A stretch of DNA of 59,440 nucleotides. It comes from an uncultured bacterium. GTDB taxonomy: Bacteria; Bacteroidota; Bacteroidia; Sphingobacteriales; Sphingobacteriaceae. The translations under genes were made by a program, and so were the position numbers. The DNA lies in NCBI GenBank assembly GCA_903828245.1, contig CAIKLP010000008.1, positions 1-59,440 on the forward strand. Direction: 5' to 3'. Shown piece by piece: positions 1 through 59,440 of this stretch. Under the pieces are notes generated by a model. It was not told the origin of the DNA. It did no database searches and worked only from the letters and a program-made list of their open reading frames with translations. How positions within the stretch are numbered: the first letter of the stretch is position 1; each line of letters starts with the position of its first letter.

Positions 1-297
1 ATGTTATTTAGGAAAAGTAATGAGTTAACCATGAAAGCTGCCATAGAGCAGTTGTTGGAGACCTATAAGCTTTCCGACCAATTTATCGTAGAAAAAATAA
101 AAATCAATTGGCCCGAATTAGTGGGAAAAGTAATTGCTAACCGAACCGATGAAATTAATATTCGTCAACAGAAATTATATTTAAAAGTGAGCTCGGCCAG
201 TTTGCGTCAAGAATTAATTATGATGAAATCTACCTTAATCGAAAACGTCAATACCTACGCAGGAAAAAAACTAATCAACGAAATTGTATTGTTGTAA
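1..297 (+). CDS. DUF721 (DciA-like) family protein
   Basis: A 98-residue basic protein of the DUF721 family, which includes DciA, a helicase-loading factor in many bacteria. The Bacteroidota members are short and uncharacterised, so a role in replication is inference. The core is visible around residues 30-90: a WPELVGKVIANRT stretch followed by a beta-rich LYLKVSSASLRQEL segment, typical of the family, and a C-terminal helix. The length is normal for the short Bacteroidetes form. The ATG is the first base of the window, so an upstream extension cannot be excluded, though the N-terminus looks complete. It faces ndk, and a shared hairpin terminator lies between them. Confidence 0.8.
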   Translation: MLFRKSNELTMKAAIEQLLETYKLSDQFIVEKIKINWPELVGKVIANRTDEINIRQQKLYLKVSSASLRQELIMMKSTLIENVNTYAGKKLINEIVLL

Positions 298-310
298 TTG
301 CAATAAATAA

Positions 311-347
311 AAAAAGGTTGGTAACAAATGTTGCCAACCTTTTTTTT
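311..347. terminator. bidirectional intrinsic terminator
   Basis: A ten-pair stem (GGTTGGTAAC against GTTGCCAACC, one G-U pair) with a four-base loop is flanked by an A run on the left and a T run on the right. It can therefore terminate both the DUF721 gene (plus) and ndk (minus), which converge here. Confidence 0.85.
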
Positions 348-362
348 ATTTGATGAATGTAA

Positions 363-782
363 TTAGTTTCTTTCGAATGCGCTGAAGAAAAAGTTTCCTT
401 CTATCATCGCATTTTCATCAGAATCAGATCCGTGAACTGCATTAGCACTGATAGAAGTTGCGAATAAATTTCTGATCGTACCTGCATCTGCTTTTTGAGG
501 ATCTGTCGCACCAATTACGGTACGGAAATCTGCAACGGCATTGTCTTTTTCTAAAATCGCAGCTACAATTGGTCCAGAAGACATAAACGCAACTAAATCT
601 TTGTAAAATGGACGTTCAGCGTGAACTTCATAGAATTTTCCAGCCATTTCGGGGCTCAATGAAGTGTATTTTAAGGCAATTACCTTAAATCCTGCTTTAA
701 TAATGTGGTCAATAATGGCGCCCATGTGCCCATTTGCAATGGCATCGGGCTTAATCATGGTAAAAGTTCTGTTTGTGGTCAT
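363..782 (-). CDS. ndk: nucleoside diphosphate kinase
   Basis: Transfers the terminal phosphate from ATP to nucleoside diphosphates through a phosphohistidine intermediate in the cytoplasm, balancing NTP and dNTP pools. The 139-residue length is the family norm. The TFTMIKPDA start, the [16 protein letters not shown] segment and the active-site motif NAVHGSDS with catalytic His117 are all present. It is a single gene, convergent with DUF721 and divergent from the DHH phosphoesterase. Upstream (803-810, minus) is TAATTTCG, one base off the Bacteroidota -7 consensus, and a 15-base palindrome lies at 820-834. Confidence 0.97.
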
Positions 783-802
783 CTTTTTAAATATTTATTG
801 GG

Positions 803-810
803 CGAAATTA
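803..810 (-). promoter_or_regulatory. ndk: possible ndk promoter -7 element (variant)
   Basis: On the minus strand this reads TAATTTCG, one mismatch from TAnnTTTG, 20 bases upstream of the ndk ATG. No convincing -33 element is seen. The same variant occurs upstream of gcvP and of the Fe-S operon at similar distances. Confidence 0.3.
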
Positions 811-896
811 CAATAAAGAATGTTAAAATAACATGAAATCTTCTACAAATACCTCGATAATGCAATGTTTAGGGCATGAGAATGAAAAAAAATGAA

Positions 897-904
897 TAGA
901 TTTG
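897..904 (+). promoter_or_regulatory. promoter -7 element for DHH phosphoesterase
   Basis: TAGATTTG matches the Bacteroidota sigma consensus TAnnTTTG exactly and ends ten bases before the ATG at 915. If used, transcription would start about 4-6 bases before the start codon, giving an almost leaderless mRNA. No good -33 element is visible. Confidence 0.45.
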
Positions 905-914
905 CTACCTTTCT

Positions 915-1922
915 ATGCATAATATAAACGAACTTAAATCATTGCTTTCCGAAGCAAAAAAAATTGTCATTACGACCCATCACAAACCCGATGGCGACGC
1001 AATGGGCTCTTCTTTGGGTTTGTATCATTTTTTGCTTTCATTGGGCCACCAAGTACACTTGGTAACGCCTTCCGACTATCCTTATTTTTTACATTGGTTA
1101 CCTGGTAATTCTGAAGTAATCGATTTTCAAATACAAGCCGATAAATCGACGCAATTGATTGCCGAAGCCGATCTTATTTTTTGTACCGATTTTAATGCGC
1201 TCTCGAGAATTGGTTCATTAGGAGAATTAGTTCGTCAAAGTGCTGCCAAAAAAGTAATGATCGACCATCATTTAGAACCAGAAGGTTTCGAAGATTTTAC
1301 TTTTTGGGATGTACGTGCTTGTGCTGCTGCAGAATTAGTATATCGATTAATAGTAAGCCTAGGTTATGGTCATCATATCGACAAAGACATTGCCACTTGT
1401 TTGTACACTGGTATCATGACCGATTCTGGATCATTTAGATTTCCAAGTACTTCGGCCGAGGTGCATCGTATTATTGCCGATTTAATAGATAAGGGCGCAA
1501 ATAATTCCAGAATTCACGAACTCATATACGATACCAATACCGAAAATCGTTTAAAGTTTTTGGGCCATGTGTTAAGTCAGAAAATGGTAATTATGGCGGA
1601 ATTAAATACGGCTTATATTTATATTGATCAAGAGGAATTAAAAAAATACCAAATTGTAACTGGAGATACCGAAGGCATTGTTAATTACGCGCTTTCGATT
1701 AATGGTATTCGTTTTGCAATTTTGGTGGTGGATAGAGGCGAAGCAAGAAAATTATCGTTCCGCTCAAAAGGAGAATTTCCTGCCAACGAATTGGCTAAAA
1801 AATATTTCGAAGGTGGTGGCCATCGCAATGCAGCTGGTGGAATTTCTTATTTAAGCTTATCAGAAACCGTAGCAAAAATTAAAGCTATTTTGCCCGAATT
1901 TGAAGAAATGTTAAAACAATAA
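915..1922 (+). CDS. DHH/DHHA1 family phosphoesterase, NrnA-like
   Basis: A 335-residue bifunctional oligoribonuclease/pAp-phosphatase type enzyme. NrnA relatives degrade very short RNA (nanoRNA), pAp and, in some species, the c-di-AMP product pApA. The metal-binding motif HHKPDGDA is at residues 22-29, the DHH triad at 117-119, and the DHHA1 substrate-binding motif GGGHRNAAGG near residue 301. Length and order match NrnA. It probably forms an operon with the two FKBP genes (gaps of 25 and 7 bases), ending at the terminator at 3756. A diadenylate cyclase in this window (22,917-23,711) makes a c-di-AMP turnover role plausible, but specificity cannot be read from sequence. Confidence 0.88.
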   Translation: MHNINELKSLLSEAKKIVITTHHKPDGDAMGSSLGLYHFLLSLGHQVHLVTPSDYPYFLHWLPGNSEVIDFQIQADKSTQLIAEADLIFCTDFNALSRIGSLGELVRQSAAKKVMIDHHLEPEGFEDFTFWDVRACAAAELVYRLIVSLGYGHHIDKDIATCLYTGIMTDSGSFRFPSTSAEVHRIIADLIDKGANNSRIHELIYDTNTENRLKFLGHVLSQKMVIMAELNTAYIYIDQEELKKYQIVTGDTEGIVNYALSINGIRFAILVVDRGEARKLSFRSKGEFPANELAKKYFEGGGHRNAAGGISYLSLSETVAKIKAILPEFEEMLKQ

Positions 1923-1947
1923 ATAAATCAAAAAAAACAAAATAAAA

Positions 1948-2871
1948 ATGACTAGAAGATTGTTAATTATCGCAGCATTAGCGACTGCCTTATTCCAAAG
2001 TTGTGGAGATGTTTTATCTACAAGATATTATGTTTCCAAATATAGAAACATAATATATTGTATAGATGGTTTTAAAACAAGTGAAGATGGATTGAAATAT
2101 AAAATTCATACTACTAACCAAGGCGAAAAAATTAAAGCAGGACATTTCGTTACTTTAAATATGGTTTACCGTACCGATTCTGATTCTGTTTTGTTTGATA
2201 CTTATAAAATTGGACAAGCATTTAAGTTAGAGGTGGTAGAGCCTTCTTTTAAAGGCGATTTAATGCATGGTTTAACTTTATTATCTGAATCAGATTCTGC
2301 TACTTTTTTAATTAATGCAGATTCATTATTTGAAAAAACTTTCCGTTTTCAACGTCCAGCATTTATTGCTGCCGGTTCAATGTTGACTTTCCAAATTAAA
2401 ATTGAAAAAGTACAATCGAAAAAACAAATGGAAGATGAGATGCAAGCAGAAGCTGCCAAAAAAGCAACAACAGAAAAAGTAAACATTTCGAAATACATTG
2501 CAGATAATAAATTAACTACTGTAATTACGGCAAGTGGTTTACAGTATGTGATTACTAAAGAAGGAGCTTCAGAAAAAGCAAATAGTGGAGATACGGTTAT
2601 GTTGCAATACACCGGCAGGTTATTAAATGGTTTCAAATTCGATTCTTCTTATCCTGAAGGCAAGCCATTAGAGTTCCCAGTAGGGCAAGGCGTAGTGATC
2701 AAAGGATGGGATGAAATTTTACAAATTATGGGTAAGGGTGCAAGAGCCACCGTTATTATTCCGTCTGCAATGGCTTATGGCGGAAGCGAAATAGGCAATG
2801 GCGCAATTCCAGCCTATTCAACTTTGGTTTTCGATATGGAATTAGTAGGTATTAAAAAAGCAAAAAAATAA
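1948..2871 (+). CDS. FKBP-type peptidyl-prolyl isomerase, lipoprotein
   Basis: A 307-residue exported prolyl isomerase that probably helps fold envelope proteins. The N-terminus has a hydrophobic signal ending in a Cys (FQSCGD, Cys19), suggesting a lipoprotein, although the lipobox is not strict. Two FKBP-like units are visible. A divergent one lies at about 60-160 (GHFVTLNMVY, PSFKGDLMHGL), and a canonical one at about 205-303 (VMLQYTGRLLNG, GQGVVIKGWDE, IPSAMAYGG). It is paralogous to the next gene, 7 bases downstream, so the pair arose by tandem duplication. It resembles GldI-type FKBPs of gliding bacteria, but assignment to gliding is not supported by context here. Confidence 0.88.
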   Translation: MTRRLLIIAALATALFQSCGDVLSTRYYVSKYRNIIYCIDGFKTSEDGLKYKIHTTNQGEKIKAGHFVTLNMVYRTDSDSVLFDTYKIGQAFKLEVVEPSFKGDLMHGLTLLSESDSATFLINADSLFEKTFRFQRPAFIAAGSMLTFQIKIEKVQSKKQMEDEMQAEAAKKATTEKVNISKYIADNKLTTVITASGLQYVITKEGASEKANSGDTVMLQYTGRLLNGFKFDSSYPEGKPLEFPVGQGVVIKGWDEILQIMGKGARATVIIPSAMAYGGSEIGNGAIPAYSTLVFDMELVGIKKAKK

Positions 2872-2878
2872 ATTATAT

Positions 2879-3739
2879 ATGAAAAGTTTAAAAACCATCA
2901 TTGCAATTTTGCTAATTGCAAGTTTTGCACAAGCTCAAAAAGCAGTAAAGTATTCAAAATCTAAAACTACTGGCCTTTCTTATGTTATGCATAAGTCAAA
3001 TAAAGGACCAAAATTAAAATTAGATGATGTAGTAACTTTAAATTTAAAGTATATCACTAGTAAAGATTCTTTAGTATTTGATAGTTGGAAAATGGGTAAA
3101 CCTATTCAATTAAAAATTGCTAAAGCATCTTTTAAAGGAGATTTAATGGACGGCTTAACTTTATTAACGGTTGGCGATAGCGCTAGTTTTTTAATCAATG
3201 CAGATTCGTTGTTTACCAAAACATTTGGAGCGCCTCGCCCAGCATTCATCGACTCGAGTAGCTTCTTGATTTTTACCGTAAAAGTTATTAGTACCACCAC
3301 AGATGCTGCCTTAAAAGCAGAAGAATTAAAAGCAGAAAAAGAAAACGCTATGAAAGAAAACGAAGTGATTGCAAAATACATTGCAGATAAACAAATTACC
3401 CCAAGTAAATCATCAAGTGGTTTAATGTATATTATATCTGAACCAGGTGCTGGCGAACAAGCGCAAGCAGGTAAAACGGTGAAGGTGCATTATACAGGCC
3501 GTTTGTTAGATGGAACTAAATTTGATTCTTCTTTAGATAGAAACGAACCAATTGAATTTAAATTAGGACAAGGCATGGTGATTAAAGGATGGGACGAAGG
3601 AATTGCTTTGTTAAAAGTAGGAGGAAAAGCATTGTTAATTATTCCTTCTGATTTAGCTTACGGATCTAGAGGCGCAGGTGGAGTTATTCCTCCATTCTCC
3701 CCTTTAACATTTGAAGTAGAATTAGTTTCAGTACAATAA
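2879..3739 (+). CDS. FKBP-type peptidyl-prolyl isomerase, secreted
   Basis: A 286-residue exported prolyl isomerase. A type I signal peptide (cleavage near AQA-Q, residues 18-20) replaces the lipoprotein signal of its upstream paralogue, so the two copies may sit in different places: free in the periplasm against membrane-anchored. The N-terminal half holds a degenerate FKBP-like unit (SFKGDLMDGLTLL). The C-terminal half is a canonical FKBP with VHYTGRLLDGTKFDSS, GQGMVIKGWDEGI and IPSDLAYGSRGAGGVIPP. It is the last gene of the DHH-FKBP-FKBP operon, followed at once by an intrinsic terminator. Confidence 0.9.
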   Translation: MKSLKTIIAILLIASFAQAQKAVKYSKSKTTGLSYVMHKSNKGPKLKLDDVVTLNLKYITSKDSLVFDSWKMGKPIQLKIAKASFKGDLMDGLTLLTVGDSASFLINADSLFTKTFGAPRPAFIDSSSFLIFTVKVISTTTDAALKAEELKAEKENAMKENEVIAKYIADKQITPSKSSSGLMYIISEPGAGEQAQAGKTVKVHYTGRLLDGTKFDSSLDRNEPIEFKLGQGMVIKGWDEGIALLKVGGKALLIIPSDLAYGSRGAGGVIPPFSPLTFEVELVSVQ

Positions 3740-3755
3740 AACATATTTTTTAAAG

Positions 3756-3787
3756 AGGCCTAAACAATTTTGTTTAGGCCTTTTTTT
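3756..3787 (+). terminator. intrinsic terminator after FKBP operon
   Basis: A perfect 11-pair stem (AGGCCTAAACA against TGTTTAGGCCT) with a four-base loop is followed by seven T. It ends the DHH-FKBP-FKBP unit. Confidence 0.9.
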
Positions 3788-3802
3788 ATTTACCTATTTT
3801 AC

Positions 3803-4567
3803 ATGTTTGTCGATACCCATACCCACATCTATCTACCAGAACTATCCGCAGAGATAGATCAAGTTATTGCGCGTGCAAATGCCAATGGTATTCGACAATT
3901 TTTCTTACCCAATATAGATAGTACGTCTATCGATGCGGTATTTAAATTAGCCAATCAATTTCCAGATCAATGTTATCCAATGATGGGTTTGCACCCTTGT
4001 TCGGTTAATGAAAATTACGAACAAGAACTCGCTACCATCTTTGCTGCGGCAAGGGCTAATAAAATTTTTGCTATTGGCGAAATAGGTATGGATTTGTATT
4101 GGGATAAAACATTTGAACAAGCGCAACGTGCCGTTTTTATCGCACAAATTGAACTAGCGAAAGAATTATCTTTGCCTATTGTAATTCATTGTAGAAAAGC
4201 TTTCGACGAAACATTGGCCATTTTAAAAGCAGCACAGGATCAAAATTTGCGAGGTATATTTCATTGCTTTTCGGGCAGCTTGCAACAGGCTCATCAAATT
4301 ATAGACCTAGGATTTTATTTAGGTATTGGTGGCGTATTAACTTATAAAAACGCTGGATTAGCCGAGGTAGTAAAAGAAATTGATTTAGCGCATTTGGTTT
4401 TAGAAACAGATAGTCCTTACTTAAGTCCTGTGCCTTTTAGAGGTAAACCCAACGAAAGTTCCTACCTCATTCACGTGGCAGAGAAACTAGCCACGCTAAA
4501 ATCTTGTACTTTAGCAGAAATTGCCGAACAAACTACGGCTAATTCTAAAAGAGTTTTTGGTATTTAA
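3803..4567 (+). CDS. TatD family hydrolase
   Basis: A 254-residue metal-dependent hydrolase of the TatD family (TIM barrel; DNase or other phosphoesterase activity known in relatives). The first motif DTHTH (residues 4-8) supplies metal ligands. IGEIGMDLYWD, PIVIHCRKA, GIFHCFSGS and LVLETDSPYLSP follow in the usual order. I chose the ATG at 3803; the frame continues upstream to 3770, but that runs into the preceding terminator stem and would add a non-conserved extension. The asparaginase gene follows 11 bases downstream, so the two are probably co-transcribed. Confidence 0.9.
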   Translation: MFVDTHTHIYLPELSAEIDQVIARANANGIRQFFLPNIDSTSIDAVFKLANQFPDQCYPMMGLHPCSVNENYEQELATIFAAARANKIFAIGEIGMDLYWDKTFEQAQRAVFIAQIELAKELSLPIVIHCRKAFDETLAILKAAQDQNLRGIFHCFSGSLQQAHQIIDLGFYLGIGGVLTYKNAGLAEVVKEIDLAHLVLETDSPYLSPVPFRGKPNESSYLIHVAEKLATLKSCTLAEIAEQTTANSKRVFGI

Positions 4568-4578
4568 AATCAAAGCAA

Positions 4579-5598
4579 ATGAAAAAATTACTCCTACTAT
4601 ATACTGGCGGAACCATTGGAATGGTTCAAGATCAAAAAGGAATTTTAGTACCTTTTGATTTTAATAATATTACCGAAAATGTTCCAGAACTTTCTCGTCT
4701 AGATTATCAAGTAGTCGTTATTTCTTTTGATCCAATATTAGATTCATCTAATATGAATATGGATAGTTGGATCGAAATGGCCAGTATTATTGAAAAGAAT
4801 TACCACGACTATGATGGCTTTGTTATTTTGCATGGTTCAGATACCATGGCTTATACAGCAAGTGCCTTAAGTTTTATGTTAGAAAATTTAGCAAAGCCTG
4901 TAATCCTTACAGGATCTCAGTTACCGATCGGGGAGATTAGAACAGATGCCAAAGAAAATTTAATTACCGCATTAGAAATTGCTGCTGCAAAAGATGAGCA
5001 TGGACAGGCAATCGTGAATGAAGTTTGTATTTATTTTGATTATAAATTGTTTAGAGGCAATCGTGCAAAGAAAACAGAAGCCAATAAATTCGAAGCATTT
5101 AGCTCGCCTAATTTTCCAATTTTAGCAGAAGCAGGGGTACATATTAATTTCAATTCGGAAGTATTGATGCCTCGTTCGGAAGCGGCATTTGTAGTGCATA
5201 AAAAATTAAAAAATCCCATTTCCTTATTAAAAATATTTCCAGGAATTTCGCCTGCATATGTTCAAGCGGTTATTCATGCGCAAGGCGTGAAAGCTATTAT
5301 TTTAGAAGGTTTTGGCGCGGGTAATACTTGTACAGATGATTGGTTTGTAGCAAGTTTACAACAAGCAGTCGCTAGTGGAATCTTGATATTAGAGATCACC
5401 CAATGTATAGGTGGAAATGTAGAAATAGGCAGATACGAAACCAGCAAACATTTAGCTAAAATGGGCGTTGTAGGTGGCTTAGATTTAACATTCGAAGCGG
5501 CTATTACTAAATTGATGTATTTGTTTGGTCAGGAGCTAAGCCTAAACGATATTGCTATTCAGCTAAGCCAAAACCTAAGAGGGGAAATTACAGCCTAG
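4579..5598 (+). CDS. ansA: type I (cytoplasmic) L-asparaginase
   Basis: Hydrolyses L-asparagine to aspartate and ammonia. The first catalytic threonine is in YTGGTIGM (Thr12), and the second catalytic group is in HGSDTMAYTASAL (residues 85-97, Thr89 and Asp88). GSQLPIGEIRTDAKENL and the C-terminal EGFGAGN are also typical of the family. At 339 residues with no signal peptide it fits the cytoplasmic type I enzyme. It is the second gene of a pair with tatD. Its stop codon sits inside a hairpin shared with the converging aminotransferase gene. Confidence 0.93.
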   Translation: MKKLLLLYTGGTIGMVQDQKGILVPFDFNNITENVPELSRLDYQVVVISFDPILDSSNMNMDSWIEMASIIEKNYHDYDGFVILHGSDTMAYTASALSFMLENLAKPVILTGSQLPIGEIRTDAKENLITALEIAAAKDEHGQAIVNEVCIYFDYKLFRGNRAKKTEANKFEAFSSPNFPILAEAGVHINFNSEVLMPRSEAAFVVHKKLKNPISLLKIFPGISPAYVQAVIHAQGVKAIILEGFGAGNTCTDDWFVASLQQAVASGILILEITQCIGGNVEIGRYETSKHLAKMGVVGGLDLTFEAAITKLMYLFGQELSLNDIAIQLSQNLRGEITA

Positions 5599-5616
5599 TA
5601 AAAAATAATACTAGGC
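5593..5616. terminator. hairpin overlapping the asparaginase stop codon
   Basis: A perfect 8-pair inverted repeat (GCCTAGTA, 8-base loop, TACTAGGC) lies between two convergent genes, and its left arm contains the TAG stop of ansA. There is no clear T run on either side, so termination activity is uncertain. Confidence 0.4.
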
Positions 5617-5624
5617 CGTAAATA

Positions 5625-6686
5625 TTATTCGATAATGGTATTCCAACTAAATTTATCGGCTTCTGCGCCCGTACGAATGTGCATTAATTTCTTTTTCGCA
5701 CGCAACATAAAAGCGTTTTCATCTATAGCAGGTAAAATATAATTATGTCCGTTGATGCTGATCGATTCAATAGGAGCTACCACCGCTGCAGTTCCTGTAC
5801 CGAAGGCTTCCGAAACATGATTTGCTTTTAAGGCTTTTTCTAAATCATCTACACTAATTTTTTTAATTTCAACTGGCATGTCCATTTCGTTTGTTAAAGA
5901 CAATATGGAATCTCTAGTAATGCCATCTAATATAGAATCCGAAGTGCTAGGCGTAATGAGTTGTCCGTTGATAATGAACATCACATTCATGGTGCCAGAT
6001 TCTTCAATGTATTTATTTTCTCGGCCATCGGTCCAAAGAATTTGATCGAAGCCTTCTTCTTTTGCTAGTTTAGTTGGGAAAAAAGAGGCACCGTAATTAC
6101 CTGCACATTTTGCAAATCCTGCTCCACCTCTGGTAGCGCGCGCAAAATGGGTTTCCACTTTTATTTTTAAAGGAGTACCATAGTAAGGGCCTACTGGGCC
6201 ACCAAAAATGACAAACATATATTCTTCTGCAATCTTCACCCCAAAGCGCGCTTCAGAAGCAAATACAAATGGTCTAATATATAACGAATGTCCTTCTCCT
6301 TCGGGTACCCAATTTAAATCGGTTTTAACAAATGCCAATAATGCTGCATGAAATAAATCTGCAGGAATGGTTGGCATGCACATTCTATCCAATGATTTAT
6401 TGAAACGATCTAAATGTTTTTCAATTCTAAAAATAGAAATCGAGCCATCTTGCATTTTAAATGCTTTCATGCCCTCGAATACACTTTGTCCATAATGAAG
6501 CGCAAGCGTTGCTGGATTCAAAGACAGGTTTTCGTAAGGAACAACTTTTGGATTAATCCACTTGCCGTTTTCGTAATTTGAAACAAACATGTGGTCTGAA
6601 ATAACCGCGCCAAACTCTCCTCGTTCCACTAATTCTTTAGTCCAATGAGGATTTTTTGTTTGTACAATTGGTATTTGGTAGTTCAT
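5625..6686 (-). CDS. ilvE: branched-chain amino acid aminotransferase
   Basis: PLP enzyme of fold type IV that interconverts leucine, isoleucine and valine with their 2-oxo acids, using 2-oxoglutarate/glutamate. The 353-residue length fits the longer BCAT class found in Bacteroidota and eukaryotes. The Schiff-base lysine is Lys193 in FAKCAGNYGAS. IEESGTMNVMF and the substrate-loop GTGTAAVVAPI are visible. It stands alone on the minus strand, converging on ansA and diverging from the polyprenyl synthase. The 154-base divergent spacer holds a long imperfect inverted repeat (6729-6766). Confidence 0.93.
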   Translation of the reverse strand: MNYQIPIVQTKNPHWTKELVERGEFGAVISDHMFVSNYENGKWINPKVVPYENLSLNPATLALHYGQSVFEGMKAFKMQDGSISIFRIEKHLDRFNKSLDRMCMPTIPADLFHAALLAFVKTDLNWVPEGEGHSLYIRPFVFASEARFGVKIAEEYMFVIFGGPVGPYYGTPLKIKVETHFARATRGGAGFAKCAGNYGASFFPTKLAKEEGFDQILWTDGRENKYIEESGTMNVMFIINGQLITPSTSDSILDGITRDSILSLTNEMDMPVEIKKISVDDLEKALKANHVSEAFGTGTAAVVAPIESISINGHNYILPAIDENAFMLRAKKKLMHIRTGAEADKFSWNTIIE

Positions 6687-6728
6687 ATTAAAATGGGATG
6701 TTTTTCAAGCACAAAATTGCATAAATAA

Positions 6729-6766
6729 AGCTAAAATGGCTAATTTATTTAATTAGCTATTTTGCT
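6729..6766. repeat. long imperfect inverted repeat
   Basis: Arms of 16 and 15 bases (6729-6744 and 6752-6766) pair with one bulged base and one G-U pair around a seven-base loop. It lies in the divergent spacer between ilvE and the polyprenyl synthase gene. There is no T run, so it looks more like a protein-binding site or leader structure than a terminator. Confidence 0.5.
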
Positions 6767-6840
6767 GACTATCAACTAGATAATATTTAGCAGATTGCCT
6801 GTTTCAAATATGGATGAATAATTGCAAACAATAACTTAAT

Positions 6841-7830
6841 TTGCAGCATAATTTTAAAGCCTTGAAACTTTCCGAAATCAGTAATCCCATTGCAGCAGAA
6901 TTAAAAACATTTGAAGCCGCTTTTAAAGCTTCGATGCAAAGTTCTGTGCCTTTATTAGATAAGGTAACGCAATATATTTACAAACGAAAAGGGAAGCAAA
7001 TGCGTCCAATGTTTGTGTTTTTTACAGCACAACTTTGTGCTGGAATTACACCGGCAACGCATAGGGGAGCAGCATTAGTGGAGTTACTACATACGGCTAC
7101 TTTGGTGCACGATGATGTAGTAGACGACGCCTATTTGCGAAGGGGTTTTTTATCGATCAATGCCGTTTGGAAAAATAAAATAGCCGTATTAGTCGGCGAT
7201 TTTTTATTGGCTAAAGGCTTGTTGTTATCATTGAACAACGATGATTTTAATTTGCTCAAAATAGTCTCTCGTGCAGTGCAGCAAATGAGCGAAGGAGAAT
7301 TACTGCAAATAGAAAAGGCAAGAAGACTAGACATCAAAGAAGAAGTTTATTACGAAATTATAAGACAAAAAACAGCCTCTTTAATAGCTTCATGTTGCGC
7401 ATGTGGTGCAGCATCTGCTGGTGTCGAACAACAAATGGTAGACCAACTCCATTTGTTTGGAGAGCACGTAGGAATGGCATTTCAGATCAAAGATGATTTA
7501 ATGGATTTTGGTTATGATGACATTGGTAAGCCTAAAGGAATAGATATTAAAGAAAAGAAATTAACCTTGCCCTTAATTTATGCATTACAAAAAGTAAGTG
7601 CTGCAGAAAAAAATAAAATGATTAGGTTAGTCAAAAACCATCACGAAGAAAAAGAAACCTTAACGATCATTTTAAACTTTATCAATGCACAAGGTGGCAT
7701 GGAATATGCAGCGCAAAAAATGATGGAGTATAAAAACAAAGCCATTGCAATACTTGCGCAATTCCCAGATTCCATTGCCAAAGAATCGCTGATTCAATTA
7801 GTTGATTTTACCATCAATAGAAAAAAATAA
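6841..7830 (+). CDS. polyprenyl diphosphate synthase (trans-isoprenyl)
   Basis: Condenses isopentenyl diphosphate onto an allylic primer to make the long prenyl chain, most likely for menaquinone. The first aspartate-rich motif is HDDVVDDAYLRR (Asp91-Asp96), the second QIKDDLMDF (Asp218-Asp222); GKQMRPMFVF and GDFLLAKG are also typical. No in-frame ATG precedes the conserved N-terminus, so the start must be TTG, either at 6841 (used here) or at 6862. A near-consensus -7 element (TTAATTTG, 6836-6843) overlaps the first TTG, which would favour 6862. The stop overlaps the TerC start by one base. Product chain length is not predictable here. Confidence 0.88.
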   Translation: MQHNFKALKLSEISNPIAAELKTFEAAFKASMQSSVPLLDKVTQYIYKRKGKQMRPMFVFFTAQLCAGITPATHRGAALVELLHTATLVHDDVVDDAYLRRGFLSINAVWKNKIAVLVGDFLLAKGLLLSLNNDDFNLLKIVSRAVQQMSEGELLQIEKARRLDIKEEVYYEIIRQKTASLIASCCACGAASAGVEQQMVDQLHLFGEHVGMAFQIKDDLMDFGYDDIGKPKGIDIKEKKLTLPLIYALQKVSAAEKNKMIRLVKNHHEEKETLTIILNFINAQGGMEYAAQKMMEYKNKAIAILAQFPDSIAKESLIQLVDFTINRKK

Positions 7831-8882
7831 TGTATTCAACGGAGCTTTTATTTTTCGGATGTTTTGCGCTATTTATTTTTGCCATGTTGGCCATAGACTT
7901 AGGCGTTTTTAATAAAAAAAACCATATTGTTAAAACCAAAGAAGCCTTCGTGATGAGTGCTATCTGGTTAAGCTTCGCCATCGCTTTTTATATTTTATTG
8001 TTATTTAAAGGGCATTGGATTCACGGCATCAGCGATTTAACATCTTTGCAAGCTGTTATTGCATTAAACCATCAATCCATAGCCATTATTCCAACAAATT
8101 TTTCGGCCAGTTTAGCCAATTACAATCAAAATTTGGCCTTGGAGTTTATGAGTGGTTATTTGGTCGAGTATGCATTATCGGTAGATAATATCTTTGTGAT
8201 CATCTTATTGCTAACCGCATTTAATGTAGCCGAAAAATATTATCACCGTGTTTTATTCTGGGGTATTCTGGGCGCAATTTTGATGCGTTTCCTTTTTATT
8301 TTCTTGGGAGCTACTTTAATTAAAGAATTTGAATGGATATTATATTTATTCGGAATATTTTTATTGTATACAGGATTATCTTTGTTTTTCAAAAAAGAAG
8401 AAACAGAAAAAATTGATACAGAAAATCATCCTGTTGTAAAATTTTTCGCAAAATATTTTAATGTCTTTCCGAGATATGTTGGGAGTAAATTTTTTGTTAA
8501 GAAAAATAAAAAATGGCTAATCACCCCTTTGTTTATTGTATTAATTGTCATCGAGTTTTCAGATTTAATATTTGCAGTAGATTCAATACCTGCCATATTT
8601 TCGATTACTAAAGATCCATTTATTGTTTTTTTCTCTAATATATTTGCCATATTAGGATTGCGTTCTATGTTTTTTTTATTGGTGAATGTGATTCATAAAT
8701 TTCATTATTTAAAAACAGGTTTAGCGGTGTTATTGACATTTATTGGTGTTAAAATGCTGGCCGCACATTGGTTAAAGGCCATTGGATTTGGCACTTTACA
8801 TTCCTTACTATTTATTATTTTTGTATTGCTGAGCAGTATTTTGTTGTCCACTTTTTTTCCAAAAACAACTATTGAGAAATGA
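7830..8882 (+). CDS. TerC family integral membrane protein
   Basis: A 350-residue membrane protein of the TerC/Alx family, whose members are linked to tellurite resistance and, in several bacteria, to manganese export during metalation of exoenzymes. Conserved acidic motifs are ALSVDNIFVIILL (Asp119, Asn120) and EFSDLIFAVDSIPAIF near residues 235-250, within about eight to nine hydrophobic segments. A hydrophilic stretch of about 40 residues (63-105) between early segments is longer than in minimal TerC proteins. Translation is probably coupled at both ends: a one-base overlap with the prenyl synthase and an ATGA overlap with the next gene. Confidence 0.88.
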   Translation: MYSTELLFFGCFALFIFAMLAIDLGVFNKKNHIVKTKEAFVMSAIWLSFAIAFYILLLFKGHWIHGISDLTSLQAVIALNHQSIAIIPTNFSASLANYNQNLALEFMSGYLVEYALSVDNIFVIILLLTAFNVAEKYYHRVLFWGILGAILMRFLFIFLGATLIKEFEWILYLFGIFLLYTGLSLFFKKEETEKIDTENHPVVKFFAKYFNVFPRYVGSKFFVKKNKKWLITPLFIVLIVIEFSDLIFAVDSIPAIFSITKDPFIVFFSNIFAILGLRSMFFLLVNVIHKFHYLKTGLAVLLTFIGVKMLAAHWLKAIGFGTLHSLLFIIFVLLSSILLSTFFPKTTIEK

Positions 8883-9502
8883 TTATGAAAAAGTTTCTAT
8901 TTTTTATGGGCATGTTGCTAGCCTGCATGAATCATGCAATGGCGCAAAGTCCAGAAGCCGATAAACCCATTGTAAAAAAAGTATTCGAAGATTATTATAT
9001 AGGCGAGTACCGTTTTAAAAGTAGAAATAATTGGGTGCTTTTTGGATTTGGCCCAAACATTAAGCCTAGTTTGCCTAATTTCACCAATGCAAACATGGAA
9101 TTAAGTTTTAATTATTATGATCGATTAGATAGATTATGGCAATTGAGTTACCAAGCTAGCACGCTTAATTATTTAGCATTTGGTGGCGCTACTGTTTACC
9201 TTAATGCATTTAATCTAGGTAGAGGAAAAGTAATCGAAAAACAATATTACAAAATAGCTGCCTTTGCTGGTCCTAGTTTAGTCTATACTAATTATTATCC
9301 TTATGATTCTACTAAAACCATTAATCAAGACAAAACATTTGGTATTGGATTGCAAGCACAATTGCAATTTATTGTCAAGCCAGTATATGATTTTGGTTTT
9401 AGCATTAGCCCTTTTGTGAATGTAAATACGGTGCAAACAGTTGCTGGTATTACGCTGGCTATTTATGGGTCAAATGCAATGGAAAGAAAAATTAAATATT
9501 AA
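8879..9502 (+). CDS. exported protein of unknown function
   Basis: A 207-residue protein with a clear signal peptide ending near AMAQ (about residue 23). I do not recognise the family. The mature part alternates polar and aromatic residues with many Tyr, Phe and Asn, and lacks Cys, as in small outer-membrane beta-barrel or periplasmic proteins; that is only a structural impression. The start ATG overlaps the TerC stop (ATGA). A second ATG two codons on is equally possible. The 3' end overlaps the converging GH3 gene by 11 bases. Confidence 0.7.
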   Translation: MIMKKFLFFMGMLLACMNHAMAQSPEADKPIVKKVFEDYYIGEYRFKSRNNWVLFGFGPNIKPSLPNFTNANMELSFNYYDRLDRLWQLSYQASTLNYLAFGGATVYLNAFNLGRGKVIEKQYYKIAAFAGPSLVYTNYYPYDSTKTINQDKTFGIGLQAQLQFIVKPVYDFGFSISPFVNVNTVQTVAGITLAIYGSNAMERKIKY

Positions 9503-11006
9503 TCATATTTAAAATTTCATCAACATATTTTCTGTTATTAGCTAAGCGAGGTACTTTATGTTGACCACCAAGCTTGCCTCTGTTTTTCATCCAATTGTAA
9601 AAAGTATCTGCTGGTGCAAGATGAACAATCGGTTTTAACAATGCAATATTGCCTTTTCTTTTTGCTTCGTAATCGGAGTTGATTTCTTTGAGGGCTGCAT
9701 CCAAACAATCTGTAAAAGTATCGAGGTGCTCAGGTGCTTTTTCAAATTCAATAATCCATTCGTGACCGCCAGATTTTTTATCACTAAAATAAATTGGTCC
9801 AGCAGTATAATCTCGAATAGCGGCGTTACAAATACTACAAGCTTTTACCAAGGCTTTTTCGGCATTGTCGATTATAAGTTCTTCTCCAAAAGCATTGATA
9901 AAATGTTTGGTTCGGCCGGTAATTAAAATACGATAAGGGTTAAGGCTAGTAAATTGAACGGTGTCGCCCACTACATAGCGCCATAAACCCCCATTAGTAG
10001 ATATCACGATCGCATAGTTTTTAAATAAACTGACTTCGGCCAATGATAAAGTTTTCGGATTTGCTTCGTCGATGTTTTCTATTGGAATAAATTCATAATA
10101 GATACCATAGTCTAGCATCAATAACATTTCGCTATTCCCTATTTGATCTTGAATGCCAAAAAAACCTTCCGATGCATTATAGGTTTCTAGGTAATACATT
10201 TCTGAAGAAGGAATTAATTTTTGAAATTGTTCGCGGTATGGCGCAAAATTAACGGCACCATGAAAATACAATTCTAAATTGGGCCAAACTTCTAATAAAT
10301 TATTTTTACCAGTAATTTCCAAAATTCTTTTGGCCAATAAAACCGTCCAAGTGGGAACTCCAGATATATTGGTAACATTCACATGGATGGTGGCATTGGC
10401 AATGGTTTCTAATTTTTCTTCCCAATGTTCCATGAGCGCAATTGCACTGTTCGGTGTGGTATGGAATTCGGCCCACATGGGCAAATTTTTAATTAATACA
10501 GCAGAAAGATCGCCATAAGAAATTGCTTCGTTTACGGGGCTTATTTGATTGCTTCCGCCCACAATTAAACATTTGCCAGTAAATATTTTTGATTCGGGTT
10601 GATTATTACAATAAATACTTAATAAATCTTTACCTCCCTTGTAATGACACTCCTCTAAAGATTCGTTGCTAACTGGGATGAATTTACTTTTGTCGCTGGT
10701 GGTGCCAGAAGATTTTGCAAACCATTTTATTTCCGAAAACCATAAAACATTTTCTTCCCCTTGCATCATGCGCTCAATGTAGGGTTTGAGCGTGTCGTAG
10801 TTTTGCAATGGAACTCTATTGACAAACTCTTCTCTGGTTTCAATACTTTTGTAATCGTATTTTCTACCCCATTCGGTATTTCTAGCGCTGTTAATTAAAT
10901 TAAATAGCCATTCCTCTTGCACTTCGTTTGGATACTTCATAAAGAATTCAATTTGATGAATTCTTTTTTTCATAATCCAAGAAAGGATGGAGTTTACAAC
11001 GGTCAT
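9492..11006 (-). CDS. GH3 family acyl-adenylating protein
   Basis: A 504-residue member of the GH3 family (ANL superfamily), best known in plants as enzymes joining amino acids to jasmonate or auxin through an acyl-adenylate. Bacterial members are uncharacterised. The nucleotide-binding motif WFAKSSGTTSDKSKFIPVS lies near residues 88-106. YNASEGFFGIQD and FGEELIIDNAEKAL mark the later adenylation motifs. It is the last gene of recJ-lptB-GH3 with gaps of 3 and 4 bases, an order often kept in Bacteroidota. The lptB neighbour hints at an envelope or lipid substrate, but that is inference. Confidence 0.85.
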   Translation of the reverse strand: MTVVNSILSWIMKKRIHQIEFFMKYPNEVQEEWLFNLINSARNTEWGRKYDYKSIETREEFVNRVPLQNYDTLKPYIERMMQGEENVLWFSEIKWFAKSSGTTSDKSKFIPVSNESLEECHYKGGKDLLSIYCNNQPESKIFTGKCLIVGGSNQISPVNEAISYGDLSAVLIKNLPMWAEFHTTPNSAIALMEHWEEKLETIANATIHVNVTNISGVPTWTVLLAKRILEITGKNNLLEVWPNLELYFHGAVNFAPYREQFQKLIPSSEMYYLETYNASEGFFGIQDQIGNSEMLLMLDYGIYYEFIPIENIDEANPKTLSLAEVSLFKNYAIVISTNGGLWRYVVGDTVQFTSLNPYRILITGRTKHFINAFGEELIIDNAEKALVKACSICNAAIRDYTAGPIYFSDKKSGGHEWIIEFEKAPEHLDTFTDCLDAALKEINSDYEAKRKGNIALLKPIVHLAPADTFYNWMKNRGKLGGQHKVPRLANNRKYVDEILNMINI

Positions 11007-11010
11007 TTGA

Positions 11011-11748
11011 TTAGATGGCTTTGGGTCTTAATACAAAATTCTTACCTAAATATACGCGTCGAACTTGTTCGTCTGCGGCTAGCTCTTCTGCAGTGCCAGA
11101 TTTTAAAATAGATCCTTCAAATAGTAAATAAGCACGATCGGTAATCGAAAGTGTTTCTTGCACATTATGATCGGTAATTAAAATGCCAATATTTTTCTTT
11201 TTTAATTTGGAAACAATTGTTTGAATCTCTTCAACGGCAATAGGATCAACACCTGCAAAAGGTTCGTCTAGTAATATGAAATTTGGATTTGCAGCTAATG
11301 CCCTTGCAATTTCGGTTCTTCTTCTTTCTCCACCAGATAATAAGTCGCCTTGATTTTTCCTAACTTTACTTAAACTGAATTCTTCGATGAGTTCTTCTAA
11401 TTTATCTTTTTGTTCCGATTTAGAAAGGTTGGTCATTTCTAAAATGGCTAAAATATTTTCTTCTACGGTTAGTTTTCTAAACACCGAAGCTTCTTGTGCT
11501 AAATATCCAATGCCCTTTTGGGCTCTTTTATACATAGGCTCTTGGGTAATTTCTTCGTTTTGAAGAAATATTTTTCCCGAATTTGGTTTAATTAACCCTA
11601 CGATCATATAAAAAGAAGTTGTTTTTCCTGCGCCATTTGGCCCAAGTAGTCCAACAATTTCTCCTTGTTTTACATTAAAAGAAACATCGTTTACTACGGT
11701 TCTTTTTTTGTAGGTTTTAATGAGGTGTTCGGCTCTTAATTCTAACAT
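11011..11748 (-). CDS. lptB: LPS export ABC transporter ATPase LptB
   Basis: Cytoplasmic ATPase of the LptBFGC complex, which extracts lipopolysaccharide from the inner membrane and drives it to the cell surface. Walker A is GPNGAGKTT (residues 36-44), the signature LSGGE is at 137-141, and Walker B ends in Asp161 with catalytic Glu162 ([13 protein letters not shown]). The early stretch [18 protein letters not shown] and the 245-residue length fit LptB rather than a generic ABC ATPase. It is the middle gene of the recJ-lptB-GH3 operon. No lptF, lptG or lptC gene is in this window. Confidence 0.93.
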
Positions 11749-11751
11749 ATA

Positions 11752-13464
11752 TTACGATTGAATTCGGATGTCTTTAATATTTAATTGTATGCTTGTTTTT
11801 TCTCTCCAAGTATTTTCTTCAATGGTATAACAAATATCAAATGGAATACCTGGCACTAATTTATCTTTTAAATTTCCTAAACCAAAGGCAATACAATCAA
11901 ATGCGTAACTTCCTTGTTGAACAACGGAAAATTTAAGGTGATTGTTATTTTGTTTGCCCACTAATTGTGCAGGGCTAGCTAGTTGCACCAGAGAAGAAAT
12001 AAATACAGGTTTCATATTTCCTGGTCCGAATGGTGCAAACTGTTTTAATATGGCATTCGTTTTGGTCGAAAATTCTGCCAAATTCATTTCGCATTCTATG
12101 GCAATTTCTGCTTGTAAAGAATAATCATGAATAGAAGCGGCTACAATTTCTTCGAATTTTTCTTGAAAGGCAGGAATTTGATCGATGTGCATGGTTAAAC
12201 CTGCAGCATATTTATGTCCACCATATTGAATGAGCAAATCGCTACAAGCGCTGATGGCTTCGTAAATATCAAAACCATTTACCGAACGAGCGGAGCCCGC
12301 TGCTAAACCATTAGATTCGGTTAAAATAATGGTGGGTTTATAATGCTTTTCGATTAACCTAGAGGCTACAATTCCTATCACCCCTTTATGCCAAGATGCA
12401 TCGAATAAAACGGTTGATTTTTTTTGATGTAAATCGAAGTTTTCTTCGATCATTTGCAAAGCCGATAGCGTAATGGATTGATCAAATTCTTTTCTTTCGG
12501 TGTTTTTGGCATCTACAATTTCACAAAAATCAAATGCAGATTGTTCATCTTCCGAAATTAATAAATTAACAGCATGCTTTGCATCATCAATTCTTCCGGC
12601 TGCATTGATTCTTGGACCAATCGCAAAAACAATTTCGTTGATAGATAAATCTGTTTTAGTTGCAGCAATATTCATGAGCGCTTTAAAACCTGGGCGTGGA
12701 TTGCTATTTAATTGTTGCAAGCCAAAATAAGCCAGAGTTCTGTTTTCGCCTGTTAAAGGAACAATATCGGATGCAATACTTACCGCAACTAAATCTAATA
12801 ATGGCAATATAGCGTCCATGTCTATTTGATGAAACTGACAATAGGCCTGCGCTAATTTAAATCCAATCCCACAACCCGAAAGTTCATCATAAGGATATTG
12901 GCAATCTTTTTGTTTAGGGTCTAATACCGCAATAGCAGCAGGAACGGTATCGCCAGGCAAATGGTGATCGCAAATTATAAAATCGATTCCTAAAGAATTG
13001 GCATAAGCTACTTTATCGTTTGCTTTAATACCACAGTCGAGCGCAATGATTAAACTAAAACCATGTTCTTTTGCAAAATCGATACCTGCAGTAGAAATAC
13101 CATAACCTTCTTTGTATCGATCGGGAATATAAAAGTCTAATTTGGAATATTGTGTTTTGAAAAAAGTATAAGTTAATGCAACAGAAGTGGTACCGTCTAC
13201 ATCGTAATCACCGTAAATTAAAATGCGTTCGTTATGGGCAATGGCTTTATTAATTCTGTTAATAGCCAGCTCCATATCTTTCATCAAGAATGGATCGTGC
13301 AAGTGTAAAATAGAGGGTCTAAAAAAATCTTTGGCTTGATCAAAAGTATAGATTCCTCTTTTAGTTAAAAGGGAGGCAATCACCGGGTTTACATTCAGTT
13401 CGCCAGCGAGCCGATCGATTGCGGTTTTATCCGAATGGTTATTTTCTACCCACCTTTTTTCCAT
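11752..13464 (-). CDS. recJ: single-stranded-DNA-specific exonuclease RecJ
   Basis: A 5'-3' exonuclease on single-stranded DNA, acting in recombinational and mismatch repair. The DHH-family motifs are YGDYDVDGTTS (from residue 85) and CDHHLPGD (DHH at 166-168). DHHA1 follows with GGHKYAAGL, and an OB-like C-terminal domain closes the 570-residue protein. I start at the ATG at 13,464 (MEKRWVENN), the usual Bacteroidota N-terminus. The frame is open for 37 more codons upstream, but those residues are not conserved and run into the spacer shared with the divergent MBL gene. It is the first gene of the recJ-lptB-GH3 operon. Confidence 0.93.
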   Translation of the reverse strand: MEKRWVENNHSDKTAIDRLAGELNVNPVIASLLTKRGIYTFDQAKDFFRPSILHLHDPFLMKDMELAINRINKAIAHNERILIYGDYDVDGTTSVALTYTFFKTQYSKLDFYIPDRYKEGYGISTAGIDFAKEHGFSLIIALDCGIKANDKVAYANSLGIDFIICDHHLPGDTVPAAIAVLDPKQKDCQYPYDELSGCGIGFKLAQAYCQFHQIDMDAILPLLDLVAVSIASDIVPLTGENRTLAYFGLQQLNSNPRPGFKALMNIAATKTDLSINEIVFAIGPRINAAGRIDDAKHAVNLLISEDEQSAFDFCEIVDAKNTERKEFDQSITLSALQMIEENFDLHQKKSTVLFDASWHKGVIGIVASRLIEKHYKPTIILTESNGLAAGSARSVNGFDIYEAISACSDLLIQYGGHKYAAGLTMHIDQIPAFQEKFEEIVAASIHDYSLQAEIAIECEMNLAEFSTKTNAILKQFAPFGPGNMKPVFISSLVQLASPAQLVGKQNNNHLKFSVVQQGSYAFDCIAFGLGNLKDKLVPGIPFDICYTIEENTWREKTSIQLNIKDIRIQS

Positions 13465-13568
13465 ATCTTTGTAAACAGTTTTTGTAAAAATACATTTTTC
13501 AATCCAAAAATTGAGACAAAATACAAAGGCTTGTCGGTATTTTAAACCGCATAAATGAAAATAATAAG

Positions 13569-14345
13569 ATGACAAAGCTTGTAGTACTTACCGAGGGGCA
13601 ATATTCTGTAGACCAATCCAAAAAGTTTATTCCTTTAGATCCAATTTTACATGATCCAAGAGACAGACCGGCATCTATATTTGTTCATGTGCAACCCTTT
13701 TTATTACAAACCGAACATGATTTACTTTTATTTGATACTGGCTTAGGCTATGCAAATGCAGCAGGCGAATTAGTGATACACGAAGCCATTAAAAATGCTG
13801 GATTTGATCCATCAGATGTTACTAAAGTTTTAATGAGTCATTTGCATTTTGACCACGCAGGTGGAATGGTATACGAAAAAGAAGGTAGCACCTATTTAAG
13901 TTTTCCAAATGCAAGTTATTATATTCAACAAGAAGAATTAAATTTTGCTTTGACACATGCCACGCAGTCTTACCGTTTAGCGCCTTTAGAATTTTTAAGA
14001 AGATCTGATGCATTGGTTTTATTAGATGGAAATGGAACCATTGATGGGTATATCGATTATGAAATAACCGGAGGACATTGCCCCTTTCATCAAGTGTTTA
14101 AAGTGCATACAGCCAAGGAGATTTATTTTTTCGGAGGAGATGTTTTGCCAGAAGCCATGCAAGTGGTAAGGCGTCTAATTGCTAAATATGATTTTGACGG
14201 GAGAAAAGCGATGGAGTTAAGAAATCAATTTGCAGCACAAGCAGTGCAAGAAAATTGGAATTGTTTAATGTATCACGACCGGCAACATGCGCTTACCAAA
14301 TTTGAAATGATAGCAGATGCAGTAGCAATAAAAAAGCCTTTCTAA
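13569..14345 (+). CDS. metallo-beta-lactamase-fold hydrolase
   Basis: A 258-residue MBL-fold hydrolase. The metal-binding motif HLHFDH is at residues 91-96. Further metal ligands are likely the His in the GGHCPFHQ segment and the Asp in FFGGDVLPE. The arrangement is closest to the lactonase/AHL-lactonase-like and PhnP/glyoxalase-like groups, but the substrate cannot be told from sequence. It is divergent from recJ with a spacer of about 104 bases. The last codons and the stop lie inside the left arm of a terminator hairpin. Confidence 0.83.
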   Translation: MTKLVVLTEGQYSVDQSKKFIPLDPILHDPRDRPASIFVHVQPFLLQTEHDLLLFDTGLGYANAAGELVIHEAIKNAGFDPSDVTKVLMSHLHFDHAGGMVYEKEGSTYLSFPNASYYIQQEELNFALTHATQSYRLAPLEFLRRSDALVLLDGNGTIDGYIDYEITGGHCPFHQVFKVHTAKEIYFFGGDVLPEAMQVVRRLIAKYDFDGRKAMELRNQFAAQAVQENWNCLMYHDRQHALTKFEMIADAVAIKKPF

Positions 14346-14367
14346 AAAAATTAGAAAGGCTTTTTTT
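14329..14367. terminator. bidirectional intrinsic terminator
   Basis: A stem of AAAAAGCCTTTCTAA against TTAGAAAGGCTTTTT with A and T runs on the two sides serves the MBL gene (plus) and the yceI gene (minus). The left arm includes the last four codons and the stop of the MBL gene. Confidence 0.85.
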
Positions 14368-14387
14368 ATAGGATAAATTTTATTGCT

Positions 14388-14981
14388 TTATTTTTTTGCA
14401 ACTAAATTTACTGTGATTTCGAATTCGTCATCAATTGCTTTGTCGCCAATGCTTTCGAAGAATGATTTTGAACCATATTTGATGTCAAATTTAGTTCTAT
14501 CAATACGAATAGTAGATACCGCAACTAATACCTCACCTTTTTTGCTAATGGCAGCAGGGAAAGTAATCGCATTTGTAATTCCTTTAATAGTTAAGTTCGC
14601 TTCGATGTTCGCTTTGTTAGCCGACTCGTAACTTACTTTATTAATGTTTAATTGTACAGTAGGATATTTTGCGATACTGAAAAAATCATCAGATCTTAAA
14701 TGACCAATTAATTTATCAGCCCATTCGCCAGTTAAATCTGTGCATTTGATACTGTTCATGTCAATTACAAACGATCCGCCAGTAATGTTATCATCTACCA
14801 TCGTTAATCCACCCGAAGCCAATGCAATTGTTCCACCATGTTGACCAGTTACTTTTTTTGCTAACCAGTTAATAGAACTTGCGGTGCCGTCAACTTTATA
14901 GTTTGCCGATTTTGCTTTTGGTGCAGCTGTTGCTACAAATCCTGCTACAATAATAGCAAGCGTTAAAATGTGTTTTTTCAT
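14388..14981 (-). CDS. YceI family periplasmic protein
   Basis: A 197-residue exported protein of the YceI family: an extended lipocalin-like beta barrel that binds polyisoprenoids in characterised members. A signal peptide covers about residues 1-23. The core has YKVDGTASSINWLAKKV near the start, then GGLTMVDDNITGGSFVIDM, HLRSDDFFSIAKYPTVQ and LTIKGITNAITFP, all family hallmarks. I use the ATG at 14,981; a TTG seven codons upstream is unlikely because it precedes the signal peptide's charged start. It is monocistronic, with an exact -7 element 18 bases upstream. Confidence 0.92.
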   Translation of the reverse strand: MKKHILTLAIIVAGFVATAAPKAKSANYKVDGTASSINWLAKKVTGQHGGTIALASGGLTMVDDNITGGSFVIDMNSIKCTDLTGEWADKLIGHLRSDDFFSIAKYPTVQLNINKVSYESANKANIEANLTIKGITNAITFPAAISKKGEVLVAVSTIRIDRTKFDIKYGSKSFFESIGDKAIDDEFEITVNLVAKK

Positions 14982-14999
14982 AATTTTTTTAATTTGATT

Positions 15000-15007
15000 C
15001 AAAGATA
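15000..15007 (-). promoter_or_regulatory. promoter -7 element for yceI
   Basis: The minus strand reads TATCTTTG, an exact match to TAnnTTTG, 18 bases upstream of the ATG at 14,981. The -33 region is not clear. Confidence 0.5.
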
Positions 15008-15058
15008 GTAAAATAAATGTTATAACATCTAATATTGAAATTATTTTTCATTGTTCTT

Positions 15059-15106
15059 AAAAAAGCATAAAAAAAGGGCATAAGCCCCCTTTTTTATGCT
15101 TTTTTA
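15059..15106 (-). terminator. intrinsic terminator of gcvP
   Basis: A long A/T-flanked hairpin (GCATAAAAAAGGG paired with CCCTTTTTTATGC around a short loop) lies just after the gcvP stop codon and is followed by T on the minus strand. Confidence 0.8.
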
Positions 15107-15109
15107 TTA

Positions 15110-17974
15110 TTATTCTGCATAGCTCTCTATAGGAGGGCAAGCGCAAATAAGCGTTCTGTCGCCATGGGTATCGTTAACTCTACCAACAGAAGGCCAAAAC
15201 TTATTGTTTTTAACCCATGATAATGGATAGGCTGCTTTTTGTCTAGTATAACTATGATTCCATTCGTTGCCTGTAATTACCGCTGCAGTATGAGGTGCGT
15301 TTTTCAATACATTGTCTAACTTGTCTACATTACCTTGCTCCACTTCTTGAATTTCATGATAAATGGAAATCAACGCATCGCAGAATCTATCTAGTTCTGA
15401 TTTTGGTTCGCTCTCGGTTGGTTCGATCATGATAGTACCTGCAACTGGAAACGAAACAGTGGGTGCATGGAAACCATAATCCATTAATCTTTTGGCAATG
15501 TCGGTTACTTCGATGCCAAAGTTTTTAAACATTCTGCAATCAACAATCATTTCGTGTGCACAACGTCCGTTGCTTCCTGCATATAAAATTTGATAATGTT
15601 TTTCTAAACGGCTCTTAATGTAATTCGCATTTAAGATGGCATATTTAGTAGCGTTGGTTAAACCCTCACTACCCATCATAGCAATATATGCATGAGAGAT
15701 TAATAAAATACTTGCGCTACCATAAGGAGCTGCAGATACTGCAGGTATTGCTTTTGCGCCACCTGTTTTTACTATACTGTGTCCTGGTAAAAATGGAGAT
15801 AAATGTTTAGCCACACCAATGGGTCCCATACCTGGGCCACCACCACCATGCGGAATACAGAATGTTTTATGCAAATTTAAGTGACAAACATCTGCGCCAA
15901 TTGCGGCAGGACTTGTTAAGCCTACTTGTGCATTCATGTTCGCACCATCCATGTAAACTTGTCCGCCATGTTCATGAATCAATGCGCAAATTTCTTGAAT
16001 TGATTCTTCGAACACCCCATGTGTAGATGGATAAGTCACCATCAATGCCGCTAAATTTTCTTTATTAGCAATGGCATGTTGGCGTAAATCTGCTACATCA
16101 ATGTTTCCTTTTTCATCACATTTAGTAACAATGATTTTAAATCCAGCCATAGAGGCACTCGCAGGATTGGTACCATGTGCAGACGAAGGAATTAACACAA
16201 TATTACGATGGCCTTCTCCTTTGTCTTTTAAATATTCACGAATAACCATTAAGCCAGCATACTCGCCTTGTGCACCTGCGTTAGGTTGTAAGCTCATAGC
16301 ATCAAAGCCAGTAATTTCGCATAATGCTTTTTCTAGTTCAGAAAAAATTTGCATGTAACCGCCTACCTGATTGCTAGGTGCAAATGGATGTAGTTTTCCA
16401 AATTCTGCCCAGGTTACCGGAATCATTTCGGTTGTTGCATTTAGTTTCATGGTACAAGAACCTAAAGCAATCATCGAATGACATAAAGAAAGATCTTTTG
16501 CTTCTAATGATTTTATATAACGCAACATTTCGTGTTCCGAATGATGCGAATTAAAAATACGGTGAGTTAAAATGTCCGATTGGCGTTCGTTATTATTTCC
16601 TAAATGAGCACTTACTTTAATATTTAATTGAAAATCTGCCGCAGATTTACCAATCATTTTTGCAAATATTTCTGCAATTTTTTGAATGTCTGCTACTTGG
16701 GTAGTTTCGTCAATGGCAATGTATATATGCTTTCCATCATATCTAAAATTCATTTCATTGTCTATCGCATCTTTATGAATGGCAGCTAATTGATCACCAA
16801 CATTTATTTTTAAAGTATCGAAATAGTTTTTATTTTCTTGAACATAACCTAATTGAGTTAAGGCATCAGAAAGGCAAACAGCTAAACCATGAATTCTACC
16901 AGCAATTTTTTTCAAGCCAGTAGGGCCATGATAAATGGCATACATAGAAGCCATAATAGCCAGTAGCGCTTGAGCGGTACAAATGTTGGAAGTCGCTTTG
17001 TCTCTTCTAATGTGTTGTTCCCTTGTTTGTAAAGCCATTCTCAATGCAGGCTCACCGTGCGCATCAATTGATACACCAATAATTCTACCTGGCATCGATC
17101 TTTTGTATTCTTCTTTAGTTGCAAAGAAGGCGGCATGTGGACCACCATATCCCATAGGAATACCAAAGCGTTGAGAAGAACCTACAACAATGTCTGCACC
17201 AAATTCTGAAGGTGGCGTAAGTAAAACTAAACTCATGATGTCTGCTGCAACAGTTAGTTTAATATCTAAGCTTTGACATTTGCTAGCAAAATCTTGGTAA
17301 TTATAAATGTTACCATTACCCGCAGGGTATTGAACAATGGCACCAAACATTTTATCGGTTAAATGCACGGTTTCGTGATCGCCAATTATTAATTCGATGC
17401 CCAATGGATTGGCACGTGTTTTTAAAATATCAATGGTTTGAGGCAATACCTCTTGCGAAACAAAGTAAATAGATGCGTCATCGTTTTTTCTTAAAGAATA
17501 CTGCATAAACATTGCTTCGGCAGCTGCAGTACCTTCATCTAATAATGAAGCATTTGCAATTTGCATACCGGTTAAATCTAATACCATTGTTTGGTAATTT
17601 AACAAGGCTTGCAAACGACCTTGCGCAATTTCTGCTTGGTAAGGAGTATATTGTGTATACCATCCTGGATTTTCTAAAATATTTCTTTGAATAACGCCAG
17701 GGGTAATACAATCATGGTAACCTAAACCAATATATGATTTGAAAACTTTATTTTGACTTGCAATTTTTTTCAAGTCGCTTAAATAATTCGCTTCCGATTT
17801 TGCTGCAGGTAATCGAAGGGCTTGTGCCAATCTAATTTTTGCAGGAACAGTTTGTTCGATTAACGTATCAATAGAATTTACACCAATGCTGGCTAACATT
17901 TTTTCTGTGTCTGAAACATTTGGCGAAATGTGTCTATTTTCGAATTTTTCTGAGTATTGAATATCTAGGTTCAT
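15110..17974 (-). CDS. gcvP: glycine dehydrogenase (decarboxylating), P-protein
   Basis: P-protein of the glycine cleavage system: decarboxylates glycine on PLP and passes the aminomethyl group to lipoylated H-protein. The 954 residues are the fused single-chain form in which the N-terminal half and the catalytic C-terminal half are joined. The PLP lysine is Lys703 in [17 protein letters not shown], next to the Gly-rich loop. [16 protein letters not shown] and the C-terminal [12 protein letters not shown] are also typical. gcvT and gcvH are not in the window. It lies downstream of selD, but a 72-base gap with a possible promoter suggests separate transcription. Confidence 0.96.
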
Positions 17975-17991
17975 GGTGAAGAATTTGATTG

Positions 17992-17999
17992 CGAAATTA
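17992..17999 (-). promoter_or_regulatory. gcvP: possible gcvP promoter -7 element (variant)
   Basis: The minus strand reads TAATTTCG, one base off TAnnTTTG, 17 bases upstream of the gcvP ATG. It is identical to the variant before ndk. Confidence 0.3.
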
Positions 18000-18046
18000 A
18001 TAAAAAAATTACTGCTTATAAAGGGATAATCGGCATTTATTTTTGA

Positions 18047-19123
18047 TTATAAAACACGAATAGTATAGTCATTTTTGCTTGCTGTTAGGCTGCCAAATGC
18101 GACACAACATTCGGTTGGAAATCCATTGGCGGCTAATAGTGTAATCATCTCAGATTCATGTGCTGCATCTACTGCAATTAATAAACCACCCGATGTTTGC
18201 GGGTCGGCTAATATGGCTAGTTCGGGTGCTAATTCAGTTGCTTGTGCTTGAATAGTTGATTGGGGATGGATGCTAATTTTGCTACCATAACTTGCCCAAT
18301 TTCTGCCGGTGCCACCAGGAATTGAATTTTGCATTAAGTAATCTTTTAAACCAGGTATTTGTGGAACCATTTGGTAGTTTATTTCGGCTGATAAATGACT
18401 GCCTTCGCACATTTCTGTTAAATGACCTAACAAACCAAATCCGGTTACATCGGTCAGCGCGCGAACCCAACTTAATTTGCCTAATGTTTCACCAAATTTA
18501 TTCAATTTCACCATCGATTCTTTGGCAATTTGTTCTTGCGTAGGTTGCAGGATTCCTTTTTTCTGCGCTGTCGTTAAAATACCAACTCCAAGAGGCTTAG
18601 TTAAAAATAATTTGCAGCCCAATTCTGCGGTAGAATTCTTTTTTAAATTAGCAATTGGAACAATGCCATTTACAGCTAATCCAAAAATAGGTTCTGGGCT
18701 ATCAATGCTGTGTCCACCGGCAAGCGTAATGCCTGCTTCTGCGCAAATGGCTCTACTGCCTTCTAATACTTTTTGTGCAATGCTTGCATCAATTTTATTA
18801 ATGGGCCAACCCAAAATAGCAATGGCCAAAATGGGTTTGCCGCCCATGGCATATACATCGCTAATGGCGTTTGCAGAAGCAATCCTTCCAAAATCGTAGG
18901 GGTCGTCTACAATGGGCATAAAAAAATCGGTGGTGCTGATAATCGCATTGCCATCGCCTAAATCATATACCGCCGCATCATCGCGCGTGTCGTTACCTAC
19001 TAATAAATTTTTGTCGGCATCATATTTAATGGCACTGTGTAAAATAGTATCTAATACAGCAGGCGCAATTTTGCAACCACAACCTGCGCCATGTGAGTAT
19101 TGTGTTAATTTAATTTCTTCCAT
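18047..19123 (-). CDS. selD: selenide, water dikinase
   Basis: Makes selenophosphate, the reactive selenium donor, from selenide and ATP. The N-terminal catalytic motif [11 protein letters not shown] has Cys15 and Lys18 at the positions of the E. coli active-site Cys17 and Lys20; the codon is TGT, so this is the cysteine form and not a selenoprotein. [17 protein letters not shown] and [12 protein letters not shown] are further family motifs. At 358 residues it is full length. Its start overlaps the end of mnmH by 14 bases, so the two are translationally linked and selenium goes at least to tRNA 2-selenouridine. Confidence 0.95.
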
Positions 19124-20144
19124 TGGTATGCATTTGTTGAATTAAAAAATTGGCTATTTTATCTGCATCAAAATAATCGAATGGGTATAATATTTGCGCC
19201 CTGTCTTTTTTCTTGAGTAATCCGGTATGGTATGTTTTATCATAGTAATACAAAACATTTTCAATAAATGTTTGCATCTGATCATTTTCGATCGCTAAAA
19301 TTGTTTCTTGAGTCAATTTTGGTCCTAATCTTTTCGAGATTTTTTGTGTGCAGGCTACGAGGAATGCTTTGGGTAAAATACCATAACTTGCTAAGAGCAT
19401 TTTTAATCTTTCCGACTTTGGAATCTCTATTATTTTTAAATCGGCTATGCGCATTTGATCCCATAAGCCCGCTGGTATCACCCTTTTACCTATGGTAATG
19501 CTTTCGTCTTCGAGCCAAATATTTTTACTGCTATCCAATTGTTTAATTTCAAAAGCCAGGTTGTTTTCAAATTGTTCTTGTCTTGGTTGAACTAATTGAT
19601 CCATCGAACCAAATGCAGAGCCTTGGTGCTGCGCTAAATGTTCGAGGTCGATGGTTTGTTCGCCAAGTTTTTTTAATGATTCAATAATGAATGTTTTGCC
19701 CGAACCAGTTAAGCCGCCAATTATTTTTAAGGAAAGCGAATCTGCAAAAGAATTTAAAACAAAATTTCGGTAGGCTTTATAACCACCTTTTAAAATAAAA
19801 ACTTCGAAACCATAAAAACTCATCGCCCAAGCCATGGCATTGCTGCGCATGCCACCTCGCCAACAATGAATTAATATTTTTTTAGAGCTGGTTTTTGATT
19901 TGACTTCTCTGATAAAATTTGCCCACTCAGACCCAACGAGTTCAAAGCCCAATAAAATGGCTTCTTCTCGACCAATTTGTTTATAGGCAGTGCCAATTTT
20001 AACGCGGTCTTCGTTGCTAAAAATGGGTAAATTAATTGCATTTGGAATATGACCTTGCTCAAATTCTAGCGGGGTACGCACATCGAATACCCGACTGCTT
20101 TTACTTAAGCTTAAAAATTCTTCGATCGCAATTGTAGTAACCAT
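19110..20144 (-). CDS. mnmH: tRNA 2-selenouridine synthase
   Basis: Replaces sulfur by selenium in 2-thiouridine at the wobble position of certain tRNAs, going through a geranylated intermediate, with selenophosphate from SelD. An N-terminal rhodanese domain (about 8-135) carries the essential cysteine Cys94 in [11 protein letters not shown]-loop domain begins with GGLTGSGKT (143-151). The 344-residue length is normal. It lies between pdxJ (one-base gap) and selD (14-base overlap), forming a pdxJ-mnmH-selD operon. Also known as SelU or YbbB. Confidence 0.95.
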
Positions 20145-20145
20145 T

Positions 20146-20862
20146 TTATTTCAATTGATTTAAATACAATTGAATGGTATTTTCTAGTCCTAAATAAAGG
20201 GCATCGCAAACCAAAGCGTGTCCAATAGAAACTTCTGCTAATTGCGGAATATTATTTTTTAAAAAAGCTAAATTTTGTAAGTCTAAATCGTGGCCAGCAT
20301 TAATACCTAATCCTAATTGATGCGCTAAGTTTGCGCTTTCTATATAGGCTTTGATGGCTGCATGTTTATCGGTATTAAAATGATGCGCGTAATGTTCGGT
20401 ATATAATTCGATGCGATCGGTGCCTGTGCTGGCTGCAGCCGAAATCATAGTAAGTACTGGATCTACAAAAATAGAAACGCGAATATTTGCTTGCTTAAAA
20501 GTTTGAATAATGTCTTTTAAAAATTGTTGATGTTGAATAGTATCCCATCCGTGGTTAGAAGTGATTTGATGGCTGCTATCTGGAACCAAAGTAACTTGGG
20601 CTGGTTTGGTAGCCAATACTAAATCCACAAATTTTTGTTCTAAAGGATTTCCTTCAATATTGAATTCGCTAGTAATGTTATTTTTTAATTGATAAACATC
20701 TTCGTAACGAATGTGTCTTTCGTCGGGGCGAGGGTGAACCGTAATACCTTGCGCGCCAAAGCGCTCACAATCTAGTGCAACTTTAATTAAGTCGGGATTG
20801 TTGCCGCCTCTTGCATTCCTGATGGTTGCGAATTTATTGATATTGACAGATAGCCTTGTCAT
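20146..20862 (-). CDS. pdxJ: pyridoxine 5'-phosphate synthase
   Basis: Last step of the DXP-dependent vitamin B6 pathway: condenses 3-amino-2-oxopropyl phosphate with deoxyxylulose phosphate to pyridoxine 5'-phosphate. The 238-residue TIM barrel starts with [17 protein letters not shown], followed by [37 protein letters not shown], and [13 protein letters not shown] near the C-terminus. It is the first gene of the pdxJ-mnmH-selD unit. The B6 link to the selenium genes is probably only co-transcription, although PLP enzymes (gcvP, kbl, ilvE) occur nearby. Confidence 0.95.
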
Positions 20863-20949
20863 TTTCTTTGTTTTTTTAATTCGATTACAAGTTACAAAAT
20901 TTCGAGCATTTTATTGGCGATAAAAATGCAAATGATGGATTGGGTGCTA

Positions 20950-20984
20950 AACAAAAAAAGGTGCTCGAAGCACCTCTTTTTGTT
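20950..20984 (-). terminator. intrinsic terminator of ahcY
   Basis: A stem AGGTGCT with AGCACCT around a three-base loop is extended by AACAAAAA and TTTTTGTT flanks. It lies 18 bases after the ahcY stop. Confidence 0.85.
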
Positions 20985-21001
20985 ATAGAAAATTTTTAAA
21001 A

Positions 21002-22309
21002 TTAGTAACGATAAGCATCGTTTTTGAATGGTCCATTTTTTGGAACACCAATGTAGTCTGCTTGCTCTTGTGATAATTCTTCTAATTCAACACCAATTTT
21101 AGCTAAGTGTAAACGAGCTACTTTTTCATCTAAATGTTTAGGTAAAGTGTAAACTAAGTTCTCGTAATTAGCTGAATTAGCCCAAAGTTCTAATTGCGCT
21201 AATGTTTGATTAGTGAATGAGTTAGACATTACAAATGAAGGGTGTCCAGTTGCACAACCTAAATTCACTAATCTACCTTCAGCTAAAATTAAAATATCAT
21301 TTCCGTCAATGGTGTATTTATCCACTTGTGGTTTAATTTCAATTTTAGTGTTGCCATAGTTTTTGTTTAACCAAGCCATATCGATTTCGTTATCGAAGTG
21401 ACCAATGTTACAAACAATCGCTTTGTCTTTTAACATTTTGAAATGCTCGCCTTTAACAATATTGTAGTTACCTGTTGCAGTTACCACAATGTCTGCTTCT
21501 TTAATGGCAGTTGTTAATTTCTTTACTTCGTAACCTTCCATTGCTGCTTGTAATGCACAGATAGGATCGATTTCGGTAACAATTACACGAACGCCCGCAT
21601 TTGATAATGAATCTGCTGAACCTTTTCCAACATCACCAAAACCACAAACAACAGCAACTTTACCAGCCATCATAATGTCAGTTGCACGACGAATCGCATC
21701 AACTAATGATTCGCGGCAACCATATTTATTGTCAAATTTAGATTTAGTAACCGAATCGTTTACGTTGATAGCAGGCATCACTAAAGTGCCATTTTTAATT
21801 CTATCGTGTAAACGCAACACGCCAGTAGTGGTTTCTTCAGATAAACCTTTGATACCTGCTACTAATTGTGGGAATTTATCGAATACCATGTTGGTTAAAT
21901 CACCACCATCGTCTAATATCATATTTAAAGGCGCTTGTTCTTCACCAAAATGTAAAGTTTGTTCAATACACCAGTCAAATTCTTCTTCATTCATGCCTTT
22001 CCAAGCATAAACAGATATACCCGCAGCAGCAATTGCAGCAGCAGCATGATCTTGTGTAGAAAAAATATTACATGATGACCAAGTTACCTCGGCACCTAAT
22101 GCCGTTAATGTTTCGATTAAAACTGCAGTTTGGATAGTCATGTGTAAACAACCAGCAATGCGAGCACCTTTTAAAGGCTTAGATTCGCCATATTCTGCTC
22201 TTAAAGCCATTAAACCTGGCATTTCTGCCTCTGCTAAACCAATTTCTTTGCGACCCCATTCTGCTAATGAGATGTCTGCAACTTTGTACTTTACGAAAGT
22301 ATCTACCAT
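21002..22309 (-). CDS. ahcY: adenosylhomocysteinase
   Basis: NAD-dependent hydrolysis of S-adenosylhomocysteine to adenosine and homocysteine, completing the activated methyl cycle. 435 residues, the short bacterial form. Visible are [16 protein letters not shown] near the start, the NAD-binding [15 protein letters not shown] (about 195-210), [19 protein letters not shown], and the C-terminal [12 protein letters not shown] tail that closes the partner's cofactor site. It is monocistronic, with a consensus promoter at 22,338-22,369 and a terminator at 20,950-20,984. Confidence 0.97.
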
Positions 22310-22337
22310 TTTGTTTTCTATTTTTTTAAATCAAACG

Positions 22338-22369
22338 CAAAAATACCTTAAGTGTTTGCGAAAAACAAA
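22338..22369 (-). promoter_or_regulatory. ahcY: promoter of ahcY
   Basis: The minus strand has TTTG, a 20-base spacer and TATTTTTG (22,338-22,345), a good match to the Bacteroidota TTTG/TAnnTTTG promoter. The -7 element is 28 bases upstream of the ATG. Confidence 0.6.
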
Positions 22370-22429
22370 AAAAATACTGAATTTGAAGAAGTATTATTCG
22401 AAAAGCTATTTTAAAGCGTTTTTTCTTTA

Positions 22430-22437
22430 TAAATTTG
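22430..22437 (+). promoter_or_regulatory. promoter -7 element of the bacilliredoxin gene
   Basis: TAAATTTG matches TAnnTTTG exactly, 18 bases before the ATG at 22,456. The -33 region (TTTT, 22,409-22,412) is weak. Confidence 0.5.
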
Positions 22438-22455
22438 TGTTTAAAATAAAATAAT

Positions 22456-22866
22456 ATGTATCCAGAATATATGGTTGCGCCTATGCGCGAAGAGTTAACA
22501 AATGTCGGTTTTGAGCAATTATTGACAGCAAACGAAGTAGATTCGGCCGTAAAGTCGGAAGGAACCGTTTTAGTAATGGTCAATTCGGTATGTGGATGTG
22601 CGGCTGCAAATGCCCGTCCAGGTGTACGTATGGCTATCGAAGGGGCTAAAAAACCTAGCAAATTAGTAACTGTTTTTGCAGGAATGGAAAAAGAGGCTGT
22701 TGATACGGCAAGAGCATTCATGATGCCCTATCCGCCATCTTCACCATCCATTGCTTTGTTCAAAGATGGTAAATTGGTACACATGATCGAAAGACACCAT
22801 ATTGAAGGCAGACCTGCGCAATTAATTGCAGAAAATTTAAAAGCTGCATTCGAAGAATTTTGCTAA
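22456..22866 (+). CDS. BrxA/BrxB family bacilliredoxin
   Basis: A 136-residue thioredoxin-fold protein of the YphP/YqiW family, which removes bacillithiol from oxidised protein thiols. The active-site CGC motif is at Cys46-Gly-Cys48 in NSVCGCAAANARPG. The opening MYPEYMVAPMREEL and the segment MPYPPSSPSIALFKDG are family hallmarks. It ends in a C-terminal Cys. It is a single gene with its own promoter and terminator. The bacillithiol biosynthesis enzyme BshA is encoded at 38,072-39,205, which supports this reading. Confidence 0.93.
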   Translation: MYPEYMVAPMREELTNVGFEQLLTANEVDSAVKSEGTVLVMVNSVCGCAAANARPGVRMAIEGAKKPSKLVTVFAGMEKEAVDTARAFMMPYPPSSPSIALFKDGKLVHMIERHHIEGRPAQLIAENLKAAFEEFC

Positions 22867-22887
22867 GCAATAAAAAAGATTTTTTTG

Positions 22888-22918
22888 AATCGGATGGTGA
22901 AAGCTATCCGATTTTTTT
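22888..22918 (+). terminator. intrinsic terminator of the bacilliredoxin gene
   Basis: An 8-pair stem (AATCGGAT with ATCCGATT) is followed by seven T. The T run reaches into the stop codon of the converging cdaA gene. Confidence 0.85.
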
Positions 22919-23711
22919 ATGCCACATCTTTATTGAGCAAGCGATCGAGTTCTTGTAAAGAAATATTGGTTCTTACTTTTCCTCTGCTGGCATAAGAAAT
23001 AAATCCTGTTTCTTCTGAAACAATAATGGCAATGGCATCACTTTGTTCGGTAATACCCACCGCTGCTCTATGTCTTAATCCTAATTGCGCCGGAATTTCG
23101 CTATTTTCTGTTAAGGGTAAAATGCAACTGGCCACCCTAATTAATCCTTCCGAAATAACCACTGCGCCATCGTGAATCGGAGAGGTTTTGGCAAAAATGG
23201 CTTCTAATAATCTTTTAGAAATTCTGGCATCTATGGCCTCTCCATTATTGCTAAAAATTTGTTCTTCATATGTTTTGGCAAATATAATCAAAGCACCTGT
23301 TTTGCTCATAGACATTGACTTACAGGCTTCAATTACTTTTTGAATATTCTTACTCGCAAACTCGTCGTTTGCCGGATTAGTCACCAACACTTTTCTCCAA
23401 AAACTATTCTTTTTAGAGACCGCATTTTTTCCAATCAATAATAAAAAACGCCTAATTTCTTGTTGAAATAAAATGAGCAGTGCAATCAATCCAAGTCCAA
23501 TCACTTTATCTAAAATGCCAGAAAGTAATTGCATGTTAAGCGCTTTTACGCCAATCCATAAACCGTAAATTAATAGTAAGCCAATAAAAATATTGACCGC
23601 AATGGTTCCTCGAATGAGGTTGTAAATTTGATAAATAATAAAGGCTACTAATACAATGTCAATCACATCGAACAGCCCTAGTTTTACTAATCCAAGATCA
23701 AAGACTTCCAT
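22917..23711 (-). CDS. cdaA: diadenylate cyclase CdaA
   Basis: Membrane-bound enzyme joining two ATP into the second messenger c-di-AMP, which controls potassium and osmotic balance and envelope homeostasis. Three hydrophobic segments lie in residues 10-85. The DAC (DisA_N) domain follows with the catalytic DGA at 181-183 and RHR at 213-215 in LGLRHRAAVGITE. At 264 residues it fits the CdaA/DacA type. It is downstream of folP with a five-base gap, an arrangement common in Bacteroidota, so both should be expressed together. Confidence 0.94.
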   Translation of the reverse strand: MEVFDLGLVKLGLFDVIDIVLVAFIIYQIYNLIRGTIAVNIFIGLLLIYGLWIGVKALNMQLLSGILDKVIGLGLIALLILFQQEIRRFLLLIGKNAVSKKNSFWRKVLVTNPANDEFASKNIQKVIEACKSMSMSKTGALIIFAKTYEEQIFSNNGEAIDARISKRLLEAIFAKTSPIHDGAVVISEGLIRVASCILPLTENSEIPAQLGLRHRAAVGITEQSDAIAIIVSEETGFISYASRGKVRTNISLQELDRLLNKDVA

Positions 23712-23716
23712 ATTTA

Positions 23717-24562
23717 TTAATTATTTAACAGATTGAATAAAGTTACGCATTGTTTGGCTGCTAGTACATCGTGTACCCTTAAAATTTGCGCGCCAGCGCT
23801 CAAAGCCACCATGTGCAAGGCGGTTGTGCCATTAAGGGCTTCGGCTGGGCTAATATTTAAGGATTTATAAATCATCGATTTTCTAGATAATCCTACCAAA
23901 ATAGGTTGTTGCAAAGCGTTTAATTTTTGCAAATTTTGTAAAAGTTCAAAGTTTTGGCTGCTGGTTTTGGCAAATCCAAATCCAGGATCGATGATCACAT
24001 TGGCTTGGCCAATCGTATTTATTTTTTCTTGAAAATAAGCGATTATTTCGTCAAGTAGGTTTTCGTAATCGCAAAGCTGAGTCATGGTTTGCGGGTTTCC
24101 TCGCATATGCATCATGATATAAATTGGATGAAATTCTTGAATCAATTTAATCATGTTTGGATCTAGCTCGCCTGCCGAAATATCGTTTACAATTTCTACT
24201 CCTTGATCTAAATGTGCTTTTGCCACTTGGCTGTTAAAGGTGTCGATGCTTAGTGGGATATGTGGAAATTCTTTTTTAATAGCAGCTGTTATGGGTAGTG
24301 TTCGGTTAATTTCTTCTGCTTGGGAAATAACCAATGCGCCTGGTCGAGTCGAATAACCGCCAATATCGAGCATATCGGCACCCTGGGCAATCATTTCGGC
24401 TGCTTTTTTTAATGCCTCCTGGGTGTTTTGCGTTCGGCTGCCTTCAAAAAAAGAATCGGGCGTACAATTGAGAATGCCCATTAACTTAGGTTTGCTAAGA
24501 TCTATGAAATTCCCATTGTTCGAAATGGCGTTTTTTTGGTAAAAAGCTGTATTTTTATCCAC
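23717..24562 (-). CDS. folP: dihydropteroate synthase
   Basis: Condenses p-aminobenzoate with dihydropterin pyrophosphate in folate synthesis; the sulfonamide target. A 281-residue TIM barrel: KPKLMGILNCTPDSFFEGS near residue 25, GADMLDIGGYSTRPGA, IPLSIDTFNSQVA, IVNDISAG, VIIDPGFGFAKTSSQN, LVGLSRKSMI and the C-terminal ILRVHDV. The start is GTG at 24,562; no ATG lies before the conserved region. Only 20 bases separate it from the start of the divergent DUF1599 gene. Confidence 0.94.
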   Translation of the reverse strand: MDKNTAFYQKNAISNNGNFIDLSKPKLMGILNCTPDSFFEGSRTQNTQEALKKAAEMIAQGADMLDIGGYSTRPGALVISQAEEINRTLPITAAIKKEFPHIPLSIDTFNSQVAKAHLDQGVEIVNDISAGELDPNMIKLIQEFHPIYIMMHMRGNPQTMTQLCDYENLLDEIIAYFQEKINTIGQANVIIDPGFGFAKTSSQNFELLQNLQKLNALQQPILVGLSRKSMIYKSLNISPAEALNGTTALHMVALSAGAQILRVHDVLAAKQCVTLFNLLNN

Positions 24563-24582
24563 TACGTAAAAATATAAAAAAA

Positions 24583-25119
24583 TTGCAAACGAAGACTACA
24601 AATCAATACGATGCGGTTATTAAAACCTGCAAAGATTTATTCTTGAAAAAAACCAAGGATTATGGTACGGCTTGGCGTGTATTGCGCATTTCATCTATTA
24701 CAGATCAAATATTTATTAAAGCACAACGCATCAGAACGCTCGAAGATAAAAAAGTAAGTAAAGTAGACGAGGGAATTATTCCGGAGTACATTGGCATTAT
24801 TAATTACTGTGTGATTGCCATGATTCAATTAGAACTAACATCGCCAGAGCTAGAGTTAGAAGTGAGTATCGTAAATAGTTTGTTTGATCAAAAAATAAGC
24901 GAAACTAAATCTTTGATGGAAGATAAAAATCACGACTATGGAGAGGCTTGGAGAGACATGCGGGTGAGTTCTTTGACAGATTTAATTTTGATGAAATTAT
25001 TGCGAGTAAAACAAATTGAAGATAACCAAGGCAATACTTTGGTTTCGGAAGGCGTGAAAGCAAATTATCAAGATATCATTAATTATTCGGTTTTTGCATT
25101 AATTAAATTAACAGCTTAA
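24583..25119 (+). CDS. DUF1599 domain protein
   Basis: A 178-residue protein of unknown function found across Bacteroidota. It is an internal duplication: residues 9-83 and 98-175 align, each with a DYG-AWR motif (KDYGTAWRVLRISS, HDYGEAWRDMRVSS), a TD-I-K-R-RI-ED stretch, and a closing NY-VFA/VIAMI helix. The start must be TTG at 24,583, since no ATG precedes the conserved N-terminus. It is the first gene of the likely operon DUF1599-DoxX-like-ABC permease-aroK and is divergent from folP across only 20 bases. The neighbour folP might suggest a nucleotide or pteridine link, but nothing in the sequence proves this. Confidence 0.85.
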   Translation: MQTKTTNQYDAVIKTCKDLFLKKTKDYGTAWRVLRISSITDQIFIKAQRIRTLEDKKVSKVDEGIIPEYIGIINYCVIAMIQLELTSPELELEVSIVNSLFDQKISETKSLMEDKNHDYGEAWRDMRVSSLTDLILMKLLRVKQIEDNQGNTLVSEGVKANYQDIINYSVFALIKLTA

Positions 25120-25128
25120 AAATATTTT

Positions 25129-26241
25129 ATGTTAAAGTTTAGTAAATATTTTGTCGGAATATTATTCATCATTTCAGGTTTAATAAAATTAAACGACCCT
25201 ACGGGTTTTTCTATTAAGCTCGAAGAATATTTTGTATTGTTTGGGCTTACTTTTTTAAATCCAATGGTGCTGGCACTTTCTGTTTTTATTTGTGCATTAG
25301 AAGTGATATTGGGCGTTGCTTTATTGCTTTCCTTGCGCAATAAATTAACGGCTTGGATGTTGTTAATTTTGATCGTGTTTTTTACCATCCTCACGGGCTA
25401 TTCGGCTATTAGTGGAAAGGTTACCGACTGCGGTTGTTTTGGCGATGCCATTAAACTGAGCCCATGGCAATCCTTTATGAAAGATGTCGTTTTATTGGCT
25501 TTCATTTTAATCATCTTTAAAAGCAAAGAAAAATTAACAGCTGTATTTTCAGAAAAAAGACAAATCATTATTTTGCTTTCGACTACTTTGCTTGCCATTT
25601 TATTTGGTGTGTTTTGTTTGATTTACTTACCGGTCGTAGATTTTTTACCATATAAAATTGGTAATAATATTCCCGAGCAAATGAAAGTGCCAGTTGGTGC
25701 AATTACCGACTCGTTTACAACCCTTATGACTTACGAAAAGGATGGTTTGCAAAAAGAATTTGATTTAAAAAACTATCCTTGGCAAGATAGTACTTGGAAA
25801 TGGGTAAAAACAGAAAATAAATTAATTCGAGCAGGCGTTAAACCAAAAATAAAAGATTTAAGAATTGCCGATGCCGATGGTAACGATTATTCGGAAGATT
25901 TTATTACCTATGCAGGCGCAAGACTGTGGGTGCTGAGTAACGAATTGGAAAAGGCTAATCCTGCTGTATTAGCAAGCATTTCGGCGCTTGCTGTTGAATT
26001 AGAAAAAGAATATAAAATTAGTACCATTGGCTTAACAGCAAGCAGCGATATGGCCACCGAAAATATTCGTCATGAATCAAACATCATGTTTTCTTTTTAT
26101 TATTGTGATGCAACTACTTTGAAAACAATGGTCAGATCAAATCCTGGGGTATTATTAATTCAAAATGGAGTGATTATAAATAAATGGGCTTTTCGCGCAC
26201 TTCCTAGTGCCAAAGAAATCGCTACGCAAATAAAAAAATGA
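25129..26241 (+). CDS. DoxX/MauE-like membrane protein (BT_3928-type)
   Basis: A 370-residue membrane protein. The first 140 residues form a four-helix DoxX/MauE-like unit with FIISGLIKLNDPTGF and the cysteine motif DCGCFGDAIKLSP, shared with MauE and with quinone-linked disulfide systems. Another hydrophobic segment lies near residues 143-165, then a soluble C-terminal part (about 185-370) that looks like a degenerate thioredoxin-like domain without a CXXC. A role in envelope redox is inference. Gap to DUF1599 is 9 bases, and the stop overlaps the permease start (ATGA). Confidence 0.82.
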   Translation: MLKFSKYFVGILFIISGLIKLNDPTGFSIKLEEYFVLFGLTFLNPMVLALSVFICALEVILGVALLLSLRNKLTAWMLLILIVFFTILTGYSAISGKVTDCGCFGDAIKLSPWQSFMKDVVLLAFILIIFKSKEKLTAVFSEKRQIIILLSTTLLAILFGVFCLIYLPVVDFLPYKIGNNIPEQMKVPVGAITDSFTTLMTYEKDGLQKEFDLKNYPWQDSTWKWVKTENKLIRAGVKPKIKDLRIADADGNDYSEDFITYAGARLWVLSNELEKANPAVLASISALAVELEKEYKISTIGLTASSDMATENIRHESNIMFSFYYCDATTLKTMVRSNPGVLLIQNGVIINKWAFRALPSAKEIATQIKK

Positions 26242-27299
26242 TCAGCTATTTAATCAAACGATTAGGATACGGATTGCTGGTATTATTTGGCGTGGTAACA
26301 GTGGTATTTACCTTGTTTACTATTTTGCCAGGAGATGCAGCCAGAATGACGCAGGGGCAACGCAGTGATGTGGCTACTATGGAGGCGGTAAACAAAGAGT
26401 TTGGTTTGGATAAACCCAAATCGGTACAATTTGTTAATTATGTTTCCGATTTATCGCCCATTAGCATTATCGCAACCGATTCGGAAACCTTAGCTAAATA
26501 TCATTTTATAGGCATCGCAAATTTATCGGCTGCGCGCATGTTGGTTTTGAAAAAACCATATTTGCGTAGATCTTATCAAACTAAAAAAGAAGTCACAGAA
26601 ATTTTATGGAATACCATACCAAACACTGCTTTGTTAGCTTTAGCAGCGATGTTATTCGCCACCATTATTGGTATTGGACTGGGTGTATTGGCTGCCATCT
26701 TTAAAGATACTTGGATCGATAAACTAGCGGTATCTACTGCTATTCTGGGTATTTCCATGCCTTCCTTTTTTGCAGGAATATTAATTGCTTGGTTTTTTGC
26801 TTTTGTATTAGGCGATTATACAGGTTTAAATTTATCAGGAAGTTTATATGATTACGATCCCTTTGATGGAGAAATACTCAACCTAAAAAATATTATTTTA
26901 CCAACCATCACTTTAGGCATTCGTCCATTAGCAATTATTGTGCAACTCACGCGCAGTTCGATGTTAGATGTATTGAGTTTAGATTATATTAGAACTGCTA
27001 AAGCAAAGGGTTTATCTGCTGGCGTAATTATTTTTCGTCATGCTTTAAGAAATGCTTTAAACCCAGTAGTTACAGCAGTTTCAGGATGGTTTGCTTCCCT
27101 TATGGCTGGTGCATTTTTTGTCGAATATATTTTTGGTTGGAATGGTTTAGGAAAAGTAACGGTAGATGCTTTAGAGCTTTCCGATTTTCCGGTAGTGATG
27201 GGCGCAGTATTATTTATCGCATTCTTATTTGTGATCATCAATATTTTAGTAGACATACTCTATGGATTTTTAGATCCGCGTGTTAAACTCAATGCTTAA
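26238..27299 (+). CDS. ABC transporter permease, DppB/OppB type
   Basis: A 353-residue inner-membrane permease of the oligopeptide/nickel importer class. The N-terminal helix with FTILPGDAARM is the usual DppB start. The cytoplasmic EAA loop is YIRTAKAKGLSAGVIIFRHALRNALNPVV. EYIFGWNGLGKV and the final FLDPRVKLNA also fit. Unusually, no second permease, ATPase or substrate-binding protein is next to it. It sits between a DoxX-like gene (4-base overlap) and aroK (4-base gap). Partners must be elsewhere in the genome, and the substrate is unknown. Confidence 0.87.
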   Translation: MISYLIKRLGYGLLVLFGVVTVVFTLFTILPGDAARMTQGQRSDVATMEAVNKEFGLDKPKSVQFVNYVSDLSPISIIATDSETLAKYHFIGIANLSAARMLVLKKPYLRRSYQTKKEVTEILWNTIPNTALLALAAMLFATIIGIGLGVLAAIFKDTWIDKLAVSTAILGISMPSFFAGILIAWFFAFVLGDYTGLNLSGSLYDYDPFDGEILNLKNIILPTITLGIRPLAIIVQLTRSSMLDVLSLDYIRTAKAKGLSAGVIIFRHALRNALNPVVTAVSGWFASLMAGAFFVEYIFGWNGLGKVTVDALELSDFPVVMGAVLFIAFLFVIINILVDILYGFLDPRVKLNA

Positions 27300-27303
27300 G
27301 TAG

Positions 27304-27834
27304 ATGGAATTAGCAACAAAAAAATCTTCGATTTTTTTAATTGGTTTTATGGGGGCAGGCAAAAGTACCATCGGAAAAAAATTAGCCCATCGACTGGGCC
27401 TTACTTTTTTCGACTTAGACAAACTTATAGAAGCCAAGGCCGGCTGCAGTATCAGCGATATATTTAAATTCTTAGGCGAAACTGTTTTTAGAGAAATGGA
27501 GCAGGCCTGTTTGCAAACATTCCAAACTAAAGATCATTTTTTGCTCGCCTGCGGCGGAGGCACACCTTGTTTTTTTGACAACCTCGGATTTATGAAAAAT
27601 AAAGGTTTGGTGGTTTATGTTGATTTGCAAGAGTCGGTTTTATTCGAACGATTATCAAAAGCAAAGAAGATAAGACCCAGTATTGTTGGCATGGATGAAA
27701 AACAACTCAAGGAATTTATTTCGAATCAATTAAAAGCCAGAATGCCTTTTTACGAACAAGCCGATTTAAGCATGAGTGGACTTTCGATCAATGTAAATGG
27801 GATAGTCGAACAAATAGCGCAATTCGCTCATTAA
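27304..27834 (+). CDS. aroK: shikimate kinase
   Basis: Phosphorylates shikimate in aromatic amino acid synthesis. Walker A is GFMGAGKST (residues 14-22). The shikimate-binding DLD is in FFDLDKLIEAKAG and the GGG loop in LACGGGTPCF. R in KKIRPS near residue 120 is the lid. The 176-residue length is normal. It is the last gene of the DUF1599 operon and overlaps the convergent pyrR-like gene by four bases (27,831-27,834), leaving no room for a separate terminator. Confidence 0.93.
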   Translation: MELATKKSSIFLIGFMGAGKSTIGKKLAHRLGLTFFDLDKLIEAKAGCSISDIFKFLGETVFREMEQACLQTFQTKDHFLLACGGGTPCFFDNLGFMKNKGLVVYVDLQESVLFERLSKAKKIRPSIVGMDEKQLKEFISNQLKARMPFYEQADLSMSGLSINVNGIVEQIAQFAH

Positions 27835-28337
27835 GAAAGATATACCGCTTCTTTATTTTTATCAAATACCACCGATATATGCTCTTGAGATACAGTGCTA
27901 ATCGTATATCCAGCGTAATCAGTTGAAATCGGAAATAATTTATGACTTCTATCTACGAGTACTGCTGTTCTAATTTTTTTAGTAGGAATATTTAAAAATA
28001 CAGATAGACCATACAATAAAGTTCTACCCGAATTCAATACATCATCTACTAAAATAATGGTTTTATTTTTGCATTTACTAATGGGAATATTAGTGCTAGC
28101 TACTAAATTATTACTGTCTTTATCTAAGGTGATTTCCACTAAAGTGCATTTGATTTTTGAAATTTTGCGCAATACTTTTTCGAGTTTTTGTGCAAAAACA
28201 TATCCTCTGCTTGCGATGCCAGCAATAATAATTTCTTTTTCATCAAAACAATCTTCTAAGATTTGATACGCTATGCGATCAATTTTTTGTTTGATTTGCG
28301 CTTGGTCTAAAATTTGAATACTTTTTTTAGCAGCCAT
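27831..28337 (-). CDS. PyrR-like phosphoribosyltransferase
   Basis: A 168-residue type I phosphoribosyltransferase. The PRPP loop is IILVDDVLNSGRTL (94-107). The segment LVDRSHKLFPISTDYAGYTISTV closely resembles PyrR, the bifunctional pyrimidine-operon regulator and uracil phosphoribosyltransferase, so this may be a PyrR relative. RNA-binding activity cannot be judged. It is the third gene of the minus-strand unit rlmD-hypothetical-pyrR-like (gaps 16 and 8 bases). A hypoxanthine or other purine/pyrimidine transferase role is an alternative. Confidence 0.83.
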   Translation of the reverse strand: MAAKKSIQILDQAQIKQKIDRIAYQILEDCFDEKEIIIAGIASRGYVFAQKLEKVLRKISKIKCTLVEITLDKDSNNLVASTNIPISKCKNKTIILVDDVLNSGRTLLYGLSVFLNIPTKKIRTAVLVDRSHKLFPISTDYAGYTISTVSQEHISVVFDKNKEAVYLS

Positions 28338-28345
28338 GATTACCT

Positions 28346-28729
28346 TTATTTATATGGGAAGAATACAAAGTTAGCGCCTTCTGGCACAACCACAAATAAA
28401 CATACATAGTTTTTAGGGTCTTTATAACTTTTCTTAAAAAATTCAACTTTTTCGTCTAAAATGGCGCCATGTCTAATAAAATCTTCTAAAAAAGAGACAT
28501 TGATATTCCATTCGGTAGAGAGTTCTTCTTTATCGACCACTTGTTCGCCTAAAGAAACTTGATGTTGATGTGCAATAAAAATGGGGAATTCAGATAATTT
28601 TTCGTCTAAAATTTCTAATGCTATTTCTTTTAAGGTTTCGCTATAAAGAATTAAGTCGGTCTCCAAACTTTTTAAAGGTGACTCTTTTGGTTTTTCGGAT
28701 GCGTTTTCGAATAGGTCTTTTGGTTCCAT
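28346..28729 (-). CDS. conserved hypothetical protein
   Basis: A 127-residue acidic protein without signal peptide, membrane segment or cysteine-rich motif. The sequence looks like a Bacteroidota-specific conserved protein, but I cannot name the family. The middle (about 20-60) is predicted helical, and the C-terminus ends in hydrophobic strands (YVCLFVVVPEGANFVFFPYK). I chose the ATG at 28,729; a TTG four codons upstream is possible. It sits between rlmD and the pyrR-like gene, so it is likely co-transcribed with them. Confidence 0.65.
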   Translation of the reverse strand: MEPKDLFENASEKPKESPLKSLETDLILYSETLKEIALEILDEKLSEFPIFIAHQHQVSLGEQVVDKEELSTEWNINVSFLEDFIRHGAILDEKVEFFKKSYKDPKNYVCLFVVVPEGANFVFFPYK

Positions 28730-28745
28730 ATGCGCAAGCAATAAT

Positions 28746-30164
28746 TTATTTTTTCAAAGTTAATAATACAATATTTTCTACATGTTCGGTATGTGGAAAC
28801 ATGTCTACCGGTTGAATCTTAGCAACTTCGTAGGCTTCATCTAAAATAGCAATGTCTCGCGCTTGGGTAGCAGGATTACAACTGATGTACACAATTTTTT
28901 CACTACGCATAAAAAGTAGTTTCTTACAAACATCTTCGTGCATACCGGCTCTTGGCGGGTCGGTAATGACTACTTGTGGTTTGCCATGTGTTGCAATAAA
29001 TTCTGTTGTCAATACCTCTTTCATATCTCCAGCAAAAAACAAAGTATTGTCGATGCCATTTATTTCGGAATTAATAACCGCGTCTTTAATAGCATCTTCC
29101 ACATATTCAATACCGATTACTTTTTTAGCCGAAGAGGCAATAAAATTGGCAATGGTACCTGTTCCAGTATATAAATCGTATACCACCTCTTCGCCAGTAA
29201 GGGAGGCCATTTCGGTCGCTAATTGGTATAATTTTGCAGCTTGTGCCGAATTGGTTTGGTAAAAAGCTTTCGGGCTAATGCGAAAAGAAATTGCCTTACC
29301 TTTTAAATCTTGCATGCTTTCTGAAATAAAATCAGCACCGTGGTAGGTTAGAATTTCTAAATCAAAAATGGTATCGTTCTTTTTGGTATTGATTACATAC
29401 AGCAAAGAAGTAATAAACGGAAAAGTATTTTTTAAATGCGAAAGCAATGCAGCTATTTTTTCTTGTTCATCTGCAGCAAACACCACAATAACCATCCACT
29501 CATTGGTGCTGGTATTTCTGATAATTAAATTACGCATCAAACCGGTATTTTGTCTGATGTCGTAATAGTCGTATCCATTAGCTTTGGTGAATTTAGCCGT
29601 TTCGTTTCGGATGTCGTTCGCGCGATCATCTTGCAAAAAGCATTTTTCTATTTCAATAATTTTATCAAATCTTTTAGGCACATGAAATCCTAAAGCGGGT
29701 TCTTCTATTTTTAAATCCGAAGCTACTTCTTCTTTGGTCAACCATCTTTTATTAGAGAAAGTATAATCCATTTTATTTCTGTAAAACTGAATATTTTCTG
29801 AACCAACAATTGCGGATATAGCAGACAAGGGTACTTTGGCAATTCTTTCTAAATTATCTTTTACTGTTTTTTCTTTGAAAGCCAATTGAGAAGTATAGGC
29901 TAAATTTTGCCATTTACAACCGCCACAAGTATGAAAATGGCTGCAAAATACTTCTGCACGCTGTGGAGATAATGCATGAAAATGAACAGCCTTTCCTTCT
30001 GCAAAACTTTTCTTTTTCTTAAAAATCTGAATGTCAACTACATCTCCGGGTACCACTTTATCTACAAAAATGACATAATCATCAATTTTTGCCACACACT
30101 TACCTTCAGACGCAATGTCTAAAATGGTTACTTTTTCGTATAAGGGTAATATTTTATCGGCCAT
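28746..30164 (-). CDS. rlmD: 23S rRNA (uracil-C5)-methyltransferase, RlmD/RumA family
   Basis: SAM-dependent methyltransferase that makes 5-methyluridine in 23S rRNA. An N-terminal TRAM domain (about 1-60) is followed by iron-sulfur ligands Cys74, Cys80, Cys83 (CSHFHTCGGC) and Cys175. The SAM-binding motif is VYDLYTGTGTIANF. The catalytic cysteine is Cys429 in VYISCNPATQARD. At 472 residues it is full length. Which uridine it modifies (E. coli RlmD targets U1939) cannot be confirmed from sequence. It is the first gene of a three-gene unit with a consensus -7 element upstream. Confidence 0.92.
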   Translation of the reverse strand: MADKILPLYEKVTILDIASEGKCVAKIDDYVIFVDKVVPGDVVDIQIFKKKKSFAEGKAVHFHALSPQRAEVFCSHFHTCGGCKWQNLAYTSQLAFKEKTVKDNLERIAKVPLSAISAIVGSENIQFYRNKMDYTFSNKRWLTKEEVASDLKIEEPALGFHVPKRFDKIIEIEKCFLQDDRANDIRNETAKFTKANGYDYYDIRQNTGLMRNLIIRNTSTNEWMVIVVFAADEQEKIAALLSHLKNTFPFITSLLYVINTKKNDTIFDLEILTYHGADFISESMQDLKGKAISFRISPKAFYQTNSAQAAKLYQLATEMASLTGEEVVYDLYTGTGTIANFIASSAKKVIGIEYVEDAIKDAVINSEINGIDNTLFFAGDMKEVLTTEFIATHGKPQVVITDPPRAGMHEDVCKKLLFMRSEKIVYISCNPATQARDIAILDEAYEVAKIQPVDMFPHTEHVENIVLLTLKK

Positions 30165-30179
30165 ATTTCATTCAAATTT

Positions 30180-30187
30180 CAAAGGTA
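30180..30187 (-). promoter_or_regulatory. rlmD: promoter -7 element of rlmD
   Basis: The minus strand reads TACCTTTG, an exact TAnnTTTG match, 15 bases upstream of the rlmD ATG. The -33 region is not clear. It lies in the 51-base divergent gap to the T9SS cargo gene. Confidence 0.5.
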
Positions 30188-30215
30188 GGTTTAAATAGCT
30201 TAATTTTAAGGTATA

Positions 30216-31718
30216 ATGGTTAAGAAAATTAAGCTATTTATTTTTTGTATGCTGATGCTGCAATCGCTTGTGGCCTCTCATATTGTTGGCGGTGGTTTTA
30301 GTTATCGTTATTTAGGCAACAATCAATACCAAATTAAATTAGCGTATTATAAAGATTGTGGTCTAAGTTCCATTGGCTTTCCGCCAGGTAGTTTAAAAGT
30401 TGGGATATTTGAAATAGGTACGCATCAACTAAAAACAGTTTTGCAATTGGCCATTGATTCTACTAACACTTTAGATTTTTCGCAAGCGGCTTGTGTAATG
30501 AGTCCTGTAAATTGTGTGCAACAAAGAAACTATTCGGCATTATTAACTATGCCTGCATTCGAATACAATCATCCGGCAGGTTATTATTTTGTTTACGAAC
30601 AATGTTGCCGAAATGCCTTAGCGCAAAATGTAGCAAACCCGCAAGACATAGGCTCAGCTTATTACATGGAGTGGAAACCTGATTTTGCAATCAATCAAAA
30701 TTTCGAAAATTCGAGTCCCGAATTTAAAAATTATCCTGCGCTACTTTTATGCGCATTTGAAAATTATGAACTCGATTTTTCTGCTACAGAACCAGACGGC
30801 GATTCTTTAGTTTATACACTCATTGACCCTTTAAAAGGCCATGCCAATGCCAATAGCTTAACCAATCAAACGGGTCAAGTAGATCCAATACCCGGGCCTT
30901 ACGATCCCATTGTTTGGAATACGGGTTATAGTTTAGCCGCAAATGTATTAGATGGTAATCCAGATATTAAAGTGGATGCGTCAACTGGTTTATTAAGTGT
31001 AAATCCTCAAAAAATTGGGGTTTATTTAGCCGCCATTCAATGCGAAGAATTTCGCAAAGGGATTAAAATTTCTGAAATCAGAAGAGAAATGCAATTTGCT
31101 ATAGTGCAATGTCCTAATAGGTTTGCGCCCGAAATTACTTGTTTGTCTAATTGTGTGCAACAGCAATTGCAACCCGATGAAAGCATTTGTTTTGATTTTT
31201 TAGTTGCAGATAGTAACCTATTAGATTCTATTCAATTGCAAGTCTCGTTTAATAAAAATCAATTGCTAAAAAATTATACTTTCAGTAAATCCGAAACTGC
31301 TAATCCTGCTATTGCAAAACTTTGCCTAGAAACAAATTGTAATTTAAAACAAGGAGATACCTTGTATGTTCGAATCTTAGCGCAAGATAATGCATGCCCT
31401 TATCCGCTCAAATCAAATTACGAATTTAAGCTGCCCTATGTTTCAATTTCGGATATTGATATATTAAAAGCGTTACCCAATGTATTTACACCCAACGAGG
31501 ATGGCTTCAACGATTTTTATTTTATACCTGGTGATTTTGCAAATTCTTGTGCCGAAAAATTTGCAGTCCAAATATATAATCGATGGGGAAAATTGGTATA
31601 TCAAAGCAGCGATGTTGGTTTTAAATGGCATGGCGACAATTTACCCGTTGGGCTTTATTTCGTGCATTTTGATATAAACGGGCGTAATTTAACGACGAAT
31701 ATTAGTTTGTTGCGTTGA
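30216..31718 (+). CDS. T9SS type B sorting domain protein (short AHIVGG paralogue)
   Basis: A 500-residue secreted surface protein. The signal peptide ends about residue 20, just before SHIVGGGFSYRYLGNNQYQ, the start of a conserved N-terminal domain with paired cysteines (YKDCG, QCCRN). One Ig-like domain (about 305-410) carries a cysteine pair and DNACP. The final 85 residues are the gliding-motility-associated (type B) C-terminal domain, with PNVFTPNEDGFNDFYF and YNRWGKLVYQ, which directs export by the type IX system. The ligand is unknown. It is followed 32 bases on by a longer paralogue. Confidence 0.9.
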   Translation: MVKKIKLFIFCMLMLQSLVASHIVGGGFSYRYLGNNQYQIKLAYYKDCGLSSIGFPPGSLKVGIFEIGTHQLKTVLQLAIDSTNTLDFSQAACVMSPVNCVQQRNYSALLTMPAFEYNHPAGYYFVYEQCCRNALAQNVANPQDIGSAYYMEWKPDFAINQNFENSSPEFKNYPALLLCAFENYELDFSATEPDGDSLVYTLIDPLKGHANANSLTNQTGQVDPIPGPYDPIVWNTGYSLAANVLDGNPDIKVDASTGLLSVNPQKIGVYLAAIQCEEFRKGIKISEIRREMQFAIVQCPNRFAPEITCLSNCVQQQLQPDESICFDFLVADSNLLDSIQLQVSFNKNQLLKNYTFSKSETANPAIAKLCLETNCNLKQGDTLYVRILAQDNACPYPLKSNYEFKLPYVSISDIDILKALPNVFTPNEDGFNDFYFIPGDFANSCAEKFAVQIYNRWGKLVYQSSDVGFKWHGDNLPVGLYFVHFDINGRNLTTNISLLR

Positions 31719-31750
31719 TTTATAACATTTTACGCTTATATTTATAACTT

Positions 31751-34309
31751 ATGTTGTTCAGAAAATCGGCCATTTTATTCCTCTTATTTACTTGCATGAG
31801 TCTAGGGCAATTATTTGCTGCACATATTGTAGGTGGCGATTTTAGTTACCGTCATATTTCGGGTGATACCTACGAATTAAAATTGAAAATGTTTAGGGAT
31901 TGTGGCGCAAATGGTGCTGGATTCGAACAATCTATTTCTGTTGGTATTTTTGATAAAGTAACCAATACGCGCGTCAAAAATATTACGATGCCACGAACTA
32001 TTATTTATCCAATCGTATATAATACTTCATGTATTAATCCACAATTACGTTGTGTAGAAGTGGGAATATTTAAAGGACAATTTACTATGCCTGCTACTCA
32101 GTTCAATAATACGGCGGGTTATTATGTGTCTTGGGAAAGATGTTGTAGAAATAATATCATTAAAAATATAGTTAGCCCTGGCAATACGCCCATGGCATTT
32201 TACATGGAATTGTCTTCGGCTTATCCGGGTGGAGGTGGTTTGCAAATCAATAACAGTCCCGAATTTACCCGCGACCCTTTGAGTTATTTGTGCATCAACG
32301 AACCATTTAAATATGATTTTAAAGCCATCGATGCGGATGGAGACTCTTTGCGATTTTCGATTATCACGCCCTTAGCTGGTGGAAATACAAGTAGTGGCGG
32401 TGGTGGTGCAGGTGTAGGTCCGGTTTCTCAGCCAGGTCCGTACGACGATGTTATTTGGCAAAATACCTATGGCCCATCTACCGGAAAGTATATGAATGGT
32501 GCACCCGACTTAGCGGTTGAAGCAAACAATTGTGTTATTTATTTGGTGCCCAAACAAATTGGAGTTTATGTTATTTCGATTTTATGCGAAGAGTATAGAG
32601 GGGGTGTTAAAATTGGAGAAGTAAGACGCGAGTTACAACTCGAAGTAATTGTTTGTCCACCTAGATTCAAGCCAGTAATATCTACTAGTTTAACTAATAA
32701 TACCATGTTGTTTACAGTAGGGCAACAAAGTTGCTTCGACTTAAATGGTATTGATGGTAATAATACCGAAATATTAAAATACAGAGTGGATACTTCTGGT
32801 GCCTATAAACTTTTATCGAAAGGTGCATTTTTTAATCCTGCCGATGCTACTGGCATGTCTACACTAACTACCAAATTTTGTTGGACGCCTATCTGCCCAT
32901 TAGATACAGCAGATGGGACTTTCATTGATTTTATTTTATACGATAATTCTTGTCCTTTTTCTCAAGACGATACGGTAAGAGTGAATTTTCAATTTCAATC
33001 TGTAGCGAATGCCATTCCAAAAATTAAAACCTCTTTGGCAAATAATATATTGAATGCTGAAATAGACAAGCAAAATTGTTTTCAAATTTTAGGAATTGAT
33101 TCGAATGCAGCAGATCAAATTACCATGACGGCTAGGTTCATCAACACCGATTTATTTGCGCAAGGAGCAACCTTCCCGCCAATTGTAATGGGTCAAAAAA
33201 ATGTGAGTGCAGAATTTTGTTGGACACCCGATTGTACCACTGCCATAGATTCCAATACTTATTTAGAAATTGTATTAGCAGATAATTCTTGTCCAATAGA
33301 AGGTACAGATACTTTATTAGTGAAAATTAATTTATTACCATTAGCTAACGAATCTCCATTGCTGCAAGCCTCTAGCTTAGCGGGTTCTAAGGTCGATCCA
33401 TTGGGCAATGTTGCTGCAGTGATTAACCAAGAAGTTTGCGTTGCGGTGATCGGTTCCGATTTTGATATCGACGATCAGCTAGATGTGTATATGCAAAATG
33501 TGAATTACGATTTTCTGGCCAATGGTGCCAAATTCCGTTTGATAGATCAAGTACAAGGTGAAAAACAGTATGAATTTTGTTGGACCCCCACTTGCGATAA
33601 TTTATATGCAGCAGGTGCACCCTCGGTCGATTTTTTAATCAGAGATAATAAATGTAAAAACGAAAAATTCGATACTTTAAGATTAACTATTTTATACGAA
33701 TTACCGACCAATAATATTCCTGCTATTATCAGACCCGATTCGGCTATTTATCATTTAAGCGCAGGTTATCCGCAAACAATCAATGTAACCGGAAAAGATT
33801 TTGATTTAGAAGACGACATTATACTTTCGGCCGAAGCTTTATTTAATGTCGGTCAAGCCATCACTACCGATTTTACTACTGTTTCCGGAAGAGATTCGGT
33901 GAGTTCGGTGTTTACTATTTTCCCAGATTGTGCAGCCACCGGCGACCAAGATTATCCTGTTCGATTTAAATTATTGAGTAATAAGTTTTGCAACGAATAC
34001 GACACGATTTACAAAACGGTAATATTTAAAGTGAATCCATTAGAGCCAATTGATAGGCCTTATATTCCAAATGCATTTTCTCCAAACAACGATAACATCA
34101 ACGATGTGTTTAAAATTTATTTTGCAGATAGAACGGTTTGCCCGGCTGCATTTAAGATTCAGATTTTTGATAGATGGGGAAAGATTATGTTCGAAAGTGA
34201 AGACCCATCTTTTCAATGGAAAGCAGAAGGGATGTCTATGGGAGCTTATGTGTATGTAGTAAAAATTGGGGAGCTACAATTTTCTGGATTTGTAGCCTTG
34301 GTTCAATAG
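31751..34309 (+). CDS. T9SS type B sorting domain protein (long AHIVGG paralogue)
   Basis: An 852-residue secreted protein, paralogue of the preceding one. It begins with a signal peptide and AHIVGGDFSYRHISGD. Residues about 305-660 hold three similar Ig-like repeats, each ending in FCWTP-C and a later DN-CP pair (near residues 376, 489 and 607). The extra repeats explain the length difference from the short copy. The C-terminal domain has NAFSPNNDNINDVFK and FDRWGKIMFES, typical of type B T9SS signals. A role in adhesion or matrix is likely but unproven. Confidence 0.9.
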   Translation: MLFRKSAILFLLFTCMSLGQLFAAHIVGGDFSYRHISGDTYELKLKMFRDCGANGAGFEQSISVGIFDKVTNTRVKNITMPRTIIYPIVYNTSCINPQLRCVEVGIFKGQFTMPATQFNNTAGYYVSWERCCRNNIIKNIVSPGNTPMAFYMELSSAYPGGGGLQINNSPEFTRDPLSYLCINEPFKYDFKAIDADGDSLRFSIITPLAGGNTSSGGGGAGVGPVSQPGPYDDVIWQNTYGPSTGKYMNGAPDLAVEANNCVIYLVPKQIGVYVISILCEEYRGGVKIGEVRRELQLEVIVCPPRFKPVISTSLTNNTMLFTVGQQSCFDLNGIDGNNTEILKYRVDTSGAYKLLSKGAFFNPADATGMSTLTTKFCWTPICPLDTADGTFIDFILYDNSCPFSQDDTVRVNFQFQSVANAIPKIKTSLANNILNAEIDKQNCFQILGIDSNAADQITMTARFINTDLFAQGATFPPIVMGQKNVSAEFCWTPDCTTAIDSNTYLEIVLADNSCPIEGTDTLLVKINLLPLANESPLLQASSLAGSKVDPLGNVAAVINQEVCVAVIGSDFDIDDQLDVYMQNVNYDFLANGAKFRLIDQVQGEKQYEFCWTPTCDNLYAAGAPSVDFLIRDNKCKNEKFDTLRLTILYELPTNNIPAIIRPDSAIYHLSAGYPQTINVTGKDFDLEDDIILSAEALFNVGQAITTDFTTVSGRDSVSSVFTIFPDCAATGDQDYPVRFKLLSNKFCNEYDTIYKTVIFKVNPLEPIDRPYIPNAFSPNNDNINDVFKIYFADRTVCPAAFKIQIFDRWGKIMFESEDPSFQWKAEGMSMGAYVYVVKIGELQFSGFVALVQ

Positions 34310-34312
34310 CGA

Positions 34313-34729
34313 CTAATTGTAAATCAATAAATAATCATTTGATATCGAAGTTTGGTAAGTTCTTAAGCCAGAGTTAGCAGGTCCTTTTATGGGAACACCA
34401 TCGTACAACTGATACCTCGAAGTACAGCATTTACAGCCTACAGAGCTCATCGCAGAATCTTGTTTAACATAAGCACAAGTATCGGTAGTTTGATAGGCAC
34501 AGGCACGATCGTATGCAGCATATTCGTTTATGTTTTTGTGATAAACAATAATTCCTCTATAGCCACCTTCAAGTATTAATACGCCACCAATGGTTTGCAA
34601 AGAAAGATACCTTGGGTTTTGTAAATTAATTTGCACATCGACCGGAATGTTTGGTATAGGGGAGTCGATGGTATCTGTGCAAGCAAAAAATTGCAAAGCT
34701 AACACCAGTGCTAAATACTTTATACGCAT
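34313..34729 (-). CDS. Rieske-like lipoprotein lacking the histidine ligands
   Basis: A 138-residue lipoprotein (lipobox FFAC, Cys17). The second half keeps the outline of a Rieske domain: a first cysteine region at 77-85 (YDRACAYQTTDTC), a second at 99-102 (GCKCCTSRYQLYDG), and the closing PIKGPANSGLRTY. Rieske proteins bind a 2Fe-2S cluster with two Cys and two His (CxH and CxxH). Here no His stands near either site, and five Cys (77, 85, 99, 101, 102) take their place. It may be structural, may bind another metal or a different cluster, or may be degenerate. It follows pheS by two bases on the same strand. Confidence 0.65.
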   Translation of the reverse strand: MRIKYLALVLALQFFACTDTIDSPIPNIPVDVQINLQNPRYLSLQTIGGVLILEGGYRGIIVYHKNINEYAAYDRACAYQTTDTCAYVKQDSAMSSVGCKCCTSRYQLYDGVPIKGPANSGLRTYQTSISNDYLLIYN

Positions 34730-34731
34730 GG

Positions 34732-35769
34732 TTAAATTTCTGATTTAAACTGCTTCAATAAGCGCATATCGTTTTCAAAAAACATGCGAATGTCTTTGAT
34801 TTTATATTTATTCATGGCCAATCTTTCGATACCAATTCCAAATGCAAAGCCAGTATATTTTTTCGAATCGATGCCGCAATTTTCTAACACATTTGGATCG
34901 ACCATACCGCAACCTAAAATTTCTACCCAGCCAGAGTACTTGCAGATATTACATCCTGAGCCTCCGCAGTTTTTGCATTGAATATCCATTTCTGCCGATG
35001 GCTCGGTGAATGGGAAGTAGGATGGGCGGAATCGCACCTCCGTGCCTTTTCCAAATAATTCTTGTACGAAATAATAAAGCGTTTGTTTTAAGTCTGCAAA
35101 AGAAACATTTTCGTCTACATACAAACCTTCTACTTGGTGAAATATACAATGCGATCGTGCAGAAATGGCTTCGTTTCTGAAAACCCTTCCTGGCATAATA
35201 GATCTTAATGGTGGTTGGTTATTCTCCATTAATCTAACTTGTACCGATGAAGTATGCGTTCGCAAAGCCCAATCTTGTGTTGGGTCGTTGTCGTCTTTCT
35301 GAATAAAGAAAGTGTCTTGCATATCTCTTGCCGGATGATCTAATGGAAAATTAAGCGCCGTAAAATTATGCTTATCGTCTTCTATTTGTGGTCCTTTAAC
35401 AATGGTAAAACCAATGCGAGTAAAAATATCATTGATTTGTTTTAAAACCAATGAAACCGGGTGTCTTGCGCCTAGTTCGCTGCTATCACCTGGCAGCGTA
35501 AAATCAAAATCTGCAATGGTATTTTCCGAAACGCTTTCGAATTTTTCTTTGTATAATTCGATTTTTTGTTCGATTAATACTTTGAATTCGTTCATTATTT
35601 TACCCGCCGTTTTTTTCTCTTCGCCTGGTAGGGCTTTGAAAATTTCGAACAGCTCATTTAAAATTCCTTTACGACCCAAAAACTGAATACGAAAGTTTTC
35701 TAGTTCTTCAGCATTTTTTGGTTCGAAAGCATTTATTTCGATACTATAGTGTTTAATTTTTTCTTGCAT
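34732..35769 (-). CDS. pheS: phenylalanyl-tRNA synthetase alpha subunit
   Basis: Catalytic subunit that charges tRNA-Phe, working as an alpha2beta2 tetramer with PheT, which is not in this window. The 345-residue length is right. An N-terminal coiled-coil tRNA-binding arm covers about 1-85. Motif 2 is MPGRVFRNEAISARSHCIFHQVEGL and motif 3 is GFAFGIGIERLAM near the end; FRPSYFPFTEPSAEMD binds substrate. It lies between kbl and the Rieske-like gene, with gaps of 5 and 2 bases. The cognate tRNA-Phe gene is 8.4 kb away. Confidence 0.97.
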   Translation of the reverse strand: MQEKIKHYSIEINAFEPKNAEELENFRIQFLGRKGILNELFEIFKALPGEEKKTAGKIMNEFKVLIEQKIELYKEKFESVSENTIADFDFTLPGDSSELGARHPVSLVLKQINDIFTRIGFTIVKGPQIEDDKHNFTALNFPLDHPARDMQDTFFIQKDDNDPTQDWALRTHTSSVQVRLMENNQPPLRSIMPGRVFRNEAISARSHCIFHQVEGLYVDENVSFADLKQTLYYFVQELFGKGTEVRFRPSYFPFTEPSAEMDIQCKNCGGSGCNICKYSGWVEILGCGMVDPNVLENCGIDSKKYTGFAFGIGIERLAMNKYKIKDIRMFFENDMRLLKQFKSEI

Positions 35770-35774
35770 GATAT

Positions 35775-36965
35775 TTAAGAGATCACTTTCAATTCTTTTC
35801 CAACTTTTATAAATGCAGCAATCGCTTGATCTATATGGTTTGTATCGTGTGCTGCTGATATTTGCACCCTAATTCTAGCTTTACCATTTGGTACCACTGG
35901 ATAATAAAATCCAATTACATAAATACCCTCTACTAACATTTTCGCTGCAAATTCTTGCGCTAATTTTGCATCGTACAACATCACCGGAACAATGGGATGT
36001 ACACCAGGTTTAATGTCGAAGCCTGCAGCAGTCATGGCAGCTCTAAAATACAAAGTGTTTGATTCTAATTTATCTCGTAAGGTAGTTGTTTCGGTTAGCA
36101 TATCTAATACCGCAATAGATGCGCCTACAATAGAAGGCGCAAGCGTATTAGAAAATAAATAAGGTCTAGAACGTTGACGCAATAAATCGATGATTTCTTT
36201 TCTGCCTGAAGTGAATCCGCCAGAAGCTCCACCCAATGCTTTACCTAGCGTTCCAGTAATGATATCCATTTTGCCCATCACGCCATGGTGTTCATGTGTG
36301 CCTCTTCCGGTTTTTCCTAAAAATCCAGAACAATGACATTCGTCTATCATAATTAAGGCATTGTATTTTTCTGCTAAAATGACAATCTTATCTAATTGCG
36401 CAATCGTACCATCCATCGAAAACGTACCATCTGTAACAATGATGCGGTGACGCAAGTGCGCCGTTTCTTGTAATTTTTTTTCTAAATCTTCCATGTTATC
36501 GTGTAAGTAACGAAAGCGTTGTGCTTTGCATAATCTTACGCCATCAATAATAGAGGCATGGTTGAGTTCGTCAGAGATAATAGCATCTTGTTCGTTAAAC
36601 AAAGGCTCGAATACACCGCCATTGGCATCGAATGCTGCAGCATAAAGTATGGTATCTTCTGTGCCTAAAAAAGCAGAAATTTTTTCTTCTAAAGTTTTGT
36701 GTATGTCTTGTGTGCCACAAATAAATCGAACAGATGACATGCCAAAACCATGGGTATCTATTGCATTCTTAGCTGCTTCAATTACTTTTGGATGAGAGGA
36801 TAAGCCTAAATAATTATTGGCGCAAAAATTAATTACTTGCTGTCCGCCTGCAATGGTAATTTTTGCTCCTTGAGCAGAGGTAATGATGCGTTCTCTTTTG
36901 GTTAAGCCTGCATTTTCAATTTCTGCTAATTCTTTTTGTAGTACTGGTTGAAGCGTATGGTACAT
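35775..36965 (-). CDS. kbl: glycine C-acetyltransferase (2-amino-3-ketobutyrate CoA ligase)
   Basis: PLP enzyme of the alpha-oxoamine synthase group. It splits 2-amino-3-ketobutyrate with CoA into glycine and acetyl-CoA in threonine breakdown. I start at the ATG at 36,965 (MYHTLQPVLQKEL), giving 396 residues like E. coli Kbl; the frame is open 13 codons further but that part is not conserved. The PLP lysine is Lys242 in GTLGKALGGASGG, with IDECHCSGFLGKTGRG before it. The paired threonine dehydrogenase gene is not seen. It is divergent from trhO, and each has a consensus -7 element in the spacer. Confidence 0.94.
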   Translation of the reverse strand: MYHTLQPVLQKELAEIENAGLTKRERIITSAQGAKITIAGGQQVINFCANNYLGLSSHPKVIEAAKNAIDTHGFGMSSVRFICGTQDIHKTLEEKISAFLGTEDTILYAAAFDANGGVFEPLFNEQDAIISDELNHASIIDGVRLCKAQRFRYLHDNMEDLEKKLQETAHLRHRIIVTDGTFSMDGTIAQLDKIVILAEKYNALIMIDECHCSGFLGKTGRGTHEHHGVMGKMDIITGTLGKALGGASGGFTSGRKEIIDLLRQRSRPYLFSNTLAPSIVGASIAVLDMLTETTTLRDKLESNTLYFRAAMTAAGFDIKPGVHPIVPVMLYDAKLAQEFAAKMLVEGIYVIGFYYPVVPNGKARIRVQISAAHDTNHIDQAIAAFIKVGKELKVIS

Positions 36966-36991
36966 ATGGTCGATATTTAGGGTAAAAATAA

Positions 36992-36999
36992 CAAAAATA
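36992..36999 (-). promoter_or_regulatory. kbl: promoter -7 element of kbl
   Basis: The minus strand reads TATTTTTG, an exact TAnnTTTG match, 26 bases upstream of the kbl ATG. It mirrors the trhO element across a 12-base centre. Confidence 0.5.
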
Positions 37000-37011
37000 G
37001 ACAATATTTGT

Positions 37012-37019
37012 TATTTTTG
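37012..37019 (+). promoter_or_regulatory. trhO: promoter -7 element of trhO
   Basis: TATTTTTG on the plus strand, exact consensus, 38 bases upstream of the trhO ATG. It is the inverted copy of the kbl element at 36,992. Confidence 0.5.
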
Positions 37020-37057
37020 TATTCCATTTAACGCCGTTTACACCGGTATCAAAGGTT

Positions 37058-38020
37058 ATGAATACATACGAAACACTCCTTTATTATTGCTATGCACGCA
37101 TTGAGAATGCGGAGCAATACGCAGCAGATCACTTATCATTTTGTAAATCTATCGGTTTAGTTGGCCGCATTATTGTTGCCGACGAAGGCCTGAATGGCAC
37201 CGTTTCTGGAACAGCCGAAAGTTGTCAGCAATACCGAGCCGCAATTTTAGCAGATCCGCGTTTTGCGCATACCGATTTTAAAATAGACGAAGTAAGTGAA
37301 CCTACTTTTATTAAAATGCATGTGCGTTATAAATCCGAAATTGTGCATTCTGGTTTAAAAGATCCAAGTATAATTGATCCATCCAAAGAAACCGGTAAAC
37401 ATTTAGCACCTGCAGAATTTCTAGCCATGATGGATAGAGATGATGTGGTGGTATTAGATGTTCGTTCAAATTACGAACACCAAGTGGGTCGGTTTAAAAA
37501 TGCGATTACTTTAGATATCGAAAACTTTAGGGATTTTCCAGCCATGATCAATGAGTTGGCACAATACAAAGACAAAAAAATATTAACCTATTGTACTGGT
37601 GGAATTAAATGTGAGAAAGCAAGCGCATACCTTTTAAAACAAGGCTTTCCAGAGGTGTATCAATTACATGGTGGCATTGTAAAATATGGCAAAGAAGTTG
37701 GTGGCGAAAATTTTGATGGCAAATGTTATGTGTTTGATAATCGCTTAACAGTAGCTATCAATAAAGTTAACCCTGAAGTAATAGCTACTTGTTATAATTG
37801 TGGAAGTACTACAGACAAAATGATTAACTGTGCCAATCCCGAATGCAACGAACACATTACCCAGTGTGATGCCTGCGGCGAAAAAATGCAAGGTTGTTGC
37901 TCTGAAAAATGTACCGATCATCCTCGTAAAAGAATGTATGATGGAACTGGTTATTATGTAAAAGTACCCCAACCCATAGTCATCAAAAAACCTTCAAAAA
38001 TAAGAAAGCAAGTATCCTAA
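37058..38020 (+). CDS. trhO: tRNA uridine(34) hydroxylase TrhO (rhodanese-related)
   Basis: Makes 5-hydroxyuridine at the wobble position of some tRNAs. The 320 residues comprise an N-terminal ferredoxin-like domain (1-95) with ADEGLNGTVSG, a rhodanese domain (about 125-215) with active-site Cys179 in TYCTGGIKCEKA, and a C-terminal cysteine-rich tail (CYNCG, CDACGEKM, CCSEKC) that probably binds zinc. The order matches the YceA/TrhO family. It lies 51 bases upstream of bshA on the same strand. Confidence 0.93.
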   Translation: MNTYETLLYYCYARIENAEQYAADHLSFCKSIGLVGRIIVADEGLNGTVSGTAESCQQYRAAILADPRFAHTDFKIDEVSEPTFIKMHVRYKSEIVHSGLKDPSIIDPSKETGKHLAPAEFLAMMDRDDVVVLDVRSNYEHQVGRFKNAITLDIENFRDFPAMINELAQYKDKKILTYCTGGIKCEKASAYLLKQGFPEVYQLHGGIVKYGKEVGGENFDGKCYVFDNRLTVAINKVNPEVIATCYNCGSTTDKMINCANPECNEHITQCDACGEKMQGCCSEKCTDHPRKRMYDGTGYYVKVPQPIVIKKPSKIRKQVS

Positions 38021-38071
38021 CATTTTGCGTTTCGATTTGTTGAATCAATAATTAATACTAAATAATATAAA

Positions 38072-39205
38072 ATGAAAATAGGAATTGTTTGTTACCCTAC
38101 ATTTGGTGGTTCTGGCGTGGTTGCGACAGAACTTGGTAAGGCATTAGCAGACCACGGACACGAAGTTCATTTTATTACTTATAGTCAACCCGCTCGATTA
38201 GATTTTTTCTCCGAGAATTTATTTTACCACGAAGTTACCGTTTCTAAATACCCATTATTCGATTACCCACCCTACGAATTAGCCTTGGCTAGTAAATTAG
38301 TCGATGTGGTTTCTTATGAGCAATTGGATATTCTGCATGTGCATTATGCTATTCCACATGCTTCGGCTGCTTATATGGCTAAGCAAATTTTAGCGTCTAA
38401 TGGCATACACATTCCGGTGGTGACTACTTTACATGGTACAGATATAACTTTAGTGGGTAAAGATAGAACTTACAAACCGGTGGTTACCTTCTCTATCAAT
38501 CAGTCCGATGGGGTTACGGCAGTATCTCAAGATTTAAAAAATGATACTTGTAAGTTTTTTGAAATAAAAAAAGACATCAAAGTTATTCCAAACTTTATCG
38601 ACCTCAACCGTTTTCAACATAAAGCACAAAACCATTTTAAAATTGCCATTGCACCAAACGAAGAAAAAATTATTGTGCATACCTCTAATTTTAGAAAAGT
38701 AAAAAGAGTACCCGATGTGGTGAAGATATTCGCCAAAATTGTGGAGCAAATTCCTGCAAAATTATTGTTGGCAGGAGATGGTCCAGAAAGAAGTGAAGTG
38801 GAACAATTGGTTCGCGAATTAAATTTAAAAGACAGTGTAAGATTTTTAGGTAAATTAGATGCAGTAGAAGAAATACTTTCTGTTTCTGATTTGTTTTTAT
38901 TGCCTTCAGAAACCGAAAGCTTTGGATTGGCTGCATTAGAAGCCATGGCTTGTAAATTGCCTGTTATCTCTTCTAATGCCGGTGGTATACCAGAATTAAA
39001 TATCGATGGTGTTACTGGATTTTTAAACGAGGTTGGCGATATAGATGGCATGGCCGCCAATGCAATTCATATTCTTGAAAATCAGGAGCGATTAGATGCC
39101 TTTAAAGCACGTGCACTAGCTCATGCAAAAACATTTGACATCGCTTTAATCATGCCTCAATACGAAGCATTTTATCAAGAAGTCATAAAAAGCAGTAAAA
39201 AATAA
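38072..39205 (+). CDS. bshA: N-acetyl-alpha-D-glucosaminyl L-malate synthase BshA
   Basis: First enzyme of bacillithiol synthesis: joins UDP-GlcNAc and L-malate. A GT4 glycosyltransferase of 377 residues with the GIVCYPTFGGSGVVATELG start typical of BshA, HVHYAIPHASAAYMA, TTLHGTDITLVG, the donor-binding LLPSETESFGLAALEAMA, and a GGIPE loop. BshB and BshC are not in the window. A bacilliredoxin at 22,456 supports a working bacillithiol system. Its stop codon abuts the stop of the convergent MbnH-like gene with no space. Confidence 0.93.
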   Translation: MKIGIVCYPTFGGSGVVATELGKALADHGHEVHFITYSQPARLDFFSENLFYHEVTVSKYPLFDYPPYELALASKLVDVVSYEQLDILHVHYAIPHASAAYMAKQILASNGIHIPVVTTLHGTDITLVGKDRTYKPVVTFSINQSDGVTAVSQDLKNDTCKFFEIKKDIKVIPNFIDLNRFQHKAQNHFKIAIAPNEEKIIVHTSNFRKVKRVPDVVKIFAKIVEQIPAKLLLAGDGPERSEVEQLVRELNLKDSVRFLGKLDAVEEILSVSDLFLLPSETESFGLAALEAMACKLPVISSNAGGIPELNIDGVTGFLNEVGDIDGMAANAIHILENQERLDAFKARALAHAKTFDIALIMPQYEAFYQEVIKSSKK

Positions 39206-40222
39206 TTATTCCGAAAATCGGCTATCGGTTAAAAAATGAGTGTCGGTTAATGTTTTTAAGAAGGCAATAATTTGTTGTTGTTCTAATGCCGTTAATCCCA
39301 AACCACCGATCAATCTGCTATCTACCGTGGTGCCAGGCTTAATTTCAGAAGCATAATGTTTTAGAACGGCTTCTAGTGTTGCGGCTCTACCATTATGATT
39401 ATATGGATATGATTTTTCTACGTTTCTAAGCGAAGGCGTTTTGAATTTATACAAATCAGAATCTTGCACAGTAACGGTTGCTCTGCCTAAATCCGAACTA
39501 GTTATTAAACCGGTATTATGAAATTTATTGTCGGTAAATAAAGGAGCCGTATGACAGCTATTGCATTTATTCATAAATAAATTTAAACCTACTTTTTCAT
39601 TTTCGGAAAGCGCAGACGTATTGCCCCTAAGGTATTCGTCGTATCTAGATTGGTTACTCAGGAGCATATTCATGAATTGAGAAAGTGCCATGGTTAAAGA
39701 AGCATAATCGACAGAATCTTTATTAAATGCTTTTTTAAACATCGCTCGGTAAGTGCTATTTGCATTTAATTTGCTGAGCAGTTCTGGCATTTTTTCGTCC
39801 ATTTCTACTGGATTGGTAATGGGATTGATTGGGAATTCATCTAAATGAAAAATACCACCATCCCAAGCAAAATATTTTTGCCATGCGGTATTTTGCAAAA
39901 CAGGTGCATTTCTATTACCAAGTTTATCATCTATACCATGACTTATGGTATGATCTAAATGAGCAAAGGCAGCAGCCTGTTGATGACAACTGCCACAAGA
40001 GATAGATCCGTCTCTAGAAAGTATTCCATCGTAAAATAACTTTTTACCTAAATCGAAACCTGCTTTATTCACTGGGTTTGCGCTAAAATTATAGCGTACC
40101 AAAGGAAAATTAATGGGCGCTTCGAAGCCTTTAAAGCTGGCCTCGGGGTTGATTTCTTTTGTACAAGCTTGACTCAGCACTATAAAGAATAAACAAGCTA
40201 AAAAGATTTTAAAGGCGCGCAT
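39206..40222 (-). CDS. MbnH/MauG family di-heme peroxidase, lipoprotein
   Basis: A 338-residue di-heme c-type enzyme of the MauG/cytochrome c peroxidase superfamily. Two heme motifs are CGSCH (76-80) and CNSCH (220-224). The signal ends in LSQAC (Cys20), so it is a lipoprotein. I chose the ATG at 40,222; the frame extends 18 codons upstream into the previous gene. The MbnP-like gene lies four bases upstream. In characterised pairs MbnH oxidises a tryptophan of MbnP to kynurenine, so this copy probably does the same. The alternative is a plain H2O2 peroxidase. Confidence 0.86.
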   Translation of the reverse strand: MRAFKIFLACLFFIVLSQACTKEINPEASFKGFEAPINFPLVRYNFSANPVNKAGFDLGKKLFYDGILSRDGSISCGSCHQQAAAFAHLDHTISHGIDDKLGNRNAPVLQNTAWQKYFAWDGGIFHLDEFPINPITNPVEMDEKMPELLSKLNANSTYRAMFKKAFNKDSVDYASLTMALSQFMNMLLSNQSRYDEYLRGNTSALSENEKVGLNLFMNKCNSCHTAPLFTDNKFHNTGLITSSDLGRATVTVQDSDLYKFKTPSLRNVEKSYPYNHNGRAATLEAVLKHYASEIKPGTTVDSRLIGGLGLTALEQQQIIAFLKTLTDTHFLTDSRFSE

Positions 40223-40226
40223 GTTG

Positions 40227-41039
40227 CTAGTTGGTAATGTGAGTAATGCTAAACATGTTTTGATAATTATTCGCAATATTTGCAGAGTAAGGAGTAAGCA
40301 TAACTGTAGGCGTGTTATTTAAATCAACTTGCGTACTTCCTTCGAGTACCTTGAGCGCATCTGCTTTGATTGTAATTTGTGCGGTAGTACTATTTGCAAT
40401 TAAGTTTAAGTTTTCGCCAAAATTCAAATGGACTAATCGGATATTATTTAAAGTAGGATTATTTAATCCGCCATATCCACCAATATGATATACATATGGA
40501 ATTGCCGCACTCGAATCTCCCCCTTTTGGAATAATTGGCATGCATTGTAATTTTAAAAATATATAACCTGTATTCCAGGTCCAATACATATCGGCAGCTG
40601 CAGCTCCAACATTCAAAGCCCCGGTTCTAGCGCTTGCAGGCATGCAGCTTCTAGCGCTGTCCACGCCAATCATAAATGATATTTTACAATAGTTGCCTAC
40701 AGGAATATTTTTAATATTAATATTTTGACTCGCTTTATTCGAACTTTTAATTAAAAAATAACAACTGTCTTGTGGTACAATATAACTTGTGCCATCTGTT
40801 TTTTCTAAAATAATATTAGAGATAAAATAATTGAATTTATCTACAGTAAAATTTTGTTCGATAGAATTGCTATAGTTAACGGTATTTAAAACAAGTAAAC
40901 TATCTGCAATATAATGATTGAATTTTATGGCAATGGTATTTGTTTGCGTAGCAGGAACAGCAGGGCTTTCGGGTTTGCATTGCGCAAAGAAAACCACTGT
41001 AATTAGCAATACGAATAATTTACTTTTCAATGCTTTCAT
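40227..41039 (-). CDS. MbnP-like copper-associated lipoprotein
   Basis: A 270-residue exported protein of the MbnP family (related to CorA), copper-binding in studied members. The lipobox is FFAQC (Cys21). Family marks are FNHYIADSLLVL, FNYFISNIIL, IGVDSARS and MYWTWNTGYIFLK with Trp153 and Trp155, one of which is the candidate for conversion to kynurenine. The MbnH-type partner follows by 4 bases, and the upstream gene overlaps by 20 bases. No methanobactin biosynthesis genes are nearby, so a methanobactin role is not implied. Confidence 0.83.
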   Translation of the reverse strand: MKALKSKLFVLLITVVFFAQCKPESPAVPATQTNTIAIKFNHYIADSLLVLNTVNYSNSIEQNFTVDKFNYFISNIILEKTDGTSYIVPQDSCYFLIKSSNKASQNINIKNIPVGNYCKISFMIGVDSARSCMPASARTGALNVGAAAADMYWTWNTGYIFLKLQCMPIIPKGGDSSAAIPYVYHIGGYGGLNNPTLNNIRLVHLNFGENLNLIANSTTAQITIKADALKVLEGSTQVDLNNTPTVMLTPYSANIANNYQNMFSITHITN

Positions 41040-41508
41040 TTTTTATATTAAATAAATTGCGGTGCCAACTATTTTTTAATGGAACTTCCCATTGTTTAGC
41101 TAAGTCTTCGGTATTGCGCACTAAATTATTAAAAACAAGCGTGTCTTCGTTGATAATTCCATTGTCTATTGCCAATTGAAAATCTGTTGCATTTAAGGTG
41201 AAAACTTCTTCAGCTGTTTTATAAGTAAACAATTGCCTATCGAAAAGGTTTAGGTTAAATTCTTTTTCGATGTCTTGCATGGCATGCGTTGCGCTATCTA
41301 TGGCGCAACCACTTGCTTTAACGCTGCTTTCGTCTGCTGTTAATACAATAAATTGATGGTATTTGATGAGCACATTTGCTGGTAAAGGAGTTTGGTGAGC
41401 AGTCCAATTTTGTGCAAAGTCTTGTAATTTTGCTAAAATAAGGGCTTCTTCTTGCGCATTTAATTTTCTATTAATTTGGTATACCCAAACACTATGGTTC
41501 GTATTCAT
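41020..41508 (-). CDS. conserved protein of unknown function, often labelled ABC ATPase
   Basis: A 162-residue cytoplasmic protein of a family widespread in Bacteroidota. Relatives are often called 'ABC transporter ATPase', but no Walker A, signature or Walker B motif is present, so that name is not supported. Recognisable pieces are SVWVYQINRKL at the start, NWTAHQTPLPA, and ASGCAIDSATHAMQDIEKEF in the middle. It overlaps the MbnP gene by 20 bases and follows the Fe-S gene by four bases, so it belongs to the electron-transfer operon. Confidence 0.72.
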   Translation of the reverse strand: MNTNHSVWVYQINRKLNAQEEALILAKLQDFAQNWTAHQTPLPANVLIKYHQFIVLTADESSVKASGCAIDSATHAMQDIEKEFNLNLFDRQLFTYKTAEEVFTLNATDFQLAIDNGIINEDTLVFNNLVRNTEDLAKQWEVPLKNSWHRNLFNIKNESIEK

Positions 41509-41512
41509 TTTT

Positions 41513-42304
41513 TTAAGATAAGCCGTTTGCTTTTGCTGTTATTTCTGCAAGATCTAATACTTGCACTTCATTTTCTTTTTCAAAATGTTTTACGCCGTCG
41601 CTGAGCATGGTCATGCAAAACGGACAACCAGCTGCTATAATATTAGGATTAAGCGATAGCGCTTCTTCTACTCTTTCTACATTGATATCTTTATCTCCTT
41701 TTTCTGGCTCTTTGAACATTTGTGCACCTCCGGCGCCACAACAAAGACCAGTAGTTTTACATCTTTTCATCTCCACTAAATCTGCATCTAATTGCTGCAA
41801 AATTTCGCGAGGAGCTTCGTATACCCCATTCGCTCTGCCTAAATAGCAAGGATCGTGGTAAGTTATTTTTTTACCCTTAAAATATTCGCCATTGCTCGCT
41901 TTTAATTTCCCTTCGTCTATTAATCCTTGTATAAGCTGAGTATGATGAATGACTTCGTAGTTGCCACCTAATTCGGGGTATTCATTTTTAATGGTATTGA
42001 AGCAATGTGGACAACCTGTTACTATTTTTTTTATTTCGTAAGCATTGAGTAATTCAATGTTTGCCATGGCTTGCATTTGAAATAAAAATTCATTACCCGC
42101 TCTTTTAGCAGGATCGCCAGTGCAACTTTCTTCTGTACCCAGAATGGCAAATTTCAAACCAACATGATGCAAAATTTTTGCAATGTCTTTTGTTATTTTT
42201 TGCGCGCGTTCATCAAAACTTCCTGCGCAACCAACCCAAAATAAAATTTCTGGAGTTTCTCCATCTGCAATCATTTGGGCCATTGTAGGCACTTTAAATT
42301 CCAT
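41513..42304 (-). CDS. (Fe-S)-binding protein, HdrB/GlpC-like CCG domain
   Basis: A 263-residue protein with two CCG domains like heterodisulfide reductase HdrB/HdrD, LldE and GlpC. Cysteine motifs include GCAGSFDERA, GCPHCFN, CYLGRANG, GLCCGAGGAQMF and GCPFCMTML. These bind an unusual Fe-S cluster and carry the catalytic site in HdrB relatives. The membrane Fe-S gene two genes upstream supplies the HdrE-like cytochrome and two 4Fe-4S clusters, so together they resemble a split HdrDE. The electron acceptor is unknown. The HAD gene lies 12 bases upstream. Confidence 0.85.
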   Translation of the reverse strand: MEFKVPTMAQMIADGETPEILFWVGCAGSFDERAQKITKDIAKILHHVGLKFAILGTEESCTGDPAKRAGNEFLFQMQAMANIELLNAYEIKKIVTGCPHCFNTIKNEYPELGGNYEVIHHTQLIQGLIDEGKLKASNGEYFKGKKITYHDPCYLGRANGVYEAPREILQQLDADLVEMKRCKTTGLCCGAGGAQMFKEPEKGDKDINVERVEEALSLNPNIIAAGCPFCMTMLSDGVKHFEKENEVQVLDLAEITAKANGLS

Positions 42305-42316
42305 CTTTATACTTTA

Positions 42317-42742
42317 TTATGATTCGTTATTAAATACTTGAATTTTTGCATCAGTTAAAACAAGGTCGGTAAAATGGCCTTCATATCTGGTGGCACGAAC
42401 AATATGGTTATCTACCCAATGATAATTGCCACCCCTAGGTTTGCCAAATAAAATACCATGGTATTTAAATCCATTTTCGTTCAACCATTGTTCGGTTACT
42501 GCTCGGTGTTCTTCTGTTCTGGAAGTAAAAAAAGTAATGATATGACCTTGTTCAAACCATTTGTTTAAAGTACTTAGCGCACCCGGAAATACTTGTGCAT
42601 CTTTCATGCGCCATGGTTCTTCGTTTGGAATATCATCGCAAACCGTACCGTCAATATCAATCAAATAATTTTTAATTTCTTCGGGTAGTACAGGGCTAAT
42701 TAATTCGCCAGTTTCGTTTTTTGTTTCTTTTAAATGTGTCAT
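42317..42742 (-). CDS. HAD superfamily phosphatase-like protein
   Basis: A 141-residue HAD-fold protein. The catalytic motif is LIDIDGTVCDD (Asp in DIDGT), followed by FFTSRTEEHR (motif II) and WVDNHIV near the usual motif IV region. No cap domain is evident. Relatives are often named phosphoheptose isomerase, which the sequence does not support. I chose the ATG at 42,742; the frame is open 19 codons further but overlaps the upstream gene. It lies inside the Fe-S operon with 4- and 12-base gaps. Confidence 0.78.
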   Translation of the reverse strand: MTHLKETKNETGELISPVLPEEIKNYLIDIDGTVCDDIPNEEPWRMKDAQVFPGALSTLNKWFEQGHIITFFTSRTEEHRAVTEQWLNENGFKYHGILFGKPRGGNYHWVDNHIVRATRYEGHFTDLVLTDAKIQVFNNES

Positions 42743-42746
42743 TTTT

Positions 42747-44042
42747 TTAATTAGTCCAATTAGCTCTTTCACTATTCGCAAATTTCCAAGGTGTGCCATT
42801 GGTTTCTATATTCGATTGCATGGTATTTAAACTTGCAGTTGCTGCCGATTCTTCCATTACTAAATACCTTCTTAATTCTATGATAATAGACAACGGATCT
42901 AAATTGATTGGGCAAGCCTCTGTACAAGCATTACATGTGGTACAAGCCCATAACTCTTCTCTAGATACATATTGATCCAATAAAGATTTATCGTCTTTAA
43001 AATCTTTTCCATGCAAGTCTATATTTTTTCCAATTTCGGTAATTCTATCACGTGTATCCATCATAATTTTTCGTGGCGATAATAGTTTACCTGTTTGATT
43101 TGCAGGACACATCGAGGTACATCTTCCGCATTCGGTACAAGCATAACTATCTAAAAGATTTTTCCAATTTAAATCGGTCGCATCTTTTGCGCCAAATCTT
43201 CCAGGGTTTTCGGTTTGAATGGGAACAAAAGTTGGATCAAGCATGGCTTTCACTTCGTTACTCACACTTTGCATGTTGTTGATTTTGCCTTTTGCATGTA
43301 AACTTCCATAATAACTTGCAGGGAATGCAAATAAAATATGCAAGTGTTTAGAGTAAGGCACATAGTTTAAAAAGGCAAAAATGCCAATGATGTGAAACCA
43401 CCAACAAGTTCTTTCGATAGCAATTAAGCTAGCCACATCATTCGGTAAAATATTTTGTAAAAAAGCACTCACTGGGAATGAACCAGCTTTGATATAATGA
43501 TCCACATTGGCAAATTGTAATTTTGCATCTGCCGCATTCATTAATAAAAATGCCGACATCAATAAAATTTCAATCACTAAAATATAATTGGCATCCGACT
43601 TTGGCCATTTGGTCATTTCTGTACCACTAAACCTTTTGATTTTGATTAAATTTCTTCTGCTGATAAAAACAACGCAAGCCAATAAAACTAAAAAAGCCAA
43701 CCATTCGAAACTAGCAATCAAGAAATTATATAAACTACCCATCATTGGGGCAAAAACCCTATGGCTGCCTGCTAATCCGTCGATCACAATTTCGATCAAT
43801 TCAATGTTTATAATGACAAATCCAACATAAAGGCACAGGTGCATTAAGAACGGAATAGGCTTTGTTGCCATTTTGCTCTGACCCATGGCAATTGTTAATA
43901 GATTCATCCATCTTAAGCCTTTTTGGTCGCTTAAATCTAAGTCTCTGCCTAGTAAAATGTTACGCCTAATTTTAGCAATGTTCTTAGCAAAAAGTCCTGC
44001 TGCGGCGATTAATAAAACAAGGAATAGGAATTGAAGAATCAT
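42747..44042 (-). CDS. membrane Fe-S oxidoreductase, HdrE/HdrD-N-like
   Basis: A 431-residue membrane protein. The first 245 residues contain about six hydrophobic segments with His residues suited to heme b (HLCLYVGF, WWFHIIG, SKHLHILF), like HdrE or NarI. A cytoplasmic part binds two 4Fe-4S clusters: CTECGRCTSMCP (302-312) and CTTCNACTEACP (367-378). With the CCG protein two genes on it likely moves electrons between menaquinone and a soluble partner. I start at the ATG at 44,042 (MILQFLFLV); an ATG six codons upstream is possible. It is the first gene of the six-gene operon ending with MbnH. Confidence 0.85.
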   Translation of the reverse strand: MILQFLFLVLLIAAAGLFAKNIAKIRRNILLGRDLDLSDQKGLRWMNLLTIAMGQSKMATKPIPFLMHLCLYVGFVIINIELIEIVIDGLAGSHRVFAPMMGSLYNFLIASFEWLAFLVLLACVVFISRRNLIKIKRFSGTEMTKWPKSDANYILVIEILLMSAFLLMNAADAKLQFANVDHYIKAGSFPVSAFLQNILPNDVASLIAIERTCWWFHIIGIFAFLNYVPYSKHLHILFAFPASYYGSLHAKGKINNMQSVSNEVKAMLDPTFVPIQTENPGRFGAKDATDLNWKNLLDSYACTECGRCTSMCPANQTGKLLSPRKIMMDTRDRITEIGKNIDLHGKDFKDDKSLLDQYVSREELWACTTCNACTEACPINLDPLSIIIELRRYLVMEESAATASLNTMQSNIETNGTPWKFANSERANWTN

Positions 44043-44061
44043 AGGGCATCTAATTTGCATA

Positions 44062-44069
44062 CGAATTTA
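44062..44069 (-). promoter_or_regulatory. possible promoter -7 element of the Fe-S/MbnPH operon (variant)
   Basis: The minus strand reads TAAATTCG, one base off TAnnTTTG, 19 bases upstream of the ATG at 44,042. It is similar in kind and distance to the ndk and gcvP elements. Confidence 0.3.
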
Positions 44070-44151
44070 ATAAATCGGTACCTCTTTGGAGAATTTTATC
44101 TCAAAAAAAAACCTTTTAAATCGGGCTAATGGCATCTTTTTTCAAAAAAAG

Positions 44152-44182
44152 TTTCTAGAACCGGAAAAAGCGGTTACATTTG
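44152..44182 (+). promoter_or_regulatory. promoter of tRNA-Phe
   Basis: TTTC (44,152-44,155), a 19-base spacer, then TACATTTG (44,175-44,182), the Bacteroidota -7 consensus. Transcription would start a few bases before the tRNA 5' end at 44,195. Confidence 0.65.
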
Positions 44183-44194
44183 CAGACCAAAAAG

Positions 44195-44267
44195 GGTGAT
44201 ATAGCTCAGTTGGTAGAGCAAAGGACTGAAAATCCTTGTGTCCCTGGTTCGAATCCAGGTATCACCA
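44195..44267 (+). tRNA. tRNA-Phe (anticodon GAA)
   Basis: A 73-base tRNA. Acceptor arms GGTGATA and TATCACC pair fully, the D arm is GCTC/GAGC, the anticodon stem AAGGA/TCCTT holds the loop CTGAAAA with GAA at 44,228-44,230, and the T arm is CCTGG-TTCGAAT-CCAGG. The discriminator is A, and CCA is not encoded, as in other Bacteroidota. It is followed by a terminator, so it is an independent unit. Confidence 0.98.
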
Positions 44268-44268
44268 C

Positions 44269-44299
44269 AAAAACCTCACAGCCATGTGGGGTTTTTTTT
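44269..44299 (+). terminator. intrinsic terminator of tRNA-Phe
   Basis: A stem ACCTCACA against TGTGGGGT with loop GCCA is followed by eight T. It begins two bases after the tRNA. Confidence 0.88.
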
Positions 44300-44337
44300 G
44301 TTCCAAAGATAATTTACCTTTAAAGAAATATTTAAAA

Positions 44338-47214
44338 ATGTCCTTAAAAAGCCTTTTTGACAAGCTGATACAAAAGTTTGTTTTTGTATTATTTTTCTCC
44401 GCTATAATCAGCAGCAATTTAATTGCACAAAATTATACAACAAAGGTTTACGACGAACGCCTCGGACTTTATCAAAAAAATATTTCAGAAATACTTAAAG
44501 ATAATGATGGTTTTTTATGGCTGGGTACCGAAAGCGGTTTAGTTCGTTTTGACGGCAGTAACTTTAATGAGTTTTTTCCTAAAGAAAGTAGGTATAAATA
44601 TTTAGGAAATAGTAAAATTAAAAAACTCCAAAATAGTATTTATTTAAACTACGAAAATAATGGGTTACTTGTTTTTGATTTAAATACATATCAATACAAA
44701 AAAATATTCGATGAGCCAATATTTGAGGTGCAGCCTATCTCCGACAGTGCTTTTGTGGTCACAACAAAATCGGGTTTTCTTAAAAAGGTTATTAATGGAA
44801 AAACAGTACAGCAAATAAAAATTGCGGTCTCTGAAGGAAGTTTGATATCCATTTTTAGAGGAGATTTATACGTTTCTTTGCCAAAAATCGGAATCAATAC
44901 CTATAACACAAGTAATTTAAAATTAATTAAAAGTAATAATCATATAATTCCAGATGGTTATAGGGAAAGCTTTGATGCAGGGGATAAGAATCTTGCATTT
45001 GTTTCCAAATCGGAGGTTAAAATTGTCGCAGGTGATTTATTGGCTTTAGCGAATATTAAAAACGCTTTAGTTGGCGCTAATCCGGTTGATAATATTTCTT
45101 ATTATAAATATGTAACAGCCAATAGCCAGTTTTATATTATTCAGAATAAAAATATATTCCAAGTTTCACCTACTGGTATTGGTAATTTATATTTTAAGGA
45201 TGTTGTCAATTGCGAATTATTGTCGTTGTTTTCCATAGACTCCAATAGTTTTTTTGTAGGCACTGGACAGGGTTTGATACTAGTACACAAAAACGAATTT
45301 CCAAATGCAGTTATCGATGATAATATTCCACTAGTAGGAAATGCATTAAGGGTTCGTCGTTCAATTTTAGAAAAAAAAGACGGTTCACTTATTTTAATGG
45401 GTTACCCTCGCAATGTTAAATATGCCAATCAACGTTTTGATAAAATTGGGGATTTGGTTAGTTCTACAAACCAATCCATATTGGTAGGGGATGATATTTA
45501 TACAGGTAATGATATGCTAGGCTTTCTAAAGATTAATAGCAATACGGGATTATATCAAACTTTAGCACACAGTGCCGAAAAGCAGAGCTATTTCGGCATT
45601 TACCACGATTCGGTTAATCGACTTATTATTGCAGGAGGTAATGGGTTTTTAGCAATTCATAACCTTCAAACACGCCAAACAAAAGTTTTGACGCTATTAA
45701 AAGAGCGAATTAGTATTAGGGCAATTGTTTACGAACCAATTACAAATAATTATTGGCTAGGTACGGCAAATGGTTTGTATGTATGTGATCATAAATTTAA
45801 AATTATTAAACATTTTGCCAGTAAATTAAAAAATGCGAGTGGAGATTTTTATTCTGCTCTCTTAATTCCTAATGGAAGTAAAGAAATTTGGGCTGCGCAT
45901 AACGAAGGTGTTTCTGTATTTAATTTTCTTACAAAGAAAATTATTAAAAATTTGCCAAACAATCTGTTTTTAAATCGCCAAACAATAAGTTTAATAGAAG
46001 ATGATTTTCATCGAATTTGGATGGGAACGTATCAAGGGATAATTTGTTTTGATCCAAAAACAAGTCAATATATAAGATTAACGCGTAAAAATAATTTAAT
46101 TAATTCGGAGTTTAATTATGCATCTGCAACTAAATTAGCTAATGGAAAATTAATTTTTGGTGGACTAAACGCTTATGATATTATCAATCCTGCTAATTTT
46201 AAATTTGATTCCACATTAATTAAACCTATTGTTTCTGGGTATGCAATTTATGGTAAAAATGATACTACATTTTACAAGTGCGTAAGCAATGAATTGTCAA
46301 TTAATATCGAGAATCAGTTTGTTAAAATATTTCTTGCAACTAGTAATTTAATTAGTACAGATAAAACAACATTAGAATATCGCATAGATAATGGACCATG
46401 GTTGAGTGTAAATGAATTTAAGCAAATCTCCCTGTTTAATTTAAATCCAGGTGTAAATTTACTCTATGTTAGATCGTTTGACGAGTATGGAAGAATTTCG
46501 GAAATGAAACCATTCGTTATCAATGCATACGTTTCGTTTTACAAATCTAATGGATTTTTATGGGGATTAATTATACTCGTATTCACTGGATTTACTTTAT
46601 TTACCTATGCAAATCTTAGCAAAAATTTAATTGAAAAATTAACCAAAGAAAACATTTCAATGGATTTGCACGACGAAGTTGGCACTATGCTTACGCGTGC
46701 ATTGTATTTATTAAAAATAGAAAACAAGGGAACGGCAAGCAATGCTACAACTTACCTCAATGACGCATTGTTTAGCTTAAGGGTATATATTAATACAATG
46801 AATAAACCTGCTTTTGAGGCCATTCGATTATCTGACGAAATCAATGAAATGGCAACAAGTATTCTTGGCCCTGATATGTTTAATTTTTATTCAAACTTGA
46901 GTAGTTTTCAACATGTGGAAATAAAGAACGCATTATTTAGAGACATTAAATTATGTGTTTTTGAAGCATTGAATAATATTCAAAAACATGCGAAAGCAAA
47001 CTTGGTAATCATTCATATTATGGTCGATGCTAGACAAATCACTCTAAAGGTAATAGATAATGGGTGTTTTAATGGCGCATTTTTAGATAGATCGCTAGGT
47101 AATGGCATTCAAAATATCAAGAAGCGTGTTGCAAGGAACCACGGATTTGTTAAATTTGAGCAGAATTCACAAGGAGATGGTTTGCAAATAGTTTTTACTT
47201 TCCCAATTAAATAA
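44338..47214 (+). CDS. sensor histidine kinase with periplasmic two-component propeller
   Basis: A 958-residue membrane sensor. Signal/anchor about 10-30 (FVFVLFFSAIISSNLIAQ), then Reg_prop beta-propeller repeats (for example ILKDNDGFLWLGTESGLVRFD), a Y_Y_Y-like beta domain near 660-730, and one membrane helix about 737-757. HisKA_3 follows with phospho-acceptor His778 in SMDLHDEVGTMLTRA, and an HATPase domain ends the protein (N-box EALNNIQKHAKAN; VIDNG; GNGIQNIKKR). The ATG at 44,338 is correct; the frame continues upstream only through the tRNA-Phe gene. The response regulator follows 6 bases later. The stimulus is unknown. Confidence 0.92.
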   Translation: MSLKSLFDKLIQKFVFVLFFSAIISSNLIAQNYTTKVYDERLGLYQKNISEILKDNDGFLWLGTESGLVRFDGSNFNEFFPKESRYKYLGNSKIKKLQNSIYLNYENNGLLVFDLNTYQYKKIFDEPIFEVQPISDSAFVVTTKSGFLKKVINGKTVQQIKIAVSEGSLISIFRGDLYVSLPKIGINTYNTSNLKLIKSNNHIIPDGYRESFDAGDKNLAFVSKSEVKIVAGDLLALANIKNALVGANPVDNISYYKYVTANSQFYIIQNKNIFQVSPTGIGNLYFKDVVNCELLSLFSIDSNSFFVGTGQGLILVHKNEFPNAVIDDNIPLVGNALRVRRSILEKKDGSLILMGYPRNVKYANQRFDKIGDLVSSTNQSILVGDDIYTGNDMLGFLKINSNTGLYQTLAHSAEKQSYFGIYHDSVNRLIIAGGNGFLAIHNLQTRQTKVLTLLKERISIRAIVYEPITNNYWLGTANGLYVCDHKFKIIKHFASKLKNASGDFYSALLIPNGSKEIWAAHNEGVSVFNFLTKKIIKNLPNNLFLNRQTISLIEDDFHRIWMGTYQGIICFDPKTSQYIRLTRKNNLINSEFNYASATKLANGKLIFGGLNAYDIINPANFKFDSTLIKPIVSGYAIYGKNDTTFYKCVSNELSINIENQFVKIFLATSNLISTDKTTLEYRIDNGPWLSVNEFKQISLFNLNPGVNLLYVRSFDEYGRISEMKPFVINAYVSFYKSNGFLWGLIILVFTGFTLFTYANLSKNLIEKLTKENISMDLHDEVGTMLTRALYLLKIENKGTASNATTYLNDALFSLRVYINTMNKPAFEAIRLSDEINEMATSILGPDMFNFYSNLSSFQHVEIKNALFRDIKLCVFEALNNIQKHAKANLVIIHIMVDARQITLKVIDNGCFNGAFLDRSLGNGIQNIKKRVARNHGFVKFEQNSQGDGLQIVFTFPIK

Positions 47215-47220
47215 AAAAAA

Positions 47221-47841
47221 ATGAAATCAAATTACAAAGTTATTATTATAGAAGATGATGTTGTTTTGACACAATATTTAAGTAATAAAATTAATGAGAT
47301 TGACAATTTCGAAGTGGTGAATACTTATCAGAATCCTATTTTATTTTTAGCGGATAATTTAAAGTTTGATATTATTTTATTAGATGTAGTAATGCCGGAG
47401 ATGAATGGTTTAGATGCAATAGATCCTATTTTGTTAAAATACCCTGATGCGTTAATAATTATGAATACGATTAAAGACGATCAAGATACTATCTTTACGG
47501 CTTTAAAGCGAGGCGCATTGGGCTTTATAGACAAGCAGAGTTTCGATGTTAACTATGAAGAAGTACTAAACACAATCGCTATTGGCGGAGCTTTTATGAC
47601 CCCAAGTATTGCTAGAAAAGTAGTTGCAAATTTCCAAGATCCGAGTAATTCATTAGAAAAACTTTCGCCACGTGAAAAAGAAATTGCCAATGGAATTTTA
47701 AAAGGTTTTTCTTATAAACTAGTGGCAATGGAATGTGGAATTTCAATTGATACGGTTCGCATTCACATTAAAAATATTTATAGAAAATTAAAAATCAATA
47801 GCAAGTCGCAATTGTTTAATTTGATCAATCAAAGATTTTAG
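47221..47841 (+). CDS. NarL/FixJ-type response regulator
   Basis: A 206-residue DNA-binding regulator, partner of the kinase just upstream. Receiver domain about 5-125 with acidic pair EDD (11-13), phospho-acceptor Asp55 in IILLDVVMPEMNG, and the conserved lysine in GFIDKQSF. The LuxR-type helix-turn-helix (about 143-205) reads KLSPREKEIANGILKG, then GISIDTVRIHIKNIYRKLKIN. It may control the giant repeat-protein gene 236 bases downstream. That is only suggested by position, and no binding site is proven. Confidence 0.93.
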   Translation: MKSNYKVIIIEDDVVLTQYLSNKINEIDNFEVVNTYQNPILFLADNLKFDIILLDVVMPEMNGLDAIDPILLKYPDALIIMNTIKDDQDTIFTALKRGALGFIDKQSFDVNYEEVLNTIAIGGAFMTPSIARKVVANFQDPSNSLEKLSPREKEIANGILKGFSYKLVAMECGISIDTVRIHIKNIYRKLKINSKSQLFNLINQRF

Positions 47842-48077
47842 ATCTACTATTCTAAAAGTACACATCTGAAATAATCAGCGTGTTTAATCAAAAAAACACT
47901 GCCATAGCATTTAAGTGTAATGCATTTTTATGCTATAATTCCTACACTTTCATGTTATTCAATGCCAATGATTAAGGCACTTTGAATTATTAGTTTTACA
48001 AGGGTATTTAATTCTCAAAATCAACTTTTTTTAATTAAAAAAGAGGTTTTTGTTTTATTGATTGTAAAAATAATATA
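47842..48077. other. 236-base intergenic leader with inverted repeats
   Basis: The longest gene-free stretch in the window. It holds a nested palindrome: AAGTGTA at 47,913-47,919 pairs with TACACTT at 47,943-47,949, and GCATTTTTATGC forms a small hairpin between them. No exact TAnnTTTG element is seen; a weak candidate is TTTG at 47,981 with TATTTAAT 20 bases further on. No coding potential is apparent. Confidence 0.5.
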
Positions 48078-51000
48078 ATGATTTCTAAATTCAATTTGAA
48101 TAGCATTCTCAAAAGCTTTACTGTAGTTTTTTTTCTGATTATTAATTTGAATTTAATTGCGCAAACGCCTTGTGTTGCGCCTTATAATTCTACACCTGCT
48201 TCTAGTTGGGGTATGGTTCAGAAATTTCAATCTAATGCAGTAATTTGGAACGGTGGAACACCTACTGCCGCAGATTTAAATGGAGATGGAATTTCTGAAA
48301 TACTTGTACCTGCTAATGATAATTCAGGATATTACGTTTATAAAGGTGATGGGACAAACGCGACTTCGGGCACCAAAGATTTTGTTATTGCTACCACAAA
48401 TGAGCGTTCGGTTCAACCTGCTATTGCAAACATTATAGGGAATGCATCTTCTGCACCCGAAGTAGTCATGGTAAATGCATCAGGATTCGTTTATATATTT
48501 AATAATACTGGTGGTACGGAATCAAATTATTTATTTAAATCTACTACTGCTTCGCAATATGATAATGGGAATTCTGTAAGCCAAATTACTAAATCTGCAA
48601 CACCATATATTGTAGACATTGATGAAGATGGAACAGCCGAAATTGTTTTAGGATCGGATGTTTTTGGAATTGTGAATGGTGCATTAGTGAAAAGAGTAGC
48701 AGGTTTACCTTTAAATTATACAAGTCAAACATCTGGTTCAACTGGTACTCCTATTGATGTAATAATTGTTGACATTATTACTTCTAATGCGGGTAAAGAA
48801 TTAGTTTTTGGATCTAAAGTGTATGGAATCAATTTAACAAATGGAACTACTAATGTTTTAAAAGATTTAAGTACAGTTTCGGGTTCAGGTATTTCAGCAA
48901 ACGATAATGGGCCAACTGCTGTGGGGGATATGAACGGTGATGGTAAATTGGACATCGTTTACAATGGTTCTTCTTTTGTAGTGATGTGGGATCCTAATGG
49001 AACCACTTTAGCAAATACCTTATTATTTAAAAGAGTTCCGCCTAGCTTTAATTATGGAGTTAGGGGTTTACCCTTAATTGCCAATGTATACAATGATATA
49101 ACAACGGGAGGCAAATCAACTGATCGTCCCGAAGCAGTAATTATCAATTCGGTAAGTGGAAGTGCAGGAATTGTAACAGCATATAATTTAAACTATAATT
49201 CAAACGCAGGTACAACGACTCAACACATTTGGTCAATTGCTACCAATGACATGTCAGGTTCTACCGGTATTACCGCATTTGATTTTGATGGAAATGGTTT
49301 AAGAGAAATTATATATCGTGATCAAAGTACTTTAAGAATTATCAATGGTAATCTTGCAACACCAGTTAATTATGCTTCTGAAGCTGTTGCATCTGCAACC
49401 TGGGGCGAATATCCAATTGTGGCAGACTTAAATAATGATGGTCAAGCAGAAATTGCAGTTACGGGTAACAATATGTTACAAGTTTTTGGAAGTGATCCAT
49501 TAACTTTTGCTTGGAGAGGAGCACCTAATTATTGGAACCAAAGAAATTATCGTATTGTAAATATCAATGCTAATTTAACGGTTCCTACTACCGAAATTAA
49601 TGCAGCAAGTGCTGTTGCGTACAATAATAATGAAGCGCAATTACAATTGTCTGATGCGGTTGGTAGTGGTATTCCTAGTGGATACAGTTATGTACCCGAT
49701 GCAAGTATAACAGTCAATTCAATTGTTGGAACCTGTCCAACTATGACTGTTTCATCAACCATTAGTAATACAGGTTCCCTTTTATTACCAGCTGGAACCT
49801 ATGTTACATTTTATGATGCGAATCCAACTACAGGCGCCGCGAATATTGTAGCTACATATCAAACAATTGCTTCCATTGCTACTGGTGCTTCAACGAGTAT
49901 TTCTATTCCAATTAAGCTGGTTTATAATACCTCCATTGTGTATGCAGTAGTAAATGATAAAGGAATTACGGCTCGACCATTTAATTTAAGTTCATGGACT
50001 TCCAATACAAGAATCAATGAATGTAGTTATACCAATAATATCAGTTCAAAAACATTTACTTGTACTGATACAGATGGCGATGGTGTAAATGATTATGCGG
50101 ATTTAGATGATGACAATGATGGCATATTGGATGAAGTTGAAATGTCTAATTGCAATTCCTCCGTACTTATAACACCTATTGCTGCAACTTCAAGTCCAGT
50201 GTATGGAGGCTCTACAGCAGATCGTACAATTGATGGAACTGGTTTTACAGGTACAGGACTAACTGCGTTAGCTACGGCACCTGCTACTTTAAATGACGCT
50301 TGGTTATTAAAAGAGCCTTTGACAGCTGGTTTTATTGATTATACATTGTCTGTAGGTTCAAATATTGGTGGTGTTGTATTATGGGCACCAGATGCATTTA
50401 ATTATGGGGGAGGAGATGGGCCACCAAAAGATTTTACGGTAGAAATTACGTATAACAATGGACAGGTTTTTACAACAGGTGTTTATACTACAGCGCAACC
50501 AAATGGTAGTGGAGATAATCCCGGAGCGCAGGTATTTAATTTTCCAATAACGTTTGCCAATGCAACTAAAGTAAAATTAAATATTTTAAATGGTTGGTAT
50601 GATGTTAACAATAACAGTCTTAATCAAGTTAGTTCTGATGAACAAACAGTTATTGCCGCCTATAATATGTTTTTAGGAGAGTTTAGGGTATTATGTGGAG
50701 CAGTTGATATCGACACTGACAATGATGGTATACCTAACCGTTTAGATTTAGATTCTGATGGTGATGGTTGTCCAGATGCAAAAGAATCAGCTGTGAAAGG
50801 GGTATTGATAGCTGGAAATATTATTAATTTATCGTCTCCTTCGGGAACGTCTACCACCACCACAAATGTTGCAGGTGCTATTGCAACTGGAATCTATGGC
50901 GCCAATGGTTTTGCAAATGGTTTAGAAACTGCAAATGAATCTGGAATTTACGCTGGAACTTATACTTATAATTATGCAACTGATGCAAACATAAGTGGTT

Positions 51001-54000
51001 GTAAGGATACAGACGCCGATGGTATTGGGGATTTGTTTGATTTAGATGATGACAATGATGGAATATTGGATGAAGTTGAAAACGCTTGGTGCAAACCAAC
51101 CTTTGGAAATACAATTGACATAGTTGGTCAAACATACGGTGTTACTGCTGCTTCATTTGGTAATTATTTGCCAGCAGTTACAGCAGGATTAAATGCAACT
51201 ACTTGTATGAGTCCAGGACAAATTACTACTTTGACTTATGACTTTGGAAAAACTGTGAACAATCCAATTATTGGTTTTTATGGTGTTGATTTTGCCAAAG
51301 AAGAATGGTTCGATTTAAATGACAATCCTGTTCAATTAAGAATTTTAGATGCAAGTGCACCAACTTTGGTGTCAAATAACATTTTAACATTATCAACAAG
51401 TCCAGTTGCTGGTACAAATACTGCAGCAACATCTGCAATGGGACGTGTTCAAGTATATGGTAATGTAACCGGTTTAAAAGTAAAACATACATGGTTATTG
51501 ACTTCTCAAAATTGTGATAATCATGGTTTTTCTTTTATTGAACCAACTGAATGTTTAGGTGGCCCTAATCCAGATACAGACGGTGATGGAGTTGTTAATA
51601 GTTTGGATTTAGATTCTGATGGGGATGGTTGTCCAGATGCTTTAGAGGCAGGTGTAACTGGAACTTTAAATGCGGGAACAATTAAAAATGGTTTATATGG
51701 AGTTGTAAAAACAACCACTGCCGGTGTTGCTAATGCTATTGCTGCCGCACCATATGGGTTAAATGGATTATCAGATGGGATAGAAACTTCAACAGAAAGT
51801 GGTGTAATTAATTATATTTCAAAATATCCACCTTATGCATTAAGTAAAAATATAGCTACATGTGCAGATACTGATGCGGATAACATTGCCGATCTATTTG
51901 ATATTGATGATGATAATGATGGCATCTTAGATGCTGAAGAATCACCTACTTGTTTTATGACAGCCAATGAATGGAATATAGCAGACAAAACAGTTTCTGT
52001 TAGCATTTCATCAGATTTAAATATACTAACTCCTAATAATAAATTTTCATCATTAACAGACAATGATGGAACCGTTGCAGCTGTTCAATTTTCAACAGCA
52101 ACTGCACAATCACAATTGAATAAAGAAATTTTTAAAGTTCAATTTTGGAGTCCAACTCAATTAGATGCACTGTATATTCAAAAAATAACGGCAACAGAAA
52201 TATTTGCTGCAACAGCCTCAAGTTTAAAATTACAGGGCTCAAATGACAATACTACTTGGACTGATTTAACTGCTGCAATTACTCGACCTGCAAATGCAAC
52301 CAATGTAACTGCGAATGGAGCAGTTTCGTTGACCAATTCTAATAAGTTTACTGTTACTACAGGTGCTGGGAAATATAAATATTATAGAATTTATGGAGTG
52401 GCTGCAGCCAATATTTTAGCGGGTATTGCCAGCGAATTATATTTTGATGTAAACGCTTCAACCTATGAAGCATCTTATTTTCCAAAGTCAGATTGTTCAA
52501 ACGATACAGATGGCGATGGTATTTTAAATCATTTGGATTTAGATTCGGATGGAGACGGATGTTCTGATGCGATAGAAGCGGGAAGTTCTACAACCGCCAC
52601 TAGCTTAATAACATATCCAATCGGATTAGATGGTAATACAAATGGTTTACTTAATGTTTATGAAGGAACCACTGCTGGTACAATTAGCTATACTTCCAAA
52701 TATTCACCTTATGCAACAAGTGCAAACTTAGCTGCTTGTAAGGATATAGATGCGGATGGTATTCCAAATGATATTGATTTAGACGATGACAACGATGGAA
52801 TTTTAGATGCGGTTGAATCGCCTGATTGTTTTTATACAGCAAGCGAATGGAAATATGGTGCTAGATCTGACATTAAAGTTACTTCTCCTTTAAGTATGGT
52901 GAGTCCACAAAATAATCCTCAAAAATTAGTCGATGGATTTAATTATGGAACTAGTTACGATGTAAGATTTTTAGCAACTACAAGTTTAGTGAATGCAGTA
53001 GGTGCCGGTGTTGAAGTGTACAAGTTTAACATGAACATTCCAGTTAAACTTTCAAAAGTTTATTTGGGATATGCAAATACTGCTACACAGTTTAGTGCGA
53101 GCACAGTGCTTTCATTACGTGGTTCTAATGATGGGGTTACTTGGACTAATTTATCAGGGACAAGTGGAACACCTGGTGTTACTTATGATGCAACTATTGA
53201 TGCTAATTCTGCAACAGAAACCTCAACCATTTCACCTTATCCTGCTATTTCGCTTTATTCTAAAAATGCCAATATATTTTCAGTAACACAAAATGCAGCA
53301 AAATATCAATATTATGATATTTTTTGGGTGAGTGGAGGTGCTATAAGCCTGAGTGGTTATGCCAATGAAGTTTATTTTGAAGTAGCATCCGATTACAATC
53401 CAAGTGCGCATCCTAAAGTTTCTTGCACCAATGATACCGATGGAGATGGTATTTTAAATCATCAAGATTTAGATTCGGATGGAGACGGCTGTCCGGATGC
53501 AAAAGAAGCTGGAATTTCTGCAACGTTAACTGCTGCATCGGTTACTAATTTAGCGGGTGCAACAATTGCATCAGGCACAGCTACTTCAACAATTCAAAAT
53601 GCAATAGTTGCCGGAACAGGAATATCCACATTTGGTGCGAATGGTTTTGCCAATGCATTAGAAACAGGATCTGAAACTGGCCTATATAGTGGTATATATT
53701 CTTATACTAATGCAATTGATAAAACTATAAGTACTTGTTTAGATTCTGACGGAGATAATATTCCAGATTATCTAGATTTAGATGATGACAATGATGGAAT
53801 TTTAGATATTGTAGAATGTCCTGCTCCTGGAGTGGCACCTTTATTATCAAGATTTGATATTGCATCAGGTGTAAGTATGTCACAAAACATTACTGGTTTT
53901 CCCGAAGAGTTATGGGTAGATATTTGGACCATAGATAACAATTTTAATTTAACTATCAATGGTGTTAATATTACCACAGTAAGTGAATTAAACTTTGCGC

Positions 54001-57000
54001 CTTCTTCTATGTATACAGTTCCATTTACAGATGTGGTTAGGTCAGATGGTTCATCAATATATCCCTTGAATAGTGTTTGGTTTTATCCAGTGGGTGAACG
54101 GTATCCATTAATACGCGTTGTCATAAAAAAAGATGGAACCTCTAAAATTTATGGCTATGATTTTGTAAATGGTACTGGAAATTATAAAGAATTAGTACTC
54201 GTAAATGCATCTTACCAAAAAGTGCCTATTAATTTAACAGGTACTAATAAAATTGTTTTGGGACAGGATAATACCTTTGCGCCATCAAATTTAAATGCCG
54301 AATTTAATACTTATAGTGCTGCGGGTTTCTGTGATAACGATGGAGATGGAAAAGAAAATAGATTAGATTTAGATTCTGATGCCGATGAATGTAGCGATGC
54401 ATTTGAAGCCAAAACAACTACAAGCACAACACCTAATTTTCAATATCCAGTTACTGCTAATTATGGAACCAATGGTTTTTTAAATTCATTAGAAACAGTT
54501 GCAGATAATGGTATTTATAATAATTATTATCCTTATGATTTAGCTATAAATGCAAATGTTAAAGCTTGCTTAGATACTGATGGAGACGGGGTGCCAGATG
54601 TAAATGATTTAGATGATGATAATGATGGTATTTTAGACGCAATTGAATCACCAACTTGTTATTATTCTTTAAAAGAATTGGCCATTCCAGCAGGTATAAG
54701 CTCTGATTTATTGCCGTACAATGCTAATTCTATTTATGCTTTAAGCAACGCTATAGACGGAGCTGTAGCTACTTATTCGGCTTTTAAAGCGGGCCAATAT
54801 TTTGCAAATAAAGAAATAATAAAATTAACAGCTAAGGGATATATTTCTATTGCTAGCTTAACTTTGGAATTGGATTTTAGAGAAATTTCAAAGGACGCCG
54901 CAAGTACCTTTATGTTCCAAGGTTCTCAAGATAATGTAATTTGGGAAAATCTATCACCAACACCAATAGCTTCTATAAGTTATGCCGCTCCTTTGTTATT
55001 AACAAATAGTTTACAGCCTACAAAAAAATATAAATATTTTAGGTTGTATGGGGTTGCAGGTACTACAAATTTTGGGGGTATAGCCGAAGCTAGTTTTAAT
55101 CTAGCAAATACAAATAATTCAAGCTATTTTTCAAAAGTAATTTGTGTAAGCGATACCGATGGAGATCGTATACCTAATCATTTAGATTTAGATTCTGATG
55201 GGGATGGTTGTCCAGATGCAAAAGAGGCAAGTATCATAGGCACACTTAATTCGGGATCAATTATTAATTTAACTTCAGATTCAACAGCTGCAACTACAAC
55301 CACTGCAGGAGTCGCGAATGCTATTGCAGCAGGTGCTTACGGGTTAAATGGTTTTGCAAATGCACTAGAAACGGGAACAGAATCAGGAATCTACTCTGGA
55401 GTTTATAATTATGATTATGCTATTGCTAAATCATTAAATGCTTGTTCCGATTTTGATAGTGATGGCATACCAGATTTAATCGATATTGATGATGATAACG
55501 ACGGAATTTTAGATGCCGTAGAATCGCCTACTTGTTTTTACAATGCTGTTGAGATATCTAAACCAACTGCCATTAGTACCGATTTACTTCCTTATTCAAC
55601 TACTGTTATAGGTAATGCAATTGATGCTGATCTAACTAGCTATTCTGCTTTTGCAATCAATCAAAACTGGGTAGGTAAAACATTGTTTAATTTAACTGCA
55701 TTAGCTCAAATTCCAATTTCGGGAATAAACTTTAGTTTAGTTTCTTGGGCATTGTCTAATCCATCAAATACAACCGGTAATACTTTTAAACTTCAAGGAT
55801 CTAATGACAATAATGTTTGGACCGATTTATCTACTGCAGTTTCCTCAGCAGCAACTACTGGAATTTTAAATATTCCAAATACATTAGCCACTACATCTAA
55901 ATTTAAATATTATCAAATTGTAGGTGTTGCAGGAACTTCCTATTATGGAGGTGTTACAGATATTAATTTTGCAGTCTCAAGTACTTATGTTCAAAGTCAA
56001 TATACAAAACCAACTTGTACGGGTAGTGATACAGATAGTGATAATATTCCTAATTATTTGGATTTAGATTCGGATGGAGATGGTTGCTCGGATGCTTTGG
56101 AGGCCGGAACTACTTCGAATATCACTGCTAATTATAAATTTACAAGTACAAATTATGTTGCTGATTTTGGTGCAAATGGTTTTTACAACACCTTAGAAAA
56201 AACGGCTCCTGAAAGTAATTTGTACAATAGTATATATACATATGCCTATGCTACCACCAATACCATTAATGCTTGTACCGATAGTGATGGTGATGGCGCC
56301 CCAGATTTAATTGACCTAGATGATGATAATGATGGGGTTTTAGATGCGGTGGAGTCGCCAACTTGTTTTTATACGTTAACACAATTGGCTAAACCAATTG
56401 CAGTAAGTACCGATTTAGCTCCTTATTCAACAAATATAATTGGTAGTTCTATTGATGCAGATTTAGCCACTTATTCTGCTTTTGCGCCGTCTATTAGTTG
56501 GGTCAATAAAGAAATTTTTAAATTTACAGCTCAAGGGTATGTTGCAATTTCTGGCATCACCTTTAATTTGGTCAATTGGCCATTGTCATCAGATGTTAAT
56601 CAAACATTCAAGCTGCAAGGTTCTGGAGACAATTTGACTTGGACCGATTTATCTGCTGCAACATATTCAACGACAAGTGCTGGAACTTATACTATTAGTA
56701 ATACACTAGCAACCACTTCTAAATTTAAATATTATAGATTATTAGGCGTTGCAGGTAATACAAGTTATGGTGGCGTAACAGATGTTAATTTTAATGTAAG
56801 TAATACAAATAATTTAAGTCTCTATCCTATGTTAACTTGTACAACAAGTGATATAGATGGAGATGGCATACCTAATTACAAAGATTTAGATTCGGATGGC
56901 GATGGTTGTTCGGATGCTAAAGAAGCAGGCATCATTGGAACCTTAAGCTCGGGCACTGTAAAAAATGGTACTGGCGGAGTGGTTACCTCTACTATTACTC

Positions 57001-59440
57001 TTTCTAATGCAATTGCAGGAACTTCTGGCACTTATGGAGCTAATGGTTTTGCCAATGGCGTTGAATCAGCTAGCGAATCTGGAATTTATGCTGGAACTTA
57101 TACTTATTATTATGCAACAGATAATAAAATAAATACTTGTTTCGATACTGATGGCGATGGCGTATTAGATTATTTAGATTTAGATGATGACAACGATGGG
57201 GTGTTGGATTATATAGAACAAACTTGCACCTCCTCTTCCATGAGTAAAGAAGATATAACAGTAAGTTCTGCTGTTAATTGGACTTTCCAAAATGCACCTA
57301 CCGGTGTATATGCATTAATAGATGGTGTACTTAATCAGCAAATGTATCCAACGGATGTTGCCATTGCAAATAAAACAGTCTTTCAATTTAATTTTTTAAC
57401 ACCTAAAGTATTAAACTTAATTGAGCTTGCCAATGTGGCGAATCAAACACCATTTGTTGCAGGCGGTACTTATAAAATTCAAGGATCAAGTGATGGTTCA
57501 ACTTGGAATGATATTGTAGCTTCTCAGTTGGTTGCAAATACAGCACCAATACTAGCTACGACCAATTCTATAAAATTTGATATGCCTAACAATTGGAAGC
57601 CCTATGTAAGCTATCGAATTTATGCAATCAGTATGACTGGGCAGGCCAATTGGTCGACCGAAGTATATTTTAGAGAAGTAAACTGTGTAGATATTGATAC
57701 AGATGGAGATGGTACGCTTAATAGATTTGATTTAGATTCTGATGGTGATGGTTGTTCGGATGCGGTGGAAGCTGGAACGGCACCAATAGGAACTACAGCC
57801 TTTGGAAGTACAAGTTTTTTTAATCCGGCAACAACGGGTGCAAATGGTTTTGCTAACAGTTTAGAAACGGCAACGGAAAGTGGAATTTACAATGGAATTT
57901 ACAAATATATTAGAGCAGTATTATCTGCATTAAATGCTTGTCTGGATACTGATGGGGATGGTATTCCAAATATAGATGACATTGATGACGACAATGATGG
58001 AATAACCGACATTAAAGAGATGAACGGTACTTTTATAAATAGTACGGATGGTACTTGTACGGATGCATTAAAATCTACGTCCACCTATGGAATTTTTACA
58101 CATTGTTCTGGATGGGATGCATTCGATTTTGATCCCTCGCCTTCAATATTAGATAGAGCCGATTTTGATTATATGGGAGTGAGTGGAACGGATCCATATT
58201 TTGATTTACAAGGGTCCTATGCAGGCCCTAATATTACTGGTAAGATGGTCAAAAGTTTTGCTACTACGGCTGGCCTTTCTTATACTTTTGAAGTTGAATT
58301 AATTAGTGTTTTTAAGGATGATCCAACAACTGGATCAAAACCATATTTGAGAGCCATAGATGCTTCTACAGGAGCCATATTAGGTACTACTTATTTAAAC
58401 GGCTCTGGTGTTAAGACGCTTAGTTTCATGGGTATTGGCAGTTCTACACTAATTACTTTAGGATACGATATTCGTCTAGGTAATATTGGTAGTTTATTCT
58501 GGAAAGGTGGTAAAATGTCTCAAAATGGAGAAATATATCAAATATTTACAATTCTTGATACAGACAATGATGGCACACCGAATTATTTAGACCCTGATTC
58601 CGATGGAGACGGTTGCCCAGATGCGGTGGAAGCTGGTACTACTTTTATTTCCACTTCTGGTGTTGCAAGTTCGGCCAAATTAACAGCGAGTATAATTCCA
58701 GCACCTTATGGTACCAATGGTTTTGCAAATGGATTGGAAACAGTATCTGATAATGGTATTTACAAAAGTACGTATACTTATAATTATGCAACCGATGCAA
58801 CTATTAATGCTTGTACAGATACAGATGGTGATGGGGTAACAGATGTAATTGATTTAGATGATGACAATGACGGTATCTTAGATGCCATAGAAGATAATTG
58901 CACAATTGCTATTGTTAACAAAACAGGATTAATTATAACTAAACCATCTACTATTAATTATACTTTCAATGGAAATGCAATTACCAATTTAATAGATGGA
59001 GTAGATAATAATGTTTATGTAATTAATGGACCTTCCGGTACATTAAATGGTACTTGGTTAAATTTTGAATTTCCTAGTCCTAAAGCATTAACCTATTTAG
59101 AAATAGGTCATTATTCTGGTCAATATTTGTTTGCTACAACATCCACTTATAAAATTCAAGGAAGCTCAGATAACACAAATTGGACAGATGTAACTGGTAC
59201 ATTAACGTACAATAATATTGCTACTTCAACTAGTGGAGGTTTATCAACCAATAATTCAAATATTGCTAATTTCTCTTCTAATACAAAAGCATATAAGTAC
59301 TATAGGATTTATGGAATTAATGCAACTGCTGGAGCGGGTTGGGCTACCGAAATTTATTTTAAAGAATTTACCTGCGCAATACCTGATCTCGACGGAGATG
59401 GAATTCCAAATCGTTTGGATTTAGATAGTGATGGTGATGG
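48078..59440 (+). CDS. giant secreted TSP3 super-repeat protein (3' end outside window)
   Basis: One reading frame stays open from the ATG at 48,078 to the last base, giving 3,787 residues and more beyond. A signal peptide (residues 1-30, ending LIAQTP) is followed by an FG-GAP/VCBS-like region (about 55-480; ADLNGDG, DIDEDGTAEIVLG, GDMNGDGKLDIV, ADLNNDGQAEIAV). A CARDB-like linker covers about 490-655. From residue 662 an array of about 11 composite repeats starts, rich in calcium-binding DxDxDG thrombospondin type 3 motifs. It is probably a surface or matrix adhesin exported by T9SS, but the C-terminal sorting domain is beyond the window and unseen. Frame checks at several points confirm continuity. 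A role in adhesion, gliding or polysaccharide binding is inference. Confidence 0.9.
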   Translation, partial: MISKFNLNSILKSFTVVFFLIINLNLIAQTPCVAPYNSTPASSWGMVQKFQSNAVIWNGGTPTAADLNGDGISEILVPANDNSGYYVYKGDGTNATSGTKDFVIATTNERSVQPAIANIIGNASSAPEVVMVNASGFVYIFNNTGGTESNYLFKSTTASQYDNGNSVSQITKSATPYIVDIDEDGTAEIVLGSDVFGIVNGALVKRVAGLPLNYTSQTSGSTGTPIDVIIVDIITSNAGKELVFGSKVYGINLTNGTTNVLKDLSTVSGSGISANDNGPTAVGDMNGDGKLDIVYNGSSFVVMWDPNGTTLANTLLFKRVPPSFNYGVRGLPLIANVYNDITTGGKSTDRPEAVIINSVSGSAGIVTAYNLNYNSNAGTTTQHIWSIATNDMSGSTGITAFDFDGNGLREIIYRDQSTLRIINGNLATPVNYASEAVASATWGEYPIVADLNNDGQAEIAVTGNNMLQVFGSDPLTFAWRGAPNYWNQRNYRIVNINANLTVPTTEINAASAVAYNNNEAQLQLSDAVGSGIPSGYSYVPDASITVNSIVGTCPTMTVSSTISNTGSLLLPAGTYVTFYDANPTTGAANIVATYQTIASIATGASTSISIPIKLVYNTSIVYAVVNDKGITARPFNLSSWTSNTRINECSYTNNISSKTFTCTDTDGDGVNDYADLDDDNDGILDEVEMSNCNSSVLITPIAATSSPVYGGSTADRTIDGTGFTGTGLTALATAPATLNDAWLLKEPLTAGFIDYTLSVGSNIGGVVLWAPDAFNYGGGDGPPKDFTVEITYNNGQVFTTGVYTTAQPNGSGDNPGAQVFNFPITFANATKVKLNILNGWYDVNNNSLNQVSSDEQTVIAAYNMFLGEFRVLCGAVDIDTDNDGIPNRLDLDSDGDGCPDAKESAVKGVLIAGNIINLSSPSGTSTTTTNVAGAIATGIYGANGFANGLETANESGIYAGTYTYNYATDANISGCKDTDADGIGDLFDLDDDNDGILDEVENAWCKPTFGNTIDIVGQTYGVTAASFGNYLPAVTAGLNATTCMSPGQITTLTYDFGKTVNNPIIGFYGVDFAKEEWFDLNDNPVQLRILDASAPTLVSNNILTLSTSPVAGTNTAATSAMGRVQVYGNVTGLKVKHTWLLTSQNCDNHGFSFIEPTECLGGPNPDTDGDGVVNSLDLDSDGDGCPDALEAGVTGTLNAGTIKNGLYGVVKTTTAGVANAIAAAPYGLNGLSDGIETSTESGVINYISKYPPYALSKNIATCADTDADNIADLFDIDDDNDGILDAEESPTCFMTANEWNIADKTVSVSISSDLNILTPNNKFSSLTDNDGTVAAVQFSTATAQSQLNKEIFKVQFWSPTQLDALYIQKITATEIFAATASSLKLQGSNDNTTWTDLTAAITRPANATNVTANGAVSLTNSNKFTVTTGAGKYKYYRIYGVAAANILAGIASELYFDVNASTYEASYFPKSDCSNDTDGDGILNHLDLDSDGDGCSDAIEAGSSTTATSLITYPIGLDGNTNGLLNVYEGTTAGTISYTSKYSPYATSANLAACKDIDADGIPNDIDLDDDNDGILDAVESPDCFYTASEWKYGARSDIKVTSPLSMVSPQNNPQKLVDGFNYGTSYDVRFLATTSLVNAVGAGVEVYKFNMNIPVKLSKVYLGYANTATQFSASTVLSLRGSNDGVTWTNLSGTSGTPGVTYDATIDANSATETSTISPYPAISLYSKNANIFSVTQNAAKYQYYDIFWVSGGAISLSGYANEVYFEVASDYNPSAHPKVSCTNDTDGDGILNHQDLDSDGDGCPDAKEAGISATLTAASVTNLAGATIASGTATSTIQNAIVAGTGISTFGANGFANALETGSETGLYSGIYSYTNAIDKTISTCLDSDGDNIPDYLDLDDDNDGILDIVECPAPGVAPLLSRFDIASGVSMSQNITGFPEELWVDIWTIDNNFNLTINGVNITTVSELNFAPSSMYTVPFTDVVRSDGSSIYPLNSVWFYPVGERYPLIRVVIKKDGTSKIYGYDFVNGTGNYKELVLVNASYQKVPINLTGTNKIVLGQDNTFAPSNLNAEFNTYSAAGFCDNDGDGKENRLDLDSDADECSDAFEAKTTTSTTPNFQYPVTANYGTNGFLNSLETVADNGIYNNYYPYDLAINANVKACLDTDGDGVPDVNDLDDDNDGILDAIESPTCYYSLKELAIPAGISSDLLPYNANSIYALSNAIDGAVATYSAFKAGQYFANKEIIKLTAKGYISIASLTLELDFREISKDAASTFMFQGSQDNVIWENLSPTPIASISYAAPLLLTNSLQPTKKYKYFRLYGVAGTTNFGGIAEASFNLANTNNSSYFSKVICVSDTDGDRIPNHLDLDSDGDGCPDAKEASIIGTLNSGSIINLTSDSTAATTTTAGVANAIAAGAYGLNGFANALETGTESGIYSGVYNYDYAIAKSLNACSDFDSDGIPDLIDIDDDNDGILDAVESPTCFYNAVEISKPTAISTDLLPYSTTVIGNAIDADLTSYSAFAINQNWVGKTLFNLTALAQIPISGINFSLVSWALSNPSNTTGNTFKLQGSNDNNVWTDLSTAVSSAATTGILNIPNTLATTSKFKYYQIVGVAGTSYYGGVTDINFAVSSTYVQSQYTKPTCTGSDTDSDNIPNYLDLDSDGDGCSDALEAGTTSNITANYKFTSTNYVADFGANGFYNTLEKTAPESNLYNSIYTYAYATTNTINACTDSDGDGAPDLIDLDDDNDGVLDAVESPTCFYTLTQLAKPIAVSTDLAPYSTNIIGSSIDADLATYSAFAPSISWVNKEIFKFTAQGYVAISGITFNLVNWPLSSDVNQTFKLQGSGDNLTWTDLSAATYSTTSAGTYTISNTLATTSKFKYYRLLGVAGNTSYGGVTDVNFNVSNTNNLSLYPMLTCTTSDIDGDGIPNYKDLDSDGDGCSDAKEAGIIGTLSSGTVKNGTGGVVTSTITLSNAIAGTSGTYGANGFANGVESASESGIYAGTYTYYYATDNKINTCFDTDGDGVLDYLDLDDDNDGVLDYIEQTCTSSSMSKEDITVSSAVNWTFQNAPTGVYALIDGVLNQQMYPTDVAIANKTVFQFNFLTPKVLNLIELANVANQTPFVAGGTYKIQGSSDGSTWNDIVASQLVANTAPILATTNSIKFDMPNNWKPYVSYRIYAISMTGQANWSTEVYFREVNCVDIDTDGDGTLNRFDLDSDGDGCSDAVEAGTAPIGTTAFGSTSFFNPATTGANGFANSLETATESGIYNGIYKYIRAVLSALNACLDTDGDGIPNIDDIDDDNDGITDIKEMNGTFINSTDGTCTDALKSTSTYGIFTHCSGWDAFDFDPSPSILDRADFDYMGVSGTDPYFDLQGSYAGPNITGKMVKSFATTAGLSYTFEVELISVFKDDPTTGSKPYLRAIDASTGAILGTTYLNGSGVKTLSFMGIGSSTLITLGYDIRLGNIGSLFWKGGKMSQNGEIYQIFTILDTDNDGTPNYLDPDSDGDGCPDAVEAGTTFISTSGVASSAKLTASIIPAPYGTNGFANGLETVSDNGIYKSTYTYNYATDATINACTDTDGDGVTDVIDLDDDNDGILDAIEDNCTIAIVNKTGLIITKPSTINYTFNGNAITNLIDGVDNNVYVINGPSGTLNGTWLNFEFPSPKALTYLEIGHYSGQYLFATTSTYKIQGSSDNTNWTDVTGTLTYNNIATSTSGGLSTNNSNIANFSSNTKAYKYYRIYGINATAGAGWATEIYFKEFTCAIPDLDGDGIPNRLDLDSDGD
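48258..49530 (+). repeat. FG-GAP/VCBS-like repeats in the giant protein
   Basis: About five to six strand-rich units carry an acidic loop DxNxDG followed by EI or DI and a hydrophobic strand (ADLNGDGISEILV, VDIDEDGTAEIVLG, GDMNGDGKLDIVYNG, FDFDGNGLREIIY, ADLNNDGQAEIAV). Such units form seven-bladed propellers with calcium in integrin alpha chains and bacterial surface proteins. Unit boundaries are approximate. Confidence 0.75.
50061..59440 (+). repeat. array of ~11 composite TSP3 super-repeats
   Basis: Each super-repeat has four parts. Part A is C-DTDGDG-DLDDDNDGILD-VE-C. Then come an insert of about 130-220 residues, part B (C-DTDGDG-LDLDSDGDGC-DA-EAG), and a short conserved module with NGFANxLET and ESGIY. 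A parts start at 50,061; 51,000; 51,861; 52,737; 53,736; 54,567; 55,443; 56,274; 57,138; 57,939; 58,812, so units are 267-333 residues. Inserts 3, 4, 6, 7, 8, 9 and 11 share a discoidin-like signature (LQGSNDNxxWTDL, KYYRIYGV). Units 7 and 8 are most alike, suggesting recent duplication. Inserts 1, 2, 5 and 10 differ. Part B of unit 11 is cut by the window end. Confidence 0.9.

Follow-up and report, generated by a model that had tools for sequence, protein, structure and literature searches.

The 59,440-nucleotide stretch of DNA analysed here (the window) encodes, at positions 34313–34729 of the minus strand, a 138-residue protein whose ATG-initiated open reading frame was confirmed. Based on its sequence, its homologues and its predicted fold, this protein (P0001) is a Rieske-fold lipoprotein without the 2Cys-2His ligand set. 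Its first 16 residues (34682–34729, minus) make up a Sec-type lipoprotein signal without a twin arginine, as judged from the sequence and from comparison with canonical relatives, and are followed by the lipobox cysteine C17 (motif FFAC; 34679–34681, minus), which is nearly invariant in the family alignment. The other cysteines are C77, C85, C99, C101 and C102, and the sole histidine is H64, while a conserved C-terminal Rieske stretch, PIKGPANSGLRTY, recognised from sequence and alignment, occupies residues 113–125 (34355–34393, minus). Upstream on the same strand, a gene identified from its sequence as pheS (34732–35769, minus) lies two bases before the lipoprotein ATG, and all 10 same-family loci examined have a pheS-like neighbour. 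The 3′ end of the lipoprotein gene faces a plus-strand gene for a T9SS-sorted protein. Two adjoining T9SS-sorted (CHU_C) proteins are encoded on the plus strand of the window (30216–31718 and 31751–34309), with 16 and 25 cysteines, respectively, and similar N-termini (SHIVGG.FSYR). The window also encodes (39206–40276, minus) a member of the di-haem cytochrome c peroxidase (MauG/CCP) family that carries a lipoprotein-like signal.

The Pfam Rieske model (PF00355) gave the query 13.1 bits, under its gathering score of 20.3, and a Pfam scan of the query returned no family at E 0.01. When the query alone was searched against the PDB with phmmer, Rieske chains appeared at E values of about 0.7 and became significant only with a family profile: the profile of a 75-sequence family alignment, eight members of which match PF13806 weakly, retrieved the Rieske chains 8hn2 (E 2.3e-4) and 5cxm (E 2.5e-4). 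The first match of the phmmer search, a designed SAKe protein (E 0.0078), had no individually significant stretch and was dismissed as a fortuitous similarity to a repetitive segment. A single-sequence structure prediction (pLDDT 34) was set aside, while AF2 with the 75-sequence alignment provided a model with a pLDDT of 90.2 and a pTM of 0.78. Foldseek comparison of this model with the PDB placed 8hn2 at the top (E 2.7e-5), with 9rk4 also retrieved, and the leading matches were Rieske proteins and Rieske ferredoxins. VIA-align superposed the model on PetC3 (5cxm) over 98 residues (Z 12.2, rmsd 2.5 Å). The predicted structure and the profile match to 8hn2 thus both point to the Rieske beta-sandwich. 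Because the profile matches, AF2, Foldseek and VIA-align agree, a Rieske scaffold is well supported as the predicted fold of this protein.

Alignments of the query with 8hn2 and 5cxm place C77 (34499–34501, minus strand, as for all residues that follow) on the first ligand cysteine and Y79 (34493–34495) on the first ligand histidine, while C99 (34433–34435) and C102 (34424–34426) fall on the second ligand cysteine and histidine, respectively. C85 (34475–34477) and C101 (34427–34429) coincide with an extra cysteine pair, which is a loop disulfide in the Rieske subunits of bc1 and of Alcaligenes faecalis AioB according to the available text of PMC3758308. With both histidines gone, the query does not carry the CxH…CxxH ligand set. 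An earlier note on this DNA, which had described a lipoprotein of Rieske fold whose CxH and CxxH boxes are replaced and whose cysteines 77, 85, 99, 101 and 102 have no histidine nearby, is borne out on each of these points: both boxes are replaced, all five cysteines are there and H64 lies in neither box.

To place the query among its relatives, homologues were pooled from three sources. The first was a set of 60 relatives, of which 48 gave a match. In a phylum set, 203 of 395 genomes were matched by a profile that also catches canonical Rieske proteins, and 30 returned plus 60 hand-picked loci were taken from it; from a set of named genome contigs, 80 of 216 were kept. After removal of duplicates, this yielded 188 sequences, 47 with CxH…CxxH and 141 without. 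Exclusion of near-copies and short sequences left 162 (118 ligand-lacking and 44 canonical), from which a tree was built on 95 columns that omit the ligand boxes. The tree is unrooted and 63 of its 159 inner branches are open, but one branch (SH-aLRT 98) splits the 118 ligand-lacking from the 44 canonical sequences, a supported branch which suggests that the ligand-lacking proteins are a single clade of Bacteroidota lipoproteins. Canonical Rieske proteins are widely distributed and, as the tree is unrooted, it is from this distribution that we infer the direction of change: the cluster would have been lost rather than gained. Among the 118 non-redundant ligand-lacking sequences, position 102 is never histidine, position 79 is histidine in six, and position 99 is aspartate in 81. 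Judged by the ligands that define the [2Fe-2S] Rieske family, the protein does not belong to that family.

A few individual homologues deviate from this pattern. One (L046) reads CPH…CPCD over alignment positions 77–102, retaining three Rieske ligands with aspartate replacing the second histidine, and is possibly an intermediate or a Cys2-His-Asp site. A subgroup of five (L145, L146, L148, L149 and L157; NAPHIC…CPKD) has lost C77, C85 and C101 but retains H79; its cysteines lie near positions 81 and 99 and may represent a third way of arranging disulfides. A further contig (L114) is labelled Sphingomonadales, yet its homologue is typical of a Crocinitomicaceae-like group, probably owing to a binning or labelling error.

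The two groups also differ in their export signals. Rieske proteins are Tat substrates (available text of PMC5449189), and in a loose count the motif R[RK]x[FLYMI] preceded the domain in 45 of the 47 canonical sequences, often as MDRKEFL or SRRxFL, versus 14 of the 141 ligand-lacking ones. Restricting the count to the predicted signals of sequences with a lipobox sharpened the difference to 36/38 canonical versus 6/136 ligand-lacking proteins, and these six mostly have short basic starts such as MRKKFL. The query has no twin-arginine signal. TatC is encoded in the window's genome, so the Tat route was available. If the protein is exported by Sec, a cluster that is inserted in the cytoplasm would presumably be missing from it. 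The surface-export motif of lipoproteins was found in 10 of 136 by a loose rule and was not used.

The distribution of the cysteines across the 118 ligand-lacking sequences indicated that they behave as two pairs. C102 never occurs without C77 and no sequence has C77 while lacking both C99 and C102, although C99 is kept without C77 in eight. C85 and C101 disagree in presence in just two of these sequences and in none of the 44 canonical ones. Both pairs are present in 62 sequences, only 85–101 in 45, only 77–102/99 in five and neither in six. Mapped onto the tree, eight of 11 changes were shared between positions 77 and 102 (null mean 1.0) and five of 6 between 85 and 101 (null mean 0.32), versus 0–1 co-changes for each of five cross-pair controls; these counts rest on the single 95-column tree with its open branches, and the starred branches alone give one or two independent comparisons for the pairs printed, too few for a test. 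MI-APC ranked 77–102 and 85–101 first and fifth among 5,671 column pairs. Most relatives have two or four cysteines in the mature part, while an odd number, which tells against the pairing, occurs in 36 of 136 ligand-lacking proteins, including the query with its five. Considering this pairwise covariation, C77–C102 and C85–C101 are most likely structural disulfides.

This pattern bears directly on the metal site that the earlier note had proposed, in which four cysteines would ligate a 2Fe-2S cluster or another metal. The four cysteines are not kept or lost together, and because the pairs are lost separately, and one site would not shed its ligands two by two, a single four-cysteine site is not supported. 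A broader version, in which C77, C99 and C102 together with C85 or C101 bind [2Fe-2S], Zn or Cu, gains from the fact that in the window's lineage these three cysteines occupy three of the four ligand positions, and that all five cysteines occur together in seven of the 118 sequences, at four places on the tree. However, C85/C101 and C77/C102 are lost independently, C99 is aspartate in most of the clade, C77 and C99 covary weakly (MI-APC rank 280) and the Tat-type signal is absent. We therefore regard an all-cysteine or mixed metal site as very unlikely, and a three-cysteine site confined to the five-cysteine lineage of the window as unlikely too.

Disulfides of this kind would form outside the cytoplasm. 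Functional disulfides between envelope proteins have been demonstrated in a member of the Bacteroidota, Flavobacterium johnsoniae, where SprF and PorG exchange disulfides with GldK through their CxC tails (available text of PMC12635249). A search of the window's genome returned no VKOR, DsbD_TM or DsbB match, and its sole DSBA match has no visible signal peptide and looks cytoplasmic; VKOR was found in nine of 60 relatives. Set against these results are the disulfides demonstrated in F. johnsoniae and the 16 and 25 cysteines of the two T9SS-sorted proteins encoded beside the gene. The absence of VKOR, DsbB and DsbD_TM matches is a caveat on the disulfide reading, not a refutation. Proteins exported from the window's genome are thus encoded here with many cysteines although the genome has no match to these three families.

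The precedent in F. johnsoniae also suggests a redox-active thiol module, in which C99-x-C101-C102 would swap disulfides with partner proteins as the SprF/PorG tails do with GldK. Odd cysteine counts in 36 of 136 proteins speak for this, and genes for GldM, GldN and GldB lie near the lipoprotein gene in part of the loci. Nevertheless, the third cysteine is not kept family-wide, GldM/GldN neighbours recur in no more than 13 of 79 loci, where they may simply reflect synteny between related genomes, and none of the window neighbours scanned was identified as such a gene. We consider a thiol module unlikely, and assign a low probability to a thiol-exchange or metal role for the extra C99 in the window's lineage.

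The gene neighbourhood is conserved within the window's family. All 10 loci examined from the window's family share the order pheS-like gene, lipoprotein gene and TetR-like regulator, while each of 10 loci selected in other families has a divergent GreA-like gene; the names GreA, HIT and TetR for some of these neighbours are presumptive, being read from the sequence by eye. No consistent electron-transfer partner was found beside the gene: a Fer2 ferredoxin is at position +1 in 30 of 79 loci, but ABC-F, NadE, GldM/GldN and GldB recur too, and its presence was therefore attributed to a gene order that related genomes have in common.

An association was found with a small exported Lys/Arg-rich protein, whose gene is adjacent to and divergent from (head-to-head with) the lipoprotein gene in 45 of 79 loci from named genome contigs. 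These proteins are about 90–125 residues long, share the motif KRHxxIQxKxTRKRMKKxxKKS (L062–L141, for example L113:5618–5932, minus) and have a median pI of 10.8, compared with 5.2 for the ligand-lacking lipoproteins. A Pfam scan of one member returned no family. Of 60 relatives, 15 have a strong match (E under 1e-7), which in 12 of them adjoins the lipoprotein gene, and a complex of the two proteins is plausible in lineages with both genes. The window's genome has no match to the small basic protein at E 0.01, and across 37 genomes of the window's family just four matches were obtained, all of them weak (E 2e-4 to 6e-3) and none under 1e-7. As the window's family is without this gene, such a complex cannot be the whole function of the lipoprotein. 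A more ambitious proposal joins these elements into a Bacteroidia-wide envelope module, in which the cluster was stripped, the ligand positions became a disulfide, export moved from Tat to Sec, a polybasic partner acts in many lineages, and the spare cysteine of five-cysteine proteins links covalently to envelope machinery like SprF/PorG; we regard this as unlikely in its entirety.

The loss of the ligands, the lack of an obvious adjoining redox partner and the finding that a PF00355 search detected no canonical Rieske match elsewhere in the window's genome could instead signify a Rieske gene in decay that no longer serves any function. This is contradicted by the selection result, as dN/dS among five same-genus sequences is 0.06–0.13, which points to purifying selection and means that the gene is very likely functional. 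In addition, a homologue was detected in 48 of 60 relatives, with no internal stops among the matches listed, and decay is in our estimation extremely improbable. The dN/dS values and the spread of homologues also show that the sequence pattern of the protein did not arise by chance. A literature search, which did not extend to most subscription journals, identified no paper on this lipoprotein family and no experiment on any member, and Rieske proteins are not mentioned in the available text of a paper on the Bacteroidota BAM complex (PMC12611786).

Collectively, we consider it likely that the protein is a cluster-less, Sec-exported Rieske-fold lipoprotein that is locked by disulfides and has a scaffold or binding role in the envelope. 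In this proposal, an ancestral Rieske fold would have lost its [2Fe-2S] cluster, the second ligand histidine being absent throughout the clade and the first from nearly all members, while the pre-existing loop disulfide C85–C101 would usually have been retained. In many lineages, the former ligand positions C77 and C102 would have formed a second disulfide, closing the pocket that the cluster vacated. Sec would export the protein in unfolded form; after lipidation on C17 it would fold on the far side of the membrane into a rigid beta domain that is non-redox and presumably metal-free. Its role in the envelope is most likely structural or one of binding, and in many lineages it probably acts with the very basic small exported protein encoded head-to-head. 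If true, this would document a metalloprotein fold that lost its cofactor while its ligand positions were turned to use as a disulfide and its export route shifted in step. It also cautions against annotating lipoproteins of this clade as 2Fe-2S electron carriers, and brings a conserved, uncharacterised Bacteroidota lipoprotein family to notice.

Several known systems are comparable to this protein. The bc1/b6f-type Rieske proteins (8hn2, 5cxm and 1rie) share with the query their fold, the GPA…LxxY stretch and the loop cysteines C85/C101, but the query has no histidine ligands, carries a Sec lipoprotein signal rather than a Tat-type anchor, and is a stand-alone lipoprotein with no adjoining cytochrome b partner. 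The Rieske fold is also common to NirD (Rieske_2, PF13806; 3c0d and 2jza), which belongs to nitrite reductase as a cytoplasmic subunit and has cluster-less members. In contrast, the query is an exported lipoprotein with cysteine pairs, is encoded beside pheS and has no PF13806 match at E 0.01. One NirD with two substituted ligands is described in the available text of PMC3475470. The Rieske subunit of arsenite oxidase, AioB (1g8j and 4aay), aligns with the query model at VIA Z 10.4–11.3, and the loop disulfide comes and goes within the AioB family (available text of PMC3758308), but AioB differs from the query in retaining its cluster and belonging to an enzyme. The closest sequences outside the clade are canonical Bacteroidota Rieske lipoproteins whose signals are of the MDRKEFL type (for example L147 and L164 in the set of 47), many of which are also lipoprotein-like and similar in size to the clade, but which, unlike the clade, keep both CxH…CxxH and the Tat-type signal.
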